Part shown: positions 1 to 64,000 of the stretch, one piece after another | Layout: every line of letters begins with the position of its first letter | Numbering within the stretch: the stretch's first letter is position 1 | Assembly (NCBI RefSeq): GCF_014696065.1 | Contig: NZ_JACJPL010000031.1 | Coordinates: 372,001-436,000, forward strand | Reading direction: 5' to 3' | Source: Leptolyngbya sp. FACHB-261 | GTDB lineage: Bacteria > Cyanobacteriota > Cyanobacteriia > FACHB-261 | Length of the DNA stretch: 64,000 nt | Notes under the pieces: model-generated | Told to the model about the DNA's origin: nothing | Database searches by the model: none | The model's input: the letters and a program-made list of their open reading frames with translations, nothing else | Made by a program: the position numbers and the translations under genes

Positions 1-882
1 ATCCGCTGAGAGGTGCACTTCACCAGCTTTAGCATTTTGGCTGGCCTGCTCAGCATTACGGGCTCCTACAATCGCGTTGGCTTGGGGTTGAGCAATCAGC
101 CAGGCCAACGCTAGATTACTCAGGCTAATTTGATGCCGCTCTGCAATCGGACGTAGCTTCTCTAGAGCTTGCTGGGCTCGTTTGTAATTCTCTCCGGTGA
201 ACAACTTGTTCTTAACTCGGTGATCGCCAGGTTCAAACTGATGATTTGGACCGAACTTGCCAGTCAATAAACCCTGGGCGAGAGACGAATAGGCCAGGAT
301 AGAAATGTTGTTTTCAATGCAATAGGGCGCTGCATCCTGTTCGACCTGCCGCCAAAACAGCGAGTACGGCGGTTGTAAACTGTCGATTCGACCAAACTGG
401 CTGGCCTCTTCAAGTTGAACCCGGGAAAAATTAGAAACACCAATCGCGCGGATTTTGCCCTGCTGTTTGAGTTGATTCAGTGCTCCCATTGTCTCCTCAA
501 TAGGCACAATGCTACTTTTGAATGCGCCGGAAGGCCAGTGAATTTGATAGAGATCAATATAATCAGTTTTCAGGTTTTTGAGGGAATGCTCACAGGACTC
601 AATTACCTTTTCCGCCTTGAGATGATTGGCAAAAACCTTGGTTGCATAGACCACTTGCTCTCGGACATCGGCCAGCGATTGTCCAACAATTTGCTCTGAA
701 TGGCCATTGCCATAAACTTCAGCGGTGTCGAAGGTGGTAATCCCGGCATCAAAAGCTGCGCGCATTGCCTTCGTTGTCTCAGCATCTTCGATGCCCACCC
801 ACATGCTTTTACCAGCCTGCCAGGTGCCCATCAGAATGGGAGAAATTTGTACATCAGAGGTGCCTAGGGGTCGCTCGTCCAT
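1..882 (-). CDS. aldo/keto reductase, 3' end cut by window edge
   Basis: NAD(P)H-dependent aldo/keto reductase of the TIM-barrel superfamily, read on the minus strand from ATG at 882 and still open at position 1 (294 codons seen; family members usually have about 310-330). The start MDERPLGTSDVQISPILMG is typical. The catalytic tetrad is visible: Asp and Tyr in TFDTAEVYGNG, Lys in VYATKV, His in LYQIHWP. Further on, GVSNFS and the cofactor-binding region ending in IVGARNAEQ are present. The substrate cannot be predicted. It appears to be a single gene. About 220 bp separate it from the isoaspartyl peptidase on the same strand. The family call is secure; the physiological role is unknown. Confidence 0.9.
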   Translation of the reverse strand, partial: MDERPLGTSDVQISPILMGTWQAGKSMWVGIEDAETTKAMRAAFDAGITTFDTAEVYGNGHSEQIVGQSLADVREQVVYATKVFANHLKAEKVIESCEHSLKNLKTDYIDLYQIHWPSGAFKSSIVPIEETMGALNQLKQQGKIRAIGVSNFSRVQLEEASQFGRIDSLQPPYSLFWRQVEQDAAPYCIENNISILAYSSLAQGLLTGKFGPNHQFEPGDHRVKNKLFTGENYKRAQQALEKLRPIAERHQISLSNLALAWLIAQPQANAIVGARNAEQASQNAKAGEVHLSAD

Positions 883-1105
883 GCTGCTCTTAATGCAATG
901 TTGTCTAGTGCAATGTTGTCTTTAGTCAAGTTGAACCTGGGTCTAAAAGCATCAGTGCTTGGTACTGCACCTGAAGCTTTGCAGGTATCAATGGTTGATT
1001 TACTTAAAAAGCGCAAAACCAACACAACTCATTCGGTCCCCCACTGGCTATATAAACCACAGCAGGGAACCGAAGCGTGAATTTGGGCGCAAATTCGGGT
1101 GCAGC

Positions 1106-1990
1106 TTAATCTTGCAAAGTATCGCCGATGGTTTCGCCGTTGTGATAGGCCGCTAACAGCACTTCACTGGTTTTGCCCCAGGCGATCTCACCTGCTGCAT
1201 CTAGACCAATCGCACCAAAGTAGCGGTTGCGGTCGCGAGCCTCAGAGAAGGATTTCTCAAATGCAGCCGACAAGCTCAGGCCGTCAGTCACTCGAACTAC
1301 AATGCGGCTAGCCAAGGCTTCGTCGATGATATGTTCGCCAATTCCGGTGCAGCTTACGGCAGCATGGGCATTGCCATAATTGCCTGCAGGCATAGCCGAA
1401 TCGCTAACTCGGCCAATCCGCTCGAAGCCACGACCACCGGTCGAAGTAGCCGCGGCCAGTCGCCCGGCTTGATCCAGCGCAACTGCGCCAATCGTACCCA
1501 CACCTGCGGTGACTGAGCCCATGCGCTTCTTAAAGTCATGGTGGCTTTCAACGCGCCACTCTTCCAGCCGTTGCTCGGTCAGCGGATTGTAGGGCGGAAC
1601 ATGCAATTCGCGGGCCAACTCGCCTGCCCCATAGTCCGAGAGCACCCGGTCGTCCGATTGCTGAAGGTGGTGAGCGAGTTCGATGGGATGTTGGACACGG
1701 GAGACGTTAATAACGCCGCTAAAACTTTGCCGCGCCCCATCCATTAAGGAGGCGCTCATGCGAATCTGTCCATCGGACTGGAGAACCGAGCCAGTACCCG
1801 CATTAAACAGGGGATCATCTTCCAAAAGCTGCGCTGCTCGCACCACAGCTTCCGCAGAACTGAGACCCTGTAGTAATAATGGATACACCGTATCGAGAAC
1901 GGCATAGAGCGACTTGCGGACTGCGCCTACGCCTCCTTTGCCATCCAATGCGCTACCCGCGCCGCCGTGAATAATTAGCCTCGGTTGCAT
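1106..1990 (-). CDS. iaaA: isoaspartyl peptidase / plant-type L-asparaginase
   Basis: Ntn-hydrolase of the isoaspartyl peptidase/L-asparaginase family, 294 aa, full length. It is made as a precursor that self-cleaves in front of a threonine, which becomes the N-terminal nucleophile. Here this is T166 in GVGTIGAVALD. The N-terminal LIIHGGAG and the glycine-rich segment TSTGGRGFERIGRVSDS are also family marks. The enzyme hydrolyses beta-aspartyl dipeptides. In cyanobacteria it splits beta-Asp-Arg, the product of cyanophycinase, into Asp and Arg. It is divergent from the cyanophycinase gene (570 bp between starts) and so belongs functionally to the cyanophycin locus. Family is seen directly; the in vivo substrate is inferred from neighbours. 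Confidence 0.93.
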   Translation of the reverse strand: MQPRLIIHGGAGSALDGKGGVGAVRKSLYAVLDTVYPLLLQGLSSAEAVVRAAQLLEDDPLFNAGTGSVLQSDGQIRMSASLMDGARQSFSGVINVSRVQHPIELAHHLQQSDDRVLSDYGAGELARELHVPPYNPLTEQRLEEWRVESHHDFKKRMGSVTAGVGTIGAVALDQAGRLAAATSTGGRGFERIGRVSDSAMPAGNYGNAHAAVSCTGIGEHIIDEALASRIVVRVTDGLSLSAAFEKSFSEARDRNRYFGAIGLDAAGEIAWGKTSEVLLAAYHNGETIGDTLQD

Positions 1991-2560
1991 GCAAAGTCGC
2001 CCCTGTTGTCCATGTCCTATAGTGATTGCTAAGGGGTAAATAAAAAGTTACTTGGCAATTAAGTTGTAAGTGATCACACCAGTATAAAGCACGGAAGGCA
2101 TCCGTCCCGTAAACGTTGATACAACTCAGCAAAGCTCGCACTTCCCCCGCCGCAAAACTGGAATTGCCCACGGGCGATCTTTATGAGGAAGTGTATGAAG
2201 AAGTGTCTCTACAAGTTGACGCAATTTAGCACTGCTAGACCCCGTTCAAACTCAGCTTTCTCAGTGATGCGTAGGCTGGGATCAGCGGCCTGGAAGTTAT
2301 ACGCTTTTGGTTTATCTTAGCTAGAAGTCCAAGGTAGTTTCCTTACTCTAAGTTCAGCTAAGCTTAATAAGCTAACTCACTCATTAATGGCTTTAATCAG
2401 CTCTAAACAAACCACTGGTATTTAAGTGATATTCAGCCATATTTAATACACAGCACCTACTCATTGCTGTTTCGGGCGAAATCTACCAATTGGGGGTTTT
2501 CGCTGCTATGCCGTTATGGTCTTCTGGAAATAAATGCATCAAAAGTAAGCTGGAGATAGT
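1991..2560. promoter_or_regulatory. divergent intergenic region iaaA / cphB
   Basis: This 570-bp stretch separates the divergent peptidase and cyanophycinase genes and must hold both promoters. No convincing ORF or long hairpin was seen. A GGAGAT ribosome binding site lies 5 bp before the cphB ATG. The region is AT-rich between about 2330 and 2450. No NtcA-type GTA-N8-TAC box was identified with confidence. Confidence 0.4.
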
Positions 2561-3382
2561 ATGCCTGGTACTGAAGCTCGTGGGCAGTTAGTGATCATTG
2601 GTGGTGCAGAAGACAAGCAGGGCGACTGCAAAATATTGCGGGAGTTTGTGCGTCGAGCTGGAGGACTACAGGCTCGGATTGTCGTCATGACCGTAGCCAC
2701 TGAACTTCCCCGAGAAGTAGGCGATGATTACATTAAAGTATTCCAGCGGTTAGGGATCGAGGATGTAAGGATCATTGATACCGTCAGTCGAGACGATGCC
2801 GCTGCTCCTAGCTATTTAGAGGCGATTGAGAAATCAACCGGTGTCTTCTTTACAGGCGGCGATCAATCTCGTATCACTTCGATTCTGAAAGGAACTGAAA
2901 TCGATAAAATACTGCATAAGCGCTATCGTGAAGGCATCGTTGTCGGTGGCACCAGTGCAGGGGCTAGCATGATGTCTGACACGATGATTGTGGAAGGGGA
3001 CGCTGAAACTCACCCTCGCATTGAAATCGTGGAAACTGACGATGGCATGAGCTTCTTACCGGAGGTTGTGGTTGATCAGCACTTCGCACAACGAGGACGC
3101 ATTGGCCGTTTATTGGCCGCAGTTGCTCACCAACCACATCTGCTGGGTATGGGCATCGACGAAGATACAGCGGTTATTGTTAACGATCACCAATTCCAAG
3201 TCGTTGGTAATGGCGCGGTAACCATCGTCGATCTCAGTGACATTACTCATAACAATGTGGAAGGGCTGCTAAAGGATGAAGGGCTGGCTCTATGTAATGT
3301 CAAGTTGCATATCTTACCCGATGGCTATCATTTTGATCTGCGTAGCCGAAAACCAATTATTGAACAGCAGGTAGCCGCCTAG
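2561..3382 (+). CDS. cphB: cyanophycinase
   Basis: Intracellular serine exopeptidase (family S51) that cuts cyanophycin, the Asp-Arg nitrogen reserve polymer, into beta-Asp-Arg dipeptides. It is 273 aa, the usual size. The nucleophile motif GGTSAGAS places the catalytic serine at S132, and D172-Q173 lie in VVVDQHFAQRGR. S132, D172 and Q173 match the numbering I recall for the Synechocystis enzyme. VIIGGAEDK at the N-terminus and FFTGGDQSRI near residue 100 are further family signatures. The ATG at 2561 has a GGAGAT site. It lies 69 bp upstream of the cyanophycin synthetase-like gene and is probably co-transcribed with it. Confidence is high. Confidence 0.97.
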   Translation: MPGTEARGQLVIIGGAEDKQGDCKILREFVRRAGGLQARIVVMTVATELPREVGDDYIKVFQRLGIEDVRIIDTVSRDDAAAPSYLEAIEKSTGVFFTGGDQSRITSILKGTEIDKILHKRYREGIVVGGTSAGASMMSDTMIVEGDAETHPRIEIVETDDGMSFLPEVVVDQHFAQRGRIGRLLAAVAHQPHLLGMGIDEDTAVIVNDHQFQVVGNGAVTIVDLSDITHNNVEGLLKDEGLALCNVKLHILPDGYHFDLRSRKPIIEQQVAA

Positions 3383-3451
3383 GCTAGGCTTCAAATCTAA
3401 TCGGGAACTTAACCAGAAATCTGATCAGGAATTTTAGTTGGGAGCGACACC

Positions 3452-5365
3452 ATGGGCCGAGAGAGAAGCACAATTGTCCCCCGTGTTAATGCACGGAAGA
3501 CAGACGCCTTTGATATTTTCAATTTCAAACATTATGTAGGTCCTAATGCCAATCTAGGCACAGCTGCTTTGGTGTTTGATTTTGTGACCACAGAGGCAAA
3601 TCAACCTCGGCCCTTGGAAGATTATGTAGAGCGTTTAAGCGAGCGTTATCCTCACCTGAGCCATAAAACCCAATCTTCCTATGGGCATTTGTTCGCGCAG
3701 GTAATTGCCGATGTGCGGAAGTGTGACCTGGACCTGTACCAAGACCACTGCAACGTGGTTGTAGGGGAGAGCTACACGCGAATTGCTGTGCAATCGCTCC
3801 ACGCCCGCACCGACCGAGCGGTGGTCTATTTGGTTTGGGACTGGTTTGAGGCGATTACACAGGGCGAGGACTTCAGAATTGAAGACCGTCTGCAAGAGCT
3901 GAAAACCACGTTTCGGCAATCGGTCTACGGTGGCCCTACCGTTTATGCGCTCTGGCGCACTGCCTATGAAAAAGGCATTCCCACTTTTTACCTGTGGGAC
4001 GAAGGCCTGGTTCAATACGGCTACGGTCGCAAGCAAGTGCGGGGCATCGCCACAACCTTCGACCAGGACAGCCATCTCGACTCCGATTTCACAACCCGCA
4101 AGGATGATTGCAAAGCCTTTTTGAGCACCCTCGGCTTTCCGGTGCCCAAAGGCGAAATTGTGGTCACGCTGAACGAAGCCTTATCGGCAGCTCGGGCAGT
4201 GGGTTATCCAGTTGCAGTCAAACCTGTGGTCGGTCACAAAGGGATTGGCGTGACTGCCGACGTGAGAGACCCAGATGCCTTGGAATTCGCCTTCGAGCGA
4301 GCGGTTGAAGCAATTGGCGAAGATCAAGCTCGGCAAATTATTGTTGAGCAGAGTATTTCTGGCTCTGACTTTCGCCTGCTGTGCGTCAATGGCGGTTTTG
4401 TTGCCGCTACCGAACGGCGAGCCGCTTCCGTAGTTGGCGATGGCTACTCTACTCTGTCGGAGTTAATCGAGCGCGAAAACCGGCGGTCAGCTCGACAAGA
4501 TACACCCACCTCGCCACTCGGCAAAATTCACAGCGATGAGTCTATGCATCGTTACCTGAGTGAGCAGGGCTTAACTCTCGACAGCGTGATCGAAGAAGAC
4601 CGCACCGTCTACCTGCGCAAGGTTGCTAATTTATCGGCAGGGGGCATGAGCATTGATGCCACCCATACGGTTCATCCAGACAACATTATCCTGGCTCAAG
4701 ATATCGCTCAGCACTTGCGCTTGACCTGCCTGGGCATTGATGTGATTGCACGAGACCTGTCGCACTCTTGGCGGGATGGTGACTTTGGCATTTTGGAAAT
4801 TAATGCAGCACCCGGTGTGTTCATGCACTTGAAGCCCGCCGTGGGTGAAAGTGTGGATGTAACTTCACCCATCCTTTCAACCTTCTTTGCTTCAGGTCGA
4901 GAAGCGCGGATCCCGATTATTACCTTCAATCGGGTAACGATTCAGGAACTGCAAGAAGTGGTCGATCACATTTTGTTTGAGCACCCTGATTGGACGATCG
5001 GCGCTGTTTGCCGAGAGGCCGTGTTGCTGAACCGCTCAGAGAAAGCGATCAACAGCCACTACAACAGCAACATCCAGAACTTGTTACGCAATCCTCGGCT
5101 CGATTTGCTAATCGCCGAATACAGTGAGGAGAGCTTGAACGATGAAGGCATGTTCTATCAAGGCAGTAATTTGATTGTCTTGAATAATCCGACCGAGGCT
5201 GAGCGGACGACGCTGATGCGTGATGCCTTTGAAGATGCGACCACGATCATCAAAGAGGGCGATACGATCTCTATTCGTCGTAAGGGCTTGATGGAGCAAT
5301 ATCGTCTCGGCCCAACTGAGCCATTCCTACGGGTCTATCAAAAGGAATTGGCGACGATTTTGTAG
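3452..5365 (+). CDS. cphA2: cyanophycin synthetase 2 (CphA2-type, beta-Asp-Arg dipeptide polymerising)
   Basis: Cyanophycin synthetase-like protein of 637 aa. An N-terminal domain (about 1-210) is followed by an ATP-grasp domain (about 215-480, ending with the metal-binding EINAAPG near residue 448). The C-terminal part (from about 486) aligns with the start of the Mur-ligase domain of CphA1, but the ATP-binding P-loop is gone: where CphA1 reads GTNGKTT this protein reads NRVTIQE. CphA1 is about 870-900 aa, so the domain is both degraded and truncated. This matches CphA2, which joins beta-Asp-Arg dipeptides into cyanophycin using one active site. ATG at 3452 follows GGGAG. It sits directly behind cphB. 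Assignment to CphA2 rather than CphA1 rests on length and P-loop loss. Confidence 0.9.
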   Translation: MGRERSTIVPRVNARKTDAFDIFNFKHYVGPNANLGTAALVFDFVTTEANQPRPLEDYVERLSERYPHLSHKTQSSYGHLFAQVIADVRKCDLDLYQDHCNVVVGESYTRIAVQSLHARTDRAVVYLVWDWFEAITQGEDFRIEDRLQELKTTFRQSVYGGPTVYALWRTAYEKGIPTFYLWDEGLVQYGYGRKQVRGIATTFDQDSHLDSDFTTRKDDCKAFLSTLGFPVPKGEIVVTLNEALSAARAVGYPVAVKPVVGHKGIGVTADVRDPDALEFAFERAVEAIGEDQARQIIVEQSISGSDFRLLCVNGGFVAATERRAASVVGDGYSTLSELIERENRRSARQDTPTSPLGKIHSDESMHRYLSEQGLTLDSVIEEDRTVYLRKVANLSAGGMSIDATHTVHPDNIILAQDIAQHLRLTCLGIDVIARDLSHSWRDGDFGILEINAAPGVFMHLKPAVGESVDVTSPILSTFFASGREARIPIITFNRVTIQELQEVVDHILFEHPDWTIGAVCREAVLLNRSEKAINSHYNSNIQNLLRNPRLDLLIAEYSEESLNDEGMFYQGSNLIVLNNPTEAERTTLMRDAFEDATTIIKEGDTISIRRKGLMEQYRLGPTEPFLRVYQKELATIL

Positions 5366-5403
5366 ATATCTGTAATTGGCATTTGAGCTGAATTACAGGC
5401 AGC

Positions 5404-5452
5404 AACAGCAGGGCAAAACTTGGGCGTAAAACCCTTTACTTGCCCTGCTGTT
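5404..5452. terminator. hairpin between convergent cphA2 and hydrolase genes
   Basis: A perfect 13-bp inverted repeat (5404-5416 with 5440-5452, 23-nt loop) is followed on the plus strand by a T-rich run. It lies 38 bp after the cphA2 stop and overlaps the 3' end of the convergent hydrolase gene. A role as transcription terminator for cphB-cphA2 is inferred. Confidence 0.55.
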
Positions 5453-6281
5453 TGTTTTGTTGAAACTGCTCAACCCGCTCAGCGAACTGCCGCAAGGTTT
5501 GGGGATATTGCTCCGCTGCAACCAGGGCGACATCGTTGTGATTCGCCTGATCCAGCCATAGTGCTTGCTTCGGTTCGGGAGCCGCTTCAAACAAGCGTTG
5601 GCTATGCCAGAAGGGAACCACGCCGTCTAGTTTGCCGTGGATAATCAGCACCGGGCAGCGCAGTTTGCGGATCTTGCGAAGGTTATCAAAACGGTCAAAG
5701 GGCACAATGGCAATCCGGGTCACGACCCGAAAAATAGCGACAAACGTGCTTTCCAACACGACACCCGCCAAGGGTTGACGAATTGCTAGATCCAAAGTGG
5801 GACCGCCACCAATCGAGCGTCCATATGCAATGATTCGGTCGCTTGGCACGCCTAATTTTGCAGTCAAATAATCGTAGGCCGCATCAACACTGGCATAGGT
5901 ATTGCGCTCCGAAGCTCTGCCCTGACTGGTGCCATAGCCCTGATAGTCGTAAGCGAAAACGGCAAAGCCAATCGCTTGCAACTGTTGCAGAACCGGGGCA
6001 ATGTAACCCAAATCCTCGCCGTTGCCGTGACTATAAAGCAGAGTGTAGTCTGCCTGCTGATTGGGTAAATACAGCGCTGAAACTTGTGCTCCATTGCTTG
6101 CGGTTAATTTGATCACCGCCTCCGTGTCTCGATAGCTGGCAGGCGGAACCGGGAACATCAAGCGGTCGGTAAAAAAGAAGGCGTAGAGGCAAAGACAGGC
6201 ATAGAGAAATAGCAGAGAACTCACCATACGCTTGACCGAGAATTCTCCCAGTAACAGCTTTCTCAGTTTTCTGTCATCCAT
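5436..6281 (-). CDS. membrane-anchored alpha/beta hydrolase
   Basis: Serine hydrolase of the alpha/beta fold, 281 aa, close to the BEM46/FrsA-like group. A single hydrophobic segment (about residues 17-37) precedes the catalytic domain, suggesting an inner-membrane anchor. Visible motifs are SHGNGEDLGY (oxyanion region), YGRSIGGG (nucleophile elbow with Ser), HGKLDGVVPF (acidic member) and ANHNDV (His). The natural substrate cannot be told; esterase, lipase-like or peptidase activity are all possible. It is convergent with cphA2, with a 70-bp gap. The ATG at 6281 places the anchor right at the N-terminus. Confidence 0.88.
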   Translation of the reverse strand: MDDRKLRKLLLGEFSVKRMVSSLLFLYACLCLYAFFFTDRLMFPVPPASYRDTEAVIKLTASNGAQVSALYLPNQQADYTLLYSHGNGEDLGYIAPVLQQLQAIGFAVFAYDYQGYGTSQGRASERNTYASVDAAYDYLTAKLGVPSDRIIAYGRSIGGGPTLDLAIRQPLAGVVLESTFVAIFRVVTRIAIVPFDRFDNLRKIRKLRCPVLIIHGKLDGVVPFWHSQRLFEAAPEPKQALWLDQANHNDVALVAAEQYPQTLRQFAERVEQFQQNKQQGK

Positions 6282-6478
6282 TAAACCTTCAACCGTGCTG
6301 ACATAAGAGGTTCCCAGTTAAGGTTCTTAAATGAAACGTCTAGAGCAACCAGCCGCCGCAAAGCTTGACTGAGCTTCACGACGGCTGGTTTGGTTCTGGC
6401 TCTGGTAGACCTGCACAGAGCTTCAACTGGCTATGTAGAGCCTGAAATAGTTGCTGAAGCTGACCCTAGAGAATTGCT

Positions 6479-6688
6479 CTAGGCAGTCTGCTGCTGCTCC
6501 TGAATCAGTTCCTCAGCTTGGACCTGGTCGTAAAACTCCGGCAGCTGGTCCTGGGACGCCACTTCGCCCAGATCTTGCTCCAGACCTGTGGTCAAGTCCA
6601 GACAACCTGACCCTTCACCATTGACCACCCGCTCCTCAATGGCTCCGTTCGGTCGGATAATGAACTCAATTTGCCGGTAGGTACTCAT
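6479..6688 (-). CDS. DUF2997 family small protein
   Basis: Protein of 69 aa starting MSTYRQIEFIIRPNGAIEE, with an acidic, Gln-rich C-terminus. This matches the DUF2997 family, found widely in cyanobacteria. I chose ATG at 6688, which follows an AGAGGAC site, over the GTG one codon upstream. It lies 31 bp downstream of the DUF1257 gene and completes the common Ycf46 - DUF1257 - DUF2997 gene order on the minus strand. No biochemical function is established. The tight linkage suggests a common complex or pathway with the AAA ATPase. Confidence 0.82.
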   Translation of the reverse strand: MSTYRQIEFIIRPNGAIEERVVNGEGSGCLDLTTGLEQDLGEVASQDQLPEFYDQVQAEELIQEQQQTA

Positions 6689-6719
6689 CACTATTGTCCT
6701 CTGCTAAGCCCACGCATGC

Positions 6720-7094
6720 TCACTGCCAAGCGCCAACTACAACCCGCAGGCTGCCGTCTTCTAGCTCCTGCACAGTTTCTACATTAAAGCCTTGCTCTAC
6801 AGCACTCTGCGCAATGGTGTGGTAGGCATAGCGTTGCTGCAACTGCTGCTGGAACTGCTGCCAATCGAGATCCAGGCCCCAGAAGTCCGCCACCGCTTCA
6901 AAATAGCCCTGGCGGTCAATAAAGCCAATGTCGTAGCAGCCCTCACGCTTGGCAACCAGATCAGCCCGGAACTGGGCACCTTGGTAGCCGCGCACAAGCG
7001 CATTTTCCTCAACCGCACAATCTAAATCAGCTAGGGCCAAGCGCAGAGCGGCGCGATTTTTGAGCTGAAGACGGATACGCGTGAAGTGAGACAT
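6720..7094 (-). CDS. DUF1257 / Ycf35 family protein
   Basis: Protein of 124 aa starting MSHFTRIRLQLKNR, with the aromatic motifs YDIGFIDRQGYFEAVADFWG and QQRYAYHTIAQSAVEQGF that typify DUF1257, the family of plastid-encoded Ycf35. Its function is unknown. The conserved linkage with a Ycf46-like AAA ATPase upstream (61 bp gap) and DUF2997 downstream suggests these proteins act together. The ATG at 7094 is clear. The family call is secure from overall pattern and context. Confidence 0.88.
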   Translation of the reverse strand: MSHFTRIRLQLKNRAALRLALADLDCAVEENALVRGYQGAQFRADLVAKREGCYDIGFIDRQGYFEAVADFWGLDLDWQQFQQQLQQRYAYHTIAQSAVEQGFNVETVQELEDGSLRVVVGAWQ

Positions 7095-7155
7095 GGCGGG
7101 GATTTAGGTGAGTGGGCACAACGAGAGGTAATCGCGCGGTCTGCTGAGGTCTAGA

Positions 7156-8703
7156 TTAGAGGCCGGGCAACGAGCGGGAGTCCAAGTCAAACTCCGCCAG
7201 CTTGCGGACATCGGTCGAGGCACTGCGGGCGCGCCCTTGAGCTGCCCACTCTTTGAGGTAGTTAATCTGCTCACGAGCAGTATGAGACAGGGGTACTGTC
7301 TCGTGAATCGCCTGAACGATGTCCTCGGTAGTTAGATCGCGACCCTGGTGGAAGGCTCGATACATCCCTTCCACAACTGCTTGCTCAATTTCTGCACCAC
7401 TGTACTCGGGCGTGAGCTCCGCCAACCGATCCACCTCAAACTTACCCAAGTTATCTGGGCGAAACCGCTCTAAATGGACTCGAAAAATCGCTCTACGTTC
7501 AGCATAGCTGGGCAAATTGATAAAGAAAATCTCATCAAAGCGTCCCTTGCGCAGCAGCTCCGGTGGCAGCGAATCGATGTTGTTAGCGGTGGCGACCAGA
7601 AACACAGCGCTGTCGCGTTCCTGCATCCAAGTTACCAGGGTGGCAAAAACCCGCGCTGAGGTGCCTGAGTCGCCCGCCGCGCCACTCATGCCAGCAAAGG
7701 CTTTGTCTAACTCATCGATCCAGAGCACACAAGGCGCGGTCGCCTCTGCCAACTGAATCATCTGGCGAGTGCGCGATTCACTACGGCCCACCAGCGAACC
7801 ATCGAACAAACGGCCCACATCCAACCGCAGCAGCGGCAACTGAAACAGATGGGCAATCGCCTTAGCACAAAGACTTTTGCCCGTGCCCTGAATGCCCGCT
7901 AGCAGCAAGCCCTTAGGATGGGGCAGACCAAAGCGGCGCGCCTCTTCGCTAAAGGCCCGTCGCCGTTGCAGCACCCAGGTCTTGAGGTTGTCTAAGCCGC
8001 CAATGCGGTCCAGGGTTTCCGTGGGCGTGAAGAACTCTAGAATCTCAGTGCGACGAATGCGCTGCTTCTTCTCGGCCAGCACTCGGTCAATCACGGCATC
8101 GGTGAGCGCGGAATCCTGGGTGACGCTTCGGGCCAGCAGGTGCGAAATGCGGTCGCAAGTGAGCCCAGAGCAGGCTTTGACCAGTTGATCCAGAGCAGAA
8201 GGCGTCAGTTGCACCGCCCGTGCACCTAAACGCTTGCGGATCAGCAGCCGGATTTCTTGCGGCTCCAGCAGTGGGAACTCCATCACGGCTAGATACTCTT
8301 CTAGCTCCGAGGCCAGTTCCAGCGCTGGGGACAGCAGGATGATAGTTTTAGCGCTGTTGCGCAAACTGCGATAGAGATGCTTGAGCTGGCGAATCACCTG
8401 AGGATCGGAGCGCAACGGCCCCACCATGCGGTGCAAATCGCGGAAGACAAACAAAGTCGGAGTCCAAGCTGGGGCTTGCTCCACCAGCAGCAACGCCCGT
8501 AGCAAGCTGTCTTTGCACTGCTGGTTGTGCTCGAAGCCTCGCACTAAGTCATGCAACTGCACCTGACGGGGCGGCTGATGAGCGGCAGCAACCTGCTGGA
8601 TGGCTCGCTCTGTACGCTCTTCCTCCACGGTGACCACGTAGATCAGGGGATGCCGTGAGCGGATGAGGAGATCTAGTTCTTCACAAAAACGAGCTGTGCT
8701 CAC
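7156..8703 (-). CDS. ycf46: Ycf46-like AAA+ ATPase
   Basis: AAA+ ATPase of 515 aa. The N-terminal 230 residues form the Ycf46-specific region, including LIYVVTVEEERTERAI and LHDLVRGFEHN. The AAA module follows, with Walker A GIQGTGKS near residue 275, Walker B VLWIDELDKAF near 330, sensor-1 VFLVATANN and arginine finger region PPELLRKGRFDEI. The C-terminal helical lid contains EYSGAEIEQAV. In Synechocystis, Ycf46 has been linked to photosynthesis and inorganic carbon use; here this is only inferred by family. The apparent start is GTG at 8703. The gene opens the three-gene minus-strand cluster with DUF1257 and DUF2997. Confidence 0.92.
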   Translation of the reverse strand: MSTARFCEELDLLIRSRHPLIYVVTVEEERTERAIQQVAAAHQPPRQVQLHDLVRGFEHNQQCKDSLLRALLLVEQAPAWTPTLFVFRDLHRMVGPLRSDPQVIRQLKHLYRSLRNSAKTIILLSPALELASELEEYLAVMEFPLLEPQEIRLLIRKRLGARAVQLTPSALDQLVKACSGLTCDRISHLLARSVTQDSALTDAVIDRVLAEKKQRIRRTEILEFFTPTETLDRIGGLDNLKTWVLQRRRAFSEEARRFGLPHPKGLLLAGIQGTGKSLCAKAIAHLFQLPLLRLDVGRLFDGSLVGRSESRTRQMIQLAEATAPCVLWIDELDKAFAGMSGAAGDSGTSARVFATLVTWMQERDSAVFLVATANNIDSLPPELLRKGRFDEIFFINLPSYAERRAIFRVHLERFRPDNLGKFEVDRLAELTPEYSGAEIEQAVVEGMYRAFHQGRDLTTEDIVQAIHETVPLSHTAREQINYLKEWAAQGRARSASTDVRKLAEFDLDSRSLPGL

Positions 8704-8975
8704 AATTCCACGACAGCAAGGCAGGTAGCATTGCCCCTGATGACTTCAAAATTGATGATAGTGTGCTCCAGCACGGTTGGACTGTGTGGGCTCACACCCT
8801 ACAGTCACCGTTTTGGGTACTGTACTCATCGTGCCGTAAAGCCTGCAAACCGGACAGTCACAGGCTGAACTTCACAGTCTTTACACAAGACTAATAACTC
8901 TGGCTTTTCGTATCTTTTTCTAACGCCTGCTCTGGGGCTGGTTTTAGAGCTGGCTTTAGGAATGGCTCCAACTCT

Positions 8976-9497
8976 CTAGAGTTTCTGGTGCAGGTAGGCT
9001 TCAACGCCTAGGGTTTCCAGTTGCGCTTGCTTACCTAGAACCTGATCGCGCAGGGCTTGGCGATACTGCTGCACGCGCTCCAGCAGGGCTGGGTCATGGC
9101 TGGCGAGAATTTGCACGGCTAAGAGACCTGCATTCTGAGCATTGCCAATCGCAACCGTGGCTACGGGAATGCCGCGCGGCATCTGCACAATCGAGTACAG
9201 CGAATCCAGTCCGCCCAGATGGTGCGTGGCAACCGGCACGCCAATCACTGGCAGAGGCGTCAGTGCCGCAACCATCCCCGGCAGGTGCGCTGCGCCTCCA
9301 GCTCCGGCCACAATCACGCGAATGCCACGCTCATGAGCCGTCCGCGCAAACTCCACCATGCGATCGGGAGTGCGATGGGCTGAGATGATCGCCACTTCGT
9401 GGGGTACGTCGAAGTCCGTACAGACCTGAGCGGCTGATTGCATGGTGGGCAGGTCGGAATCGCTGCCCATGATGATGCTGACCTGTGCTTGACTCAT
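8976..9497 (-). CDS. purE: N5-carboxyaminoimidazole ribonucleotide mutase PurE
   Basis: Class I PurE, which converts N5-CAIR to CAIR in de novo purine synthesis. With ATG at 9497 the protein is 173 aa. An in-frame start 5 codons upstream is possible, but the chosen ATG overlaps the purK stop as ATGA, the usual sign of translational coupling. Motifs are [10 protein letters not shown], the catalytic His loop in [10 protein letters not shown], and [12 protein letters not shown]. The enzyme works with PurK, encoded just upstream. The assignment is secure. Confidence 0.96.
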
Positions 9498-10783
9498 GCC
9501 TGCCTCCGCCAAATCAGATCTGCTCGGTCTGCTAGCGCTAACACCTGGTCTAAATCGTCGCCAAGTAGGGTGACATGACCGAGTTTGCGTCCCGGTCGGG
9601 CTTCGCTTTTGCCATACCAGTGCACATGAGCACCGGGGAGCTGGCTGAGCTGTTGGCGCTCGGTGACGTAGTCGTGCTGGGCGCTTTCGTAGCCCAACAG
9701 GTTGACCATGACGGCGACGGGCACTTGGAGAGCCGGATCACCCAGAGGCAAACCGGCTACGGCGCGCAGATGTTGCTCGAATTGCGAGGTGACGCAGGCT
9801 TCGATTGAGAAGTGACCGGAGTTGTGGGGACGGGGCGCGACTTCATTGACGAGGACTGCGTTCCAGGTAGGCACCCAGAACAGTTCGATGCCGAAGATAC
9901 CAACGCCATCGATGCTGAGCACAAAGTCACGGGCAATGGTTTCGACCGCTTGCTGAATCTCGGCAGGTACGCGGGCGGGTGCGATGACGCGGTGGCAGAC
10001 TTGGTTTTCTTGCTGGGTTTCGACTACGGGATGCACAGCGATTTCGCCGCTGCGTGAGCGGGAAACCATCACTGCCAGTTCGGCGGCGAAGGGCACAAAC
10101 TGCTCGACTAGGGCGGGAACCTGACCCCAACCCTGCCAAACCCTGGCTAGCTGCTCGGGGTTCTGCACAATTTCGGTACCGCGTCCGTCGTAGCCCTGGC
10201 GTCGGGCTTTGAGTACGAGGGGCCAGCCTAGGTCATTGAGTTTGTCTAGGTCTGCATCAAGGCTGGTGAGGTTATGAAAACGAGGCACGGGCAAGCCATG
10301 CTGCTGGAGGTGTTGGCGCTGCGTGTACTTGTCGAGCAGGGGAGCCAAACTATCGAGGCTGGGATAGAAGGGCAGGGCCAGAGGCCGCAACTGCTCTAGA
10401 TCGACGAATTCGTTCTCGAAGGTGACGGCTTGCGCATCTTGGGCCAATTGAGCGATTAGGATTGGATCGCTGAGATCGCCAATGAAACTTTCGGATACGA
10501 CTTGCACGGCGGGATCTTGGGCATGGCTAGCTAAGACGCGCAGGGGCAGGCCGAGTTTTTGGGCGGCGGGGTTAAGCATCCAGGCCAATTGACCACCGCC
10601 AATGACGCCGATGGGTGCAGCAGGGGCAGTCGGCTCTGGGGTCAGCTCTGGTCCTGGCTCTGGCACAGGGGGCCGGTTGTTAGCGAAGCGGTCTAAAAGA
10701 GTCAACGGTAGCTTCAAAGCAGCAAACTCTTCTATTCTCTCAGTATTGTTGTCGCCTGATGCTATCGCTGGGGCGTTGTTCAA
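9494..10783 (-). CDS. purK: 5-(carboxyamino)imidazole ribonucleotide synthase PurK
   Basis: ATP-grasp enzyme that carboxylates AIR to N5-CAIR. The reading frame gives 429 aa, longer than the usual 360-390. The family core begins only at residue about 57 with [13 protein letters not shown]. The first 55 residues are Pro/Glu-rich, and the first codon is TTG with no clear ribosome binding site, so the true start may lie downstream, for example at the GTG encoding [11 protein letters not shown]-grasp motifs include [18 protein letters not shown] and [12 protein letters not shown]. It is coupled to purE by a 4-bp overlap and divergent from a lipoprotein gene, with only 21 bp between the starts. 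Confidence 0.93.
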
Positions 10784-10804
10784 GGGTTGTGACCGGGAGG
10801 AGAC

Positions 10805-11251
10805 ATGCGAGTTGCTCTGTTAGGGGGTTTGATGCTGCTGCTAACGGCTTGTAGTCGTCCTGTTGCGGTCGAGCATATTCCGGTGCCGCAGGGAGCCAAC
10901 CCGGTGCAAGCGAGAGATCTGGACCCGTTTACGGTGGAGATGATGAATGCGCTGGAGGATCCGGTGCGCAATGCGGTGACGGATGGCTCGGTGACTACGT
11001 TGAGTTATCGCCTGCCTGCCAAAACCAGCATTGAAGCTTTGTTGGCCTTCTATACCAATACGCTCAAAGACACGGATTGGGAACGTAGTGAGAAGCTGAC
11101 GCAGTTGGACAGCCAGGAGCAGCGCTACTATGCGCGGTTGGGCTATGAGCGAGGAGAGGGGGAAGATGAGCAGGTGCTGCTGGTGGATCTGCTGCGCAAC
11201 CCAACGGCGAAGGAGCCGGTTTTGTTGTTGATTTTGGCGACGCGGCGTTGA
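10805..11251 (+). CDS. predicted lipoprotein, unknown function
   Basis: Small protein of 148 aa with a lipoprotein signal: MRVALLGGLMLLLTAC has a short basic start, a hydrophobic core and the lipobox LLTAC with the lipidated Cys at position 16. The mature part has a segment TSIEALLAFYTNTLKDTDWE resembling small periplasmic domains that start with an amphipathic helix. No named family was recognised. ATG follows a strong GGGAGGAG site. It is divergent from purK, and the promoters must overlap within 21 bp. Confidence 0.8.
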   Translation: MRVALLGGLMLLLTACSRPVAVEHIPVPQGANPVQARDLDPFTVEMMNALEDPVRNAVTDGSVTTLSYRLPAKTSIEALLAFYTNTLKDTDWERSEKLTQLDSQEQRYYARLGYERGEGEDEQVLLVDLLRNPTAKEPVLLLILATRR

Positions 11252-11255
11252 TGGG

Positions 11256-11368
11256 GGAGGCCCCCCTAACCCCCCAATGCTGGGGGAATTGGAGTTGATT
11301 TTAGTCACTGAATTAAAGCCTTAATAAGCCTCTTTCTCCCGCCACGATTGGGGGGTCGGGGGGCTTTT
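11256..11368. repeat. C-rich inverted repeat, likely bidirectional terminator
   Basis: Two arms of a C/G-rich motif (left about 11256-11276, reading GGCCCCCCTAACCCCCC; right about 11349-11367, its complement with small changes) flank about 70 bp. A TTTTTT run follows on the plus strand. The motif belongs to a C-tract repeat common between cyanobacterial genes. It separates the convergent lipoprotein gene and the HTH cassette. Confidence 0.55.
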
Positions 11369-11689
11369 TTATTGCAGGGCTTGTTGCAGTAGGGTTTTGC
11401 CCAAGTTGCAGAGGGTGATTGAGCGACCGGCGTCGCTGAGGACGCGTTGGCGTTCGATCAGTTGGCTGGCTTCGAGGGGTACGAAGAGGCGGTTGAGGTC
11501 GGTTTCGCTGAGGCTGCATTTGAGGACGAGTAGGGAGGTTGGCACGCTGGCTCTGAGGCTACGGGGGTCGGTGTAGTTGGCGATGATCAGCAGGATCAGT
11601 TTGGCTTGGTTGGAGAGGTTGAGTTCGCGGCTGATGTGGTCCCAGAGTTGGAGGCGAATTTGAGAGGGGGAGAGGTGGGAGAAGTTCAT
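11369..11689 (-). CDS. HTH-like protein, cassette copy A second gene
   Basis: Protein of 106 aa without a named family that I recognise. The central part (LSNQAKLILLIIANYTDPRS, then LVLKCSLSETDLNRLFVPLE and LIERQRVLSDAGRSITL) has the pattern of a winged-helix domain: helix, recognition helix, then a wing with a DGRS-like turn, as in replication-initiator or DnaD-like N-termini. A paralogue with the same arrangement is encoded at 30494-30823. It lies 16 bp behind its partner gene (11706-12110), so the two are one transcription unit. DNA binding is inferred from the pattern only. Confidence 0.75.
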   Translation of the reverse strand: MNFSHLSPSQIRLQLWDHISRELNLSNQAKLILLIIANYTDPRSLRASVPTSLLVLKCSLSETDLNRLFVPLEASQLIERQRVLSDAGRSITLCNLGKTLLQQALQ

Positions 11690-11705
11690 TGGCAGTTTGG
11701 GGGGT

Positions 11706-12110
11706 TTAAGGGTTGAGGGTTAGGGGTTGGGGATTGGGGGTGTAGAAGCTGCGCAGGTTGAGGTCGAGATCTAACTGGGCTTTGCGTTGTTGCCACATTC
11801 GGCGCAGGTAGGCGATGGTGTCGGCGGCGTAGGTGAAGCGTTGGAGTTCGTTTTTGAGCAGTTGGCCGAGTTCTTGCAGGGCTTGGTGGTTGGGGCAGGT
11901 GCGAATGGTTTGCACGCAGGCTTCGAGCCATTGAATGAGATCGCGGTAACTAATGAATTGGCCCCCGCGATCTTTGCGATGCACAAATAGGACGTTGGCC
12001 CATTGTTCGAAGCGCAAAATACAGTCTTGGGCAATGCCTAAATAGGTGGCGAGATAGCTGAGGGAAATCTCGAATTGACGGGGGTTGATCAGTTGCAAAA
12101 GTTGGCGCAT
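11706..12110 (-). CDS. conserved hypothetical protein, cassette copy A first gene
   Basis: Protein of 134 aa starting MRQLLQLINPRQFEISLSYL. I chose ATG at 12110, because similarity to the paralogue at 30836-31219 begins exactly here; the frame also contains an upstream start at 12152. The conserved core includes QWANVLFVHRKDRGGQFISY, a long helix LQELGQLLKNELQRFTYAAD and a tail LDLDLNLRSFYTPNP. No enzyme motif is visible. It is the first gene of a two-gene cassette, and a structured element (12322-12453) lies about 210 bp upstream. Real coding status is supported by conservation with the second copy; function is unknown. Confidence 0.75.
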   Translation of the reverse strand: MRQLLQLINPRQFEISLSYLATYLGIAQDCILRFEQWANVLFVHRKDRGGQFISYRDLIQWLEACVQTIRTCPNHQALQELGQLLKNELQRFTYAADTIAYLRRMWQQRKAQLDLDLNLRSFYTPNPQPLTLNP

Positions 12111-12139
12111 GGGAATGCGAGTTGTAGAAGAGATGGAGC

Positions 12140-12300
12140 AGGAATGTTGCACTGGGCAGGAAGACCCTGCCCCTACGGAATTGGGGATTGAAAACCGAGG
12201 GGTTTACAGTTTCACAGTCGTGGGTAGGGGCAGGGTTTCCCTGCCCTTTAGGCGGCCAGAATGCGGTCGTGGGTAGGGGCAAGATTGTCCTGCCCTTACC
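12140..12300. repeat. GTAGGGGC-type palindromic intergenic repeat, three arms
   Basis: Several copies of the motif GTAGGGGCAGG and its complement CCTGCCCCTAC occur within 160 bp (for example near 12155-12176, 12223-12250, 12269-12297), each able to fold into short hairpins. The same repeat with the same order is found at 31275-31440 in the second cassette copy. This is a widespread type of cyanobacterial intergenic repeat. Confidence 0.65.
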
Positions 12301-12321
12301 GGGATGCCGCCGCAATGATTG

Positions 12322-12453
12322 AGCCACCCCGATGGTTTGCATAGCAAGTCGGGGTGGCTAATGAGGTGTTAAAATCACCTGTCAGCCGCCGAACTGCCGT
12401 GATCGCAGTGAGGGGGTTAGCTATCTAGGAGTTGGCTATAGCTTCTAGGTAGC
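12322..12453. ncRNA. candidate structured RNA/DNA element, copy A
   Basis: Four helices can be drawn. P1 is 12322-12332 with 12349-12359 (11 bp). P2 is 12364-12368 with 12376-12380. P3 is 12393-12397 with 12405-12409. P4 is 12420-12428 with 12445-12453 (one G-U). P1's right arm can alternatively pair with 12384-12387 around P2, so two folds exclude each other. Copy B at 31452-31583 has the same order with compensatory base changes in P2, P3 and P4. On the plus strand a T-run follows at 12472-12478. The transcribed strand is unknown. Element identity is not recognised. Confidence 0.6.
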
Positions 12454-12547
12454 GTTTAAGTTTTTGGGCTGTTTTTTTCGATAGGCAATCCTCCTCAACC
12501 AGTCGTGAGGATACAGTATCAAAGAGGTTCAGCTTTGACAAGCGTAT

Positions 12548-13183
12548 TTAAATAGCCACGGTCCCAATTCGCTTTAAGACTTGAAAGACTTCATACAAGT
12601 CCTGGCTATTGGGTGGAAAGAACAACGAGTACAGCTTTGATGAGCTGTATTCAGGCTTGGGAGTAGCCTTTACTTTGAGAAAAATGAACTCGTCGCCATT
12701 GCTAACTAGCCCATAAACAGGTCGTTCAGGGTTGGGACTGCACATCATGTAAGACAATGCTTGTGGCACCGCGAGCGAAACCATGATTGTGCGTTTGGCT
12801 TCGATGACCACGACCCAGAGTTGATCTTGAATAATTAGGGTGTCGATGCGGCCACGCAGCAGTTCGTCCTCTTCGGCCACAGCGAATTCAACCGGCTCCT
12901 CGGTGCGGATCTCAAAAGGGAGTTCGTAGAAGCCTGCTAGGTCCAGCAATGGCGATACTAATAACTTGTCAACGGCTCCTTCTGAAACGGTGCCGCGTCG
13001 TCGGTGAGCGGCAAACCGTTGCTGCAAGAGGTTGAGTGTTTCTTTTTCTAAGTCAGTAAGATTGGGCAGATTCTCGCGCCATTCGGTGAAGAATTGAGGA
13101 TCGGCGGTCAGCGTCAGACCGAACTTGTCCTCAACCACAGCGGTTGTCGGGATTGTTTTTGAGGTAGCGCGAGTTGTGGTCAT
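12548..13183 (-). CDS. PD-(D/E)XK restriction endonuclease-like protein
   Basis: Protein of 211 aa resembling the small cyanobacterial type I restriction R-subunit-like (HsdR N-domain) proteins. The nuclease core is visible as GRIDTLI (metal-binding Asp) followed by VVVIEAKRTI, giving the D...ExK pattern. No helicase or methyltransferase genes are adjacent, so it is not a full restriction system. It is the last gene of a four-gene minus-strand operon (TIR, ATPase, membrane ATPase, this protein), 33 bp behind the preceding gene. In that context a DNA- or RNA-cutting effector role is inferred. ATG at 13183. Confidence 0.82.
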   Translation of the reverse strand: MTTTRATSKTIPTTAVVEDKFGLTLTADPQFFTEWRENLPNLTDLEKETLNLLQQRFAAHRRRGTVSEGAVDKLLVSPLLDLAGFYELPFEIRTEEPVEFAVAEEDELLRGRIDTLIIQDQLWVVVIEAKRTIMVSLAVPQALSYMMCSPNPERPVYGLVSNGDEFIFLKVKATPKPEYSSSKLYSLFFPPNSQDLYEVFQVLKRIGTVAI

Positions 13184-13216
13184 GACTCCCCCTGGGCTGC
13201 TATTGCCACTGTACTG

Positions 13217-16108
13217 TTATGACCCGCGAGCAAACCAGTGTCGAATCAGTTCTACCTGGAAGCGGTAGCCTTTGTCAGTTGCTTCAATTAGCTCACGTCG
13301 TAGAAGCAGATTGAGAGTGTTGTCTAGGTTGTCAGGCAATTGTTGTTCTAGAGTTTCTCGACTAACACTAGCTCTTTCGCCTTTAGCCGCTAGAAAGCGC
13401 AGCAAAGCAAGGCCATCTTTGTCTACTTGATTGCGAATATCAGCAAAGAATAAACTGCTACTGTCTAGGGCTTCGGGAATAGCTGCCTCAACATCATCCA
13501 ATTGAGCTAAGCGGCGAACTGAAGGGTCTTGCTCATTTTTAAGAGCAACGATTTCAGCACAAAGTAATTGCACGAGGAAAGGATGGCCTCGGGTGAGATC
13601 TAAAACGCGTCGGCTAGCATCTAGTTCATAGCGCAAGGCGAAATCTTTGACCGGCTGCTCAACGAGTTTGCGGGTTTCGTCTTCTTTGAGATAGCTAATA
13701 TGAACGACTTGCACATTAATCAAGTAACTGGCCCAGCGTTGAAATTCCTCAAGCGTATGAGAGCCAGAGATCAGAATCTTGAATCGGGGACGATGCTGGA
13801 TAAGGTTTCGCAGCAGGCCCAGAACATCAGCTTCGTTGAAACGTCCCTTATCTAAGGCGTGATCTAATACCTCAAATTCATCAAGAGATAACAAGGCGGT
13901 ATTTTGCCCTAAGACTTGCTCAACCTGATCGAGCCATTCATCAAAGCAAGTGAAGGCGTCTGCTTCGAGAGCTTCACGGGTTAGAGCTGGCAGAGCTAAA
14001 CCGCTTTGCCTTTTGGCAGAGTCAGTCATGCCTCTAGCAAGGTTGTAGAGAAACCCAGCTTGGTCACTGGCGCGAGAAGCTGGCCCTTGCAGATCGACAA
14101 ACAGTGGAATGATTGTGTTTGGTAGTAAGCGTCCCAGGTTATTGAGCAGGGAAGTTTTGCCCATGCGCCGTTGGCCATAGAGCAACAGGGGCGGGCGGCG
14201 ACGGTCGAGTAGTAATTGCTCAATGCGACTACTGACATCGGTACGTCCGGTGAAAATTCTCTGTTGCTCGGTGAGGGGGACACCAATAATGTATGGTGAG
14301 TCGATTTCTTGCTGTTGTTCAGCAGTAGCCGTTAGTTCTTGAATGTAATTTTGAATGAGGCTGTGCCAGTGGTTCGCAATCGGATGAAAGCGAACAGCGT
14401 ATTTATTGCTGCTTTGGATAAGTTCTCTTAATAAGCCATCTAAACGATCTGCAACAGAGCTGAGAGCTAAGCGTTGATTGTAGATGCTTCCTTGTCTTAA
14501 GGCAGCCTCCACATCCTGACTGATGCGGCTAAAACTTCGCAATAGGACACTGGCTGGGCCTTCCAATTCTCCTGCTGTCAGACTGCGATGAGCTTGACTG
14601 ATAGCTGCTACATTAAAGTGTCGATGCAAATGACGTGCATCTAACTCAATCTGAGCCGCCTGAGCCGCCCAGCGCTGGTATCCATTACTAAGGTACTTAA
14701 TAGCAGCCTGTCCCTCAACTGGATTACGTTCTGCCACCAAAACCACGTATTGATCTAGGCCCAGCAGGGGCAGACGCTGAAGCTCATCCCAGAAGGCAGA
14801 GTGCCATCGCAAGAGACTAGTCTCATTTCTAGATCCTTGCTCATCAATACGTTGAAGTACCGTGTTCCATGCTGCTACCAATGGGTAAAAAGCTATAGGT
14901 CGCCACCAAGACAAGGTAAGCCCCAAAATAATACTTATCACAAGCAGAAGAAGATTTAGCCAGAAAACACTAGGGGGATAACCTACCGTCATCATTGCTA
15001 TCTCATTGGTCCCTAGGTTACCAGCATCAGGGGGATAACCTACCGTCATCATTGCTATCCCATTGGTCCCTAGGTTACCAGCAACAGCGGCAGCCCCAGG
15101 CCCTCCAATGCGGTCGGCCAATAAATACAACAAAGAAAAGAAAGTACCGAAGGCGACACCCATTAAAGTACCAATTACTAAACTATTTATAACACTACCT
15201 TCTCGCGTCATTGACATCATAGGGCCTATTGCCCCGACCACTACACCAGCCCCCACGACAAGAGTTAAGACAACTAAAAAAATACGCCATCGTTCTTGTG
15301 TCCTTAATTCAACCACCGCTTCTTTGGCGACAACAAGCGCGGCGATAACTATCGCAATGGCAATAATGCTTCCTACTATACTGCTTACTGCATTTCCTGG
15401 CGGCACAATGCTTGCTATACAGATTCCCACCAAGAGCGCGATTAAACTTGCTATGATGATCGATAGAAGGCTAACAAACACACTTACAACAGTTCCACCA
15501 GCTTGTCGTGCCAATGAGTGTGCAAAAGTTCTACTGGCTACAGTGCCCAACAAGCCAATACTAATTATGTTTGACCCTACACAAAACGTAAGCATTTCCA
15601 TGTCATAAGCATGACTCCCAGTAACTACCATATTAACAACCACTAAAGAAGGTACGATTATAAGCGTACTAATCGCTCCTACAGCGATTGCTACAACGCC
15701 TATTATTGCGCCTGTTATATAAGTCATTACAAGGGCTGCTACGAAATTTATTATATTTGCTGCATGGGATGTTGAATATAATGTATCAGGGCCCTTTAAA
15801 GCCTCAGGAAGCTGCGCTTGTGACATAAGCATACTTGCCACAATACCTAGCGAGCCAGTCATGAGTGGCAAAATGACATATGTCTGCATTAGTAGCCGAC
15901 GTAGAGACGGCTTACGCCATTGCGCTCGGTTCAGCTCAACCAAAGAGAAATTGGCACGTAGATTCGGATCTATTTGGGCTACAAAACTGTTCCAAACTGA
16001 GGGACAGAAAAAAAGCCAAAAGAGTATTTGCAAGCTACCCAGAGTCAAGTTGGGGTGTTGTTCTGGAGTGGCAGTGTAGGCATTGTGAGGAACATCTTGT
16101 GGGGTCAT
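13217..16108 (-). CDS. membrane-anchored AAA/STAND-like ATPase
   Basis: Protein of 963 aa in three parts. A short soluble N-terminus is followed by many hydrophobic segments (about residues 80-400, Ile/Val/Gly-rich, plausibly 8-10 membrane helices) and then a long helical linker. An ATPase domain starts near residue 625: Walker A YGQRRMGKTS about 637-647, Walker B ALLSLDEFEVLD. The C-terminus looks winged-helix (LLRFLAAKGERASVSRETLE, then LLRRELIEATDKGYRF). This resembles the ATPase plus winged-helix half of STAND proteins. An in-frame 57-bp tandem duplication lies in the membrane part. It is third in the TIR operon. A sensor or membrane-targeted effector role is inferred. Confidence 0.82.
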   Translation of the reverse strand: MTPQDVPHNAYTATPEQHPNLTLGSLQILFWLFFCPSVWNSFVAQIDPNLRANFSLVELNRAQWRKPSLRRLLMQTYVILPLMTGSLGIVASMLMSQAQLPEALKGPDTLYSTSHAANIINFVAALVMTYITGAIIGVVAIAVGAISTLIIVPSLVVVNMVVTGSHAYDMEMLTFCVGSNIISIGLLGTVASRTFAHSLARQAGGTVVSVFVSLLSIIIASLIALLVGICIASIVPPGNAVSSIVGSIIAIAIVIAALVVAKEAVVELRTQERWRIFLVVLTLVVGAGVVVGAIGPMMSMTREGSVINSLVIGTLMGVAFGTFFSLLYLLADRIGGPGAAAVAGNLGTNGIAMMTVGYPPDAGNLGTNEIAMMTVGYPPSVFWLNLLLLVISIILGLTLSWWRPIAFYPLVAAWNTVLQRIDEQGSRNETSLLRWHSAFWDELQRLPLLGLDQYVVLVAERNPVEGQAAIKYLSNGYQRWAAQAAQIELDARHLHRHFNVAAISQAHRSLTAGELEGPASVLLRSFSRISQDVEAALRQGSIYNQRLALSSVADRLDGLLRELIQSSNKYAVRFHPIANHWHSLIQNYIQELTATAEQQQEIDSPYIIGVPLTEQQRIFTGRTDVSSRIEQLLLDRRRPPLLLYGQRRMGKTSLLNNLGRLLPNTIIPLFVDLQGPASRASDQAGFLYNLARGMTDSAKRQSGLALPALTREALEADAFTCFDEWLDQVEQVLGQNTALLSLDEFEVLDHALDKGRFNEADVLGLLRNLIQHRPRFKILISGSHTLEEFQRWASYLINVQVVHISYLKEDETRKLVEQPVKDFALRYELDASRRVLDLTRGHPFLVQLLCAEIVALKNEQDPSVRRLAQLDDVEAAIPEALDSSSLFFADIRNQVDKDGLALLRFLAAKGERASVSRETLEQQLPDNLDNTLNLLLRRELIEATDKGYRFQVELIRHWFARGS
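14973..15086. repeat. 57-bp in-frame tandem duplication inside the membrane ATPase gene
   Basis: Two adjacent copies of 57 bp (14973-15029 and 15030-15086) differ at only a few positions. Each encodes a 19-residue unit containing GNLGTN and IAMMTVGYPP. The length is a multiple of three, so the frame is kept. The near-identity suggests a recent event. Confidence 0.9.
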
Positions 16109-16188
16109 AGTTTAGGGACAGAGGCTAGATGCGTAGTAAAAGTTGAGGAGTTAGTGAAATAAACTTGGTAGCGAAAGTATCAAGACTC

Positions 16189-17070
16189 TCAGGCTAATAA
16201 ATGAGCAAACGGTTTTAACTGCTGTAGCCCTTCCTCTCGCCAATCATCGCTCAGGTCACCTTCCTCTAGGCTAAACAGACGTTCTCGACAAAGAATTTGC
16301 AACAAAATTGGCCAGCCACTACTTTGGGTCAAGATCCATTCGATATCAGCATCAGGAAAGGGAATTGGAGAACTGGCAATTAGCGCATGGGCTTCGGGTT
16401 CAAGCAAAGGGCCGAGCGTTGTTGTGTAGGCGAAAATATTAAAGAATGGGGAACTGTGGCCGGTGTGCTGAGCTAGGTCAAGCGGAGACTCATGAGTGGC
16501 CAGAATAAATGACAACTTACCCCCAACCTGATTAGTAGCTAGTGACCGTAACCCTTCCCAAAACGCATCATTCAACTCCGCATAACGATGCAATGCCACA
16601 CCAATTTCATCAAGCAGGATTACTGTGGGTATGCGCAAGTGGTTGCTGACTACTTCCAAAAAGCGATCTAAGTCGCAGGGATAAGGGATGGGTAACTTCA
16701 GGCAGGCCAGCAGATAGCGCAGCAAGCCCTCACGGCTACCTAATCGGCAATCCTGAAAGTCTACAAAAACCCAGCAAAAGGACTCCGGCTTAAGCAACCA
16801 ATCAGAACGCTGACCAGGACGCAACTGCTCTACAGGCGTAGTAGTAACCTGTTTGAGATGGAGTAGCAATGAAGTCTTACCACTGCGACGAGGGCCGATA
16901 ATTGCAGCATTTTGGAGAGGTGTCCGCTTCAACAAATTGAACAGACGTTTGAGTTGTTGCTCCCGCCCAAAGAAGCGACGAGGATGGCCGACAGGCGGAC
17001 CTGCCACGAAAGGTGTCTCAGAATTCTCTAAGACGAAGTTGGAGTCTGACACTGATGCAGTCGGGCTCAC
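16189..17070 (-). CDS. AAA_16-like ATP-binding protein
   Basis: Protein of 293 aa with an ATPase fold. Walker A is GPRRSGKT at residues 59-66, in the context FFGREQQLKRLFNLLKRTPL that precedes STAND/AAA_16 ATPase domains. Walker B is VILLDEIG at about 149-156. FILATHESPLDLAQ is a likely sensor-1 region. It lacks the long C-terminal repeats of full STAND proteins. The start codon appears to be GTG at 17070. It lies 29 bp behind the TIR gene and 80 bp before the membrane ATPase, so it is the second gene of the operon. A switch or signal-relay role is inferred. Confidence 0.83.
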   Translation of the reverse strand: MSPTASVSDSNFVLENSETPFVAGPPVGHPRRFFGREQQLKRLFNLLKRTPLQNAAIIGPRRSGKTSLLLHLKQVTTTPVEQLRPGQRSDWLLKPESFCWVFVDFQDCRLGSREGLLRYLLACLKLPIPYPCDLDRFLEVVSNHLRIPTVILLDEIGVALHRYAELNDAFWEGLRSLATNQVGGKLSFILATHESPLDLAQHTGHSSPFFNIFAYTTTLGPLLEPEAHALIASSPIPFPDADIEWILTQSSGWPILLQILCRERLFSLEEGDLSDDWREEGLQQLKPFAHLLA

Positions 17071-17099
17071 TAGCAGAGTGCCAGTAGGATGCCGTGAGC

Positions 17100-17795
17100 C
17101 TAGCGAGGGTTTTGGCGCAAATTCTCCGCAACCCTGCGAATCCCCTCAACCACATTCAGAAACGCCTCATCCTGATTCGCCCAGGTTGTTATTGGCTTCG
17201 CATCCCTTGGCAACGCCTGAAGCTTACTAAAGGGCGAACCCTTAAAATCCGTAGGCTTCAGAATAATCGGAATAACCCGAGCGCTCCCCTCCGCATGCCG
17301 CTCCATTGCCCGCGCTAACTCAATGTCATTGATATACTCCGACGCCATAAACCTCGGCGTAATCAGCAGCAGAATAATCCGAGCGGCCTCCAGCTGCGCC
17401 TTAATCTCAGCATCCCACTCATTCCCCGCCTCAAGCGCCCGGTCGTGCCAAGCCTTAATTTTGCCCTGCCGTTTCAGGTTCGATAGATGAACCACAAGCT
17501 CTTCGCGTAGCTCATCATCTTTGTGTGAGTACGAAATAAAAACCTCAACCGGCCCCTCTGAACTAGCCTGAGCAACCGTTTGAGCTGAAGGCCGCGATGC
17601 TGCCCCTGGTGGAGGCGCAGAAGCTGTTGATGCCTGCAACCGTTGGATCTGCTGGTTGCACTCATTAATCTGTTCCTGAAGCTCAAACTGCTGAGATGCA
17701 TTCGACGTCCCGGCTAGCTTCTGCTCCAAAAAAGCCAGCTTGCGCTGCCAAGTCCCAAGCGCACCGTTTGCTTGATCAGTTCCACCCGAAGCCAT
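17100..17795 (-). CDS. TIR domain protein with N-terminal helical domain
   Basis: Protein of 231 aa. Residues 1-60 are helical (LEQKLAGTSNASQQFELQEQ) and may be an adaptor or coiled coil; a Pro/Ala/Ser linker follows. From about residue 83 a TIR_2-type domain begins: VFISYSHKDDELREEL, then IKAWHDRALEAGNEW, IILLLITPRFMASEY, and INDIELARAMERH. E159 is the candidate catalytic glutamate of NAD-cleaving TIR domains. RVIPIILKPTDF completes the fold. It is the first gene of the four-gene operon. In known TIR defence systems the domain destroys NAD+ or makes a nucleotide signal; which applies here is unknown. Confidence 0.9.
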   Translation of the reverse strand: MASGGTDQANGALGTWQRKLAFLEQKLAGTSNASQQFELQEQINECNQQIQRLQASTASAPPPGAASRPSAQTVAQASSEGPVEVFISYSHKDDELREELVVHLSNLKRQGKIKAWHDRALEAGNEWDAEIKAQLEAARIILLLITPRFMASEYINDIELARAMERHAEGSARVIPIILKPTDFKGSPFSKLQALPRDAKPITTWANQDEAFLNVVEGIRRVAENLRQNPR

Positions 17796-17939
17796 TCAGA
17801 GAACCCCTTTAGCCCAGTTGCCGCACCAGCCCCAAGCAGGCCAGATTAGCCGCCAGTATAGCCGCGCCCACCCCCGACTAGCCCTGAATTGATACCTGTC
17901 ACAACCTCAAGCCCAAGGACCAGGAGCCTGCAAAACTTC

Positions 17940-17980
17940 ACTTCCCCCCAAACTTGGGGGGCTAGGGGGGCCTTCTCCCC
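17940..17980. repeat. C-tract palindromic intergenic repeat
   Basis: The segment contains CTTCCCCCCAAACTTGGGGG followed by a second G-rich arm. It forms a short hairpin of the same C-tract family as 11256-11368. It lies about 150 bp upstream of the TIR operon start. Confidence 0.5.
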
Positions 17981-17999
17981 ACCAAACCACCCCAGCACC

Positions 18000-18195
18000 T
18001 AGTTCCACCAGCCCCAAACCAAGCTTCATCGCGCTTCAGCCTAGTTTCACCCCGCTCACATCTAGTTCAATCGCGCTTGAACCTAGTTTCACCCAGCTAA
18101 AACCTAGTTTCATCACGCTCACATCTAGTTCAATCGCGCTCACATCTAGTTCAATCCAGATTTAGTTCAGTTTCACCGCGCTTATTTCTAATTCA
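18000..18195. repeat. 21-bp-period tandem array 1
   Basis: About nine degenerate units of 21 bp follow one another, with consensus close to CATCTAGTTCAATCGCGCT. Units alternate between CTAGTTTCACC and CTAGTTCAATC types. One frame stays open through most of the array and would read Ser-rich heptads such as SSIALTS. There is no spacer sequence, so it is not a CRISPR array. It ends about 210 bp before the small gene at 18405. Arrays 2 and 3 have the same 21-bp period. Confidence 0.85.
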
Positions 18196-18404
18196 ATCGT
18201 AATTTTCGGGAACGCTAAACGATTATCTCTAAATTGCAGCAACCATACCCATAAATCACCAGAGCCAACAACGACCACAGCAAAACCACGCAAAAACAAA
18301 AGACATCATCAAAAAAAGACATTTGCTTTTCCTAAATTTCTCGGGGGACTATCGCCCCACCAGCCCTTTAATTTGGATTTATAAATCAATCGAGACTCAC
18401 CCAA

Positions 18405-18767
18405 ATGTCTAGACAAAAACGCACCTCCCCCATCCTGGCCAAAGCCGAACAACGAGCCATTGGCCTGAAAAACATCAGCGCCCAACTGACCCTCGAAAAC
18501 TCCCTCAGCCTGGAAAAATACAACAGCGAAATCGACCGCATACGCGGCCAACTCGCCACCTACAATAGCCTCCTCGCTCAAATCGACGTCGCCCAAGCCG
18601 AACTCAAAGAAAACGAAACCCTGCTCAAGCACATGACCGAAGACATGCTGATCGGCGTCGCCTCCAAATTCGGCAAAAACAGCTACCAATACCAACTCGC
18701 CGGAGGCACCCGCCGCAGCGAACGCAAACGCCCCAGCCGCACAGCCAAACCCGCCATTGCAAGCTAA
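18405..18767 (+). CDS. small helical protein with basic C-terminal tail (array-associated, copy 1)
   Basis: Protein of 120 aa starting MSRQKRTSPILAKAEQRAIG. The middle is predicted to be long helices (LSLEKYNSEIDRIRGQLATY, IDVAQAELKENETLLKHMTE). The end carries ASKFGKNSYQYQLAGGTRRS and a Lys/Arg-rich tail. The protein at 37645-38034 is a clear paralogue, sharing the order TYN-LL, ML-GVA-K, GKNS-Y, AGG-R-SERKRP. The family occurs in cyanobacteria as far as I recall, without known function. A 21-bp repeat array ends about 210 bp upstream. The basic tail would suit nucleic-acid contact, but this is inference. Confidence 0.82.
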   Translation: MSRQKRTSPILAKAEQRAIGLKNISAQLTLENSLSLEKYNSEIDRIRGQLATYNSLLAQIDVAQAELKENETLLKHMTEDMLIGVASKFGKNSYQYQLAGGTRRSERKRPSRTAKPAIAS

Positions 18768-18807
18768 AGCAGTTCCCGTTCCTTACCGCTTATCTCTATT
18801 AATACCG

Positions 18808-18845
18808 GCTGAGCCGCTCAAGATTGAGTCGCTCAGCTTTAATTT
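18808..18845 (+). terminator. candidate terminator after the small array-associated gene
   Basis: GCTGAGC at 18808-18814 pairs with GCTCAGC at 18831-18837. An inner CTCAA/TTGAG helix fits inside, and TTTAATTTG follows. It lies 41 bp after the stop of the 18405-18767 gene, so a terminator on the plus strand is plausible. Confidence 0.5.
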
Positions 18846-19774
18846 GTTGGGGCACCCACCCAAAACTTGAGCCGATGCCCAAAGCATAACTACAACATTC
18901 TCTCGCCAACAGTTAAAGCAGGAACAGCAACAAATTGCACCGGTAGAAGCTCGCTCAAAACCGAGAATTTGAGCCGCACAATTTGAGCTGTCCTGCTCCC
19001 AGCGAATTTTGGTCAGGCAGAGGTAGGGTTCTGCCCAGTTGTTTTCCCGACGCCCAGACAGAACCCTCAGCCAACAAACGTGGAGAGCTAGCAAAGAACA
19101 CCCAACCGAAGCTGTCGCCTATTACTGCTCAGCCACAACTCGATCTTATAATTCAATTTCTGCCCTGATGCACTACTTAAGAAAGAAACTCAAAGGAAAC
19201 AAGCGGCAATAACAGGCGTCTCTTACTTATTTTGGTAGATATAAACCAGGAAAAATTGCCTTTAAAAAGACAAATAATTTGGAGGCATCGGTACTTAGAG
19301 GCAAAGCGCTAACTATCTCTCAAGTGGCTGAGGCTACTAAGCTTTTCATCTTTCATTCTGAAAGAGAGCAATCGTCTAAGCCTTTCCCGACGCCCAGGCG
19401 ATGCTCAATTTCAGCAGCTCAATTTCAGCAAACGTGGAGAACTAAGGTGAGTCGCCCTCGATCAAACTCTAACCGCAATGAACCAACGCCAAAAAAACAA
19501 ATACCTGGTCTCAGCCTCAAGCTTAGGTTTTCGGAGAAAAGCACCATTGCCTTACTGACCAGTTTAGCTATTTGGTTCGGTCCAGACATCATTGGAGGTA
19601 AACACCCATCACCTGAGCAAACCCCTGGCACTGCAAGCAGGGCAACTTTTCTATCAAGCGGCCATCATACATCAGCGAGCTTCAGTTAGAGCTTGAATCG
19701 TGAAGGGGGGCTGGAAGAACCAACACCAGGATAAAGCTTCAAAGCCTCCCTAAATACACCTCTCCACTTAACGA
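18846..19774. other. gene-poor region with a partial direct repeat
   Basis: No convincing gene was found in these 930 bp. Two related segments, near 19041-19090 and 19382-19442, share TTCCCGACGCCCAG and AAACGTGGAGA. This suggests duplication or remnants of a repeated element. The open frame 19279-19689 has no family features and poor codon character, so it is not called. Confidence 0.4.
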
Positions 19775-21763
19775 TTACTCAGGCTTCCACCAGGTCGGCA
19801 ACTCCACCGTAAACGTCGTCCAACCGCTGCCACTCTCAACCCAAATCCTGCCCTGCAATTCCTCAAGCAACTTCTGCACCAACGCCAAACCTAAACCAGT
19901 GCCGCCCTTGCCTCGGGTATCATTAGCAGCCGCCCGATAAAACTTATCAAAGATAAACGGCAGCTCCGCAATTGGAATTTCAGCGGCATTGCGAACCTTA
20001 AACAGCATCATCGAGACTGGCTCCTCCGAATCCTCTGCTAAAACCGATGCCACCTGAACACTCAGTTGAATCTCACCCGCAACTGGCGTGTATTTGCAGG
20101 CATTGTTCAATAGCTCCGTCAAAACTCGCTCCAGCCCAGCTCGATTTGCCAGCAACTGAGGCAGCTCAGCCGGAAGATCCAACCGCAAAACCTGCTGACC
20201 TTCTTGCAACCGCGATTGAAACCCCCCCAGCAACTCAGGCAACCACTCTTGCAGATTGATCAGCTCCAGGACCAGAGCTGCATGGTTACCAATCTCCAGT
20301 CGTTGCAAATCCAAAAGGTCATTGATCAACTCAACTTCCCGCTTACATTCCGCTTGCAAAATCTCTAAATAGCGCTCCTGCCGTTCTGGCGTCGGTGCTA
20401 GCTTGAGCATCTGAATCGCCACCTTCATATTGGTCATCGGCGCTCGCAACTCATGCGAAACCGTGCTCAAAAAATCATCCTTGAGCTGATTGAGCTTCTC
20501 CAATTCTTGATTGGCCTGGGATAATTTCTGAGTGTGCTCAAGCAAAGCCTGCCTGCCAAAATACTGCTCTGTAATGTCATCCAACATCCACAGCCGACCC
20601 GGCACACCCCGCAGCTGCGTCGGCGTAATGGCAATTCTCAGCACCCTCGCTTGTGGTTGACTAAAGATCCAATCCCAGTTGCGAATTTCGCCCTGCGGTT
20701 GAGCAAAGAACTGTTCAGCCTGGGCCGCCAGTTCCTGATCATTGTCCGCCTGCCTGCGCAATGTCGCCATCGCTCCAGCCAATACCGGCGGCTCCACCGC
20801 ACCCGGCGACAAGTTCAACAGCATCGCTGCTGCTTGATTTAGCCAACCCGGCTCCCCACTTTCATCGACAAACACCACGCCTTGCGGCATCGTCTCCAAA
20901 ATGGCGCTGAAGCGAGTCTGCGTCTGGCCCAATTGCAAACCAGTATCGTATAGCCGCAGCAGCGACCGTAACTCACTGAGCAGCGACTCAATAAAGCCCC
21001 GTAGCGTCGAGGAAACTCCGGTCCGGCGATGCCACAGCAGCAAGATTGCACCACGCAAGCCATCCGAAGCCAGCGGCAACACAGCCAACGACTGTGTCCC
21101 CTGCGCCAACAAAAGACGGGAGGCATTGGGCATCGAAGCGTAATCCCTGTAGTAGAGACATTGATTGCGAGCCAGGGCCTCAGCAAACAGAGCCGGTGTC
21201 GTCAACTGGCACGGCAAGACCGTCGCGGGCAGGCAAACCAAAGCCTCTGCCGTCACTTCATCCAGTTGACGCAAGGCAATCGCCCCATCCGCCCGCGCAA
21301 AATCGCGCAGCATAGTCAGGGCCTGGTGCAAAGCCGTATCCGGCGCAGCCTCCGACCCAAGTTCTGCCAGAGTAGTCAGCACCGCTTGAGCCGCCAGCCG
21401 CCACTCCACAACCTGCAAGAACCGGCGCAGCAAACTGCTAGCACCCACCACGGCCAACCCCGCTAGTAGTAGCTCTTGCCCCTGGCGACTTAGTAAAACC
21501 TCGCCTCCCAGTCCTTGCCACCAACCCAATCCCCAGCTCAGCCCCAAGACAACCAGCCCTGAAACCAGCAGCGCTAAAGACAGGGGCAATAAAACCCACG
21601 CTGTCCAGAGCAGCAACGCCAACCACGTTAGGACACCCCACCCCTGCCATAGCCCCCAAACCGCAAACCCCCCCGTCAAGCCAAGTACAACCAGCCTGAA
21701 GGTCGGCAGCCAATCTGGATGCCGAAACCGCAGCCGGAACCAAGCAATGAACTGGGAAGACAT
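19775..21763 (-). CDS. membrane sensor histidine kinase (GAF/PAS)
   Basis: Two-component histidine kinase of 662 aa. The N-terminus has about four membrane helices (residues 20-120, Leu/Trp/Gly-rich). A GAF-like domain follows (LTTLAELGSEAAPDTALHQA onward), then a PAS-like domain (FSAILETMPQGVVFVDESGE). The kinase core has the H-box FLSTVSHELRAPMTNMK with phospho-acceptor H437, N-box ELLNNACKYTP and G-box GKGGTGLGLALVQ. No response regulator is adjacent, so it is an orphan kinase. ATG at 21763. The signal is unknown. The family assignment is secure. Confidence 0.93.
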   Translation of the reverse strand: MSSQFIAWFRLRFRHPDWLPTFRLVVLGLTGGFAVWGLWQGWGVLTWLALLLWTAWVLLPLSLALLVSGLVVLGLSWGLGWWQGLGGEVLLSRQGQELLLAGLAVVGASSLLRRFLQVVEWRLAAQAVLTTLAELGSEAAPDTALHQALTMLRDFARADGAIALRQLDEVTAEALVCLPATVLPCQLTTPALFAEALARNQCLYYRDYASMPNASRLLLAQGTQSLAVLPLASDGLRGAILLLWHRRTGVSSTLRGFIESLLSELRSLLRLYDTGLQLGQTQTRFSAILETMPQGVVFVDESGEPGWLNQAAAMLLNLSPGAVEPPVLAGAMATLRRQADNDQELAAQAEQFFAQPQGEIRNWDWIFSQPQARVLRIAITPTQLRGVPGRLWMLDDITEQYFGRQALLEHTQKLSQANQELEKLNQLKDDFLSTVSHELRAPMTNMKVAIQMLKLAPTPERQERYLEILQAECKREVELINDLLDLQRLEIGNHAALVLELINLQEWLPELLGGFQSRLQEGQQVLRLDLPAELPQLLANRAGLERVLTELLNNACKYTPVAGEIQLSVQVASVLAEDSEEPVSMMLFKVRNAAEIPIAELPFIFDKFYRAAANDTRGKGGTGLGLALVQKLLEELQGRIWVESGSGWTTFTVELPTWWKPE

Positions 21764-21972
21764 GCAGGCAGTGCCCTCACAATCGCACCTAATGCACTCA
21801 GACGAATAAGCAGTGCCACGGGTTCTAAGGCGAATGACAGCCGAAACTCTGTTCGCTCATGAACTGCCCTAGTCTGAGCTGCCTAGCTCCATGATGGCTG
21901 ACTCAACCACCATTGATAGATAGCTGGCAGAGGAGCGCCCCCCTGCAGCTGGTTGCCGCCCAAAGAAGCAAA

Positions 21973-22013
21973 AGCCCCGTCAGTCCCTCCGAGTTGGAGA
22001 GACTGACGGGGCT
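21973..22013 (-). terminator. 13-bp perfect hairpin, terminator of the small gene upstream
   Basis: AGCCCCGTCAGTC at 21973-21985 pairs perfectly with 22001-22013 (15-nt loop). On the minus strand a T-rich stretch follows. It lies about 160 bp downstream of the minus-strand small gene at 22172-22351, which it probably terminates. Confidence 0.6.
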
Positions 22014-22171
22014 AGAGCCTTGATGTAAATGTTTAAGTGCCTAGAAGCCTACAGCGAAGCTGAAGACAATAACTTGCCTTCAACTCCTTCCAGGTCAGCG
22101 GGCCAACGGGCAGGCTGACTGCACAACGCAGCCCGCCAATTCAGATTGCTGCTACTGACCCAAAGTACAAC

Positions 22172-22351
22172 TCAGAGCTTGACAGCCACCTCAGGCATTG
22201 GAGCGGCCTGATCATCCTTACTAGGAGCAATATCGGTCGGCATGGTTTCAGCCGAGGCAGCACTCTCAGTACAACAGCCTGACTGCCAAAGTGCACCGGG
22301 AACATGCTTGCACACCTTTTTGGCTTCCTTGCCCTGCTCCTGATTGCTCAC
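22172..22351 (-). CDS. small Cys-containing hypothetical protein, GTG start
   Basis: A 59-codon frame on the minus strand starting with GTG at 22351, preceded by AAGGAG at 8-nt spacing. The protein begins VSNQEQGKEAKKVCKHVPGA and continues LWQSGCC, with three cysteines, followed by an acidic, Ala/Pro-rich tail ending EVAVKL. The CC pair and the CKHVPG segment could bind metal or form disulfides, but no family is recognised. Support comes from the ribosome binding site and the terminator-like hairpin downstream. It could also be a chance frame; comparison with relatives would decide. Confidence 0.5.
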   Translation of the reverse strand: MSNQEQGKEAKKVCKHVPGALWQSGCCTESAASAETMPTDIAPSKDDQAAPMPEVAVKL

Positions 22352-22510
22352 GTAAGCTGCTCCTTAACCGTAGGTGCGATACTGCACAGGAAGTATAACG
22401 CTTACGGCAAGCATCGGCAATGACCAGCAAGCATCGGCAAAGGCTCAGGAGATTGCCTTTGCCGACGACAAAACACACCAGGTGCGCTTCAACTCAGGTT
22501 GCAACCGTCA

Positions 22511-25009
22511 TTAAGCAGCCTCGTATCGGTCTCGGACTAGCGAAGGCGGCAGCAGCAAGTCGGGGGCAATCCGGTCCCTGGGCAGGAGCAGACTGTCAAT
22601 CAGCCGTTCGCGCAAATCCTTAGAAGAATAGCTATCGCCCTGCAAGCACTCCAGCAGCAGGTGGCTGACGTAGAGATAATCCTCTAGAGCCGTTGCATCT
22701 TCTTCTGAGAATTTCACATCGTAGCCAACATCCAGGTATTGAGTCATCGCTTCCCGCAGCCCATGCGCCCACACTCGCCAGCCCAAACCCGGTACATCAG
22801 CCCGTGGTTTGTAATTCCTCAGGGTGACCAACTCTTCAACCAGTTCGGTGTAGCCCAAGTCTTCTGCATCAGCGATGGCCCCTTCTAATCTAGGCACGAT
22901 TTCCAGGTCACCCTGAAGCACATCACTCAATAGCGCATAGTCATGCTCTTCTTCAAGGTTGGTGGGCTCAGAAACCTGGGCACAGGCGCAGGCTAAAGTC
23001 AGCACAACCCCCAAATCTAGTTCGAGTTTGCATTTCGGTTGCCGGGGCATGATCTTTTTGCGTTCGAGGTTCAGCCCTCTTAGCTCAGCCGAAAGTTTGT
23101 AGGCCAGGCTGTGGTCGATTTTGGCTCGATTATTAATGTAGAGATCGATGTCCAAATCGAGCGCTAAATAAGCAGCCCGCCAGGAACTCGATGCCACATT
23201 AGAAGCGGTAGTCACTCGATCCAACCAACTCAGCATTTGCTGAAGCGGTTCATTATCCACGAGGTCATTGATCTGACAGAACATCAAACGCAAAAACTCG
23301 TTGCTATCGGCCAGTCGCTCCACCGTCATTTTGAAAACTTCCCGCCACTGACGGTCAGTTACATGCTGCCGAATCACCTGACTGACAATGCTGGAATTGC
23401 GGCTCTCCAGAATGTACTGAACCGTAAAATATTCCTGAAACGTGAGGTGAGAAAACGAGTAAATGCCTTTGGCCTGTTCAACCAAAAGCCCATCTTGAGC
23501 TTCAATCGCCGTCAAAATTGCCTGGCTTTCCTGAGCAATAGTCTCGGTCTCAACGCCAGGAATATTCTCAATAAAGCGACGAATGAGATCCCAAAGCTCC
23601 CATTTTTGCCAAAAGTACTTCTGGGGCTTCTGGTCAAAGGCGTGATAAGCAATATCCGACAGCAAATTGATCTTGCGCTGACGCGATAGTTTGTCGGTAT
23701 AAAGCTGTGTCCGCTTCATGCGACGGCTGGCGTCCCACTTGCGCAGCAGTGTGTCTACGGCGTCGTCGTAGAGCGAGTAGCGATTCTTGGGGAAGTCAAA
23801 CTTGTCCTCAAAGGTCCAGCACAACATGGTCAACAGCAACGGGCTAGTTGCCAGCTCCCGAACCGAGGGATTGTCTAGCAAAACCTCCAAGAATCTTTCG
23901 CCTGTGTCCGGCTCCATGCGCACGCGGAACCAGTTGCGCACGAATTCTTCGATTTGATCTTGATCGAAGTCCGCAACCTCAACATCAGTGAAGTCGGGGA
24001 AGACATATTCGGAAGCGCCTACCCGACAGCTAATCGCGAAATGATTGTGGGCGTAGCGTTGCGTGAACTCATCAATGGCTCGATAGACTCGCTCCGATTC
24101 CGCATCAACCACTTCATCTAAGGCATCTAGCAGAACGACGCATTTGCCCTGTTTCAGCAGATTCTCAACGACTGTTTCAGGGTCATCAATAAAGGGTTCA
24201 AACTCCTGAGTAATTGCCTCCAAAAGGCTCAAGCGACGCTTGTCTTCGGCAAAGGTCTTGAGCTGGATAAAGATAGGAATGGGAGGCTCTTTCAGCTCAC
24301 CCATCGGACAGTGATGACAATGTTCAATGGGAAAGTGCAACGCCAAATGTTTCAGCAGCGTGGTTTTGCCTGCACCCGGCTTACCCCAGATCATCAGTTT
24401 GCAATGGTGCTTGACGGCTTCTAGAGCATCGACTCGCTCTTCATCACCCATGTAGGTAAGTCGATTCAGGCTTTGATCTTTGCCACTTTCTAGGGCTGCT
24501 AAAAACTCTTTAATCGTCCGAGGTTTGCGCCCGCGAATACTTTTAAAGACATTCACCTGCGTCCGGATGTTATCCAGATTCACCGGCTCAGTCATGCTCA
24601 GCACCTTCATGCTGCCGCACTTGCGCCTGAGATATTGCTGGTAGCGCTCTAGCCAATCATCAGCTTCTAAAGCTTCGTTCGCCTTAGCTTGCTCTAGTCC
24701 AGCTTGGCCTGAGGGTTCTGTGAGTATTTGCTCAGCTGATTGCCGTAGAGCTTCCTGATAGCTTTTACAATCTAATAGGACCGAGCAGAGATAGTTGAGA
24801 TTTTTCTCTAAGGAAACTTTTTGGGTATCAGAGCCAAAGAAATTACGAATGGTCCGTTCTGAAATTAAGTTATCTTTCGGATCGTCAAGTTCGTGCTGAT
24901 AGAGGCTATTGAGTTTGGCAATTAATTGCTTATAAGAGCTGTGATACTTTTCTGAATAAGCTTGTTTCAATCGCCTAAATACATCTTGATCAACCTGAAT
25001 CCTTGCCAT
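22511..25009 (-). CDS. NACHT domain NTPase (bacterial NLR-like)
   Basis: Protein of 832 aa. An N-terminal helical domain (about 1-130, with DPKDNLISERTIRNFFGS) is common in cyanobacterial NACHT proteins. The NACHT ATPase follows: Walker A IWGKPGAGKTTLLKHLA about residues 205-220, Walker B CVVLLDALDEV, and the downstream FAISCRVG and LLLTMLCWTF motifs of the family. The C-terminal region (about 560-832) is helical and may be the sensing part. No separate effector gene is adjacent. Bacterial NACHT proteins are known anti-phage factors; this role is inferred. ATG at 25009 has an AAGGA site. Confidence 0.92.
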   Translation of the reverse strand: MARIQVDQDVFRRLKQAYSEKYHSSYKQLIAKLNSLYQHELDDPKDNLISERTIRNFFGSDTQKVSLEKNLNYLCSVLLDCKSYQEALRQSAEQILTEPSGQAGLEQAKANEALEADDWLERYQQYLRRKCGSMKVLSMTEPVNLDNIRTQVNVFKSIRGRKPRTIKEFLAALESGKDQSLNRLTYMGDEERVDALEAVKHHCKLMIWGKPGAGKTTLLKHLALHFPIEHCHHCPMGELKEPPIPIFIQLKTFAEDKRRLSLLEAITQEFEPFIDDPETVVENLLKQGKCVVLLDALDEVVDAESERVYRAIDEFTQRYAHNHFAISCRVGASEYVFPDFTDVEVADFDQDQIEEFVRNWFRVRMEPDTGERFLEVLLDNPSVRELATSPLLLTMLCWTFEDKFDFPKNRYSLYDDAVDTLLRKWDASRRMKRTQLYTDKLSRQRKINLLSDIAYHAFDQKPQKYFWQKWELWDLIRRFIENIPGVETETIAQESQAILTAIEAQDGLLVEQAKGIYSFSHLTFQEYFTVQYILESRNSSIVSQVIRQHVTDRQWREVFKMTVERLADSNEFLRLMFCQINDLVDNEPLQQMLSWLDRVTTASNVASSSWRAAYLALDLDIDLYINNRAKIDHSLAYKLSAELRGLNLERKKIMPRQPKCKLELDLGVVLTLACACAQVSEPTNLEEEHDYALLSDVLQGDLEIVPRLEGAIADAEDLGYTELVEELVTLRNYKPRADVPGLGWRVWAHGLREAMTQYLDVGYDVKFSEEDATALEDYLYVSHLLLECLQGDSYSSKDLRERLIDSLLLPRDRIAPDLLLPPSLVRDRYEAA

Positions 25010-25409
25010 CTCTACATCCTTTCAGACCTAACCAAGCTTAAGACTTCTCATCAACTTAAAAAATCAATTCATCATATCCCAGGCAATTCCGGCTTTTCAA
25101 TCAGCTCTTGCCCTTACCGCTCGTTACCCATCACTACCGCAGACTGCCTGAAAGTATTTTCCAGGCTTTCCTAGGCGTTTCCGGTCTTAATCTTGCAGAT
25201 AAGGCTGGAAATACCTTCTAAACCCGGCTAAGCAGTGCTAGCTCCTTCAAGCTGCCGAACACTTCCCTTTCAATTCAAAACTTGTTCTAAAACCCAGGTT
25301 TCTGCTCAAGGTTGAGCCAAATATGGAGATATTACAGTTTAGTACTGCTTTACCCCCCTCCCAGCAACTACCTCAAGGTAGAAATCAATGAAAATGATCG
25401 GGTGGTAGG
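25010..25409. other. intergenic region upstream of the NACHT gene
   Basis: No gene, long hairpin or repeat was recognised in these 400 bp. It holds the promoter of the NACHT gene (minus strand) and the 3' flank of the RHH-like gene. Confidence 0.3.
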
Positions 25410-25664
25410 TCACTGCGGGTTCTGAGACTGGATATGCGCATCAAGATGCGCTAGGCTAACGTCTGGATCAGACAGGTTTGGTGGTCCTTCCAGGCGGTGA
25501 CGCGGCAAGCCCCCTAACCGCTCAATCACACTTCTGCCCGGCTGCATCGCTAGCCAGCGTTCTTGAATGAGACTCTGTAGCAGGCTGCTCTCATCCGTTT
25601 GAGCATAAGCTACTAAGTCAGCTAGCTGCTGCTCGGTTTGTTCATCGAGGTTGATGTTGCGCAT
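25410..25664 (-). CDS. RHH/CopG-like small protein (orphan antitoxin-like)
   Basis: Protein of 84 aa. The first 45 residues (NINLDEQTEQQLADLVAYAQ and SSLLQSLIQERW) have the strand-helix-helix pattern of ribbon-helix-helix DNA-binding proteins. A linker GLPRHRLEGPPNLSDPDV follows, and the tail ends AHIQSQNPQ, as in many type II antitoxins. No toxin gene is found next to it, so it may be an orphan antitoxin or a stand-alone regulator. ATG at 25664. The family is inferred by pattern. Confidence 0.7.
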   Translation of the reverse strand: MRNINLDEQTEQQLADLVAYAQTDESSLLQSLIQERWLAMQPGRSVIERLGGLPRHRLEGPPNLSDPDVSLAHLDAHIQSQNPQ

Positions 25665-25952
25665 TGCAATCGTATGGCTTTGATTTTATAGCTCTGACAA
25701 GGGCAATATTAGCCTGACTATTAATAATAATAACTGGACCAGTAACTTCGAAAGAGAAGGGCAATCACCTGGTAAAGCTAAATTAAAAAGCTATAGTCCT
25801 AGTTGAAGCCGAAATTATAACGAGCAACCTTGCTTGTTCCTTGCTGTCTAACTGCAAGGAACCGAGCGGGAAGTTCACAAGTTTTGAGGCTGGCGACAGG
25901 GCTGGTTTCAAGCTTCAATAAATGAGCTTACTCAGACCGTCCGAGCCTACCC

Positions 25953-27518
25953 ATGTCCGATGTTTCCAAACCCGCCCGTTCCCTGGCGGGCATTGCCGGG
26001 ATTGTTGCTGTTGCAACCTTAATTAGCAAGCTGGCAGGGCTTGTGCGGCAGCAGGTGATTGCCGCTGAGTTCGGCGTGGGGCCAGCGGTGGATGCCTACA
26101 CCTATGCCTATGTCATCCCCGGCTTTCTGTTCATTTTGTTGGGGGGCATCAACGGCCCTTTCCACAGTTCGATTATTAGCGTCCTGGCCAAACGCCCCAA
26201 AGAAGAAGCAGCGCCACTGGTCGAGACGATCACCACACTAGTCGGCGGCGTTCTACTGTTGGTGACCGTGGGCTTGATGCTCTTTGCCGAACCCCTGATC
26301 CAACTGATCGCCCCCGGCGCCCCGCCCGAGGTCAGAACCATTGCGGTCGAGCAGTTCCGGATCATGGCCCCACTAGCTGTTTTCTCGGGCCTGATCGGCA
26401 TTGGCTTTGGCACCCTCAATGCTGCTGACCTCTATTGGTTGCCCTCGGTCAGTCCGATGTTTTCCAGTGGTGCTGTGGTCGTGGCAGTGTTGCTGTTTGC
26501 CGAGCGCTTTGGTCCGGCAGTTCTAGCCTGGGGCACCTTGTTCGGCGCAGTCTTGCAATGGCTGGTGCAGATTCCGCCGCAGTGGAAAGCGGGCATGGGT
26601 ACGTTGCGCCTGCGCTTCGAGTTCAAGCGCCCTGGCATGGGCGAAATCAGCAAACTGATGGGACCAGCAACGCTCTCGTCTGGCATGCTGCTAATCAATG
26701 TCTACACCAGTCTGCTGTTTGCCTCGCAACTACCAGTGGGAGCTGCTGCCGCCCTGGGTTATGCGCAACTGCTAGTGCTGACGCCGCTGGGCATTCTCTC
26801 CAATGTGATTCTGGTGCCCTATCTGCCGATTTTTGCCAAAGCAGTGGCGGCAGGCGATTGGGTAGAACTCAAGGAGCGCATTCGTCAAAGCCTTGTGCTC
26901 ACAGCCCTGACTATGATGCCGTTAGGAGCCTTGATGAGTGTGCTGGCCTTACCAGCAGTGCGCGTGATCTATGAGCGCGATGCCTTCGATTTGAACGCAT
27001 CGCAGCTGGTGTCTTCGGTACTGGTGGCCTACGCCGTGGGTATGTTCGTTTACTTGGGCCGAGATGTCCTGGTGCGGGTGTTTTACGCCTTGGGCGATGG
27101 CGAGATGCCCTTTAAGGTCAGCTTGCTAGGGGTTGGCCTCAATATTGCCTTCTGCGCTCTGTTCACCAAGACCTCAGGGGCAGCGGGTTTGGCACTGGCA
27201 ACGGCAACCGTCAATCTGATCTCGATGGCGATTATGCTGCGGGTGCTGGGTAAGCGGCTGAATGGTTTGGCCTGGCAAGGCTTGGGTTGGCCGTTGGTTG
27301 GGCTTTTGGTGGGTTCAGGACTGACAGGTCTAGTGGGTTGGGGAGTTTTGCAGGGCACGCAACGGCTGTGGGGCACCGAAGGCTTGGGATTGCAACTGTT
27401 GGAGCTGGCCCTGGCAGGGGGTCTAGGTATCGCAGTGTTCGCGCTGTGCATACTACCGCTCCGCTTGCCGGAAGTAGATATGTTCACAGGTCGGCTATTG
27501 GCGAAGCTGCGGCGTTGA
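25953..27518 (+). CDS. murJ: lipid II flippase MurJ
   Basis: Polytopic membrane protein of 521 aa of the MOP superfamily (MviN/MurJ), which moves the peptidoglycan precursor lipid II across the inner membrane. About 14 hydrophobic segments are visible. The N-terminal stretch VATLISKLAGLVRQQVIAAE and VDAYTYAYVIPGFLF are characteristic of MurJ, as is GRDVLVRVFYALGDGEMPFK in the second half. ATG at 25953. The gene stands alone, about 110 bp before the secreted RTX protein gene. Length and motifs are normal, so the call is secure. Confidence 0.94.
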   Translation: MSDVSKPARSLAGIAGIVAVATLISKLAGLVRQQVIAAEFGVGPAVDAYTYAYVIPGFLFILLGGINGPFHSSIISVLAKRPKEEAAPLVETITTLVGGVLLLVTVGLMLFAEPLIQLIAPGAPPEVRTIAVEQFRIMAPLAVFSGLIGIGFGTLNAADLYWLPSVSPMFSSGAVVVAVLLFAERFGPAVLAWGTLFGAVLQWLVQIPPQWKAGMGTLRLRFEFKRPGMGEISKLMGPATLSSGMLLINVYTSLLFASQLPVGAAAALGYAQLLVLTPLGILSNVILVPYLPIFAKAVAAGDWVELKERIRQSLVLTALTMMPLGALMSVLALPAVRVIYERDAFDLNASQLVSSVLVAYAVGMFVYLGRDVLVRVFYALGDGEMPFKVSLLGVGLNIAFCALFTKTSGAAGLALATATVNLISMAIMLRVLGKRLNGLAWQGLGWPLVGLLVGSGLTGLVGWGVLQGTQRLWGTEGLGLQLLELALAGGLGIAVFALCILPLRLPEVDMFTGRLLAKLRR

Positions 27519-27582
27519 GCAGAATAGCTTAAAGCCAGTGCTCTTACGGGCAGCTTTTTGAAGGCTGAGTTATAACTGACAC

Positions 27583-27600
27583 GTTCCTATACGTAGGAAC
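27583..27600. promoter_or_regulatory. short palindrome upstream of the RTX metalloprotease gene
   Basis: GTTCCTA and TAGGAAC flank a 4-nt centre (TACG), 28 bp before the ATG at 27628. It could be an operator or a hairpin in the leader. No known regulator site is recognised. Confidence 0.35.
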
Positions 27601-27627
27601 CTATCCTCTCAGCCTGCCGAAATTCTG

Positions 27628-29229
27628 ATGAGCGCTGATCGCTTCGACCTTCAGTTCGACTACCGCTTTGATACCAATAACTGGTTCACAGCTGAGCGCC
27701 GGGCAACCCTAGAGGCGGCAGCAAGCGTTTGGCAAAACATCATTCGCGATGAGTTCACCAACATCCCAGTTGGCACCCAGCTCTTTGTGCAAAACCCTCA
27801 AACGGGTCAGACACAGTACCTGACTTCGGATGCTGAAATTGATGATCTGGTCGTGTTTGTTGGCGCTCAAAATTTTGGTGGACCCAACGGCACTTTAGCC
27901 CTAGGCGGCTCTTCGTTTTTGGCGGTGGAAGGAACTGAGCTGGATAGGCGACGGCTGGGCGCGGACTTTGAGCCCTGGACCGGCCAAATCACCTTTGATT
28001 CAACCGAGCGCTGGTTCTTTGACCTCACCCCCGATACGGCGAGTGATATTCCAGCAAACAGCACTGATTTTCTCTCGGTAGCAGTACATGAGTTAGGCCA
28101 TATTTTAGGCTTTTCATCTTCGGCCAATGCTTTTGCGAATTTGACTCAGGGCGGCTATTTTTACGGTTCAGCTGTCAGGGCCTTGAATCAGAATAATCCG
28201 ATTCCCCTAGATTCTGACTTGAGCCATATTCGCGAGGGATTCACGATTAACGGCTTGGGTGAGGCCTTGATGAGTCCGATTTACGAGCCTGGCACTCGGA
28301 CTCTGCCTAAGGCGTTAGATATTGCTGTATTACAAGACATTGGCTATAGCGTTGATTATTCATCTGCCTATGCAATAAGACTAGAGGGCAGCACGGTTGT
28401 TGAACGGGCGAGTGGTAGCATTGCCCAGTTTAAAGTCACGCTTGCAGGCCCAAGCCTTCAGCCAATTACAGTTAACTATGCAACCGTTGACGGCACCAGC
28501 AACAACAATGATTACCTTGCCAGCAGTGGCACTCTAACGTTCAATCCAGGCGAGACTAGCAAAACTGTCGATGTCTTGGTTTTGGATGACAACTGGAATG
28601 AAGCGGATGAAAGCTTCGACTTGCTTTTATCGAACTCGACTAATGCGGTCATTGCCAATGGTCGCGCCACGGCTCTTGTCACCGATACAGTGCGCTCGGC
28701 AATCACTACCACGCTTCAACCAGGCGTTGAGAACTTAACCTTGACAGGTGCAGGCAATATTACGGGTCGAGGCAATGCCAACGACAATGTTCTAACCGGC
28801 AACTCTGGCCGCAATGCGCTCTACGGTGGTGCAGGTCATGACCGGTTGCTGGGCTTTGCAGAGAACGACACCCTGGTCGGCGGTGCGGGTCAAGATACTT
28901 TAATTGGCGGCGGCGGGCAGGACAAGCTATTTCTGGGGCTGGACTGGGAGCGAGATACAGTTCGTTATGTCAGGGGCAGTGGTCAGGATTGGGTCAACCA
29001 GTTTCGCACTGGCGTAGGCGGTGATGTGCTGTCGTTTGGCAACATCCAGGCTGTTGATGTGGTTCGCTTGGGCAGCAGCAGTGAGTTTCGCTCGGGGGAT
29101 GGCATTGGGGGTAATGCGGGTTTTGGCACAGGGGAATTGCTGCTGACTTTGAACAATACCTTCTTTGGTGGTGCCCATGTCGGTAGCAACATTGCTCCTG
29201 CGGTACGGCCTGCGGTTAGGTTCTGGTAG
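27628..29229 (+). CDS. secreted metalloprotease-like protein with Calx-beta and RTX repeats
   Basis: Protein of 533 aa without an N-terminal signal peptide. Residues about 1-245 form a metalloprotease-like domain with the zinc motif HELGHILGF (H154, E155, H158); the third His expected in matrixins (HExxHxxGxxH) is replaced in the run SSS. A Calx-beta domain follows (about 245-355, ending LLLSNSTNAVIANG). The C-terminus has RTX calcium-binding nonapeptides (GGAGHDRLLG, GGAGQDTLIG, GGGGQDKLF). This build points to type I secretion. It probably acts outside the cell on surface protein or matrix. Protease activity is likely, but the missing ligand leaves doubt. Confidence 0.85.
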   Translation: MSADRFDLQFDYRFDTNNWFTAERRATLEAAASVWQNIIRDEFTNIPVGTQLFVQNPQTGQTQYLTSDAEIDDLVVFVGAQNFGGPNGTLALGGSSFLAVEGTELDRRRLGADFEPWTGQITFDSTERWFFDLTPDTASDIPANSTDFLSVAVHELGHILGFSSSANAFANLTQGGYFYGSAVRALNQNNPIPLDSDLSHIREGFTINGLGEALMSPIYEPGTRTLPKALDIAVLQDIGYSVDYSSAYAIRLEGSTVVERASGSIAQFKVTLAGPSLQPITVNYATVDGTSNNNDYLASSGTLTFNPGETSKTVDVLVLDDNWNEADESFDLLLSNSTNAVIANGRATALVTDTVRSAITTTLQPGVENLTLTGAGNITGRGNANDNVLTGNSGRNALYGGAGHDRLLGFAENDTLVGGAGQDTLIGGGGQDKLFLGLDWERDTVRYVRGSGQDWVNQFRTGVGGDVLSFGNIQAVDVVRLGSSSEFRSGDGIGGNAGFGTGELLLTLNNTFFGGAHVGSNIAPAVRPAVRFW

Positions 29230-29359
29230 CTGCCTGATTAGGTAGAAGCAATCACAAAGTCTCAACAGATTAGCGCCAGCCAAACGAGGGGTAAGCTCAG
29301 GATTGGCTGGCGCTGTGCGCTTTAGGCTAGGCATTCAGGCGCAAGTAGCTCTTTGCGAG

Positions 29360-29557
29360 TTAGAGCTTATCGATTACCTTTTTGGCCTGTTTTTTGAAGT
29401 CTTTCTTAGCGCCTTTGGTGGTGTGCTGAGCTTGATCAATGGTGTTTTCGGCGTGATCTTGTAGCTTGTCAGCAGCTTTGTCGATGTTGTCTTTGAGATC
29501 GCTAGCAGTGTCTTTCAGGTTTTCTGTGAGCGATTTAGCTGTCTTTTTGAGATCCAT
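29360..29557 (-). CDS. small LEA-like / amphipathic helical protein
   Basis: Protein of 65 aa made almost only of Lys, Asp, Ala, Thr and Gln, in an amphipathic 11-mer-like pattern (LTENLKDTASDLKDNIDKAA, then KLQDHAENTIDQAQ). It ends in a Lys-rich tail GAKKDFKKQAKKVIDKL. Such proteins resemble group 3 LEA or CsbD-like stress proteins, which stay unfolded in water and become helical when dried. There is no signal peptide. ATG at 29557 has an upstream GAGAGAAG site. A role in desiccation or salt stress is inferred from composition. Confidence 0.7.
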   Translation of the reverse strand: MDLKKTAKSLTENLKDTASDLKDNIDKAADKLQDHAENTIDQAQHTTKGAKKDFKKQAKKVIDKL

Positions 29558-29887
29558 AATTGCTTCTCTCCCTCAGTTCTAAAATTTTCTGTGATGCTCT
29601 TATATAAAGCGTACAGGCTAGCAAAGGAGTTAGCCCTCCGCTCTAGGGAAGAATTTCCTGTCTGTTAGATTATCCATAAAGACTGCTCACAAGCTAAAAG
29701 CTGCGAGCTAAGAGCCTGATTAAAGTTAGGTTATGAGCAGCCTTTAATTGAGGAGCCTTATAGGTGGGTTCTGTATTGAAGGATTAATTTAGTGTTCTAT
29801 TTGACCATTTAAGGTGGAACTAGTTGGTTGTTAGGCAGTTTTAGCTCAATTGATTGCACTCATTTCATTGGGCTTAGTTCATTGAGC
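29558..29887. repeat. intergenic region with a 14-bp direct repeat at its end
   Basis: No gene was seen. Two adjacent 14-bp copies, TTCATTGGGCTTAG (29863-29876) and TTCATTGAGCTTAG (29877-29890), run into the stop of the minus-strand nucleotidyltransferase gene. The rest is AT-rich and unstructured by eye. Confidence 0.4.
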
Positions 29888-30436
29888 TTAGTTCAAGGGC
29901 GAGGCTAAACGCAGGTTAGGGCATTTTTCCAGGAAGGAGGCGGCTTTGCGTTCGGCGTCGGGGTTTTGGAGATGGGCAGGGCTGGGGCGAATGATGCCGT
30001 TGAACAGGTCATCGAGACCGTAGGGAGTGAAGAACTGCCATTGGCCCAAGTAGTTCAGCCGAATCCCTACGGCAGTGGCGGTGTGCAACCAATCGGCAAC
30101 CCCATCTTCGGTGCTGCTGTAGGGGCGGCGACCGGCACGCCAGACGGCGAAACTGGCTTGGTTTTTGACATCGAACACTGCGTCGGGAAATTGCTGGGCG
30201 AGGGTTTGTTTGGCAGCTAGTTCTTGCTCTCGGTCGCCGTTGGCGTCATAGAAGGCGACATCGAAGTCTTTGATCACCAGGCCACAATTAGTTCCATACA
30301 GGGATTTCCAGACGGTGTTGCGCACGGCTCCACCGGCCAGCCACCAGTTCGGCAAGTTCAGAGCGGCGATGGCAGGTAGGACTTTGCCCACGGGGGAGTC
30401 GGCCAGGATGGTTTGGAGATGTGAGCAATCGGTCAT
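29888..30436 (-). CDS. nucleotidyltransferase family protein (COG3575-like)
   Basis: Protein of 182 aa. The motif LAGGAVRNTVW followed by IKDFDVAFYD is the GG...DxD pattern of the pol-beta nucleotidyltransferase superfamily, in the form seen in the YkuL/COG3575-type family. Downstream are DVKNQASFAVW and VGIRLNYLGQWQFFTPYGLD, also typical of this group. The substrate is unknown. It lies 57 bp after the HTH cassette copy B on the same strand and may be read through from it. ATG at 30436. No decay is visible. Confidence 0.8.
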   Translation of the reverse strand: MTDCSHLQTILADSPVGKVLPAIAALNLPNWWLAGGAVRNTVWKSLYGTNCGLVIKDFDVAFYDANGDREQELAAKQTLAQQFPDAVFDVKNQASFAVWRAGRRPYSSTEDGVADWLHTATAVGIRLNYLGQWQFFTPYGLDDLFNGIIRPSPAHLQNPDAERKAASFLEKCPNLRLASPLN

Positions 30437-30493
30437 GGGTTCTGCGTTGGCGGGGAGCGAGGGGCAACAATCAGTTTCCGTTACCAGTTTCGA

Positions 30494-30823
30494 TTAAAGC
30501 TGGGCGCGCAGGGCCATTTGGATCAGTTGGGGGTTCAGATGGCAGAGGATGACGGAGCGACCGGCATCGGTGAGGACGCGCTGACGTTCGGTGTAGTGGC
30601 AGGCTTCGAGGGGGAGCAGCAGGCGGTTGACTTCGGGTTCTTTGAGGTTGCATTGCAGGACGAGCAGGGAAATGGGGACGCTGGCTTTGAGGCTGCGGGG
30701 GTCGGTGTAGTTGGCGATTAGGAGCAGGAGCAGTTTGGATTGGGGCGAGAGGTTGAGGTTGCGGCTGATGTAGTCCCAGAGCATGAGGCGGGTTTGAGAG
30801 GGGTTGAGATGGGAGGTGTTCAT
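30494..30823 (-). CDS. HTH-like protein, cassette copy B second gene
   Basis: Protein of 109 aa, a paralogue of 11369-11689 with the same start pattern (MNTSHLNPSQTRLMLWDYIS) and the same winged-helix-like core (LLLIANYTDPRSLKASVP, LLPLEACHYTERQRVLTDAG). Most differences are conservative replacements, which argues for selection on the protein. It lies 12 bp behind its partner gene. DNA binding and replication- or transcription-type roles are possible; none is shown by the sequence. Confidence 0.75.
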   Translation of the reverse strand: MNTSHLNPSQTRLMLWDYISRNLNLSPQSKLLLLLIANYTDPRSLKASVPISLLVLQCNLKEPEVNRLLLPLEACHYTERQRVLTDAGRSVILCHLNPQLIQMALRAQL

Positions 30824-30835
30824 TGGGTTGGGGCC

Positions 30836-31219
30836 TTAGGGGTTGGGGGTGTAGAAGCTGCGCAGGTTGAGGTCGAGGTCGAGTTGGGCTTTGCGTTGTT
30901 GCCACAGGCGACGCAGGTAGGCAATGGTGTCGGCGGCGTAGGTGAAGCGTTCGATTTCGCGTTTGAGGAGTTGGCCGAGTTCTTGCAGGGTTTGATGGTT
31001 TGGGCTGTGGCGGATGGCTTGGACGCAGGCTTCGAGCCATTGAATAAGGTTGCGGTAACTGATGAATTGGCCGCCGCGATCTTTGCGATGCACAAACAGG
31101 ACGTTGGCCCATTGCTCGAAACGCAGAATTAGGCCGGGTGGAATGCCTAAATAGGTGGCGAGATAGCTGAGGGAAATCTCGAATTGACGGGGATTGATTA
31201 GGTGCAAAAGTTGGCGCAT
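30836..31219 (-). CDS. conserved hypothetical protein, cassette copy B first gene
   Basis: Protein of 127 aa from ATG at 31219. The frame is open further upstream through repeat DNA, but similarity with the copy A protein starts at this ATG (MRQLLHLINPRQFEISLSYL). Conserved blocks are QWANVLFVHRKDRGGQFISY, LIQWLEACVQAIR, FTYAADTIAYLRRLWQQRKA and the end LRSFYTPNP. No catalytic motif was recognised. It is first in the two-gene cassette and lies about 230 bp downstream of the structured element copy B. The level of conservation across two loci supports a real gene. Confidence 0.75.
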   Translation of the reverse strand: MRQLLHLINPRQFEISLSYLATYLGIPPGLILRFEQWANVLFVHRKDRGGQFISYRNLIQWLEACVQAIRHSPNHQTLQELGQLLKREIERFTYAADTIAYLRRLWQQRKAQLDLDLNLRSFYTPNP

Positions 31220-31274
31220 GGGGATGCGGGTAAAAGGGAAAGAAGAGATGCAGGGGTGATTTCTTTTGCGGGAA

Positions 31275-31440
31275 TGTTGCACTGGGCAGGAAGACCCTGC
31301 CCCTACGGAATTGGTGATTAAAAATTGAGGGGTTTGCAATTTCGCGGTCGTGGGTAGGGGCAGGGTTTTCCTGCCCTTCAGGGCAACCACAATGCGGCCC
31401 GCGGGTAGGGGCGAGGTTGTCTCGCCCCTACCGGGATGCC
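31275..31440. repeat. GTAGGGGC-type palindromic repeat, copy at cassette B
   Basis: It has the same order of CCTGCCCCTAC and GTAGGGGC(A/G)(A/G)G motifs as at 12140-12300, including the joining sequences. The whole upstream segment was therefore duplicated together with the cassette. Confidence 0.65.
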
Positions 31441-31451
31441 GCCAAATGATT

Positions 31452-31583
31452 AGCCACCCCGTTGATTTGCATTGCAAGTCGGGGTGGCTAGGAGGGTGTT
31501 AAAATCACCCGTTAGCCTCCTGACTGTGCTGATCACAGTTTGGGGGTCAGCTACTCAGAAGTTGCCTAAAGCTTTTGAGTAGC
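31452..31583. ncRNA. candidate structured RNA/DNA element, copy B
   Basis: Helices match copy A. P1 is 31452-31461 with 31480-31489. P2 is 31494-31498 with 31506-31510, around an invariant TTAAAAT loop. P3 is 31523-31528 with 31534-31539. P4 is 31550-31557 with 31576-31583. Relative to copy A, one pair in P2 changes A-T to G-C and one in P3 changes C-G to T-A. In P4 two pairs swap and a G-U becomes G-C. A GGGGG run between P3 and P4 is kept. The transcribed strand is not known. Confidence 0.6.
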
Positions 31584-31722
31584 GCTTCAGTTTTAAGGGG
31601 TCTGTTTCGTAAATCAAAACCTCCATCTGAACGGTTAGCGATTACGTTATCAGAGGGATAGGAACTGATGCAAGATATTTGGAGAAAATAGGGTCTTCTC
31701 TATCTTTTCAAGATGGCTTTGA

Positions 31723-34700
31723 TTAACGTGTTCCAATGCCGTCGCACATATGACGATCTTCTGGGCTGACATTGGGATTGTTCTTCAGATAGCCCTGTAC
31801 CCAATTGCAGCCGCGTGTCAGTAGCTCATCAAGGTCAAAATTCCAGAGGATGATGCTCTTGTCCGCACTAGCCGAAGCCAGGGTCTTGCCATCGGGGCTC
31901 CAACTCACGCTATAGACCTCAGCACTGTGACCAGAGAGGGTCTTGAGCAGCTGGCCCGTCTCCACACTCCACAGCTTGATGCTCTTGTCCCAACTAGCCG
32001 AAGCCAGGGTCTTGCCATCGGGACTCCAACTGATGCTCCAGACCACATCAGTGTGACCAGAGAGGGTCTTGAGCAGCTGGCCCGCCTCCACACTCCACAG
32101 CTTGATGCTCTTGTCCCAACTAGCCGAAGCCAGGGTCTTGCCATCGGGACTCCAACTGATGCTCCAGACCACATCAGTGTGACCAGAGAGGGTCTTGAGC
32201 AGCTGGCCCGCCTCCACACTCCACAGCTTGATGCTCTTGTCCCAACTAGCCGAAGCCAGGGTCTTGCCATCGGGACTCCAACTGATGCTCCAGACCACAT
32301 CAGTGTGACCAGAGAGGGTCTTGAGCAGCTGGCCTGTCTCCACACTCCACAGCTTGATGCTCTTGTCATTGCTAGCCGAAGCCAGGGTCTTGCCATCGGG
32401 ACTCCAACTCACGCTATAGACCTCAGCAATGTGGCCAGAGAGGGTCTTGAGCGGCTGGCCCGTCTCCACACTCCACAGCTTGATGCTCTTGTCATTGCTA
32501 GCCGAAGCCAGGGTCTTGCCATCGGGGCTCCAACTCACGCTATAGACCACATCAGTGTGACCAGAGAGGGTCTTGAGCAGCTGGCCCGTCTCCACACTCC
32601 ACAGCTTGATGCTCTTGTCCGCACTAGCCGAAGCTAGGGTCTTGCCATCGGGACTCCAACTCACGCCCCCGACTGCATCGGTGTGACCAGAGAGGGTCTT
32701 AAACGGCTGGCCCGTCTCCACACTCCACAGCTTGATGCTCTTGTCCGCACTAGCCGAAGCCAGGGTCTTGCCATCGGGACTCCAACTCACGCTCCAGACC
32801 TCAGAGCTGTGGCCCGAGAGAGTCTTGAGCGGCTGGCCCGTCTCCATACTCCACAGCTTGATGCTCTTGTCCCAACTAGCCGAAGCCAGGGTCTTGCCAT
32901 CGGGACTCCAACTCACGCTAGGGACCACATCAGTGTGACCAGAGAGGGTCTTGAGCGGCTGGCCTGTCTCCACACTCCACAGCTTGATGCTCTTGTCATT
33001 GCTAGCCGAAGCCAGGGTCTTGCCATCGGGACTCCAACTCACGCTATAGACCTCAGCAATGTGGCCAGAGAGGGTCTTGAGCGGCTGGCCCGTCTCCACA
33101 CTCCACAGCTTGATGCTCTTGTCCGCACTAGCCGAAGCCAGAGTCTTACCATCGGGACTCCAACTGATGCCCCCGACTGCAGCACTGTGACCAGAGAGGG
33201 TCTTGAGCGGCTGGCCCGTCTCCACACTCCACAGCTTGATGCTCTTGTCCTTACTAGCCGAAGCCAGGGTCTTGCCATCAGGACTCCAACTCACGCTCCA
33301 GACCGCAGCACTGTGACCAGAGAGGGTCTTGAGCGGCTGGCCCGTCTCCACACTCCACAGCTTGATGCTCTTGTCATCACTAGCCGAAGCCAGGGTCTTG
33401 CCATCGGGACTCCAACTGATGCCCCCGACTGCATCGGTGTGACCAGAGAGGGTCTTAAACGGCTGGCCCGTCTCCACACTCCACAGCTTGATGCTCTTGT
33501 CCTTACTAGCCGAAGCTAGGGTCTTGCCATCGGGACTCCAACTCACGCTAATGACCGTAGCAGTGTGACCAGAGAGGGTCTTGAGCGGCTGGCCCGTCTC
33601 CACACTCCACAGCTTGATGCTCTTGTCCCGACTAGCCGAAGCCAGGGTCTTGCCATCGGGACTCCAACTGATGCTCCAGACCGCATCACTGTGACCCTCT
33701 AGGCGATTGCGCTCACTGGTCCCGTAGACCACTTGCCATAACGCGACCAAAGCCTGAACTCGAATCAAAGGATCGGCTGTCCTGCCCGCCTTTTGCAACT
33801 GGATTCCGCCCTTAAGACCAGGTATTAAAGCATCGAGGCCTGAGTTCAGAGAGAAAAGCTGTTCTGAGGAAGTACTCAAAGCTTTGATCTCGTTGTTTTG
33901 AGCTTTGCGCGACTGAATAAAAGCCACGACTCCCAAGCCGACGGCAACCACCAAGCCAGCAACGGCAACCACTAGGGCAAAGGTTATGGTTTTCCGGGCT
34001 TTCTTTTGGCGTTCAATTTCTTCTCGTTGTCGCTGAAGTTCCTCCTGCTGGCTTCGCTCCTGTTCCGCTGCTTCAGCATCACGGGCTGCGAGACTTGCAT
34101 CCAAAAACTGCATCGACTGCTCAAAGCGAGAATTGTACCGTTGCGCCCAGGCGGCATTCGGTTTGTTTTGCTCACGCCAATTTAAGCCAATGCTCAATTC
34201 TGGATCTCTGCCCAGTCCAGCAGTTCCCTGCTGGTACATGGTTGAGGTATCCGCCAAGCGGCGATAGATTCGAGCCGAGCTGGCCTCTTCATCCACCCAC
34301 TCATTCAATCGCTGCCAGACTCGCATCAAGCTCTCATGCGAGATATCCAGCACCGTATCTTCAGTCAGCACCACACCCGCAGGCGGCATCAGAAATGAGC
34401 GGCTAGGACCTCGGTAGTCTTCAACAATGGCAGCGACCTCCGCCGCCTCGGCCTCTGCTACTGCGCACACTTCTCGCAATCGCGTGGGTCGCCGAATGCC
34501 TCGCCCATCGGGGCCTTTCTCGGTCAGACACTTAAACAGCTTTTCAGCAATCTTGCGGCAGCGTTCATCTGGCAAGCCGTTGTAAATCTCATCTGCGTGA
34601 CGCGATAGCGCCTCGGCCATGCCACCAATCGCCTCATAGTGGCGTAGATCGATGGGCTCCCCCGGTTCCCGGTGGTTCGTCCAGTAATCCCAAGTCCGCA

Positions 34701-35697
34701 TTAGTGCATGTTGCAGAATTGGCAACTGGTCCGGGCTATCGCCCACATCATTCAGCAACCGATTCACCAAACGCGGAGCCATCTCCGCCCCACCCACCGC
34801 CACCGGCCCCGTAATCGCTGCCCGTCGCTGCTCCCGCGTCATGCGCGGAATTAAATACTGACTATCGTTCAGCATCTCCGGCAAGTCGCGGAACTGCGCA
34901 CAATCGCCCAGAAAATCTGAGCGCATCGTCAGCACCACATAAACCGGCACCTGCCGCTGCCCCACTGCCTCCAGCAACAGCTTCACAAACGCCGCCGCCT
35001 CATCCCCCGCCGCCTGCCCACTGCTCTGCTTGAAGCGAAACAGCTCCTCAAACTGATCCACCACCACCAGCAGATTCTCCGCCTCCGGCAACCGGGCCTG
35101 TTGCACCACCTCCACCAGCCCCAACGCCCCCCGCCGCAGCGTCGTCTCCGTCAAAATCGCCCGTACCTCCAACTCCCCCACTGACAAAGCCAATAAACTC
35201 CGCTCCCCCTCCCCTCGCAGGGGAGGGGCTAGGGGAGAGGTCTCCAACCTCCAGTCCCCCTCCCCTACGAGGGGAGACCCTAGGGAAGCGCTCTCCTCCC
35301 CCCGCAAGCCAGAAGCCAAAGGCGAAACCTCCTCCAACCTCCGGTCCCCCTCCCCTCGCAGGGGAGGGGCTAGGGGAGAGGTCCCCAACCCATCCGCCTG
35401 ATTCAGCGCCCTAGCCAAATTGCCAATTGGGTCATCGCCGGGACGCAGCAACGCCACCCGCCAGCTTGAGCCCGCCTGCGTCATAAAGCCACTGTGCAAC
35501 GCTGGCAACAAACCCGCCCGCACCAGCGAAGACTTGCCACTGCCCGAAGTGCCGACCACCGCCAGAAACCGGGTGCGCCGCAACCGCCGCAACAACTCAT
35601 CCGTTTGCCCTTCCCGGCCAAAAAACAGATGGTCCTCATGCGCCTCAAAAGGCCGCAGCCCCGGAAACGGATTGAGGCGAGTCTGAGTGCTAACCAT
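31723..35697 (-). CDS. STAND ATPase with 15 WD40 repeats
   Basis: Protein of 1324 aa. The N-terminus NPFPGLRPFEAHEDHLFFGR leads into an AAA_16/STAND ATPase with Walker A GTSGSGKSS at about 48-56 and Walker B LLVVVDQFEELF. Four palindromic-repeat peptides are inserted at about residues 105-165. A helical region and a membrane or hydrophobic helix (FALVVAVAGLVVAVGLGVVA) follow. The C-terminal half is 15 WD40 repeats of exactly 42 residues that are almost identical. The ATG overlaps the stop of the upstream TIR gene (TAATG), so both are co-translated. By analogy with NLR-like systems, the WD40 part would sense a ligand and the ATPase oligomerise. This is inference. Confidence 0.92.
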   Translation of the reverse strand: MVSTQTRLNPFPGLRPFEAHEDHLFFGREGQTDELLRRLRRTRFLAVVGTSGSGKSSLVRAGLLPALHSGFMTQAGSSWRVALLRPGDDPIGNLARALNQADGLGTSPLAPPLRGEGDRRLEEVSPLASGLRGEESASLGSPLVGEGDWRLETSPLAPPLRGEGERSLLALSVGELEVRAILTETTLRRGALGLVEVVQQARLPEAENLLVVVDQFEELFRFKQSSGQAAGDEAAAFVKLLLEAVGQRQVPVYVVLTMRSDFLGDCAQFRDLPEMLNDSQYLIPRMTREQRRAAITGPVAVGGAEMAPRLVNRLLNDVGDSPDQLPILQHALMRTWDYWTNHREPGEPIDLRHYEAIGGMAEALSRHADEIYNGLPDERCRKIAEKLFKCLTEKGPDGRGIRRPTRLREVCAVAEAEAAEVAAIVEDYRGPSRSFLMPPAGVVLTEDTVLDISHESLMRVWQRLNEWVDEEASSARIYRRLADTSTMYQQGTAGLGRDPELSIGLNWREQNKPNAAWAQRYNSRFEQSMQFLDASLAARDAEAAEQERSQQEELQRQREEIERQKKARKTITFALVVAVAGLVVAVGLGVVAFIQSRKAQNNEIKALSTSSEQLFSLNSGLDALIPGLKGGIQLQKAGRTADPLIRVQALVALWQVVYGTSERNRLEGHSDAVWSISWSPDGKTLASASRDKSIKLWSVETGQPLKTLSGHTATVISVSWSPDGKTLASASKDKSIKLWSVETGQPFKTLSGHTDAVGGISWSPDGKTLASASDDKSIKLWSVETGQPLKTLSGHSAAVWSVSWSPDGKTLASASKDKSIKLWSVETGQPLKTLSGHSAAVGGISWSPDGKTLASASADKSIKLWSVETGQPLKTLSGHIAEVYSVSWSPDGKTLASASNDKSIKLWSVETGQPLKTLSGHTDVVPSVSWSPDGKTLASASWDKSIKLWSMETGQPLKTLSGHSSEVWSVSWSPDGKTLASASADKSIKLWSVETGQPFKTLSGHTDAVGGVSWSPDGKTLASASADKSIKLWSVETGQLLKTLSGHTDVVYSVSWSPDGKTLASASNDKSIKLWSVETGQPLKTLSGHIAEVYSVSWSPDGKTLASASNDKSIKLWSVETGQLLKTLSGHTDVVWSISWSPDGKTLASASWDKSIKLWSVEAGQLLKTLSGHTDVVWSISWSPDGKTLASASWDKSIKLWSVEAGQLLKTLSGHTDVVWSISWSPDGKTLASASWDKSIKLWSVETGQLLKTLSGHSAEVYSVSWSPDGKTLASASADKSIILWNFDLDELLTRGCNWVQGYLKNNPNVSPEDRHMCDGIGTR
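31850..33715. repeat. 15 tandem 126-bp WD40-coding repeats
   Basis: Repeats of 126 bp encode 42-residue WD units with an invariant frame SWSPDGKTLASAS and DKSIKLWS. Variation is limited to the residues after SGH, the pair before SW, one residue before DKS and the pair before KTL. Units at about 31985-32365 are the closest to each other, pointing to recent tandem duplication. Confidence 0.92.
35203..35382. repeat. four palindromic repeat copies inserted in frame in the STAND gene
   Basis: Copies at about 35203-35241, 35252-35288, 35291-35329 (degenerate) and 35343-35382 carry the CCCCTCGCAGGGGAGGGGCT type motif, each able to form a hairpin. On the minus strand they encode SPLAPPLRGEG-like peptides without breaking the frame. 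The same family occurs outside genes at 38110-38140 and 56820-56855. Confidence 0.85.
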
Positions 35698-37166
35698 TAG
35701 CGCAACGCTCCTTTGTCCCGCAGCACTTGCTCCTCGAAAGGTTTGAGGGCTGTAGCCGAGAAAGCCTCAAAGCTCTTAATCACCAGCGCCTCATTAGTGC
35801 GAAAGCGCTGCTTCTGGGGCGTCTCAGACCCAGCAACATAAACCGCTTTTGCCAACAGCGCACTCGACCGGCCATAGCCCGCCGCCTTCTGCAACTCCCG
35901 CAGCTTCGTGCGCAACCACAGCTCACTGCCCGCGCCGTAGTAGATCAGTGCCGCATCGCAATCGCGCAAACTGTCCTGGTGGTACTGCCGCACCTCCGCC
36001 TCATCTCCCTCAAACAGCGACGGCAGCACCTCAAAACCCTGGTCCCAGAGATAGCTCTCCAAAGGCTCAATCGCCTCCAGGTCGCGCTGGTCGCAGATCA
36101 AATAAACCCGAGCTGGCCCTGCTTCGCTCAGCATAGGCTCCTTGGCTATCGCACCAAGGCTCAGCCGGTCCTGAATCAGCGTCTTCAACTCCTCCAGGCT
36201 GGTTTGCAACACCTCAGAGTCATCCTGCAACGCCTGGAGAAATTCCGCCTGACGCGGCTCTTGCACCTGGGCATCCGGTGGCATCCAGACCAAGCGCGTA
36301 AAGGCTGGGTCCCTGCGGTCGCGCTCCAGCGCCAACTGATGCTGCAACACCACCACCGAGCGCTCCGCCCCCTCGGGCACAATGCCATAACGACCCCCAA
36401 CCAAATGGATCGAGAGCGTGCATCGCGCCAAATACTCCCGCACGCTCTGCTCAAACTCCGGACTGTAGGGGAGCGGCTGGTCGGGCAGCACCACATGGCC
36501 CCGCTGCTGTAGCTCCCGCCGGATCTTGTCGCGTTCAGGGCTAAGGTCAGAGGTGGTCTCAGCCAGGTAGATGGTGGTGCCAGTGGGAGCAGCGACTTGA
36601 GGCAAAGGGCCATTGGGGTCGATGCTCAGCGTGTCTAGAAGCTGATGGATATCCTGGGACAGATCATCCAGCTTGGCCCAATAGTTGCGCTCAGCCTCCG
36701 GCCCAAAAATGCGGTTAAATTCCCGCCGTCGGCCTGTCTGGTCGACCTGATAAAACTCGTAGCCCAGCAACGGCTGCAACTCCTCCGGGTGCTGCTCCTG
36801 GGGGATCGGCGTCTTGATGACCTTAAAGATGCGCACCTTATTGGCAACCCGCACGCCACCCGTTTGCTCAGCCGCTCGGCAAAACTCCTTCAGCTCCCTA
36901 ACGCACCATTCCGAGCGCACATAGCGAGGCGAGAGCACTGACACCAGCAGCGCCACCTTGGGAAACTGCTCCACAATCGTCAGCCCAAAGTCGTCGTTGC
37001 CTTGCAGTTTGAGATCCCGCCAGATTCTAGGGCGTTCCCCGCGCAGTTGGCCTAAGCGAATCTCCAGGGCCGTGTGAAAATCCGAGATCCAGCCCTCCTG
37101 CCCCTGCGTCAGCGGCTGGTTATCAATATGGGCGTAGCTGATGAAGATGTCGTTCTCAAAGCCCAT
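35697..37166 (-). CDS. TIR domain protein with DUF4062-like middle and second TIR-like domain
   Basis: Protein of 489 aa from ATG at 37166, preceded by a GAGG site; the frame extends 26 codons further to a GTG. Residues 1-160 form a TIR domain (NDIFISYAHIDNQPL, WRDLKLQGNDDF, LLVSVLSPRYVRSEWCVREL, where the Glu after WCVR is the likely catalytic residue). The middle (TTIYLAETTSDLSPERDKIR, LSIHLVGGRYGIVPEGAE) resembles DUF4062. The last third (ARVYLICDQRDLEAIEPLES, ALIYYGAGSELWLRTKLREL) looks like a second, divergent TIR domain. It overlaps the STAND-WD40 gene and would be its effector. NADase or signalling activity is inferred. Confidence 0.88.
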   Translation of the reverse strand: MGFENDIFISYAHIDNQPLTQGQEGWISDFHTALEIRLGQLRGERPRIWRDLKLQGNDDFGLTIVEQFPKVALLVSVLSPRYVRSEWCVRELKEFCRAAEQTGGVRVANKVRIFKVIKTPIPQEQHPEELQPLLGYEFYQVDQTGRRREFNRIFGPEAERNYWAKLDDLSQDIHQLLDTLSIDPNGPLPQVAAPTGTTIYLAETTSDLSPERDKIRRELQQRGHVVLPDQPLPYSPEFEQSVREYLARCTLSIHLVGGRYGIVPEGAERSVVVLQHQLALERDRRDPAFTRLVWMPPDAQVQEPRQAEFLQALQDDSEVLQTSLEELKTLIQDRLSLGAIAKEPMLSEAGPARVYLICDQRDLEAIEPLESYLWDQGFEVLPSLFEGDEAEVRQYHQDSLRDCDAALIYYGAGSELWLRTKLRELQKAAGYGRSSALLAKAVYVAGSETPQKQRFRTNEALVIKSFEAFSATALKPFEEQVLRDKGALR

Positions 37167-37350
37167 GACTTGCCTCGCAGCCCTCACCCCAGCCTCCGAG
37201 GCCCCGGCCTGCGCCTCCGCACGAAACTCGCAATCCAAGAGCACAGCAAGGGAAAGACCTGATCAGCCATACAGCTTGCTAGAGGTCTTGCCTTGGCTTG
37301 AGTTCAGCATAGCCGAGCCCCTTGCACAAGGATCAGAGAAGGCCGTTCAG

Positions 37351-37497
37351 CTTCCAGAGTTCTCTGTTTAACTCGCAGAGTTCATGGCTCAGCTTCCAGA
37401 GTTCGCCGCTTAGCTCGCAGAGTTCATTGTTTGCCTTTCAGAGTTCGTTGTTTAGCTTTCAGAGTTCTCTGTGCAGCTTCCAGAGTTCTGCTTTGCA
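37351..37497. repeat. 21-bp-period tandem array 2
   Basis: Seven contiguous units of exactly 21 bp (boundaries at 37351, 37372, 37393, 37414, 37435, 37456, 37477), each containing CAGAGTTC at the same place and varying elsewhere. One frame is open throughout and would encode Ser/Gln/Phe heptads of FQSSLFS type. It ends 147 bp before the small gene at 37645. No spacers are present. Confidence 0.92.
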
Positions 37498-37644
37498 AAT
37501 AAACTCTGGCCCGAATCCCGGCAAATCTACTGAGAATCTTGGCAGCTACGGCAAAAGTCGTTCAATTTTTCCTCAATTTCCCCAGTACTCGCTAGCCCGC
37601 AGCTTGTCCACTCTAAGCCTGTCCCTAAACTAAGGAGCCTTCCA

Positions 37645-38034
37645 ATGGCCCGCCCCAAATTAAGCTCTAGAGTCCTGGAAAATGCAGAGCGTCGCATCGC
37701 CGCTCTAGAGTGCATCAACCCCAACCTCGACTTAGGCAACTCCCTCACCCTGACAGCCTTCAACACCTCCCTAGAGCAAGCCCGCACCCGCTTAAAGACC
37801 TACAACACCCTGCTCTCCGCCGTTGATGACGCCTACCGAGCCTTCCAAGAAGCCGAAGAATCTCTAGGCGATCTGGCAGAACACATGCTGCTCGGCGTCG
37901 CCGTCAAATACGGCAAAAACAGCGCCGAATACGGCATGGCTGGCGGTGTCCGCAAGAGCGAACGCAAACGCCCCACCCGCAAACCCAAAACCGAAACCAC
38001 CAAAGCCGCAACCCCGGTTCAAGTTAAGTCTTGA
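37645..38034 (+). CDS. small helical protein with basic C-terminal tail (array-associated, copy 2)
   Basis: Protein of 129 aa, paralogue of 18405-18767. It starts MARPKLSSRVLENAERRIAA, then helical segments (LTAFNTSLEQARTRLKTYNT, AYRAFQEAEESLGDLAEHML), the conserved GVAVKYGKNSAEYGMAGG, and a tail RKSERKRPTRKPKTE rich in Lys/Arg. AAGGAG lies 8 bp before the ATG. A 21-bp array is upstream, and a hairpin (38147-38191) may terminate the transcript. There is no enzyme motif. Basic tail and coiled-coil body would suit a small DNA- or RNA-binding or scaffold protein; this is inference. Confidence 0.85.
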   Translation: MARPKLSSRVLENAERRIAALECINPNLDLGNSLTLTAFNTSLEQARTRLKTYNTLLSAVDDAYRAFQEAEESLGDLAEHMLLGVAVKYGKNSAEYGMAGGVRKSERKRPTRKPKTETTKAATPVQVKS

Positions 38035-38109
38035 GCCAGCGCAAAGTCAAACCAAAACAAACTCAAAACCAAAACAGAACCGCTGTCCCAAACCCCACAG
38101 CCTACGGCT

Positions 38110-38130
38110 CCTCCCCTTGGCAAGGGGAGG
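38110..38130. repeat. palindromic intergenic repeat (LRGEG family)
   Basis: CCTCCCCTT and AAGGGGAGG pair perfectly around GGC. It is the same family that is inserted in the STAND gene at 35203-35382. Confidence 0.7.
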
Positions 38131-38146
38131 TTGGGAGGGGTCAACC

Positions 38147-38191
38147 AGAACCGCTCTCCTAGCTTGTTTGTGCAACAGGGGGAGCGGTTCT
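38147..38191 (+). terminator. candidate terminator after array-associated gene copy 2
   Basis: AGAACCGCTC (38147-38156) pairs with GAGCGGTTCT (38182-38191). A T/G-rich tract follows. Confidence 0.5.
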
Positions 38192-38243
38192 TTGGTTTGG
38201 GTTCTTTGGTTTGAGTTGTTTGGTTTGAGTTGTTTGGTTTAGA
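38188..38243. repeat. four 14-bp tandem repeats
   Basis: Units at 38188, 38202, 38216 and 38230 follow the pattern TT(C/G)TTTGGTTTGAG. They directly follow the hairpin and fill the space before the Uma2 gene. No function is evident. Confidence 0.75.
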
Positions 38244-38361
38244 GAGCCTTTGGTTTGGTAGGCAAGGCTGAACGCGGAGGCCATTAGCAACAAACTAGAG
38301 AACAATTGATCTCAAGCCTGAACTAGAGACTGAAATAGAGGCAACGGAGGCAGTAACCCCT

Positions 38362-38916
38362 ATGCAGTTACTCAGACGCAAATTCACAGTCGAGCAATAC
38401 CACCACATGGCCGAGGCTGGCATCCTCACCGAAAACGACCACGTGGAGCTGATTAAAGGCGAGATTCTGGAAATGTCCCCCATCGGTAGAAAGCATGCAG
38501 CTTGCGTTGCGCGTCTAACAGATCTTTTCACCAGACGCTTACCAGGAGTTGCCTTGGTCTGGCCCCAAAACCCTATTCAATTAAACGACAGCTCTGAGCC
38601 TCAGCCCGACGTCTCACTGCTCCAGCCCCGTCCAGACTTCTACGAAGCTGGGCATCCTCAAGCCTCAGATGTTTTCTTGCTAATCGAAGTCGCAGACAGC
38701 ACCGTGGAACTTGACCGAGCCGTGAAGCTGCCTCTCTACGCAGAAAGCGGCATTCCCGAAACCTGGCTCGTCAACATTCCTGAGCAATGCATCGAAGTCC
38801 ATCGCGAACCTACCGCAACAGGTTATCAAAACATCCAAACCTTGCAACGAGGCCAAACTCTATCGATTCAAGCTTTCCCTGATGTTGAAATTCTGGTAGA
38901 CGAAGTGCTCGGGTAA
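38362..38916 (+). CDS. Uma2 family endonuclease-like protein
   Basis: Protein of 184 aa of the Uma2 (DUF820) family, a PD-(D/E)XK fold group greatly expanded in cyanobacteria. Family marks are FTVEQYHHMAEAGILTENDH at the start, the acidic pair in SEPQPDVSLLQPR and VFLLIEVADSTVELD, and LYAESGIPETWLVN. It begins with ATG at 38362 after GGAGG. A second Uma2 gene follows on the same strand. The biological role of these proteins is not known; nuclease activity is predicted from fold only. Confidence 0.88.
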   Translation: MQLLRRKFTVEQYHHMAEAGILTENDHVELIKGEILEMSPIGRKHAACVARLTDLFTRRLPGVALVWPQNPIQLNDSSEPQPDVSLLQPRPDFYEAGHPQASDVFLLIEVADSTVELDRAVKLPLYAESGIPETWLVNIPEQCIEVHREPTATGYQNIQTLQRGQTLSIQAFPDVEILVDEVLG

Positions 38917-38994
38917 TAGGTAAAAAAAGCTACCAGCACAGCAGAGCGCAGAGAGCTATTGTTTATGGGGAAGGGCGTTTATGGAGAAGGGATC

Positions 38995-39636
38995 ATGAGT
39001 TCAATGCAAACCCAACTTCTCACTGACACCTGGATAGCCGCCAACTGGGACGAATATCTCCAAACTATTGAAGCTCCTGCCTATGAAAAAGCCAAAGCCT
39101 ACTATCACGATGGCAGGATGAGGCTAGAAATGGCACCCGTTGGCTCTGATCATGCCTGCGACCACACGGTCATTATGGTTGCGATTAGTCTATTTGCGGC
39201 TCTTAAAGCAATTCCCCTGACAGGAAGAGACAACTGCACCTACCGCAAAATAGGTTTTGATGACGCTCAGCCTGATGCCTCTTATTACATTGGGGACAAT
39301 GCAGATATTGTTCCCTGGGGGACTACAATTATTGACCTAGACAGCTATCCAGCACCTGCTTTAGTTATCGAAGTTGCTAATACATCCCTTGAAGATGACA
39401 AAGGGGAAAAGCGGCTTCTCTATGAAGATTTGCAGGTTAGAGAATACTGGATTGTTGACGTCAAAAATGTTCAAATCCTTGCTTTTACCATCGAGAATAA
39501 TGGAAGCCGTCGAATTAATCAGTCTATGGTCTTGCCAGGGCTATCCATTCCCTTGCTGAGAGAAGCCCTACAGCGCACTCGCCAGATGAATCAAAGCCAA
39601 GTTGTTGCCTGGTTATTGTCCCAATTCCAGCAATAG
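38995..39636 (+). CDS. Uma2 family endonuclease-like protein
   Basis: Uma2 protein, 213 aa from ATG at 38995, which has an AGAAGGG site; the frame runs 12 codons further up to a TTG. Motifs are EAPAYEKAKAYYHDGRMRLE, QPDASYYIGD, ALVIEVANTSLEDDKG (Glu of the nuclease core) and EDLQVREYWIVD. It differs enough from its neighbour at 38362 that the pair is not a recent duplication. No partner gene is evident. Confidence 0.87.
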   Translation: MSSMQTQLLTDTWIAANWDEYLQTIEAPAYEKAKAYYHDGRMRLEMAPVGSDHACDHTVIMVAISLFAALKAIPLTGRDNCTYRKIGFDDAQPDASYYIGDNADIVPWGTTIIDLDSYPAPALVIEVANTSLEDDKGEKRLLYEDLQVREYWIVDVKNVQILAFTIENNGSRRINQSMVLPGLSIPLLREALQRTRQMNQSQVVAWLLSQFQQ

Positions 39637-39841
39637 CTAAAGCAGCAGCTTGCACCAGGCCGCGGGGAGCAACCACAACCCCGTAGGCTTCTTTTTGCTA
39701 GAAACACTTCGAGAAGAACTAGAAACAAAGCTTGTTTTTCAGAGATGGCTTCAGGAGCAGCAGGCTGTTGGGTGTTACCATCAAAGACTGGTGCTGAGCG
39801 CAACACTTGCAAACACAACATTTCCCTTATTTCTCCTTTGC

Positions 39842-41059
39842 ATGAGTCGAACTTTTTGGATCACCGCCTTAATTTCCTTCGCCAATTCAATCAGTTTTAC
39901 AATCCTGATTCCAATCATTTATCTCTACGGTCGGCAGTTTGGCCTGAACGATTTTCAAACAAGCTTGCTGTTTTCTGTTTATGCTGTTTCTCAGTTCTTT
40001 TCAACTCCAGTTATCGGCAAACTGTCCGACCGATTTGGACGCAAACCGCTCTTAATCATCAGCTTGGCGGGAACTGTAATCGCCAACTTTGTAGCAGGGA
40101 CAGCGGATACAGCTATTATCCTGTTCCTGGCTCGCTTTCTAGATGGCATCACAGGCGGCAACATCTCCGTCGCTCAGGCTGTAGTTTCTGACGTTGTAGC
40201 CCCTCAAGACCGGGCTAAGGCATTTGGTATCTTTAGCGCTTTAACCTTTGGCCTGGGATTTATCGTAGGCCCAATCATCAGCTTCGTAGCTCAGAAAAAC
40301 TCCTTAGGAACTGGTTTTTTAGCGTCGAGCGCAATTGCACTGGTTGCGCTTCTGATCACCATTTTCTTCCTGCCGGAGACGCTAAAAGTCCGGAGCGAAA
40401 GAGCGCAAAATATTTTTGATATAGGCTTGGGGAATCTAATCACAGGTCTAGCAATTCCTAAGATTGGCATCTTGTTGGTGATCAATTTCCTGCTCGGCAC
40501 GACATTCACGATCTTTACCTTTGCCTTTCAGCCTTACTTTCTTAGCGTCCTGGGCCAGGACAACCAATCGCTCACACTGTTGTTTGTCGTGTTTGGCGTC
40601 CTGGCCATGATCATGCAAACTCAAGGTATTTCATTGCTGACTCGTCGCTTCAGCCTGGTGCGTATTTTGTTCCTGGCTTTGTTCATGCGCAGCTTGTCAT
40701 TTATCTTGATGCCAGTCATTCCTAATATTGCCTATTTTGTAGCAGTGAGCATCATGTTCTCGGTGTTCAATGCGCTGGTGCAGCCAATGATCACAACCTT
40801 GATTTCACTCAATGCCAAACCAGAGACTCAAGGGACCGCCTTAGGTTTAAATGCATCCTATCTGAACGTCTCTAACGCTTTCGGTCCCGTCATTGCTGGG
40901 GCTTTGGTGAATCAAGCTAATCCCAGTACCTATGCTTATCCCCTTTATGTAGCGGGGGCGCTCACCTTTGCAGTGCTCTTGTTCGCGTTTGCCAGCCGCA
41001 AGCAATATATTCCCAATCAGTTGCCTGCTCCTGGCTCGTCCAATTCCACTGATGCTTAA
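39842..41059 (+). CDS. MFS transporter (TetA/multidrug-like)
   Basis: Major facilitator protein of 405 aa from ATG at 39842. The longer frame from 39650 adds 64 residues that do not fit an MFS N-terminus. Twelve hydrophobic segments are visible. The loop 2-3 motif A GKLSDRFGRKPLLI and the motif LDGITGGNISVAQAVVSDVV are those of drug:H+ antiporters in the TetA-like group. The second half begins near NFLLGTTFTIFTFAFQPYFL. Substrate unknown. The C-terminus is soluble and short. The ribosome binding site is weak, so the start is not certain. Confidence 0.88.
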   Translation: MSRTFWITALISFANSISFTILIPIIYLYGRQFGLNDFQTSLLFSVYAVSQFFSTPVIGKLSDRFGRKPLLIISLAGTVIANFVAGTADTAIILFLARFLDGITGGNISVAQAVVSDVVAPQDRAKAFGIFSALTFGLGFIVGPIISFVAQKNSLGTGFLASSAIALVALLITIFFLPETLKVRSERAQNIFDIGLGNLITGLAIPKIGILLVINFLLGTTFTIFTFAFQPYFLSVLGQDNQSLTLLFVVFGVLAMIMQTQGISLLTRRFSLVRILFLALFMRSLSFILMPVIPNIAYFVAVSIMFSVFNALVQPMITTLISLNAKPETQGTALGLNASYLNVSNAFGPVIAGALVNQANPSTYAYPLYVAGALTFAVLLFAFASRKQYIPNQLPAPGSSNSTDA

Positions 41060-41315
41060 AGGCCGTTTCGTTATTTACTAGACAACTTGTAATGAATCAA
41101 GCGACATGTAAGCAAGGCGACTAAAAAGCAGTAGCAGGCGATACTTGTTACTGCCTAAGTTCGCAACTAGGATGTACCTTAAGGCTGAAATCAAAGAGAA
41201 ATGTACCTGAAGGATGATCCGTGAACAATAAGAACGTCCTAGTCTGATCACCAATTCAATCTGCTCTAAATTTTTCCGTTGAGCGACTTAAAAGGTGCAG
41301 AGAAAGCAAAGTCAA

Positions 41316-42194
41316 ATGCCTAACCCTAACTTAGGATTGCCGAGGCAGATTGCTCGGTCGAGGTTTCTGCGTCTGTTTGCTTACAGTTGTGGCAGTGCTG
41401 TAGTCCTTGCAGCTTGCAGTTCCGGTACAGCCGGTTCTAGCGCAGGCGACAGCGCTACAGGTAACAGCACAACACCGGCAGTCAATAGTTCAACTTCAGC
41501 ACCTGCAGCATCAGGACCAGCGCTGACAGTTGGGACAGAAGCAACTTATCCCCCTTTTAGTTTCCGAGATTTGCAGTCTGGAGAAATCGTTGGCTATGAC
41601 GTGGACGTGGCCAGGGAAGTCGCCAAGCGGCTGGGCCGAGAGATTGAGTTTGTGCCCACTCCCTGGAAAAGTATGTTGGCATCGCTGGATGCTAAGCGCT
41701 TCGATTTTGTCGCCAATCAAGTTTCAGTAAGCCCAGAGCGTGCGCAGCAGTATGCGTTTTCTGAGCCTTACACCGTCTCTGGTATCGTTGTCCTAGTCAA
41801 CAATGACAACCCCAAGAACATTCAAGGCGTTGCTGACATCAAGGGTAAAACCGTCGGCACCACCCAGGGCAGCAATTACGCAGAAGCGGCAGAAAAAGCA
41901 GGCGCTAACTTAAAGTACTACCAGGGCATCGCTCAGGTACTCACTGACCTTCAGCAGAATCGAATTGATGCCGCTCTCAATGATCGTTTTTATGCCCTGA
42001 CCGAGCTGAAGAAAACCAATTACAAAGTCAAAGCAGTTGGCGAACCCTTTGACGAGACTCAATCCGCTTTTGCCTTTCAGAAAGATAATGTGCAATTGCG
42101 CGATGACGTCAACAGAGTGTTGAGTGAAATCAAACAAGACGGTACACTCACAAAAATCTCAGAGAAATGGTTCGGCGAAGATGTCAGTAGTTGA
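41316..42194 (+). CDS. amino-acid ABC transporter substrate-binding lipoprotein
   Basis: Periplasmic binding protein of family 3 (polar amino acids), 292 aa from ATG at 41316; a GTG seven codons upstream is an alternative. The signal region ends in the lipobox VLAAC, followed by a Ser/Thr/Ala linker. Core motifs are VGTEATYPPFSF, GYDVDVAREVAKRLG, DFVANQVSVSPERAQQYAFS and GKTVGTTQGSNYAE. It overlaps the permease gene by 14 bp, so they are coupled. No ATPase gene follows. The ligand is probably a polar amino acid such as cystine, Gln or Glu, not decided by sequence. Confidence 0.92.
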   Translation: MPNPNLGLPRQIARSRFLRLFAYSCGSAVVLAACSSGTAGSSAGDSATGNSTTPAVNSSTSAPAASGPALTVGTEATYPPFSFRDLQSGEIVGYDVDVAREVAKRLGREIEFVPTPWKSMLASLDAKRFDFVANQVSVSPERAQQYAFSEPYTVSGIVVLVNNDNPKNIQGVADIKGKTVGTTQGSNYAEAAEKAGANLKYYQGIAQVLTDLQQNRIDAALNDRFYALTELKKTNYKVKAVGEPFDETQSAFAFQKDNVQLRDDVNRVLSEIKQDGTLTKISEKWFGEDVSS

Positions 42195-42834
42195 TCTCCT
42201 GATTAGCTCGTTTCCTCTGCTACTAAAAGGGGCACTCACAACGGTTTGGATTAGCATCTTGGGCATTGTTTTTGCCCTGATCGTGGGTCTCATTGTCGCG
42301 ATGCTGACGCTACCTGGCATCAAGGTGCTTGACTGGCTCACCAATCTTTACGTCTCATTCTTTCGAGGCACTCCTTTACTGGTGCAACTGTTTATTATCT
42401 ATTTTGGCTTCGCCAGTATTGTTCGCTTTACGCCGTTTCAATCGATCGTCATTGGCTTGACCTTGCACTTCGGTGCTTATATCTCAGAATCCTTTCGAGG
42501 AGCCATTGCGTCGATTTCTAAGGAACAATGGGAAGCCGCGTTTTCCTTGGGTTTCAATAAGTTCGCCACTTTTAGATACATCATTTTTCCTCAAGCTTGG
42601 CGTCGAGCTGTGCCGAGTGTGTGGAACTCACTGATCGATGTTGTGAAAGCTTCCTCACTGGCCTCGGTTGTCACCGTTGAAGAGCTGACTAGTATTGCCG
42701 ACCAAATCAGTTCGGCCTCGGCAGTTGTCTTGCCCATTCTTCTAGAAGCAGCAGCGATCTATTGGCTGCTAACAACGTTGCTGAGCGTTCTACAGCAATT
42801 CTTTGAGCGTCGCTACAAGTATGTAAATTCGTGA
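42181..42834 (+). CDS. amino-acid ABC transporter permease (His/Glu/Gln/Arg type)
   Basis: Inner-membrane permease of 217 aa from ATG at 42181; the frame is open upstream because it overlaps the binding-protein gene. Five hydrophobic helices are visible. The coupling motif EQWEAAFSLGFNKFATFRYI (EAA loop) contacts the ATPase. VDLLISSFPLLLKGALTTVW and SFFRGTPLLVQLF are typical of HisM/GlnP-type permeases. The ATP-binding subunit is missing from this locus and must be encoded elsewhere. Confidence 0.92.
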   Translation: MSVVDLLISSFPLLLKGALTTVWISILGIVFALIVGLIVAMLTLPGIKVLDWLTNLYVSFFRGTPLLVQLFIIYFGFASIVRFTPFQSIVIGLTLHFGAYISESFRGAIASISKEQWEAAFSLGFNKFATFRYIIFPQAWRRAVPSVWNSLIDVVKASSLASVVTVEELTSIADQISSASAVVLPILLEAAAIYWLLTTLLSVLQQFFERRYKYVNS

Positions 42835-42865
42835 TCTAGATTGTTAGCTTGCAGAACGGGCTCTG

Positions 42866-43396
42866 TTAAATTTTTCTGTTAACGGCCAAGGTAGAAGCAA
42901 AGCTAGAGGCAAAGGCCGCATTCCTGGCAATCATTTCCTTATCTAGGCGGCACAGCCTCACCTGTTCAAGAACTTTGGCCCCGATATTTTTGTAGAACCG
43001 AATACCGCGAGGGTTGTTTGTCGCCACCGTCCAGTCAACCCTACCGCAGCCACACTCCTGAGCAATTTGGCACAAACGAGATATCAGCGCTCGGCCAATG
43101 TGTTGGCTCCGGTACTCAGCCTTCACGTATAGGTCATCGAGCCAGATGCCGGGTTTTGCTAAGAAGGTTGAATAGATCGGGTGGTAAGTTGCAAAACCGA
43201 TGGCCTCTTGCTCAAGCTCAGCTAGAAGAACTGAGGCAAGGACTTTCTCGCCAAATAAGTCGTTTCTCAATTGGTCAGCTGTGGCTGCTACAGCTTCAGG
43301 ACAGCCATCAAACTCAGCTTTTAAGTGAATTAATTCGATAATCGCATCCATATCTCCAGGCACTGCTGCGCGGATGGTCAGTTCTGGTTTGCTCAT
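42866..43396 (-). CDS. GNAT family N-acetyltransferase
   Basis: Protein of 176 aa with the GNAT fold. Motif A around acetyl-CoA binding is LYVKAEYRSQHIGRALISRL, and the C-terminal segment WTVATNNPRGIRFYKNIGAK resembles spermidine/diamine acetyltransferases (SSAT-like). The N-terminus has IRAAVPGDMDAIIELIHLKA. The acceptor could be a polyamine or a small amine, but this is inference. It is divergent from a LysR regulator gene, which may control it. ATG at 43396. Confidence 0.9.
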   Translation of the reverse strand: MSKPELTIRAAVPGDMDAIIELIHLKAEFDGCPEAVAATADQLRNDLFGEKVLASVLLAELEQEAIGFATYHPIYSTFLAKPGIWLDDLYVKAEYRSQHIGRALISRLCQIAQECGCGRVDWTVATNNPRGIRFYKNIGAKVLEQVRLCRLDKEMIARNAAFASSFASTLAVNRKI

Positions 43397-43561
43397 GGCA
43401 TTGACCTTATTTAGGCTGAATCTAGTTTGGCTCGTAGATTCAACCTAATATCTGCTGAATCAACCGTCAAAGTATGACTTAGATAGATTCTATCGACGGC
43501 ATCGATGGATATGTTTCAATAGATTCTGTATTTACTTGAGATGTAGCTCTTTCTCTCACTG
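43397..43561. promoter_or_regulatory. divergent GNAT/LysR promoter region
   Basis: Between the divergent GNAT and LysR genes, ATAGATTCT occurs twice (near 43481-43492 and 43519-43528), and the first lies in a partial palindrome AGATAGATTCTATCGA. LysR proteins bind such T-N11-A dyads in their own divergent promoters. A role as the regulator's site is inferred. Confidence 0.4.
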
Positions 43562-44470
43562 ATGGCTGAGGATTCCGACCGGTTGAAGCTCTCTCAGCTA
43601 CGCGCTTTGGTTGCAGTAGCGGAACATCGCAATTTCAGCTTGGCAGCCTTAGAGCTAGGGTTATCTCAATCAACGATTAGCCATGCCATTGCCTCTCTAG
43701 AAGAGGAATTGGGCGTTGTGCTACTAGTTAGAGGCAGGCGTGGTGCAGCCTTGACCCATACGGGTGAGCAGGTTATTCAAGAGGCTCGGCAAGTTTTAAA
43801 CCTGCTTAAAGTCATTCGCAAAAAAGCAAATCACGATAAACGCTTTGAGAGCGGTCAAGTTCGCGTCGCTTCCACCCGCAGTATTGCAACTCATATCCTG
43901 CCAAGTGTGATTGCTCAATTTCGCTCTAAGTTTCCAACCATGAGCGTTGTGATTATTGAGTGCGATCGCTATGCGGAGATCGAGCAAGCCTTACGCCAAG
44001 GTCAGGCAGAAGTGGGCTTCACAACTTTGCCAACCACTCCTGAGTTCGAGGGCTGGGAGTTGCTTCGAGATGAATTTGTAGCATTGCTACCGCCTGCACC
44101 CAGACAAGAAGCTCCCCTGACTTGGGAACAGTTGGCTGAGTATCCCATGATTGTGAATCTTCGCAGCCCACTCCACAATCAAACGGTCAACGACCATCTG
44201 TCGCAATTTGGTCAAACCCTCAGGGTTGATTACGAAGTTAGGGAAGATTCAACCATCCTTAGCATGGTCAAGCAGGGATTGGGGGCGACCGTCATAGCTC
44301 AGTTAGCAGCTGAGCCCATTCCAGCAGAGATACAAGTTAAGAGTTTGCCGGTACCACTAGAGCGAGTGATTGGGATTGTGACCTTGGCCGATGCCTTATT
44401 GCCCAGGGCCGTTTTCGGTTTTTTGGATACGGTGAAGCACGGGTGGCAACCTCCTTTGTTCAAGCATTAA
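43562..44470 (+). CDS. LysR family transcriptional regulator
   Basis: Regulator of 302 aa. The N-terminal winged HTH is clear: LSQLRALVAVAEHRNFSLAA, LGLSQSTISHAIASLEEELG, LVRGRRGAALTHTGEQVI. The C-terminal effector domain has VRVASTRSIATHILPSVIAQ and TILSMVKQGLGATVIAQLA, as in CysB/CbbR-like cores. The likely inducer is unknown. It is divergent from the GNAT gene and followed at short distance by a convergent DUF3574 gene. ATG at 43562. One HIP1-type octamer (GCGATCGC) lies inside at 43962-43969. Confidence 0.93.
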   Translation: MAEDSDRLKLSQLRALVAVAEHRNFSLAALELGLSQSTISHAIASLEEELGVVLLVRGRRGAALTHTGEQVIQEARQVLNLLKVIRKKANHDKRFESGQVRVASTRSIATHILPSVIAQFRSKFPTMSVVIIECDRYAEIEQALRQGQAEVGFTTLPTTPEFEGWELLRDEFVALLPPAPRQEAPLTWEQLAEYPMIVNLRSPLHNQTVNDHLSQFGQTLRVDYEVREDSTILSMVKQGLGATVIAQLAAEPIPAEIQVKSLPVPLERVIGIVTLADALLPRAVFGFLDTVKHGWQPPLFKH

Positions 44471-44494
44471 TTGTTCACTCCTGACCCTTTATTT

Positions 44495-44989
44495 CTAGAA
44501 AGCAGCTTTGACCAAGCTGGTTGTTCGCAGGACTGATTCCTGTTTAAAGGAGCGCTTGTAAGTATCGATAATCGCTTTTACATCTGTTTCTTTTTGGGGG
44601 CTGTTCTGGTAGATCAGAACTACAACATGGGTATTTTCTCTCACCAATCTTCCAGAACTATCTTGATATTGTCCATAAGCACTCAATACGGTGAAGCCAT
44701 CTTTGAAGCGGGGCGTAATTTCACGATTGACAAAGGTTTGCCATTCAGTGACAGACACAGTTTTGCCATCCGGTTTTGAAAGCCCAAAGTAAAGCTCTAC
44801 TTCTGTTAGGACCTCTCCTGGAGCTTGGTCGTACAGCTCACTTGGGGTCTCGGTAGCGGGGGCTTGAAGAACTTGCGCAGAGGCAGGAAGCAGTTGAGAC
44901 TTGCCCTCTAGATTCAAGTGAGCAGAGCCTATGGCTAGTAAGCTAGCTATACCAAGGCAACTGAACAAGCTCTTTTGCAGAAGTGTCAT
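44495..44989 (-). CDS. DUF3574 exported protein
   Basis: Protein of 164 aa from ATG at 44989; the frame extends six codons to a TTG. A hydrophobic N-terminal segment (FSCLGIASLLAIGSAHLNLE) could be a signal peptide. The DUF3574 domain is visible as VELYFGLSKPDGKTVSVTEW, FVNREITPRFKDGFTVLSAY and YQDSSGRLVRENTHVVVLIY. Function is unknown. It likely lies in the periplasm. It converges with the LysR gene with a 24-bp gap. Confidence 0.83.
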   Translation of the reverse strand: MTLLQKSLFSCLGIASLLAIGSAHLNLEGKSQLLPASAQVLQAPATETPSELYDQAPGEVLTEVELYFGLSKPDGKTVSVTEWQTFVNREITPRFKDGFTVLSAYGQYQDSSGRLVRENTHVVVLIYQNSPQKETDVKAIIDTYKRSFKQESVLRTTSLVKAAF

Positions 44990-45177
44990 GGGAGTGGCAG
45001 GTGGCAAATTTCCCAGACACTATATCACTTGGGTTTAAAACCCCTTTCTATATCGGGTTTTAGAAATGAAAATTCAAAACAAGAAGCTGGTTTTCTATGA
45101 CTTAAACTTCAAAATTTATAAGTTCAAAATCTATGTGAGCTACTTGTGACGAGCTAGCATCCAGAGGGCAAAGCGCT

Positions 45178-45684
45178 CTACTCCGCCTCCCTCACGGTCA
45201 TGTTCTGCTCTAGTGAGCGCCGTTGCTCGCCTTGTTGGATCTCGCGCTCCAGGAAGTAGTTGAGCAGGGTTCGTAGCAGGACAATTGCTCCCAGGTCCAA
45301 GATGTCCTGGCGCGTCGGCGCAACGGCTGTTAGCAAAATATCACTGGCAACGGTAAATTCTAAGCCCAAGGCCAGCACCCGTCCTAACTTCAAGCGAATC
45401 CTCTCAGTAGCATCAAAGTGCTGTCGGGAGTGCGAGAGGAGTTGACGCAGATAGTCTGCAATCCCTCGCACGACTGCTCCTCCAATGACTATCGCCGCAG
45501 CAATCTCTGCCCCAGCGGCTAAGTAGCCGACAATCAGCTTGAGCCAGGCTTCTAGGGGGTTACTTACCACTGCTTCTCCAGATGCCTGTTCAACATCAAG
45601 GCTCAACAGCAGCACCAGCCCCAGGATGAGGGCTAGTGGCAGCAGCAAGTTGACGAGAGATTCCTGAAATGAGTCTTGTTTCAT
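45178..45684 (-). CDS. DUF1622 membrane protein
   Basis: Integral membrane protein of 168 aa with three or four hydrophobic segments (LLLPLALILGLVLLLSL; LIVGYLAAGAEIAAAIVIGG; LALGLEFTVASDILLTAV). DUF1622 signatures are RIRLKLGRVLALGLEFTVAS and DILDLGAIVLLRTLLNYFLE. Function is unknown; such proteins occur singly in many bacteria. The C-terminal tail is charged and cytoplasmic by the positive-inside rule. ATG at 45684. Confidence 0.87.
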   Translation of the reverse strand: MKQDSFQESLVNLLLPLALILGLVLLLSLDVEQASGEAVVSNPLEAWLKLIVGYLAAGAEIAAAIVIGGAVVRGIADYLRQLLSHSRQHFDATERIRLKLGRVLALGLEFTVASDILLTAVAPTRQDILDLGAIVLLRTLLNYFLEREIQQGEQRRSLEQNMTVREAE

Positions 45685-45850
45685 GCATTTCTAGTCCGGG
45701 TTTCACTGGAGGGTCTGTACCCAGGTAAGCTCCGCAGATTCTAATCCCTAAAGTGTTCTAAACAACCCAAAGCTGATTTTATAGAAATTGAGAACTCTGA
45801 TGTGGTTGCTAGCCATATTGCCCGTTTCTTGACTGCTTATATTAGCAAGC

Positions 45851-45917
45851 AGCTTCAGTTATCTCATTGATCATCCCATCAACCATCTCATTGATCAGTA
45901 GCTGCTTAACTGAAGCT
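45851..45917. repeat. inverted repeat enclosing a 13-bp direct repeat
   Basis: AGCTTCAGTTA (45851-45861) pairs perfectly with 45907-45917. Inside, ATCTCATTGATCA is present twice (45861-45873, 45885-45897; spacing 24). It lies in the 358-bp gap between the DUF1622 and MOSC genes. It may be a regulatory site for either gene; nothing known matches. Confidence 0.5.
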
Positions 45918-46042
45918 AAAGCCGTGGTTGTTGAGATTCTCATGCACAGCACAGGGCCTCTTAGCTTCAGGGGCTATGATGGTTTGCGAGCTGACAGTGC
46001 TTCGTCTTAGCTACACACTGGTTCAGGATAAGGAGAGTGGTG

Positions 46043-46708
46043 ATGATGCAAGTGATCTCCGTTCATGTCGGACTTCCCCGAGAGGTGTCTTGGAAGGGCA
46101 AAATCGTCACAACTGGCATCTTTAAAGAACCCATCGCAGGTCGCGTGACGGTGCGAACGCTCAATCTGGATGGAGACGGGCAGGCAGATTTAACGGTGCA
46201 TGGAGGCCCAGAGAAGGCGGTCTATGCTTACCCATCTGAACACTATGAATATTGGCGCGATGAGCTGCCAGAGGCAGAGCTACCTTGGGGCGCGTTTGGG
46301 GAGAATTTCACGACGGTTGGTTTGATGGAAGATGCACTGAACATTGGAGATCGATTCCGCATTGGTACGGTTGAACTGAGAGTGACGCAACCGCGGATGC
46401 CTTGTTACAAGCTCGGCATTAAGTTCGGACGAGCTGATATGGTGCAGCGGTTTTTAGCAAGTCGCCTGACCGGTTTTTATTTTTCAGTGCTCCAGGAAGG
46501 TGAGGTTGGGGCAGGCGATACCCTGGAACTCATTGAGCGCGATGACAACCAGATCAAGGTTTCAGATATTACCCGTCTGTATGCGCGTGAGACGGACGAT
46601 TTGGAATTGATGCAACGGGCTACACAACTTCAGGCGTTGCCAGTGAGCTGGCGGAACTACTTCAAGCAGCAGATGGAGCAGCAGCAGCGAAGGGGAAAAA
46701 GGCTCTAA
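46043..46708 (+). CDS. MOSC domain protein (YiiM-like)
   Basis: Protein of 221 aa from ATG at 46043, 7 bp after AGGAG; a GTG lies two codons upstream. The MOSC domain is typical of the molybdenum-cofactor-dependent YiiM group: DGDGQADLTVHGGPEKAVYA, FGENFTTVGL, the conserved Cys in VTQPRMPCYKLGIKFG. The C-terminus has a short helical tail. YiiM-type proteins reduce N-hydroxylated compounds using Mo cofactor; this activity is inferred from family. The gene stands alone. Confidence 0.9.
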   Translation: MMQVISVHVGLPREVSWKGKIVTTGIFKEPIAGRVTVRTLNLDGDGQADLTVHGGPEKAVYAYPSEHYEYWRDELPEAELPWGAFGENFTTVGLMEDALNIGDRFRIGTVELRVTQPRMPCYKLGIKFGRADMVQRFLASRLTGFYFSVLQEGEVGAGDTLELIERDDNQIKVSDITRLYARETDDLELMQRATQLQALPVSWRNYFKQQMEQQQRRGKRL

Positions 46709-46827
46709 GCTCATTTATAGGACGGTGTACTAATTACCGAACTAACTAAGGATAGATTGAACTTTTCGCCTAAGCCAGCGTAAGTATGCGCTGGGTTTAG
46801 TCAGGTAGGACTCACACTGCTGGCTTA

Positions 46828-47391
46828 CTATTGCCCCATCTTCAGCCAGCTAAATACCTGCTTCACTGTCAGCGTTAGCTCAACTCTATCGAGAACCGTC
46901 AAAGTCTCACTTCCTTGACATAATTCTGGTTGTTGGTTGGGTAAGAAGGACAAGATAGAACGGTCATTCGGATCAATGAGCCATCCCAACTGACAACCAT
47001 GTTTCAGGCAATGCAGGATGTTACCAGTGACTTGATTGGAACTTTGTTCGGGTGAGAGAATCTCAATGGTCCAGTCTGGAGCCATTAGAACATCATCCAC
47101 AGGTTCTCCAGTTGCATCAAACTCTATGCGCTCCCAACGGAGAACTGCAATATCAGGAACAATCGACCGACCACCGAAGGTGCAGCGCAGTTCTGGAAAG
47201 GCATAAGCAATGCACTGTTTCTCAACGACTTCATTGATGATTTCGACCCACTTCCCCTGAAGTCGGGAGTGCCGGGCTTTTGGTATTGGCTTCTGAATGA
47301 TCTTGCCGTTCACGTATTCACTGGCAGGCTTAGTTTCTGGTAACTCCAGAAAGTCTTGCAAGGTGGGGACTTTAGAAGGGGTCTGTACCAT
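46828..47391 (-). CDS. Uma2 family endonuclease-like protein (tandem duplicate 1)
   Basis: Uma2 protein of 187 aa. It starts MVQTPSKVPTLQDFLELPET and has EYVNGKIIQKPIPKARHS, IVPDIAVLRWERI and APDWTIEILSPEQSSNQVTG (Glu of the nuclease core). The neighbour at 47582-48145 has the same length and the same order of blocks, and even 140 bp upstream of each gene is alike. It is thus one half of a tandem gene duplication. Function unknown. Confidence 0.88.
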   Translation of the reverse strand: MVQTPSKVPTLQDFLELPETKPASEYVNGKIIQKPIPKARHSRLQGKWVEIINEVVEKQCIAYAFPELRCTFGGRSIVPDIAVLRWERIEFDATGEPVDDVLMAPDWTIEILSPEQSSNQVTGNILHCLKHGCQLGWLIDPNDRSILSFLPNQQPELCQGSETLTVLDRVELTLTVKQVFSWLKMGQ

Positions 47392-47530
47392 TAGACTGTC
47401 TCCAACGCTGCCAGATTCAAGTCTGCGCTCAATCTTACCTGGGCTTTTGAGTGGAGGATATTGAAGTAACTACTGTGCCCTTCAGGTTCTATGAGCTGTT
47501 TAGATCGCACTGACTGAATGGCACAAATGA
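47391..47530. repeat. duplicated upstream region (partner at about 48146-48280)
   Basis: The 140 bp upstream of this Uma2 gene resemble those upstream of the next Uma2 gene (shared TTAGACTGTCTCCA, GCTGCCAGATTCA, GAGTGGAGGATATTG, CACTGACTGAAT). The promoter was duplicated together with the gene. Confidence 0.75.
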
Positions 47531-47581
47531 CCTGATCGGCAGTTGCAATTGTTAAATCGTATTGTAGGGCTTGGCAGATTA

Positions 47582-48145
47582 TCACTCCAAGAGCCAACCG
47601 AATAATGTTCCTACTGTGAGCTGTAACTCACTGGCGAAGGATGGTACGGGAAGGGCCTGTTCGGGTTTGTCAAATAACTCGGGTGGTTTGTCTGGGAAGT
47701 AGACCAATACAGCTTGCTCTGCGGGATCGATTAACCAGCCCAGTTGAGTCTCGTGTTTCAAGCTGTGCAAGAGTTTGGCTGTGACTTTGGTTTGGCTTTG
47801 GTCGGGTGACAGGATTTCAATCATCCAGTCTGGTGCTAGTGCGAATAGGTTGGCGATGCCTCCGTTTTCGTTGCGAGGGATCCGGTTCCATAGGAAGACA
47901 GCGACATCAGGCACAATTGAGCGACCAGCAAAGGTACAGCGCAGTTCTGGAAAGGCTCGGGCGACTTTTGAAGGCTTGGTAATTGCGTTGATGGCAATAA
48001 TTAGTTCGCCTTGAATTGTGCTGTGCTGTCCTTGCGGCATCGGCTTTTGAATGATCTCGCCGTTAATATACTCGCTGGCAGGCTTAGTTTCTGGTAGCTC
48101 CAGAAACTCTTGCAGAGTCAAGGCTTTGGAAGGGCTCTGTACCAT
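47582..48145 (-). CDS. Uma2 family endonuclease-like protein (tandem duplicate 2)
   Basis: Uma2 protein of 187 aa, the other half of the tandem pair. It starts MVQSPSKALTLQEFLELPET and keeps EYINGEIIQKPMPQGQHS, CTFAGRSIVPDVAVFLWNR, APDWMIEILSPDQSQTKVTA and QLGWLIDPAEQAVLVYFPDK. Many substitutions relative to its twin are conservative, so both copies look functional. The two proteins may have diverged in partner or target. Nothing shows which. Confidence 0.88.
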   Translation of the reverse strand: MVQSPSKALTLQEFLELPETKPASEYINGEIIQKPMPQGQHSTIQGELIIAINAITKPSKVARAFPELRCTFAGRSIVPDVAVFLWNRIPRNENGGIANLFALAPDWMIEILSPDQSQTKVTAKLLHSLKHETQLGWLIDPAEQAVLVYFPDKPPELFDKPEQALPVPSFASELQLTVGTLFGWLLE

Positions 48146-48326
48146 TAGACTGTCTCCACGCTGCCAGATTCAGGTCTGTTCTCAATCTTACCTAAGCTTT
48201 TGAGTGGAGGATATTGGAGTAACTAGCGTACCGTTTAGGTTATGTGATTTGTTTAGAGCACACTGACTGAATAAGCGCGAATTCTAGTGCCCGATCATTG
48301 ATTTAGCTGACCCTGTTGTCGGTTTT

Positions 48327-48881
48327 CTATCGGTATGGGTTCATCAGTCGTTGCACCTGAATTTGCACATCCTGAAAGGCGAGAGGAGACACGACCCCAG
48401 TTTTGAAGGTTTGTTCGGCGGTGTAGTAGCTGTTGTCTAAGTCTCGGAAGACGTTGAGTTCTCCATCCTTAAGATTTACCACCCAATATTCAGCAATACC
48501 GGCTTCGGCGTAGACTGCTTTTTTCTCGTTCAGGTCTTTACTGAGGGTGGTGTTTGAGAACTCAATGAGCCAAAAAATGTCGTCGGGATAGGGATGGTGT
48601 TCTAGATAGACTGCTCCCAGTGGTTTAACAATTGCCAAATCTGGGGCGGGTTCGGAGTCATTGGGCAGGGTGATGGGGTGCGCCTCGCGGATTTTGACTC
48701 GATTGCCCAGCAGCGCCCGCAAATAATCCCCAACTTCACTGTTGTAGTAGGCGTGGGGTTCTCCTTCTGGTGGCATAACGATAATATCTCCGCGCAATAG
48801 CTCGACGGGCTGATCGTCAAACAGCCCAGCATCGATTGCCCGGTGGTAGCGTTCAATTGTCCATTTGTAGGTGGTGGGCAT
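48327..48881 (-). CDS. Uma2 family endonuclease-like protein
   Basis: Uma2 protein, 184 aa from ATG at 48881; the frame extends three codons to a TTG. Blocks are YKWTIERYHRAIDAGLFDDQ, SEPAPDLAIVKPLG, DIFWLIEFSNTTLSKDLNEK (core Glu) and VYAEAGIAEYWVVNLKDG. It is closer to the 38362 type than to its immediate neighbours, so the cluster was built from different Uma2 subfamilies. Confidence 0.88.
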   Translation of the reverse strand: MPTTYKWTIERYHRAIDAGLFDDQPVELLRGDIIVMPPEGEPHAYYNSEVGDYLRALLGNRVKIREAHPITLPNDSEPAPDLAIVKPLGAVYLEHHPYPDDIFWLIEFSNTTLSKDLNEKKAVYAEAGIAEYWVVNLKDGELNVFRDLDNSYYTAEQTFKTGVVSPLAFQDVQIQVQRLMNPYR

Positions 48882-48932
48882 GGCAATCAAACCTTAGGAC
48901 AAACGGCTGCCACAGTGGAGAGTGATGATTGG

Positions 48933-49532
48933 CTAATTGGGCTTGAGGGCGTTGCGAAATGTGGTTGCTGCCTCTAGCCGAGACGTTTGGGCAATCAACA
49001 CGCAACGGGTGAGCAAATCTATATCGAGAGTTGCGAGTTCTGGAATCTCGCTACGGGAAATCTTTTCGTAATAAGTATCCCGCAAGCGATAGAGGCTGAA
49101 TAGGCCATCCTGCCAAAACCACACTTCGGGTACTCCAAGCGCCTGATATCGCTGAAGCTTGTTGGGACCACCACTGGTAAACACTACTTCGATTGCGAGA
49201 TCAGGAGTTGGCTTAGATGCGCCAAAACAGTAGGATTCATCTGCCTGAGCTGAGACTTCCCCTTCTCGCTCTTGGGTCATGGAACCTGTGGGTTCAAATT
49301 CAATACTATTTTCCAGACAGAATAACCCAATCAGAAAGCCGATGAGCCGACTAAAAACTTCGTGTTCCCGTCCAGGCATAAGAATTTCGATCGCGCCATT
49401 GTGGTAGAACAGCCTGACACCAGGAGACTCAGCAAAACCTGCTTGAATCAGCTTGAAGTGTTGCCAGGTAATGCCTCTATGAATGAGACGCTGATCGGTA
49501 GAGGGCTGATTGAGAAGGGGGGTTTGCGTCAT
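48933..49532 (-). CDS. Uma2 family endonuclease-like protein
   Basis: Uma2 protein of 199 aa. It starts MTQTPLLNQPSTDQRLIHRG and contains GITWQHFKLIQAGFAESPGV, ADESYCFGASKPTPDLAIEV (core acidic residues), then LQRYQALGVPEVWFWQDG. It belongs to the FSYCFG/ESYCFG subtype. ATG at 49532. It is the last gene before the accessory island with decayed toxin-antitoxin modules. Confidence 0.87.
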   Translation of the reverse strand: MTQTPLLNQPSTDQRLIHRGITWQHFKLIQAGFAESPGVRLFYHNGAIEILMPGREHEVFSRLIGFLIGLFCLENSIEFEPTGSMTQEREGEVSAQADESYCFGASKPTPDLAIEVVFTSGGPNKLQRYQALGVPEVWFWQDGLFSLYRLRDTYYEKISRSEIPELATLDIDLLTRCVLIAQTSRLEAATTFRNALKPN

Positions 49533-49817
49533 CGCTGTACCTCATAATCGCGCTGAGTCGCACTTTTAATTTTAACCAGGGACAGCGCCTCAGCTTACGG
49601 TGCAAAGTTGGGAGCGCACTCAGCCAGGTTGCTTTTTTAGCGGGAGCCTCTACTAACACTCGTTCAATAAGGTTGAGCTGGCTTGCAGCAGGTGGCCATC
49701 TCCATTAGCAAAAGCTTTAATCCGTTGGTTAGATAAGCTATGTTCAAAGCAAATTACTTGCAAAACCTTACAAGCACTGACTGTTGATGGTTTTGGGTGA
49801 GGCAAAGGTGAGCGATG

Positions 49818-50144
49818 ATGGCTGAGCTACAGGCTTTAATTGACGAACGGTTGAAGGTGGCTGTCACCTAGATTGCTGAGTTTTGCCAACGCTGGAGAAT
49901 TACAGAGTTTGCACTATTCGGTTCTGTTTTGCGTGACGATTTTCGCTCTGATAGTGATGTCGATGTTTTAGTGACCTTTTCTGCCAATCAGGGTTGGAGT
50001 CTGCTTGATTGGGTAGACATGAAGGAAGAGCTTAAAGCCATGTTTGGGCGAGAGGTGGACTTGGCTGATAAGCAAGGGTTGAAAAACCCTTATCGGCGGC
50101 ATGAGATTTTGAAGACACATCAGGTGATTTGTGCAAGCGAATAA
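49818..50144 (+). pseudogene. MNT-type nucleotidyltransferase with premature stop
   Basis: Minimal nucleotidyltransferase gene of MNT type. From ATG at 49818 the frame reads MAELQALIDERLKVAVT and is then broken by an in-frame TAG (about 49869-49871). It continues in the same frame with AEFCQRWRITEFALFGSVLR and DSDVDVLVTF, which carry the GSxxR...DxD catalytic motif, to a normal stop at 50144. The last 71 residues could still be made from a TTG at 49929. MNT proteins normally pair with a HEPN partner; none is found here. The nonsense codon suggests decay. Confidence 0.75.
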
Positions 50145-50149
50145 ACATT

Positions 50150-50372
50150 ACTCTTGCGAAGATCACCTGGCAAACGTTGATCTCCGCTGATAAACCAAAA
50201 AAAATATGCGTATCAAGCAGTAATCTTATTCACCCTCAAATAAGCTTAAAATGCCATCTGGTAAAGGGGCATCAAAATCATCGGGCACAGTAAACTCACC
50301 AGTGCATAAGCCGAAAGGGCGTGGCTGGTTACGAGGATGCGAAATTGGTCTAATTGGAATGTGGAGCTGCTA
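50150..50372 (-). pseudogene. remnant of a type II toxin-antitoxin pair (DUF2281-like antitoxin and PIN-like toxin)
   Basis: On the minus strand a 47-residue frame ends RPFGLCTGEFTVPDDFDAPL, then PDGILSLFEGE and a stop at 50226. This is the usual C-terminus of DUF2281-type antitoxins. A stop codon (near 50372) cuts off its N-terminus. Overlapping its end, RLLLDTHIFF begins a PIN-domain toxin, but a run of 8 T shifts the frame; the rest WFISGDQRLPGDLRKSN is in the next frame and ends at the MNT gene. Both genes are broken. Confidence 0.7.
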
Positions 50373-50733
50373 GATTAAATACTTATCTGGAGCGACACGT
50401 GGAAGACGAGATTTCACTAATCGATTTGACAAGAGTGGAGAATAAAAACAGCCTCAGGCATTGTTTTTTATTTGTTAGGTTAGAATACTACATTCTGTCC
50501 CCTTTTTTCTGTATTGAACCACCTTTCAATACTTCTAGCATTCGAAGCCTATTGGAGTTGTACCCCTGACTAGCCTGCTCCTCCACCCAGAGCAACGATC
50601 CCACTCCTCCAAAATTGCTGAAATCCTTGCACACCGGGGGTGTCCACCCTATCTATTCTAGAAACAATTCTTAAAACGAGGGGAGAATATCCAAGAGCAG
50701 TTCTATTATTTGGTGGGGAGTGTGTGAAAAAAG
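50373..50733. other. gene-free stretch before the TIR/GIY-YIG gene
   Basis: No gene or repeat was recognised in these 360 bp. It must carry the promoter of the TIR gene starting at 50734. Confidence 0.3.
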
Positions 50734-51519
50734 ATGGCAATGCGTAAGTATCAAGTTGCATTTTCCTTTGCCAGCGAAAATCGACCATATGTTAAAAAAG
50801 TTGCTGATCATTTGCAGAACTCAGGTGTCGATGTCTTCTATGACAGCTTTGAACAGGTTGATCTTTGGGGTAAAGACCTGTATTCACATCTTGATAATAT
50901 ATATCGAAATAGAGCACATTACTGTGTAATATTTATCTCGGAAGCTTACGGAAGAAAGACGTGGACAAATCATGAACGGAAAAGCGCACAAGCTCGTGCT
51001 TTTGAGGAAAACCAAGAGTACATACTTCCTGTGCGGTTTGATGATACCGAAATTCCTGGTATTCACCCAACAATCGGTTATGTTGATCTGCGTTCTACTC
51101 AACCTCAGCAATTGGCTGAGATGATTATACAAAAGCTTCATCGCTCAAGCTTTTTAAAAGACGAGCAAACTCAAGCTATACTTTCGTCCTCTAAAGCTCA
51201 AGGGAAAACAAAGTCTGCTTATTCTTCTAGAACTCAAACAAAAACAGTAAAGTTCAATCAAGAAGGAATAGGTAAGCTACCCAATGATTGCCCAGTTGTA
51301 TACAGAATTCTGACCGAGACTGGTAGCAACAACTTTACTGGAGCAGCTAAGAAAGGAGAAGTCCAGGAAAGAATTAGAGAGCATTTATTAAGCGGAAGAA
51401 AACACGTACCTGGCTCAAAAGTTAAAATCGAAAGAATGTCTAGTATCGAAAGCGCAAGGGCAAAAGCAGAAAGAATCATTGCAAGAACCAAGCCCAAGTA
51501 TAATGGTCGAAGAAAGTAA
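50734..51519 (+). CDS. TIR domain fused to a GIY-YIG-like nuclease domain
   Basis: Protein of 261 aa. Residues 1-140 are a TIR_2-type domain: VAFSFASENRPYVKKVADHL, VFYDSFEQVDLWGKDL, VIFISEAYGRKTWTNHERKS, with E81 as candidate catalytic residue. After a Ser/Lys linker, residues 185-258 resemble a GIY-YIG nuclease: CPVVYRILTE (GIY strand), NNFTGAA (YIG strand), VQERIREHL (Arg helix) and ARAKAERIIARTKPKYN (Glu plus final Asn). The YIG tyrosine is Phe, so the fold is probable and activity is less sure. It converges with another TIR gene. The coding region is AT-richer than the housekeeping genes. Confidence 0.82.
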   Translation: MAMRKYQVAFSFASENRPYVKKVADHLQNSGVDVFYDSFEQVDLWGKDLYSHLDNIYRNRAHYCVIFISEAYGRKTWTNHERKSAQARAFEENQEYILPVRFDDTEIPGIHPTIGYVDLRSTQPQQLAEMIIQKLHRSSFLKDEQTQAILSSSKAQGKTKSAYSSRTQTKTVKFNQEGIGKLPNDCPVVYRILTETGSNNFTGAAKKGEVQERIREHLLSGRKHVPGSKVKIERMSSIESARAKAERIIARTKPKYNGRRK

Positions 51520-52028
51520 GAATTAACGTAATCTACTTTAATTTAGCTTTATAGCTTAAGGCATCCTACTTTTTCTTCTTTTGTTAACTGTTTCAATTAA
51601 GATTTTGAGAAACTTAATTTTTAACCCAAAGTAGTAGCTCAGGGTATTAATATACAGAATGCATATTTAAAGGTTCCTCTACTGAATATTTTTTAGGATA
51701 GAAAAAATCTTCTCTTCAACTTCCAGTAAGGGAGCAAACAAGTTTTGTTCAAGGAACCGGAGCTACTACAGCGCATCACGAGTTTATAGGATTGTAGCAA
51801 TGATCATAATAAGCCTCCAAGTAGGCTGTTGTTTCATTCTAATTGTGCAACTCGCTCCATCAAAGCAATAAACTGCTTCACAGTATTTCCATGCCTACCA
51901 TGTAGCCAAGATTGAGTCCGAGGGAAACAACCTGGAGGAGCTTTCAACGATAAATTAAGCTTTACATATCACAACAATTTCTCATCGTCGCTACGCCAAC
52001 CCACCAAGTATTCACATTGATCTCATGC
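51520..52028. other. AT-rich gap between convergent TIR genes with a possible coding remnant
   Basis: No complete gene was found. On the minus strand about 51834-51955 a short open frame reads PPGCFPRTQSWLHGRHGNTV and KQFIALMERVAQLE, then stops. It looks like the C-terminus of a larger protein whose front is lost; the family is not recognised. Confidence 0.35.
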
Positions 52029-52928
52029 TTACGATTCAGTCAATGTGTCAAATTCCACGCATTTCGGGCTCTTGTCAGATATATTTGAAAAATTATCTGA
52101 GCCAGCAGTCAGAATCCAGTAATAAAACGTGAGTTCATCTGCCACATCACTGCGAGTGTTGTCCTTTATATCAAGAATTTTTAATGCCGCATAAAGACCA
52201 TGATTGTTCTGCACTATCAAATATTGACCGATTTCAGGTGATCTTACACGTGAAGTAAAATCAAGGGTTGATGCTTGTGTAATTTCGTTCAATTTTACTG
52301 TCATTGGAACCAGAGCAACTCCTCTAATACTTGCAGTGTCCGTATAGCAATGGATGCGGACATTGCTTGCCTTACTCCAGATGGTTTCAAATAAATGATG
52401 ACCATCACCTATCCGAAATCTTCCGTTATAGCTAGAATAGTCAAATTTTGCTTCTCCAGAAAGTAAAGGAGATTTAGGTGATGGAACAGAATGCGCTTTT
52501 ACCTCAAATAAGTTTTGGCCTAACTTCTCACAAATTAAAACTGCAACTTCAAATGGAGAGTGCTTTCTTAGATCTATATATCCCGTAGTAGAAAGAACGC
52601 TATCTATTTCTGTATCATCAAATCGAGCAGGAAGTATGTACTCGTAACTCTCACCAATTGCTCTAGCTTGAGCTGCTCTTCGTTCATGATTAGTCCACAT
52701 CTTATTTTTATAGTTAGCTGAGATAAAAATGACAGTGTACTTGGCTCTATTCTTATAGACGTCGATCAGATATTCATATAAGTTTTTTCCCCAAAGATTA
52801 GTTTTTTCATCATCGTCATAAAAAACTTTTATTCCTCGCGCTACCAACGCGCCAGCGATCATTTCTACATAGGAGCGGTCTTCTCCGGCAAAAGATAACG
52901 CTACATCGTACTTTTTATTTTGGTTCAT
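52029..52928 (-). CDS. TIR domain protein with unknown C-terminal domain
   Basis: Protein of 299 aa. The N-terminal TIR domain (about 1-145) is a close relative of that at 50734: VALSFAGEDRSYVEMIAGAL, VFYDDDEKTNLWGKNLYEYL, VIFISANYKNKMWTNHERRA (E82 candidate catalytic), ILPARFDDTEID. The C-terminal half (about 165-299, SSYNGRFRIGDGHHLFETIW onward) has no recognised family and may be the sensing or effector-specific part. It converges with the TIR/GIY-YIG gene. ATG at 52928. Base composition is AT-rich, as in its neighbour. Confidence 0.85.
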   Translation of the reverse strand: MNQNKKYDVALSFAGEDRSYVEMIAGALVARGIKVFYDDDEKTNLWGKNLYEYLIDVYKNRAKYTVIFISANYKNKMWTNHERRAAQARAIGESYEYILPARFDDTEIDSVLSTTGYIDLRKHSPFEVAVLICEKLGQNLFEVKAHSVPSPKSPLLSGEAKFDYSSYNGRFRIGDGHHLFETIWSKASNVRIHCYTDTASIRGVALVPMTVKLNEITQASTLDFTSRVRSPEIGQYLIVQNNHGLYAALKILDIKDNTRSDVADELTFYYWILTAGSDNFSNISDKSPKCVEFDTLTES

Positions 52929-53338
52929 GCGTAACGTTTGACAGCACTACACTCATAATCTAATTTTACCACACCATATAATAGCTCTGTTTAGGTAGGA
53001 ACAGAGTAGAAGCAACAGTATGTCTAACCGACGAGGAACAAAAACTTTCATCAGCTTCAATGTTTAAATCGACTGTTTTAGCAAAAATGAGCTGGCAAAC
53101 TAATTTGCAGACTCAAAACTCTACAGCAACAATTACACTATTTACAACTAAAAAATCAAATATCACCCAAGAGTCAAAAGAACAAGCCATGTTAGGCAAA
53201 AAGGATATACAGCAAAAAAATTGCGCGGAGATAGCCTTGGTGACATTAAATCCTCTTACGGGCATTACAGCAAATAGATCGTTTGTAGTTGCAGCACCAA
53301 ATTGAACTCGCTTCAGATAGACATATCACTGGCAATAA

Positions 53339-53579
53339 TCACAAGCGACCCGCACTTCGCAACGTTTGTAGATCTGCCTCAAACTCCTCCACATCGTAGT
53401 GAATCGGAGTTTGGCGCACCGCCAACTCATACTGAAACTTCTAGCGGCAATCCTACTAATTTGCTAGCTTTGCCGATGCTAATCTTCTTCTTTTGAAACA
53501 ACAGAATGATTTCCAGCAAGAAGTCCTTTTCAGATAACCCACTTGCTTGCATGATTTCACTGGGAGTCACCAGACTCAT
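53339..53579 (-). pseudogene. UPF0175-family antitoxin, frameshifted
   Basis: From ATG at 53579 the frame reads MSLVTPSEIMQASGLSEKDF and KKKISIGKASKLVGLPLEVSV, then a stop at 53427. In another frame the sequence goes on KFQYELAVRQTPIHYDVEEF and EADLQTLRSAGRL to a stop at 53339. Joined, these match the whole UPF0175 antitoxin pattern (helical start, IS-GKAS-L-G, HYDVE-FE-DL-TL). A single frameshift near 53430 therefore breaks the gene. The toxin gene that usually follows is absent beyond a few codons. Confidence 0.78.
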
Positions 53580-53744
53580 AAACACTCTTATATCTCAGCC
53601 ACTCAACCTTGACAACATTCTTTAGCAACCCTTCTGTCCCCTCTTCTAGCGCGAGAATGTCTGCCTAAACCTCTTCAAAATAGCTTTTCCCAGTGGTTAA
53701 GGATAGCATCCAACCAGGATTGCACTCGGAGCGAAGCTTGCTCA

Positions 53745-54281
53745 ACCAAAAACAAAGTGGGTCGAACTGAGGTCAAATCCACTCAGGTATAGAACAAAGT
53801 GGGTTAGGCCACGATCAGATCTATTGTGCCCATAAAATCATCTACGTCAGACATAGCTCAATCTTACTCAGACATAGAACCAAGTGGGTCAGACATAGAA
53901 TCATCTATGCCAACCATAACATCATCTATGTCAGACATAGTTCAATCTCACTCAGACATAGAACCAAGTGGGTCAGACATAGAATCATCTATGCCAACCA
54001 TAACATCATCTATGTCAGACATAGTTCAATCTCACTCAGACATAGAACCAAGTGGGTCAGACATAGAATCATCTATGCCAACCATAACATCATCTATGTC
54101 AGACATAGTTCAATCTCACTCAGACATAGAACCAAGTGGGTCAGACATAGAATCATCTATGCCAACCATAACATCATCTATGTCAGACATAGTTCAATCT
54201 CACTCAGACATAGAACCAAGTGGGTCAGACATAGAATCATCTATGCGCGGCATAGATGATTCTATGTCGGGGATAGAATGA
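53745..54281. repeat. 21-bp-period tandem array 3 with 84-bp higher-order unit
   Basis: About 25 units of 21 bp. The last four 84-bp blocks (four units each: TCAGACATAGAACCAAGTGG-type, then three others) are nearly identical; GAACCAAGTGGG recurs at 53877, 53961, 54045, 54129 and 54213. Upstream units are more degenerate. One frame is open and would read heptads SDIEPSG, SDIESSM, PTITSSM, SDIVQSH. The TAGTTCAATC core also occurs in array 1. It ends about 165 bp before the small gene at 54446. Confidence 0.93.
54233..54263. repeat. 14-bp perfect inverted repeat at the end of array 3
   Basis: AGAATCATCTATGC (54233-54246) pairs perfectly with 54250-54263 around GCG. The left arm is an array unit and the right arm its inverted copy, so the array closes with a hairpin. 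Confidence 0.8.
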
Positions 54282-54445
54282 TGACTCTCAGCGTTAAATT
54301 TGCGGGATATACTGAGACTTTGCAGAGATTTTTTCTAAATTTTGGGTGGGACTACAGATTTGTCTAGCCTTGTCCTTGAGCATTACTAGGATAGAGGAGT
54401 AATCAACAGCTTCGCTAATCCAAATCACTAAAGGCTTGCAAAAAA

Positions 54446-54916
54446 ATGCCCAAAAACTTAGACAATGTTAGCTTCTCTGCTAGCGATCAAAAGGCTGTGC
54501 TCGAAGGAATTGATATTATTCTACAAAAGCTGTCCTTTCTGCTTAACCTGTCCAAAGAAGAACAGCGCAACCTGCCCAAAGTAGGCGACAAAAGCCGTAT
54601 CTTTATACAACAAGCAATGGAAGTGGTCAATCAGAATGTTGAATTCCTACCCCGCTCCTTCGATGTTGAAAACATGCGTCGCGAAGTAAGCCTATACGAA
54701 GGCTTGTACCCAATCTTGCTTTCGATAGCTCGCCTGCACGAGCTGGTCGAAGACACCTACAAGGTCGCAGGCTGCGAAGCCTACAACAGCGCCAGAGTTG
54801 TCTACAGCTCAGCTAAAACCAACCTTGGCGCAGGCAATGCCGCAATTGTCAGTGAACTGAAGCGCCGCTACGCCCGCAAAACCCGCAAACCCCAATCAGA
54901 CGAGTCTCAGGCTTAG
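54446..54916 (+). CDS. small helical protein with basic tail (array-associated, copy 3)
   Basis: Protein of 156 aa of unknown family, starting MPKNLDNVSFSASDQKAVLE. It is almost fully helical by eye (IDIILQKLSFLLNLSKEEQR, LLSIARLHELVEDTYKVAGC, EAYNSARVVYSSAKTNLGAG) and ends in a basic tail ELKRRYARKTRKPQ. It is not a clear homologue of the small proteins at 18405 and 37645, but shares size class, helical build, basic end and position downstream of a 21-bp array. I recall similar cyanobacterial proteins with a VGSEAY segment; no function is known. Confidence 0.78.
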   Translation: MPKNLDNVSFSASDQKAVLEGIDIILQKLSFLLNLSKEEQRNLPKVGDKSRIFIQQAMEVVNQNVEFLPRSFDVENMRREVSLYEGLYPILLSIARLHELVEDTYKVAGCEAYNSARVVYSSAKTNLGAGNAAIVSELKRRYARKTRKPQSDESQA

Positions 54917-55062
54917 ACTCCGTGCGCTTATCAGGTTCCCCCACGCTCAAAACCCGAGCACAAGGGGAACCTAAACCAAGTTTTCATTTGCTTATAAATT
55001 GGACTTGCAAAATTTTTTACTTTGTCCTATCGTTTCGTTCAGTCCAATTCTCGAAGCGCCGC

Positions 55063-55228
55063 CTAGGGTTGATGTCACAACCCTAGACGACTGACCTCCA
55101 AGCTGGTATCACCCAGTCCAAAGGCTACGACGGAGTTTAGCACTCCGGCGTGGTTCCACCCCATTCCGAACGGGTCAGGTGGGGACCTAGAGACGGAGCG
55201 AAGGGGCAATCTTATGCAGATTGCCCCT
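55063..55228 (+). ncRNA. candidate structured RNA / leader upstream of a small gene
   Basis: Four hairpins in a row: CTAGGGTTG/CAACCCTAG (55063-55071, 55078-55086), CGGAGT/ACTCCG (55131-55136, 55142-55147), GGTTCCACC with GGTGGGGACC (55152-55160, 55178-55187, one bulge) and an 11-bp perfect stem (55202-55212, 55218-55228) followed by CAAAAA. Inside the third, CCCCATTCCGAAC resembles the conserved CCCAT-CCGAAC loop of 5S rRNA, but the flanks do not form a normal 5S. It ends 25 bp before the ATG at 55254. It may be a leader or an independent RNA; identity unknown. Confidence 0.55.
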
Positions 55229-55253
55229 CAAAAACCATTGAGGATTTTCGGCC

Positions 55254-55475
55254 ATGACTCAATCGTCTGCACCCGCTTTTAGTGACAACGACTTGAACAT
55301 TCTCAGAGTCTTAATGCAACGCTATAGCCTCTCTGTCCTCATCGCCGCTCTGAGTCGAATTTGTCTCTGTCAAGCAGAACAAGCCGTTGCCCAACACCAC
55401 AACCGAGAAACCATCCGCGAATGGCGCGAAGACGCCAGCATCCTAAACAAAACCATCGTCCAGCTCAATCATTAA
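55254..55475 (+). CDS. small conserved-looking hypothetical protein
   Basis: Protein of 73 aa starting MTQSSAPAFSDNDLNILRVL, then RYSLSVLIAALSRICLCQAE and a charged end (NRETIREWREDASILNKTIV). It looks helical and soluble; two Cys lie in CLC. A GAGG site is present 10 bp before the ATG. It follows the structured segment 55063-55228, which may be its leader, and a hairpin (55490-55520) comes right after the stop. No family is recognised. Confidence 0.65.
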   Translation: MTQSSAPAFSDNDLNILRVLMQRYSLSVLIAALSRICLCQAEQAVAQHHNRETIREWREDASILNKTIVQLNH

Positions 55476-55489
55476 CCTCCGCCGTTGTA

Positions 55490-55520
55490 TATAAGGGCTT
55501 GGCACTGCCAAGCCCTTATA
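55490..55520. terminator. 13-bp perfect hairpin after the 73-aa gene
   Basis: TATAAGGGCTTGG (55490-55502) pairs perfectly with 55508-55520, loop CACTG. It lies 14 bp after the small gene stop and upstream of the convergent livH-like gene. The missing T-run makes terminator function likely but not certain. Confidence 0.55.
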
Positions 55521-55596
55521 AGGCATACAGACATTACAAAACCCGGTAGGGGTTGGGTCCCCCAACCCTAAACCCTCGCCACCAACCAACACCCTT

Positions 55597-56652
55597 TCAC
55601 GACCGGCTGGCTGTGCCTCGCCCAAACAACCCACTCGGACGCACCAGCAACATCAACAACAGCAGCGCAAACGTAATTGCATCGCGGAAACTACTGTCGA
55701 TATAAGCAGCACTCAACACCTGAATTAAACCAATCAAAAACGCAGCCAGCGCCGCCCCGCCAATGCTGCCCATGCCGCCCACAATAATGACCGTCAAGCC
55801 AGCCAGTTCAATCTGATTGCCCATGTCATAGCGCAAATTATTGAACGCCAAACCCAGCAACACCCCCGCCGCGCCTGCCAGTGCCCCCGACAGAAAAAAG
55901 GTCTGCGACACCACCCAATCAACATTGATACCCAACAGCCGCGCCGTGCGTTCATTAAAAGCAATTGCGCGAATCGCTCGGCCCAAATTGGTGCGGTTAA
56001 TCAGCAGCACCAACGCCAGCATCAAACTCAGCGCCACGCCAAACACCCCAATCTGCACCGGTGTCAGCACCACATTGGGCAGCACCGCATAAGCCCGACT
56101 CGCCACTGGATCCAGCGGAAAGCGCTGCTGCTGCGCATTAGTCGCACTGCGCACCAGACTCACCAAAATCGTAGAGGCCCCAATCGAAGTAATCATCGGC
56201 GCTAGAGGTGGCACCGCTCGCTGACGCAAAGGCCTCACCGCTCGCCCATCCTGCACCAACCCCGCAATCATCACCGCCGCCCCCAAACCCACCACACTCA
56301 AACGCAGCGGGTCCGTAAAGCCAGCAATTAACCCCACCAACAGCACCACAAAACCTAACCACAGAATCAAACTGCCCGTCGTCAGAGCCCGCAAAGGCTT
56401 AAAAGCCAACCGATCCAACAACCCCGCCAGCAACCCCGCCGCCACCATCGCCACCGGCAAAGCCAAATACAACGGCCACCCCAACCGAGTCACCACCACC
56501 CAACCCGCAAACGCCCCAATCATATAGGTCGCCCCGTGGGCCAGATTCAACACATCCAGCACCCCAAACACCAGCGTGTAGCCCATTGCAAACAGCGCCA
56601 GCGCACTACCTCGCCAAAGGCCATTTATCAACTGCTGCGGCAGATCGTCCAT
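55597..56652 (-). CDS. livH: branched-chain amino acid ABC transporter permease, LivH type
   Basis: Inner-membrane permease of 351 aa with about 8-9 hydrophobic helices. The N-terminal block INGLWRGSALALFAMGYTLV, VLDVLNLAHGATYMIGAFAG and the late motif GLTVIIVGGMGSIGGAALAA are those of LivH/UrtB-type permeases. It lies on the same strand as the binding-protein gene (56860-58053), 207 bp behind it, the gap being filled by palindromic repeats. LivM and the two ATPases are not in the window downstream. The substrate may be branched-chain or other neutral amino acids. Confidence 0.92.
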   Translation of the reverse strand: MDDLPQQLINGLWRGSALALFAMGYTLVFGVLDVLNLAHGATYMIGAFAGWVVVTRLGWPLYLALPVAMVAAGLLAGLLDRLAFKPLRALTTGSLILWLGFVVLLVGLIAGFTDPLRLSVVGLGAAVMIAGLVQDGRAVRPLRQRAVPPLAPMITSIGASTILVSLVRSATNAQQQRFPLDPVASRAYAVLPNVVLTPVQIGVFGVALSLMLALVLLINRTNLGRAIRAIAFNERTARLLGINVDWVVSQTFFLSGALAGAAGVLLGLAFNNLRYDMGNQIELAGLTVIIVGGMGSIGGAALAAFLIGLIQVLSAAYIDSSFRDAITFALLLLMLLVRPSGLFGRGTASRS

Positions 56653-56699
56653 AGTCAGCTCAAACTCGCATCAAAAATGGCATGAATATTGAGCGGAGA

Positions 56700-56855
56700 C
56701 CTAACCCACCCAATCCCCTTCCCTTACAGGAAAGGGGGAAGCACAGAGTTAGCACCCTTCTCCCCGTAGCAGAAACTTATTAGAAACTGACCCAAAACCA
56801 ACACCTCCCACTAACTCTTCTCCCCTCTCCTCGCAGGAGAGGGGCCAGGGGTAAG
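56700..56855. repeat. palindromic intergenic repeats (LRGEG family)
   Basis: Two copies lie in the gap between the livJ-like and livH-like genes: one near 56712-56742 (CCCCTTCCCTTACAGG type) and one near 56820-56856 (CCCCTCTCCTCGCAGGAGAG). They match the repeat inserted in the STAND gene and may separate transcription of the two ABC genes. Confidence 0.7.
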
Positions 56856-56859
56856 GTCC

Positions 56860-58053
56860 TCAACTCCCAAACAGCGTAAACTGCCCATCTTTCATCGCCT
56901 GCACCACCGGCGCATAGAGACAATCACCCTGCTCATCAAAAGAGAATTTGCCTAGTACCGTATCCAGATCTTTGGTCTGTGCTAGTGCCGCCTGAATCGC
57001 TTTTGGATCTGCAGAATCAGCCGTCTTAATCGCATTCGCCAAGATGTAAACAGCAGCATAAGCCTGAGCGGCAAACTGGTCTGGCTCACTGCCATATTTG
57101 GCTTTAAACGCCTGGACAAATTCAGAGTTGCCCGGTGTAGTGCTGCCGACAAACCAGGCCGCACCCGAAATCGCCCCATTCGCCGCAGGTCCCGCAATCT
57201 CGGCTAACTTCGGTGAGTTAAAGCCGTTACCACCGATAAACGGCACAGTCTCCGGAATGCCCAATTGCCGCGCCTGCACCATAATATTGGCTCCCTCTTC
57301 GGCCAGGGCTGACACGATAATCGCATCAGGATTTAAGCCTTTGATTTTGGTCAACTGCGGTGCGAAATCGGTGTCTCCCTTCTTAAAGGTTTCAGTAGTC
57401 AAAACCTCGATGCCTTGGTCGGTCAGTGTCTTCCTGAAAACGTCATAGCCGCTCTTGGTAAACACATCATCGTCGCCATACAAAACCGCGACTTTTTTAT
57501 AGCCCAGTGCCGCTTGCGTGGTCTTGATCGTGTTGGGAATCACCACCGATTCTGGCAAGCTGGCGCGGAAGATAAAATCGCCAATTTCTACAATCCCTGA
57601 TGCTGTATTGGAAGCCGCTAAGACAGGAATACCAGCAGCTTGCGCTTGCGGATCAGCCGCTTTGGCAGAGTTACTAAGGGTTGGGCCAAGAATGGCCGCA
57701 ACTTTGTCCTGGTTGATCAGCTTGTCAAATACAGCAATGGCCTGTTGTTTGTCGCCAGCATCATCTTCGATCTGCACCACCAGTTGGCGGTCGCCCAGCA
57801 GCTTTTTCGCATTGATCTCTTCCACTGCCAACTCAGTCGCCTGCTTCTGCGGCGAACCGTAGGCAGCAGCACCACCAGACAGCGACCAGACCGCCCCGAC
57901 TTTCACTTGAGCAGCACTGCTGGCATTGGTAGCGGTGCCAGTAGCAGTGCCAGTGGCGCTAGTAGTGGGAGCCTCGGCAGTACTGCAAGCCGCCACGGTG
58001 CTGGCAAACAGCATCAACAAGAACAGACGCCGCCGAATCCTCCAGGTGTTCAT
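56860..58053 (-). CDS. livJ: branched-chain amino acid ABC transporter binding lipoprotein, LivJ type
   Basis: Periplasmic binding protein of 397 aa (Peripla_BP_6). The N-terminus RRLFLLMLFASTVAAC ends in a lipobox with the lipidated Cys near 23, followed by a Thr/Ala linker. Core motifs are VGAVWSLSGGAAAYG, AAILGPTLSNSAKAADPQAQ, IPVLAASNTA and VAVLYGDDDVFTKSGYDVF. It feeds the LivH-type permease encoded just downstream. The ligand may be a hydrophobic amino acid or a related compound. ATG at 58053. Confidence 0.93.
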   Translation of the reverse strand: MNTWRIRRRLFLLMLFASTVAACSTAEAPTTSATGTATGTATNASSAAQVKVGAVWSLSGGAAAYGSPQKQATELAVEEINAKKLLGDRQLVVQIEDDAGDKQQAIAVFDKLINQDKVAAILGPTLSNSAKAADPQAQAAGIPVLAASNTASGIVEIGDFIFRASLPESVVIPNTIKTTQAALGYKKVAVLYGDDDVFTKSGYDVFRKTLTDQGIEVLTTETFKKGDTDFAPQLTKIKGLNPDAIIVSALAEEGANIMVQARQLGIPETVPFIGGNGFNSPKLAEIAGPAANGAISGAAWFVGSTTPGNSEFVQAFKAKYGSEPDQFAAQAYAAVYILANAIKTADSADPKAIQAALAQTKDLDTVLGKFSFDEQGDCLYAPVVQAMKDGQFTLFGS

Positions 58054-58165
58054 GATCAGCTTCAGCAGAATAGAGCAACAGGTATCTTACCTGGCAGTTG
58101 TCCCCAGGCCGATACTCTTCAGAAAACTTAGGCTCTCAAGCTTATGGGCTCTCAAGCTTATAGGT

Positions 58166-58220
58166 GCTAAAACCAGACGCCCCAGTTATCTCAAGGATGA
58201 CTGGGGCGTCTGGTTTTAGC
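58166..58220 (-). terminator. 21-bp perfect hairpin, terminator of gyrB
   Basis: Positions 58166-58186 pair perfectly with 58200-58220, loop of 13 nt. It lies 57 bp after the gyrB stop on the minus strand and before livJ. On that strand the stem ends with TTTTAGC. Two copies of CTCAAGCTTAT lie just beyond it. Confidence 0.8.
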
Positions 58221-58276
58221 TTAGAAGCGAGCTAGGTTCAAAGCCAGCCTAGATATCAAAGCCTCAAGAGCAGAGC

Positions 58277-60268
<1,992 letters not shown>

Positions 60269-60336
60269 TCATCAATTCTAGCACACCCGCCTTAGAGACG
60301 CCCGTAGGCGCATCAGAGCAAAGGGTTGGACGGGGG

Positions 60337-61245
60337 ATGGATCAAGTCAAAAAATGGCATCCTGAGCAGCCTGGCCTCGTCGTGATCGTCGGCCCTACAG
60401 CTAGTGGTAAAACGGCACTAGCAATCGAGGTTGCACGCCACCTGAGTACAGTTGTCCTCAGCGCGGACTCACGGCAGATCTACCGGCACTTCGATATTGG
60501 CACCGCTAAACCTAGCGTTGAGGAGCGCCAGCAGGTGCCGCACTATTTAATTGATATTGCTGAGCCGACCCAAACTCTGACCCTTTCGCAATACCAAGAA
60601 CAGGCCCAAGCCCTGATTGCGCAGTGCCATGCTCAGGGCCAAACGCCGGTTCTGGCTGGTGGGACGGGGCTCTATATTCGCGCTGTGGTGAATGGGCTGA
60701 AAATTCCCCGCGTGCCCCCACACCCGGAGTTGCGGCGACAGCTGACAGCACTGGGCCAGACTATGCTTTATCCGATGCTGCAACAGGTTGATCCGGCTAG
60801 TGCAGAGCGCATTCACGCTAATGACCTGGTGCGCACGCTGCGGGCACTAGAGGTGTTTTACGTAACTGGCGTCCCCTTAACGCAGCAACAGGGCGAGTCG
60901 CCACCGGCTTACCCGATTTTGCAGCTTGGCCTGGATTGCACTGACCTAGAGGTTCGAATCCGGCAACGCACCCATACCATGTTGCAACAGGGCTGGCTAG
61001 AGGAAGTTCAGCAGTTGCGGCAGCGCTACGGAGCCGATCTGCCTTTGTTCGAGACCTTGGGCTATCGGGAAATGAGCCAGTATCTCGACAGCAAGCTCAG
61101 CCTGACAGAGGCGCAAGAACTCACGGTTATTGCAACTCGCCAATTTGCCAAGCGGCAGCGCACCTGGTTTCGAGCTGACCCACGCATTCAGTGGTTTCAG
61201 AGCGATTCGAGCGACCTTATGACTGAGGTGATCAAACTTCTGTAA
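60337..61245 (+). CDS. miaA: tRNA dimethylallyltransferase MiaA
   Basis: Enzyme that adds a dimethylallyl group to A37 of tRNAs reading codons that begin with U. It is 302 aa from ATG at 60337 (preceded by GGGGG); the frame is open 35 codons upstream, overlapping the gyrB start region. Motifs are VIVGPTASGKTALAIEVARH (P-loop), LSADSRQIYRHFDIGTAKPS, PVLAGGTGLYIRAVVNGL and TRQFAKRQRTWFR. Divergent from gyrB. The call is secure. Confidence 0.95.
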   Translation: MDQVKKWHPEQPGLVVIVGPTASGKTALAIEVARHLSTVVLSADSRQIYRHFDIGTAKPSVEERQQVPHYLIDIAEPTQTLTLSQYQEQAQALIAQCHAQGQTPVLAGGTGLYIRAVVNGLKIPRVPPHPELRRQLTALGQTMLYPMLQQVDPASAERIHANDLVRTLRALEVFYVTGVPLTQQQGESPPAYPILQLGLDCTDLEVRIRQRTHTMLQQGWLEEVQQLRQRYGADLPLFETLGYREMSQYLDSKLSLTEAQELTVIATRQFAKRQRTWFRADPRIQWFQSDSSDLMTEVIKLL

Positions 61246-61731
61246 GGGTTGTTCAGAGGGCATCGGGTTTGTCCTTACCTTCGTTCCCTATCTGAAGTCC
61301 TAAGCACAAAAATTAAGCGCAAAGATCATATCTCTGTCCTTAGTGGTTACCGGCTGGGCAGCACTTGTACGATGCGCTGGCCTTAGACCTAGTCAGGCCT
61401 CGGAACTAGTCAATGCAGCTGCCTACTTTTTTAAGGTCCTCTTTAAATCAACTCAGTTCAGTCATTCCGATTCTCAATCGTAGTCTGGCCCTTGCCTGAA
61501 ACAGCTATGAGTCTTACAGGCTGTATAGAGTCAGCAAAATTACAGGCTTTAAGGTTCACTTGGTGACAGCTTTAACCTCTCATGACCTGTCCTTAACCCT
61601 GGCCACTTACCTTCAAGGATGTTCAGATATGCTGAGCCATTCTTGCCAAGCTGCTTGATAGGTTTCCGTCTCAGCGTCGATCAGCTTCCATCGTGCAATC
61701 GCTGCACATCCTAATATTTTCTTGGCAATTC
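61246..61731. other. intergenic region before the nucleotidase-like gene
   Basis: No gene, tRNA or strong hairpin was seen in these 486 bp. It carries the promoter of the gene starting at 61732; no known operator was recognised. Confidence 0.3.
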
Positions 61732-64000
61732 ATGGCAACTTTTACACTGCAAATTCTGCACGCCTCTGACTTAGAGAGTGGCATCCCTGCGTTGACCGAT
61801 GCCGTAAACTTTTCCACGGTAGTTAATGCGCTCAGAGATGACTATGCCAACACCCTGACCTTGTCTTCGGGCGACAACTATATTCCAGGTCCTTTTTTCT
61901 CAGCGGGCAGTGACCCCAGCTTAGCGAGTGTGATCGGCGCAGCCGGACCTGGACGGCCTGACATCGCGATCATGAATGAAATTGGCTTTCAGGCCGCTGC
62001 TTTTGGCAACCACGAATTTGATTTAGGAACGTCAACCATTCAGTCGCTAATCGTTCCTAGTGGCAGTTACGCTGGAGCCCGATTCCCCTATCTCAGCAGC
62101 AATTTAGACTTCAGCGGTGATGCCAATTTGCGCAACCGTGTGGTTGTTGACGGCCAAGATTTCACCACCATTACTGCTGCCAATTCCGGTCGAATTTCTG
62201 GCAGCGCTGTAATCACAGTCAACGGTCAGCGCATTGGTTTAGTGGGTGCAACTACACCGACCTTGCCCTCAATTTCGTCGCCCGGTCCCGGCGTTGGCGT
62301 TACCCCTTCTCCATTTGCCAGCACACCAACACCGCAGCAACTGGATGCGCTGGCAGCTGAGATCCAATCTTCGGTCAATGCCTTAACAGCCACCGGCATC
62401 AATAAAGTGATCGTGCTGGCTCACATGCAGCAACTCTTTATTGAACGGGAATTGGCAAAACGGCTGAGAGATGTCGATGTCGTGATTGCGGGAGGTTCAC
62501 ACACCCTGCTACCCGACAGCACTGATCGGCTCAGACCTGGAGATACAGCTCCCGCTGGCATCGCTTATCCAATTGTCGAAACATCACCCACGGGTCCCGT
62601 TTTAGTTGTCAATACAGCTGCCAATTACACCTATGTGGGTCGCCTAGTTGCTGAGTTTGATGATGCTGGACAGATCAATGTCAACAACTTGAATCCGGCA
62701 ATTAATGGCGCCTATGCCACCGATGCTGCTAGCGTTGCAGCTCTGACTGCGCTTAACTTGGCTGGCGGTGCAACAGCAACCCCGGATCCAGAAGTCGTGG
62801 CAATTACCAATGCCTTGCGGTCGGTCATTGTTGCTAAAGATAGCAATATTTTCGGCAGCACCAATGTTTTTCTTAATGGCACTCGTGATGATGTTCGCAC
62901 CCAAGAAACCAACTTGGGTAACGTAACCGCAGACGCCAGTTTATTTGCCGCTCGACAAACCGATCCTAGCGTCGTCATTGCCCTCAAAAATGGTGGCGGT
63001 ATTCGCGATAATATTGGCACGGTACAAGCGGCTCCCGGCTCGACCAATCCCAATGACTTCATCAGGCTGCCTCCCCCTGCTAACCCATTAGCAGGCAAAA
63101 CAGAAGGACAGCTTTCTCAACTGGATATTGAGAACTCTTTGCGGTTCAACAACAGCTTGAGCTTGGTGACGGTTAGCGCGCAGCAGTTGCTGCAACTAAT
63201 TGAGCATGGCGTTGCAGATACAGGCCCCGGACGAACTCCTGGTCGGTTCCCGCAAGTGGGTGGCATGGCTTTTAGTTTCGATGCCAATCGGCCTGCTGGT
63301 GATCGAGTGTTGTCGCTCGCCATCAAAGACGAGAATGGCAGAACGTTGGATGTCGTCGCCGATGGCGGCGAGTTGCTGGGCGATCCGAACCGAACTTTCC
63401 GCATGGTCACCTTGGGCTTTTTGGCCAGTGGCGGCGATGGTTATCCATTTCCAACCACGGGTCTCAATCGGGTTGATTTAGGGCCTGCATCCGGGGGTAC
63501 TTTCACCACACCGGGAACCGAACAAAAGGCCTTTGCTGATTATGCAAGAGCCCGTTTCAACACCACATCATTTAATGTCGCTGATGTCGGTCCCGCTCAA
63601 GACACGCGTATTCAAAACCTGAGCGCCCGAACCGATACTGTCTTTAATGACGCTATCCGAGGCAATGCTGGCAATAACAATCTGTCTGGCAACGCTCGAA
63701 GCAACATCATTTTGGGGCGGGCAGGTAATGACCAACTGAATGGCTTGGCGGGGGACGACGACTTGTTTGGGGGTGCTGGCAATGACCGGCTATTTGCAGG
63801 AGCGGGCAGGGACCGTTTAAGCGGCGACATTGGCAACGACCGTTTGCTGGGTGATTTGGGCAACGACGTTCTTGAAGGTGGTCTGGGAGTTGACTTCTTG
63901 TTGGCTGGCGCTGGCAATGACCGGATAACTGGCGGTTCAGGCGCCGACAATTTGAATGGCGGTGCAGGATTTGATGTTGCCAGCTACCGCAATTCCAGCA
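61732..64000 (+). CDS. 5'-nucleotidase/metallophosphatase-like RTX protein, cut by window edge
   Basis: Start ATG at 61732; still open at 64000 after 756 codons. The N-terminal domain is a calcineurin-like metallophosphoesterase of the UshA/5'-nucleotidase family: LQILHASDLESG, LTLSSGDNYIPGP, FGNHEFDLG (about residue 92) and VDVVIAGGSHTLLP. The second domain (about 370-620, ALKNGGGIRDNIG and NSLSLVTVSAQQLLQLIEHG) is the 5'-nucleotidase C-terminal domain. From about residue 640 RTX repeats begin (GRAGNDQLNG, GGAGNDRLFA, GGLGVDFLLA). There is no signal peptide, which suggests type I secretion. It probably releases phosphate from nucleotides outside the cell. Confidence 0.92.
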   Translation, partial: MATFTLQILHASDLESGIPALTDAVNFSTVVNALRDDYANTLTLSSGDNYIPGPFFSAGSDPSLASVIGAAGPGRPDIAIMNEIGFQAAAFGNHEFDLGTSTIQSLIVPSGSYAGARFPYLSSNLDFSGDANLRNRVVVDGQDFTTITAANSGRISGSAVITVNGQRIGLVGATTPTLPSISSPGPGVGVTPSPFASTPTPQQLDALAAEIQSSVNALTATGINKVIVLAHMQQLFIERELAKRLRDVDVVIAGGSHTLLPDSTDRLRPGDTAPAGIAYPIVETSPTGPVLVVNTAANYTYVGRLVAEFDDAGQINVNNLNPAINGAYATDAASVAALTALNLAGGATATPDPEVVAITNALRSVIVAKDSNIFGSTNVFLNGTRDDVRTQETNLGNVTADASLFAARQTDPSVVIALKNGGGIRDNIGTVQAAPGSTNPNDFIRLPPPANPLAGKTEGQLSQLDIENSLRFNNSLSLVTVSAQQLLQLIEHGVADTGPGRTPGRFPQVGGMAFSFDANRPAGDRVLSLAIKDENGRTLDVVADGGELLGDPNRTFRMVTLGFLASGGDGYPFPTTGLNRVDLGPASGGTFTTPGTEQKAFADYARARFNTTSFNVADVGPAQDTRIQNLSARTDTVFNDAIRGNAGNNNLSGNARSNIILGRAGNDQLNGLAGDDDLFGGAGNDRLFAGAGRDRLSGDIGNDRLLGDLGNDVLEGGLGVDFLLAGAGNDRITGGSGADNLNGGAGFDVASYRNSS

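What the first reader, a model, noticed from the sequence alone, without database searches (positions are those of the whole stretch)
12322..12453. Structured element with compensatory changes, duplicated with a two-gene cassette
The element upstream of the cassette at 11369-12110 folds into four helices that are all kept in the copy at 31452-31583 despite sequence change. P2 A-T becomes G-C, P3 C-G becomes T-A, and P4 has two swapped pairs plus a G-U turned G-C. Loops TTAAAAT and a G5 run are invariant. Two copies only, but at least four compensatory pairs point to selection on structure. P1 and the outer pairs of P2 compete for the same GGCT, as in a switch. It does not match a riboswitch I know.
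Basis: seen in the sequence. Interest (0 to 1): 0.8.

Follow-up and report, generated by a model that had tools for sequence, protein, structure and literature searches.

The report
Multicopy cyanobacterial RNA with swappable partner genes
The duplicated hairpin element is one of about 72 copies in this genome of a structured RNA that is absent from Rfam and found in about a quarter of sampled cyanobacteria, nearly always encoded back-to-back with a tiny protein gene whose identity changes while the RNA stays the same; what it does is not known.

Summary
The 12322-12453 element belongs to a real structured RNA family: 72 copies in this genome (three in the window: 12320-12465, 31450-31595, and an unnoticed one at 55046-55189 minus), and matches in 94 of 390 cyanobacterial genomes. 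Across 69 copies, 34 of 41 pairs show double compensatory changes; shifting the pairing destroys this. An outer helix closing the four-hairpin core also covaries in other genera. G-U bias and folding energy put the RNA on the strand opposite to the cassette genes, so it is not their riboswitch or leader. It is divergently encoded next to a small protein in 71 of 72 home copies, but that protein belongs to one of five apparently unrelated families (p148, wHTH, S, C1, C2), none with a Pfam or NCBIfam match above cut-off. In other genera the partner is mostly S, whose start codon lies 27-66 nt from the RNA. The RNA is not in Rfam. Best guess: an independent regulatory RNA with interchangeable divergent regulators; a toxin-antitoxin-like module or a mobile element remain open. 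Transcription is untested.

The parts
12320..12465 (+). RNA core, copy 1 (P1 12322-12332/12349-12359; P2 12364-12368/12376-12380; P3 about 12384-12397/12405-12418; P4 12420-12433/12440-12453)
   Evidence: covariance model match C31:384320-384465; folding; covariation over 69 copies
12466..12545 (+). 3' domain of the RNA, with conserved TATCNGAG-like (12517-12526) and GACAAG/GTCAAG-like (12534-12542) motifs; exact 3' end unknown
   Evidence: alignment of own-genome copies and of copies in other genera
12263..12311 (.). inverted repeat between RNA and the divergent gene (GCGG..GTGGGTAGGGGCA..TGCCCTTACC..CCGC); possible operator or leader hairpin
   Evidence: conserved in the A copies; other classes have different inverted repeats in the same place
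11706..12110 (-). p148, divergent partner protein 1; orphan fold
   Evidence: 47 matches in this genome; dN/dS 0.17; AlphaFold2 pLDDT 94.8, no confident fold match
11369..11689 (-). wHTH, partner protein 2, winged-helix-like (weak, below Pfam cut-offs)
   Evidence: dN/dS 0.24-0.36
31450..31595 (+). RNA core, copy 2
   Evidence: C31:403450-403595
30836..31219 (-). p148 copy 2, divergent from RNA copy 2
30494..30823 (-). wHTH copy 2
55046..55189 (-).
   Evidence: C31:427046-427189, E 9e-17
55254..55475 (+). 73-aa protein (family C1) divergent from RNA copy 3
   Evidence: 12 matches in the genome, 9 of them next to an RNA copy

Best explanation
The element encodes an independent, highly structured noncoding RNA of roughly 230-290 nt: an outer helix P0 closing a junction of four hairpins P1-P4 (P0 clear in other genera, weak in the A subfamily of the window), then a 3' domain ending near a (G)TCAAG/GCAAG motif. 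It is encoded back-to-back with one or two small proteins. SHOWN by computation: the structure and its strand, multicopy dispersal, the divergent pairing with small genes, the exchange of the partner protein while the RNA stays constant, and purifying selection on p148 and wHTH. INFERRED: that it is transcribed, and that it works as a regulator-output pair, in which the divergent small protein acts at the shared intergenic region (which carries class-specific inverted repeats) to control its own gene and the RNA, while the RNA is the common trans-acting output, as in the oxyR-oxyS and gcvA-gcvB arrangements. Different proteins would be different inputs to one RNA type.
For: Covariation: 34/41 pairs with double changes, 507 cells against 148 in shuffles, score 0.510 against at most 0.122 when slid; within one subfamily aligned without the model, P4 and the top of P3 already covary. 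P0: summed duplex score 320 against 235 +/- 9 permuted, 0 of 2000. Strand. Copy number 72, 22 in G065, 20 in Microseira wollei; 94/390 genomes. Divergent partners: 23/23 A and 28/28 B copies, 20 of 21 further own copies, S protein in 49 of 56 copies elsewhere, several of the rest cut by contig ends. Partner exchange. The gene 3' of the RNA shows no recurrent family.
Against: No transcript data. Only wHTH looks DNA-binding, and only weakly (best E 0.009, below cut-off); p148 has no confident fold match, and S, C1 and C2 are unassigned, so 'regulator' is a guess. No target of the RNA is known. In S-type copies the RNA start and the S start codon are so close (27-66 nt) that the two 5' ends probably overlap, which fits antisense control equally well.
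Confidence: 0.4

Rival explanations
1. A toxin-antitoxin-like or defence-like two-part module: the RNA neutralises or represses the small protein by antisense overlap at their 5' ends or by direct binding, and copies persist by addiction.
For: Size (about 520-560 bp unit), high and variable copy number, overlapping divergent 5' ends, retention of the RNA where the S gene is truncated (L205, L185), and neighbours that look like toxin-antitoxin or restriction genes in several loci.
Against: Partners do not look like hydrophobic type I toxins, have no toxin match, and p148 is under strong purifying selection. One RNA neutralising five unrelated proteins by binding is implausible, though antisense control is not.
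Confidence: 0.25
2. A small mobile element in which the folded RNA (or the folded single strand) is needed for its own movement, with small proteins as accessory genes.
For: Dispersed copies; three copies in one genome are 91-94% identical over 513-581 bp with unrelated flanks; orthologous loci whose homology stops at the unit's edge on one side.
Against: No transposase, reverse transcriptase or recombinase is recurrent among the neighbours; no target-site duplication or terminal inverted repeats in the three young copies; most copies are old and diverged; no relative of the queried copy in the plasmid or phage collections, though those searches are only as sensitive as blastn.
Confidence: 0.2
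3. A cis-acting leader or riboswitch of the cassette genes, on the minus strand.
For: The element lies directly upstream of the partner's start codon at a fairly constant distance in S-type copies.
Against: G-U 98 against A-C 7 and fold energies favour the opposite strand; an almost invariant G-U in P3 (67 of 68) would be an A-C mismatch on the minus strand.
Confidence: 0.06
4. A repeated DNA site without an RNA product (protein-binding palindromes or a folded recombination site).
For: Inverted repeats and about 21-bp tandem arrays cluster at these loci.
Against: Strand-asymmetric wobble pairs and loop conservation are as expected for RNA, although G-T also pairs in DNA.
Confidence: 0.09

Closest known systems
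oxyR-oxyS and gcvA-gcvB (regulator gene divergent from the sRNA it controls; own knowledge)
   Same: small RNA gene encoded back-to-back with a protein gene, short shared intergenic region
   Different: single copy, one conserved regulator; here tens of copies and at least five partner families, DNA binding unproven
FopS family of paralogous sRNAs, Bacteroides thetaiotaomicron (PMC11697453)
   Same: multicopy paralogous RNA family dispersed in one genome
   Different: 14 copies of about 65-70 nt, single-stranded 5' stretch plus terminator hairpin, no dedicated divergent partner family reported in the passages read; here 72 copies with a multi-helix core
Type I and type III toxin-antitoxin systems (own knowledge)
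   Same: RNA plus small protein gene as a compact, often multicopy module
   Different: type III: RNA of tandem repeats on the same strand as its toxin; type I: small hydrophobic toxins. Neither is seen here
TnpB/IscB omega RNAs, HEARO, retron RNAs (own knowledge)
   Same: structured RNAs linked to dispersed elements; P0 resembles a closing a1/a2 helix
   Different: no nuclease or reverse transcriptase gene recurrent beside the copies; no Rfam match to HEARO; sequence after the 3' motif is shared between young copies, so no guide is evident

Membership tests
any Rfam 15 family | match at the family's gathering score | tested here: not met
   window 0 matches; 30 further loci at E up to 1 gave nothing at the element
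riboswitch / cis-regulatory leader | on the same strand as, and upstream of, a consistently regulated gene | tested here: not met
   strand test; gene on the 3' side not recurrent and in both orientations
riboswitch / cis-regulatory leader | ligand-dependent alternative fold | not testable with these tools
   the AGC shared by P1 and P0 is a candidate alternative pairing
type III toxin-antitoxin | antitoxin RNA made of tandem repeats | tested here: not met
   the core has no tandem repeats; about 21-bp arrays lie outside the core in a minority of copies
type III toxin-antitoxin | ToxN/AbiQ-like toxin gene | tested here: not met
   no Pfam match for the partner proteins above cut-off
type I toxin-antitoxin | small hydrophobic toxin repressed by an antisense RNA | tested here: inconclusive
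   partners do not look hydrophobic by their sequence (no prediction was run); antisense overlap of 5' ends is possible
regulator-sRNA divergent pair | partner protein binds the shared intergenic region | not testable with these tools
   inverted repeats present; wHTH resembles HTH domains only below cut-off
DNA transposon / MITE | terminal inverted repeats and target-site duplication | tested here: not met
   three young copies in G276, none seen by eye

The most novel reading that the evidence does not exclude
A widespread cyanobacterial ribonucleoprotein or regulatory system in which one conserved structured RNA, in up to 72 copies per genome, is combined with interchangeable small proteins, serving as a common output (or common antidote) to many different partner genes.
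Probability: 0.45. Interest if true: 0.9.

Novelty: categorically new. Interest (0 to 1): 0.75.

Why it matters
An RNA family absent from Rfam, present in 47 of 160 sampled cyanobacterial genera and reaching 72 copies in one genome, would be among the most abundant paralogous RNA families known in bacteria. Its constant-RNA, swappable-protein layout has no counterpart that I know of, and gives a direct handle on several orphan protein families. The literature search covered only open-access papers, so earlier description under another name is not excluded.

Tried and rejected
Rfam in gathering and permissive modes: nothing at the element. MerR/excisionase reading of p148, made from memory: the predicted structure (pLDDT 94.8) gives no confident fold match, best UvsW.1 at Z 5.8. 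A single-sequence fold of the S protein was uninformative (pLDDT 49). Guide-RNA hypothesis: sequence after the 3' motif is shared between young paralogues, so no copy-specific guide. Repeat units as copies of an RNA template: longest common substring 6.8 own against 6.7 other. Neighbouring genes as the regulated partner: no recurrent family among 50. Empty-site test between sister genomes: informative only on one side of the unit. Plasmids, phages and p148 in viral contigs: no match. A viral scan with the S alignment could not be run.

Full report
1. Check of the observation. The four hairpins at 12322-12453 fold as described and the compensatory differences from 31452-31583 are real. A blastn search of the home genome found 23 clear copies and two distant ones. 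Aligned without any structural model, these 23 copies give a consensus of 41 pairs, eight with changes on both sides.

2. Extent. A covariance model from those 23 copies (R1) found the element beside all 28 members of a second p148 subfamily, and in Symploca and another genus (L142). A second model (R2, 69 copies) finds 72 copies at E 3.3e-7 or better in the 6.95-Mb home genome, 22, 14 and 10 or so in three genomes of another genus, and matches in 94 of 390 cyanobacterial genomes at E 0.001. Only eight candidates per genome were scored in that survey, so copy numbers there are minima. By name: Symploca sp. SIO3C6 8, SIO2E9 3, Microseira wollei NIES-4236 20, Microcoleus vaginatus HSN003 4, Symplocastrum torsivum 1, Coleofasciculus sp. 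LEGE 07092 1; none in Moorena bouillonii PNG or Trichocoleus FACHB-40.

3. Structure and strand. On 69 copies, 92.9% of cells pair (76.0% after shuffling), 34 of 41 pairs have double changes, and sliding the partners by one to three columns drops the covariation score from 0.510 to 0.122 or less. That alignment was fitted to the model, so the independent evidence is the MAFFT alignment and the discovery of divergent copies at the predicted place. In other genera, sequence just before P1 pairs with sequence just after P4 (for example CCCAAAAA/TTTTTGGG, CCTAAAAT/ATTTTAGG, CAGAACTCAAT/ATTGAGTTCTG); the pairing exceeds all 2000 permutations, although related sequences can inflate such a test. This P0 helix is weak in the A subfamily to which window copies 1 and 2 belong. 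Wobble counts (G-U 98, A-C 7) and fold energies (-61.9 against -37.5) place the RNA on the strand opposite to the partner genes.

4. Partner genes. In this genome the RNA is divergent from p148 plus wHTH, p148 alone, p148 plus S, wHTH alone, a 73-aa family (C1), a 63-72-aa family (C2) or S; one copy (L295) has no recognised partner. Nine of twelve C1 matches lie next to an RNA copy. In other genomes S is beside 49 of 56 copies examined, with its start codon 27-66 nt from the RNA model's start. None of the families passes a Pfam or NCBIfam cut-off. p148 (dN/dS 0.17-0.18) and wHTH (0.24-0.36) are under purifying selection.

5. Surroundings. Genes on the 3' side of the RNA are diverse and in both orientations. 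The unit shared by dispersed copies is the partner gene plus the RNA; three copies in G276 are 91-94% identical over 513-581 bp with unrelated flanks, without target duplications. Tandem arrays of about 21 bp, with a different unit in most copies, cluster within 500 bp 3' of the RNA (9 and 11 of 92 copies in two 250-bp bins) and 250-750 bp on the other side (8 and 15 of 92), where they lie between p148 and wHTH in B copies, against 0-4% in bins further away. Their role is unknown.

6. Reading. The constant part is the RNA and the variable part is the protein. I therefore favour an independent RNA output coupled to interchangeable divergent regulators (0.4) over a toxin-antitoxin-like module (0.25) and a mobile element (0.2). 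The RNA-level claim, that this is a genuine structured RNA family on the strand opposite to the cassette, is much firmer (about 0.9) than any mechanism. Transcription has not been seen.

Noticed in passing
   Followed up: yes
L112 (C10:81-82 kb), L314 3' of the RNA, L302, L305 and others: copy-specific tandem repeats of 20-21 bp cluster 3' of the RNA or between p148 and wHTH, rare elsewhere in the same loci
   Followed up: partly
window 53826-54281 (+); L256 downstream: open reading frames made of short repeats (SDIEPSGSDIESSMPTITSSM; SGIDESISGIDCFM) near RNA copies
   Followed up: no
window 31723-35697 (-): large protein with WD40-type repeats, many near-identical, its 3' end facing the 3' end of RNA copy 2
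   Followed up: no
window 17100-17795, 50734-51519, 52029-52928: proteins that look like TIR-type domains by sequence, one with a GIY-YIG-like tail; not tested
   Followed up: no
L163-L241 (Symploca, Microcoleus, Trichocoleus and others): p148 is a wider cyanobacterial family; in many loci it stands beside an HTH-like gene or another small ORF instead of the RNA
   Followed up: partly
G000:C1:248332-248781: two S domains in tandem in one 167-aa reading frame, without a detected RNA beside them
   Followed up: no

Follow-up and report, generated by a model that had tools for sequence, protein, structure and literature searches.

The four hairpins at positions 55063-55228 of the window (the whole 64,000-nucleotide stretch analysed here, from Leptolyngbya sp. 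FACHB-261) belong to a structured RNA that Rfam 15 had left unclassified, in all likelihood a cis-regulatory leader of a known kind with an unusual expansion. It is probable that this RNA represents a new family of cyanobacterial leaders acting in cis, attenuator or riboswitch-like in character. The segment has a folding energy of -70.9 kcal/mol, for which 200 dinucleotide shuffles give z = -4.49, and the wider interval 55030-55253 has a folding z of -3.89. The hairpins named in the initial annotation are thus present, and they exceed chance in another sense, since the genome contains 74 copies of the element that differ by compensatory changes. Coordinates of the window copy, of two further copies and of the associated open reading frames (ORFs) are collected in Table 1.

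Table 1. Features of the leader RNA and its associated ORFs, in window coordinates
Feature	Position	Strand	Remarks
Putative promoter	55005..55033	+	TTGCAA 55005-55010, 17-nt spacer, TATCGT 55028-55033
A-type structured leader RNA	55037..55233	+	full extent in alignments; seven A-type copies align
RNA family core (P1, P2, P4)	55052..55151	+	R2 match, 78.0 bits, E 1.4e-14
P1 hairpin	55059..55090	+	13 pair positions, 55059-55071 with 55078-55090
P2 hairpin	55091..55127	+	conserved flanks CURACC ... GGCUA
P4 hairpin	55131..55147	+	conserved loop UUUARCA at 55136-55142; alignments A4, A10
Segment compared earlier with 5S rRNA	55151..55170	+	without conservation in paralogues
Terminal hairpin P6	55202..55228	+	arms 55202-55211/55219-55228
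73-aa ORF, family A	55254..55475	+	ATG at 55254
Second RNA core copy	31488..31589	-	contig C31:403488-403589, E 3.8e-12
Family B ORF, 127 aa	30836..31219	-	behind second RNA copy
Family D ORF, 109 aa	30494..30823	-	behind B ORF of second copy
Third RNA core copy	12358..12459	-	contig C31:384358-384459, E 3.9e-9
Family B ORF, 134 aa	11706..12110	-	behind third RNA copy
Family D ORF, 106 aa	11369..11689	-	behind B ORF of third copy

The family is visible at several depths of comparison. BLAST with 55050-55240 against the genome itself yields seven copies at 75-100% identity, and nine A-type units can be aligned through promoter-like region, RNA and ORF start. A covariance model of seven A-type copies (R1), which matches the window copy at 55056-55228 (+), also finds many further full-length matches ahead of quite different ORFs. 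Forty diverse copies with a common core of ~100 nt form alignment A10, from which twelve near-duplicates were kept out (L064, L073, L077, L079, L083, L091, L092, L095, L097, L100, L103 and L104). The RNA-only covariance model built from A10 (R2) gives the 74 matches in the genome at E <= 0.01. The R1 matches L093 and L105 looked like coding DNA on inspection by eye and were removed before alignment; they are absent from the 74.

Compensatory change across these copies carries the case for a conserved fold. In A10, 24 of 32 pairs are changed on both sides, among them all 13 pairs of P1 and 9 of the 14 pairs of P2. Compensated cells number 202 against 76.1 +/- 8.5 in shuffles, a level that 0/500 shuffles reach, and this count, like the figures for A13 below, overstates independence because shuffles ignore relatedness and most copies are paralogues. 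The covariation score is 0.417 against 0.197 when shuffled (0/500), and 1/500 shuffles attains the number of further pair types. With the partners shifted 1-3 columns out of register, paired cells fall from 80% to 32-47%. Alignment A13 joins 32 copies from other genomes to one own copy; its structure was carried over from the model of the own genome, and L272 and L291 (weak or divergent) were left out. It has 121 compensated cells against 46.3 shuffled (0/500) and a covariation score likewise reached by 0/500 shuffles; its further pair types are not above shuffles (496/500 reach the count). Conserved structure with compensatory changes, as a leader RNA should have, is accordingly found in A10 and in A13. 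The initial annotation had named a lack of hairpin conservation in relatives as evidence against its reading, and the outcome is the opposite.

The signal is weak within the seven A copies alone, so the case for structure rests on the wider family. One helix used in R1, P3 (CUGACC/GGUCAG), is invariant in the seven A copies and not retained in the wider family, and was dropped. A candidate pseudoknot pairing CCCC with GGGG (A4 columns 106-109/132-135) has a single compensated pair.

Position with respect to small ORFs is the second line of evidence. Of the 74 copies, 71 have a family ORF downstream in the same orientation, and within 1.5 kb none has such an ORF upstream or on the opposite strand; the RNA thus stands 5' of a same-strand coding sequence, as a leader does. 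The first such ORF belongs to family B in 47 cases, to A and D in nine each, to C in five and to E in one. The three copies that have none include one partial copy and one weak match. A weak RNA match at C28:153349-153444 (L304:2050-2145), with no family ORF, runs directly into a start codon. Pairing is strict for family B, where all 47 copies found by protein search correspond one-to-one with RNAs at 57-452 nt; many B copies are then followed by a D ORF. Family A has 12 matches in the genome, one of them a fragment, and three of the 12 are without RNA.

The downstream ORFs are themselves maintained. Families A and B are under purifying selection, with dN/dS of 0.05-0.13 for A (10 pairs) and 0.03-0.25 for B (27 of 28 pairs gave a value), and the values for A establish that the 73-aa ORF is real. 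Together with the position of the RNA, this supports the suggestion in the initial annotation of a leader for the 73-aa gene. Directly 3' of this ORF lies a strong palindromic hairpin (55489-55520), whose likeness to cyano_het_sRNA, over 55492-55544, was rejected at 23.5 bits against a cut-off of 35.7.

The same observations bear on another reading, in which the hairpins are carried by a repeat dispersed over the genome or by a mobile cassette, such as a REP or MITE. The many scattered copies within a single genome would suit such an element, as would the flanking DNA that some of them share, but orientation is far from independent of the neighbouring gene: all 71 assigned copies have the ORF downstream on the same strand and none falls in the other three arrangements, where a REP or MITE would insert regardless of strand or downstream gene. 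Compensatory changes and purifying selection also speak against a mobile repeat. Family A has no match in plasmids and family B none in plasmids or phages, and we regard a mobile origin as very unlikely.

No relationship was detected between the five families (A-E), and no Pfam or NCBIfam family exceeded its cut-off for them, C and D having been scanned in one or both libraries. Family D has a sub-threshold match to a helix-turn-helix model (E 0.009), and a presumed link of family E to Asr1734 was dropped. The predicted fold of family B (pLDDT 93.3) found no match at E <= 0.001 in PDB and viral libraries, and for this reason the label of DNA-binding protein was not applied to B. These data also touch on the idea that RNA and small protein form one unit, a ribonucleoprotein or an autoregulatory pair in which the protein binds its own leader. 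The two do go together, and the encoded proteins are small; however, with five families of no detected relationship, a single RNA fold would need five unrelated binders, and the B fold has no counterpart in the PDB at the same threshold. Such a unit seems distinctly improbable.

A cis-regulatory leader, the preferred reading, invites the question of how the fold could be turned into an output. Upstream, the spacing of the putative promoter recurs in TTGCMA-N17-TATYGT-like form ahead of paralogous A units; the best promoter score reaches 7.73 across the 74 copies, where mononucleotide shuffles give 6.96, and a scan with a strict promoter consensus returned zero sites. Downstream, an alignment of 14 copies from f32 genomes, five from f16 genomes and nine from Symploca contains the core, a GC-rich hairpin (P5), a U-rich tract and the ORF start region. 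GGCU(A), with which P2 ends, has its complement in P5, whose 5' arm is AGCC; 25-29 nt separate the two. Of 34 other-genome copies, 21 combine an AGCC-type complement with a P5 of at least 6 bp; 22 of the 74 own copies do so, and the remaining 52 do not. Complements of at least 4 nt are found in 22 of 33 other-genome copies, where mononucleotide shuffles predict 5.9 (one copy without GGCT excluded). Among the own copies the excess is modest, at 27 of 70 with 15.1 predicted (four copies without GGCT excluded). Nearly all own copies with P5 have a weak U-tract.

Folding was calculated for the 43 copies that have both complement and P5. In transcripts ending before P5 is complete, the P4 extension has a probability above 0.5 in 43/43, a figure that is partly circular because these copies were pre-selected for the complement. 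Once P5 is complete, it exceeds 0.5 in 33 of the 43, with the P4 extension still above 0.5 in 10. As modelled, the layout of P4 extension and P5 is that of a predicted antiterminator and terminator. Transcription would start at the promoter before the RNA, which would fold during its own synthesis, and one of two exclusive pairings would decide expression of the downstream ORF. In copies bearing P5, pairing of GGCU(A) with AGCC would form the P4 extension and act as antiterminator; were P5 to form instead, AGCC would be absorbed into its hairpin, followed in other genomes by the U-rich tract, and the result would be a terminator.

The window copy probably uses a different output. Its P4 can be extended to 55123-55155, and it has neither the P5 platform (AGCC-type complement with a P5 hairpin of at least 6 bp) nor a U-tract after its last hairpin. 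The 3' end of P6 overlaps CCUCAA, the complement of a Shine-Dalgarno-like UUGAGG, and the TTGAGG/CCTCAA complement is present in five of nine A units. Control would lie at translation if this CCUCAA, where the last hairpin ends, paired with UUGAGG as the start signal. From the sequence, a translational output is the more likely for this copy, given the lack of P5 and the presence of the complement. Whatever the output, the trigger may be a metabolite, an ion, temperature or a protein, all of these being candidate inputs only; the gene families served, five in number and unrelated, do not point to any shared ligand.

Some of this layout would also be expected if the transcript stopped at a terminator of its own and worked as a free small RNA at other sites, the small ORF being a neighbour or partner. 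In other genomes the GC-rich hairpin and U-rich tract lie between core and ORF, as at the end of a short transcript, and the loop UUUARCA is conserved. Yet a free RNA does not need strict placement before five ORF families or the complete pairing with family B, and the last hairpin in the window copy has no U-tract. The free small RNA considered in the initial annotation thus gains from the hairpins with U-tracts after the core in other genomes and leaves the strict pre-ORF position unexplained on its own terms; we consider it unlikely.

A third possibility in the initial annotation was a decayed sequence derived from 5S rRNA, on the ground that a 20-nt string recalls helix II/III of 5S. The likeness of 55151-55170 to 5S rRNA amounts to a short string match. 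The 5S model (RF00001) has no match at E <= 10 in 54900-55560, where structural and statistical agreement is likewise absent, and none in the whole assembly, in which the search found no 5S rRNA gene, so that its rRNA operons may be missing or withheld; the string, moreover, is not retained in the closest paralogues. The relic was rejected on these grounds and its probability is close to nil. The Rfam search recommended in that annotation, 5S model included, returned no family at gathering score anywhere in the window with Rfam 15. Scans of 20 own-genome loci and of 20 further loci (14 of them from other genomes) gave nothing over cut-off at the RNA.

For the leader RNA itself, occurrence reaches beyond this genome. 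In a sample of the phylum, with at most ten scored candidates per genome and strict filters, the RNA turns up in 10 of 385 other genomes with R2 and in 12 of 385 with a further model, R3, three of the latter being weak (E 3.5e-4 to 0.006). A closer scan of 15 other genomes gives 1 to 11 copies in 12 and zero in three. The RNA is present in several cyanobacterial families. In f32, part of f16 and two Symploca loci the ORF that follows it was assigned to family E from its sequence. In the named genomes, B relatives occur at 79 loci. The RNA lies upstream of B at nine of these, all in Symploca sp. SIO3C6 and SIO2E9, and is absent within 3 kb at the other 70. These two assemblies have a strong expansion of family B (L183-L261), mostly without detectable RNA. 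Family A has distant relatives in 17 of 385 genomes (family f31), with three further weak matches in f2, and R2 reported no RNA in the f31 genomes that carry them. A by-eye likeness upstream of L115 was confirmed by neither R2 nor R3. At several of the loci with distant B relatives (L116-L120, L123-L125), a gene resembling an XRE-type regulator by eye lies upstream on the opposite strand.

Repeats with a period of 21 bp form a separate feature of these neighbourhoods. The window holds tandem arrays at 53838-54268, 18022-18190 and 37332-37508. Over 619 kb of own-genome loci there are 36 arrays of this period against 0-8 for eight other periods, and they fill 33% of the DNA in 38 gaps between B and D ORFs against 0.65% elsewhere. 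Repeat sequences differ between the loci looked at. That the arrays are part of the RNA units is weakened by two of the three window arrays, which lie away from any RNA. Also nearby, at 52029-52928 (-), is a 299-aa ORF whose start resembles a TIR domain by eye. On contig C26 (L071:2273-3109) a CRISPR-like array of 12 direct repeats (CRISPR-DR5, 37.2 bits against a cut-off of 40) adjoins an RNA and family C unit.

One can imagine a genome-wide network of about 70 separately promoted tiny-protein cassettes, several with 21-bp repeat arrays as candidate binding sites, served by one RNA sensor. We hold this as a doubtful proposal; if true, a single signal would set a whole array of paralogous small regulators. 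An RNA backed by covariation, unmatched in Rfam 15 and found in several cyanobacterial families, is a candidate new riboswitch or attenuator class. Seventy-four variants in one genome, nearly all with their own gene behind them, amount to a natural experiment, and the joining of five uncharacterised small-protein families in one probable regulon offers a way into their function.

Comparison with described systems places the RNA among familiar forms. In the sections covered, PMC2864571, PMC6202907 and PMC8632094 do not describe it, nor does PMC11109978 by term count, and within the partial coverage of the literature searched there was no leader class this numerous before unknown small genes. 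Closest in kind is the Downstream-peptide RNA, or Glutamine-II riboswitch (RF01704), which the sections covered present as potential 5' UTRs of short cyanobacterial ORFs of 17-100 aa belonging to no known family (PMC2864571); both are cyanobacterial leaders before short ORFs. Identity is ruled out genome-wide, where the best match to the RF01704 model scores 13.7 bits against a cut-off of 33, with none at the scanned copies. Unlike RF01704, the core here consists of three hairpins in series over ~100 nt. A conserved folded domain 5' of genes is also what orphan riboswitch candidates and attenuators have, and many copies share with them overlapping alternative pairings and terminator-like hairpins. 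What sets this RNA apart from orphan riboswitch candidates in general is its deployment, with 74 copies in a single genome standing before five uncharacterised small-protein families.
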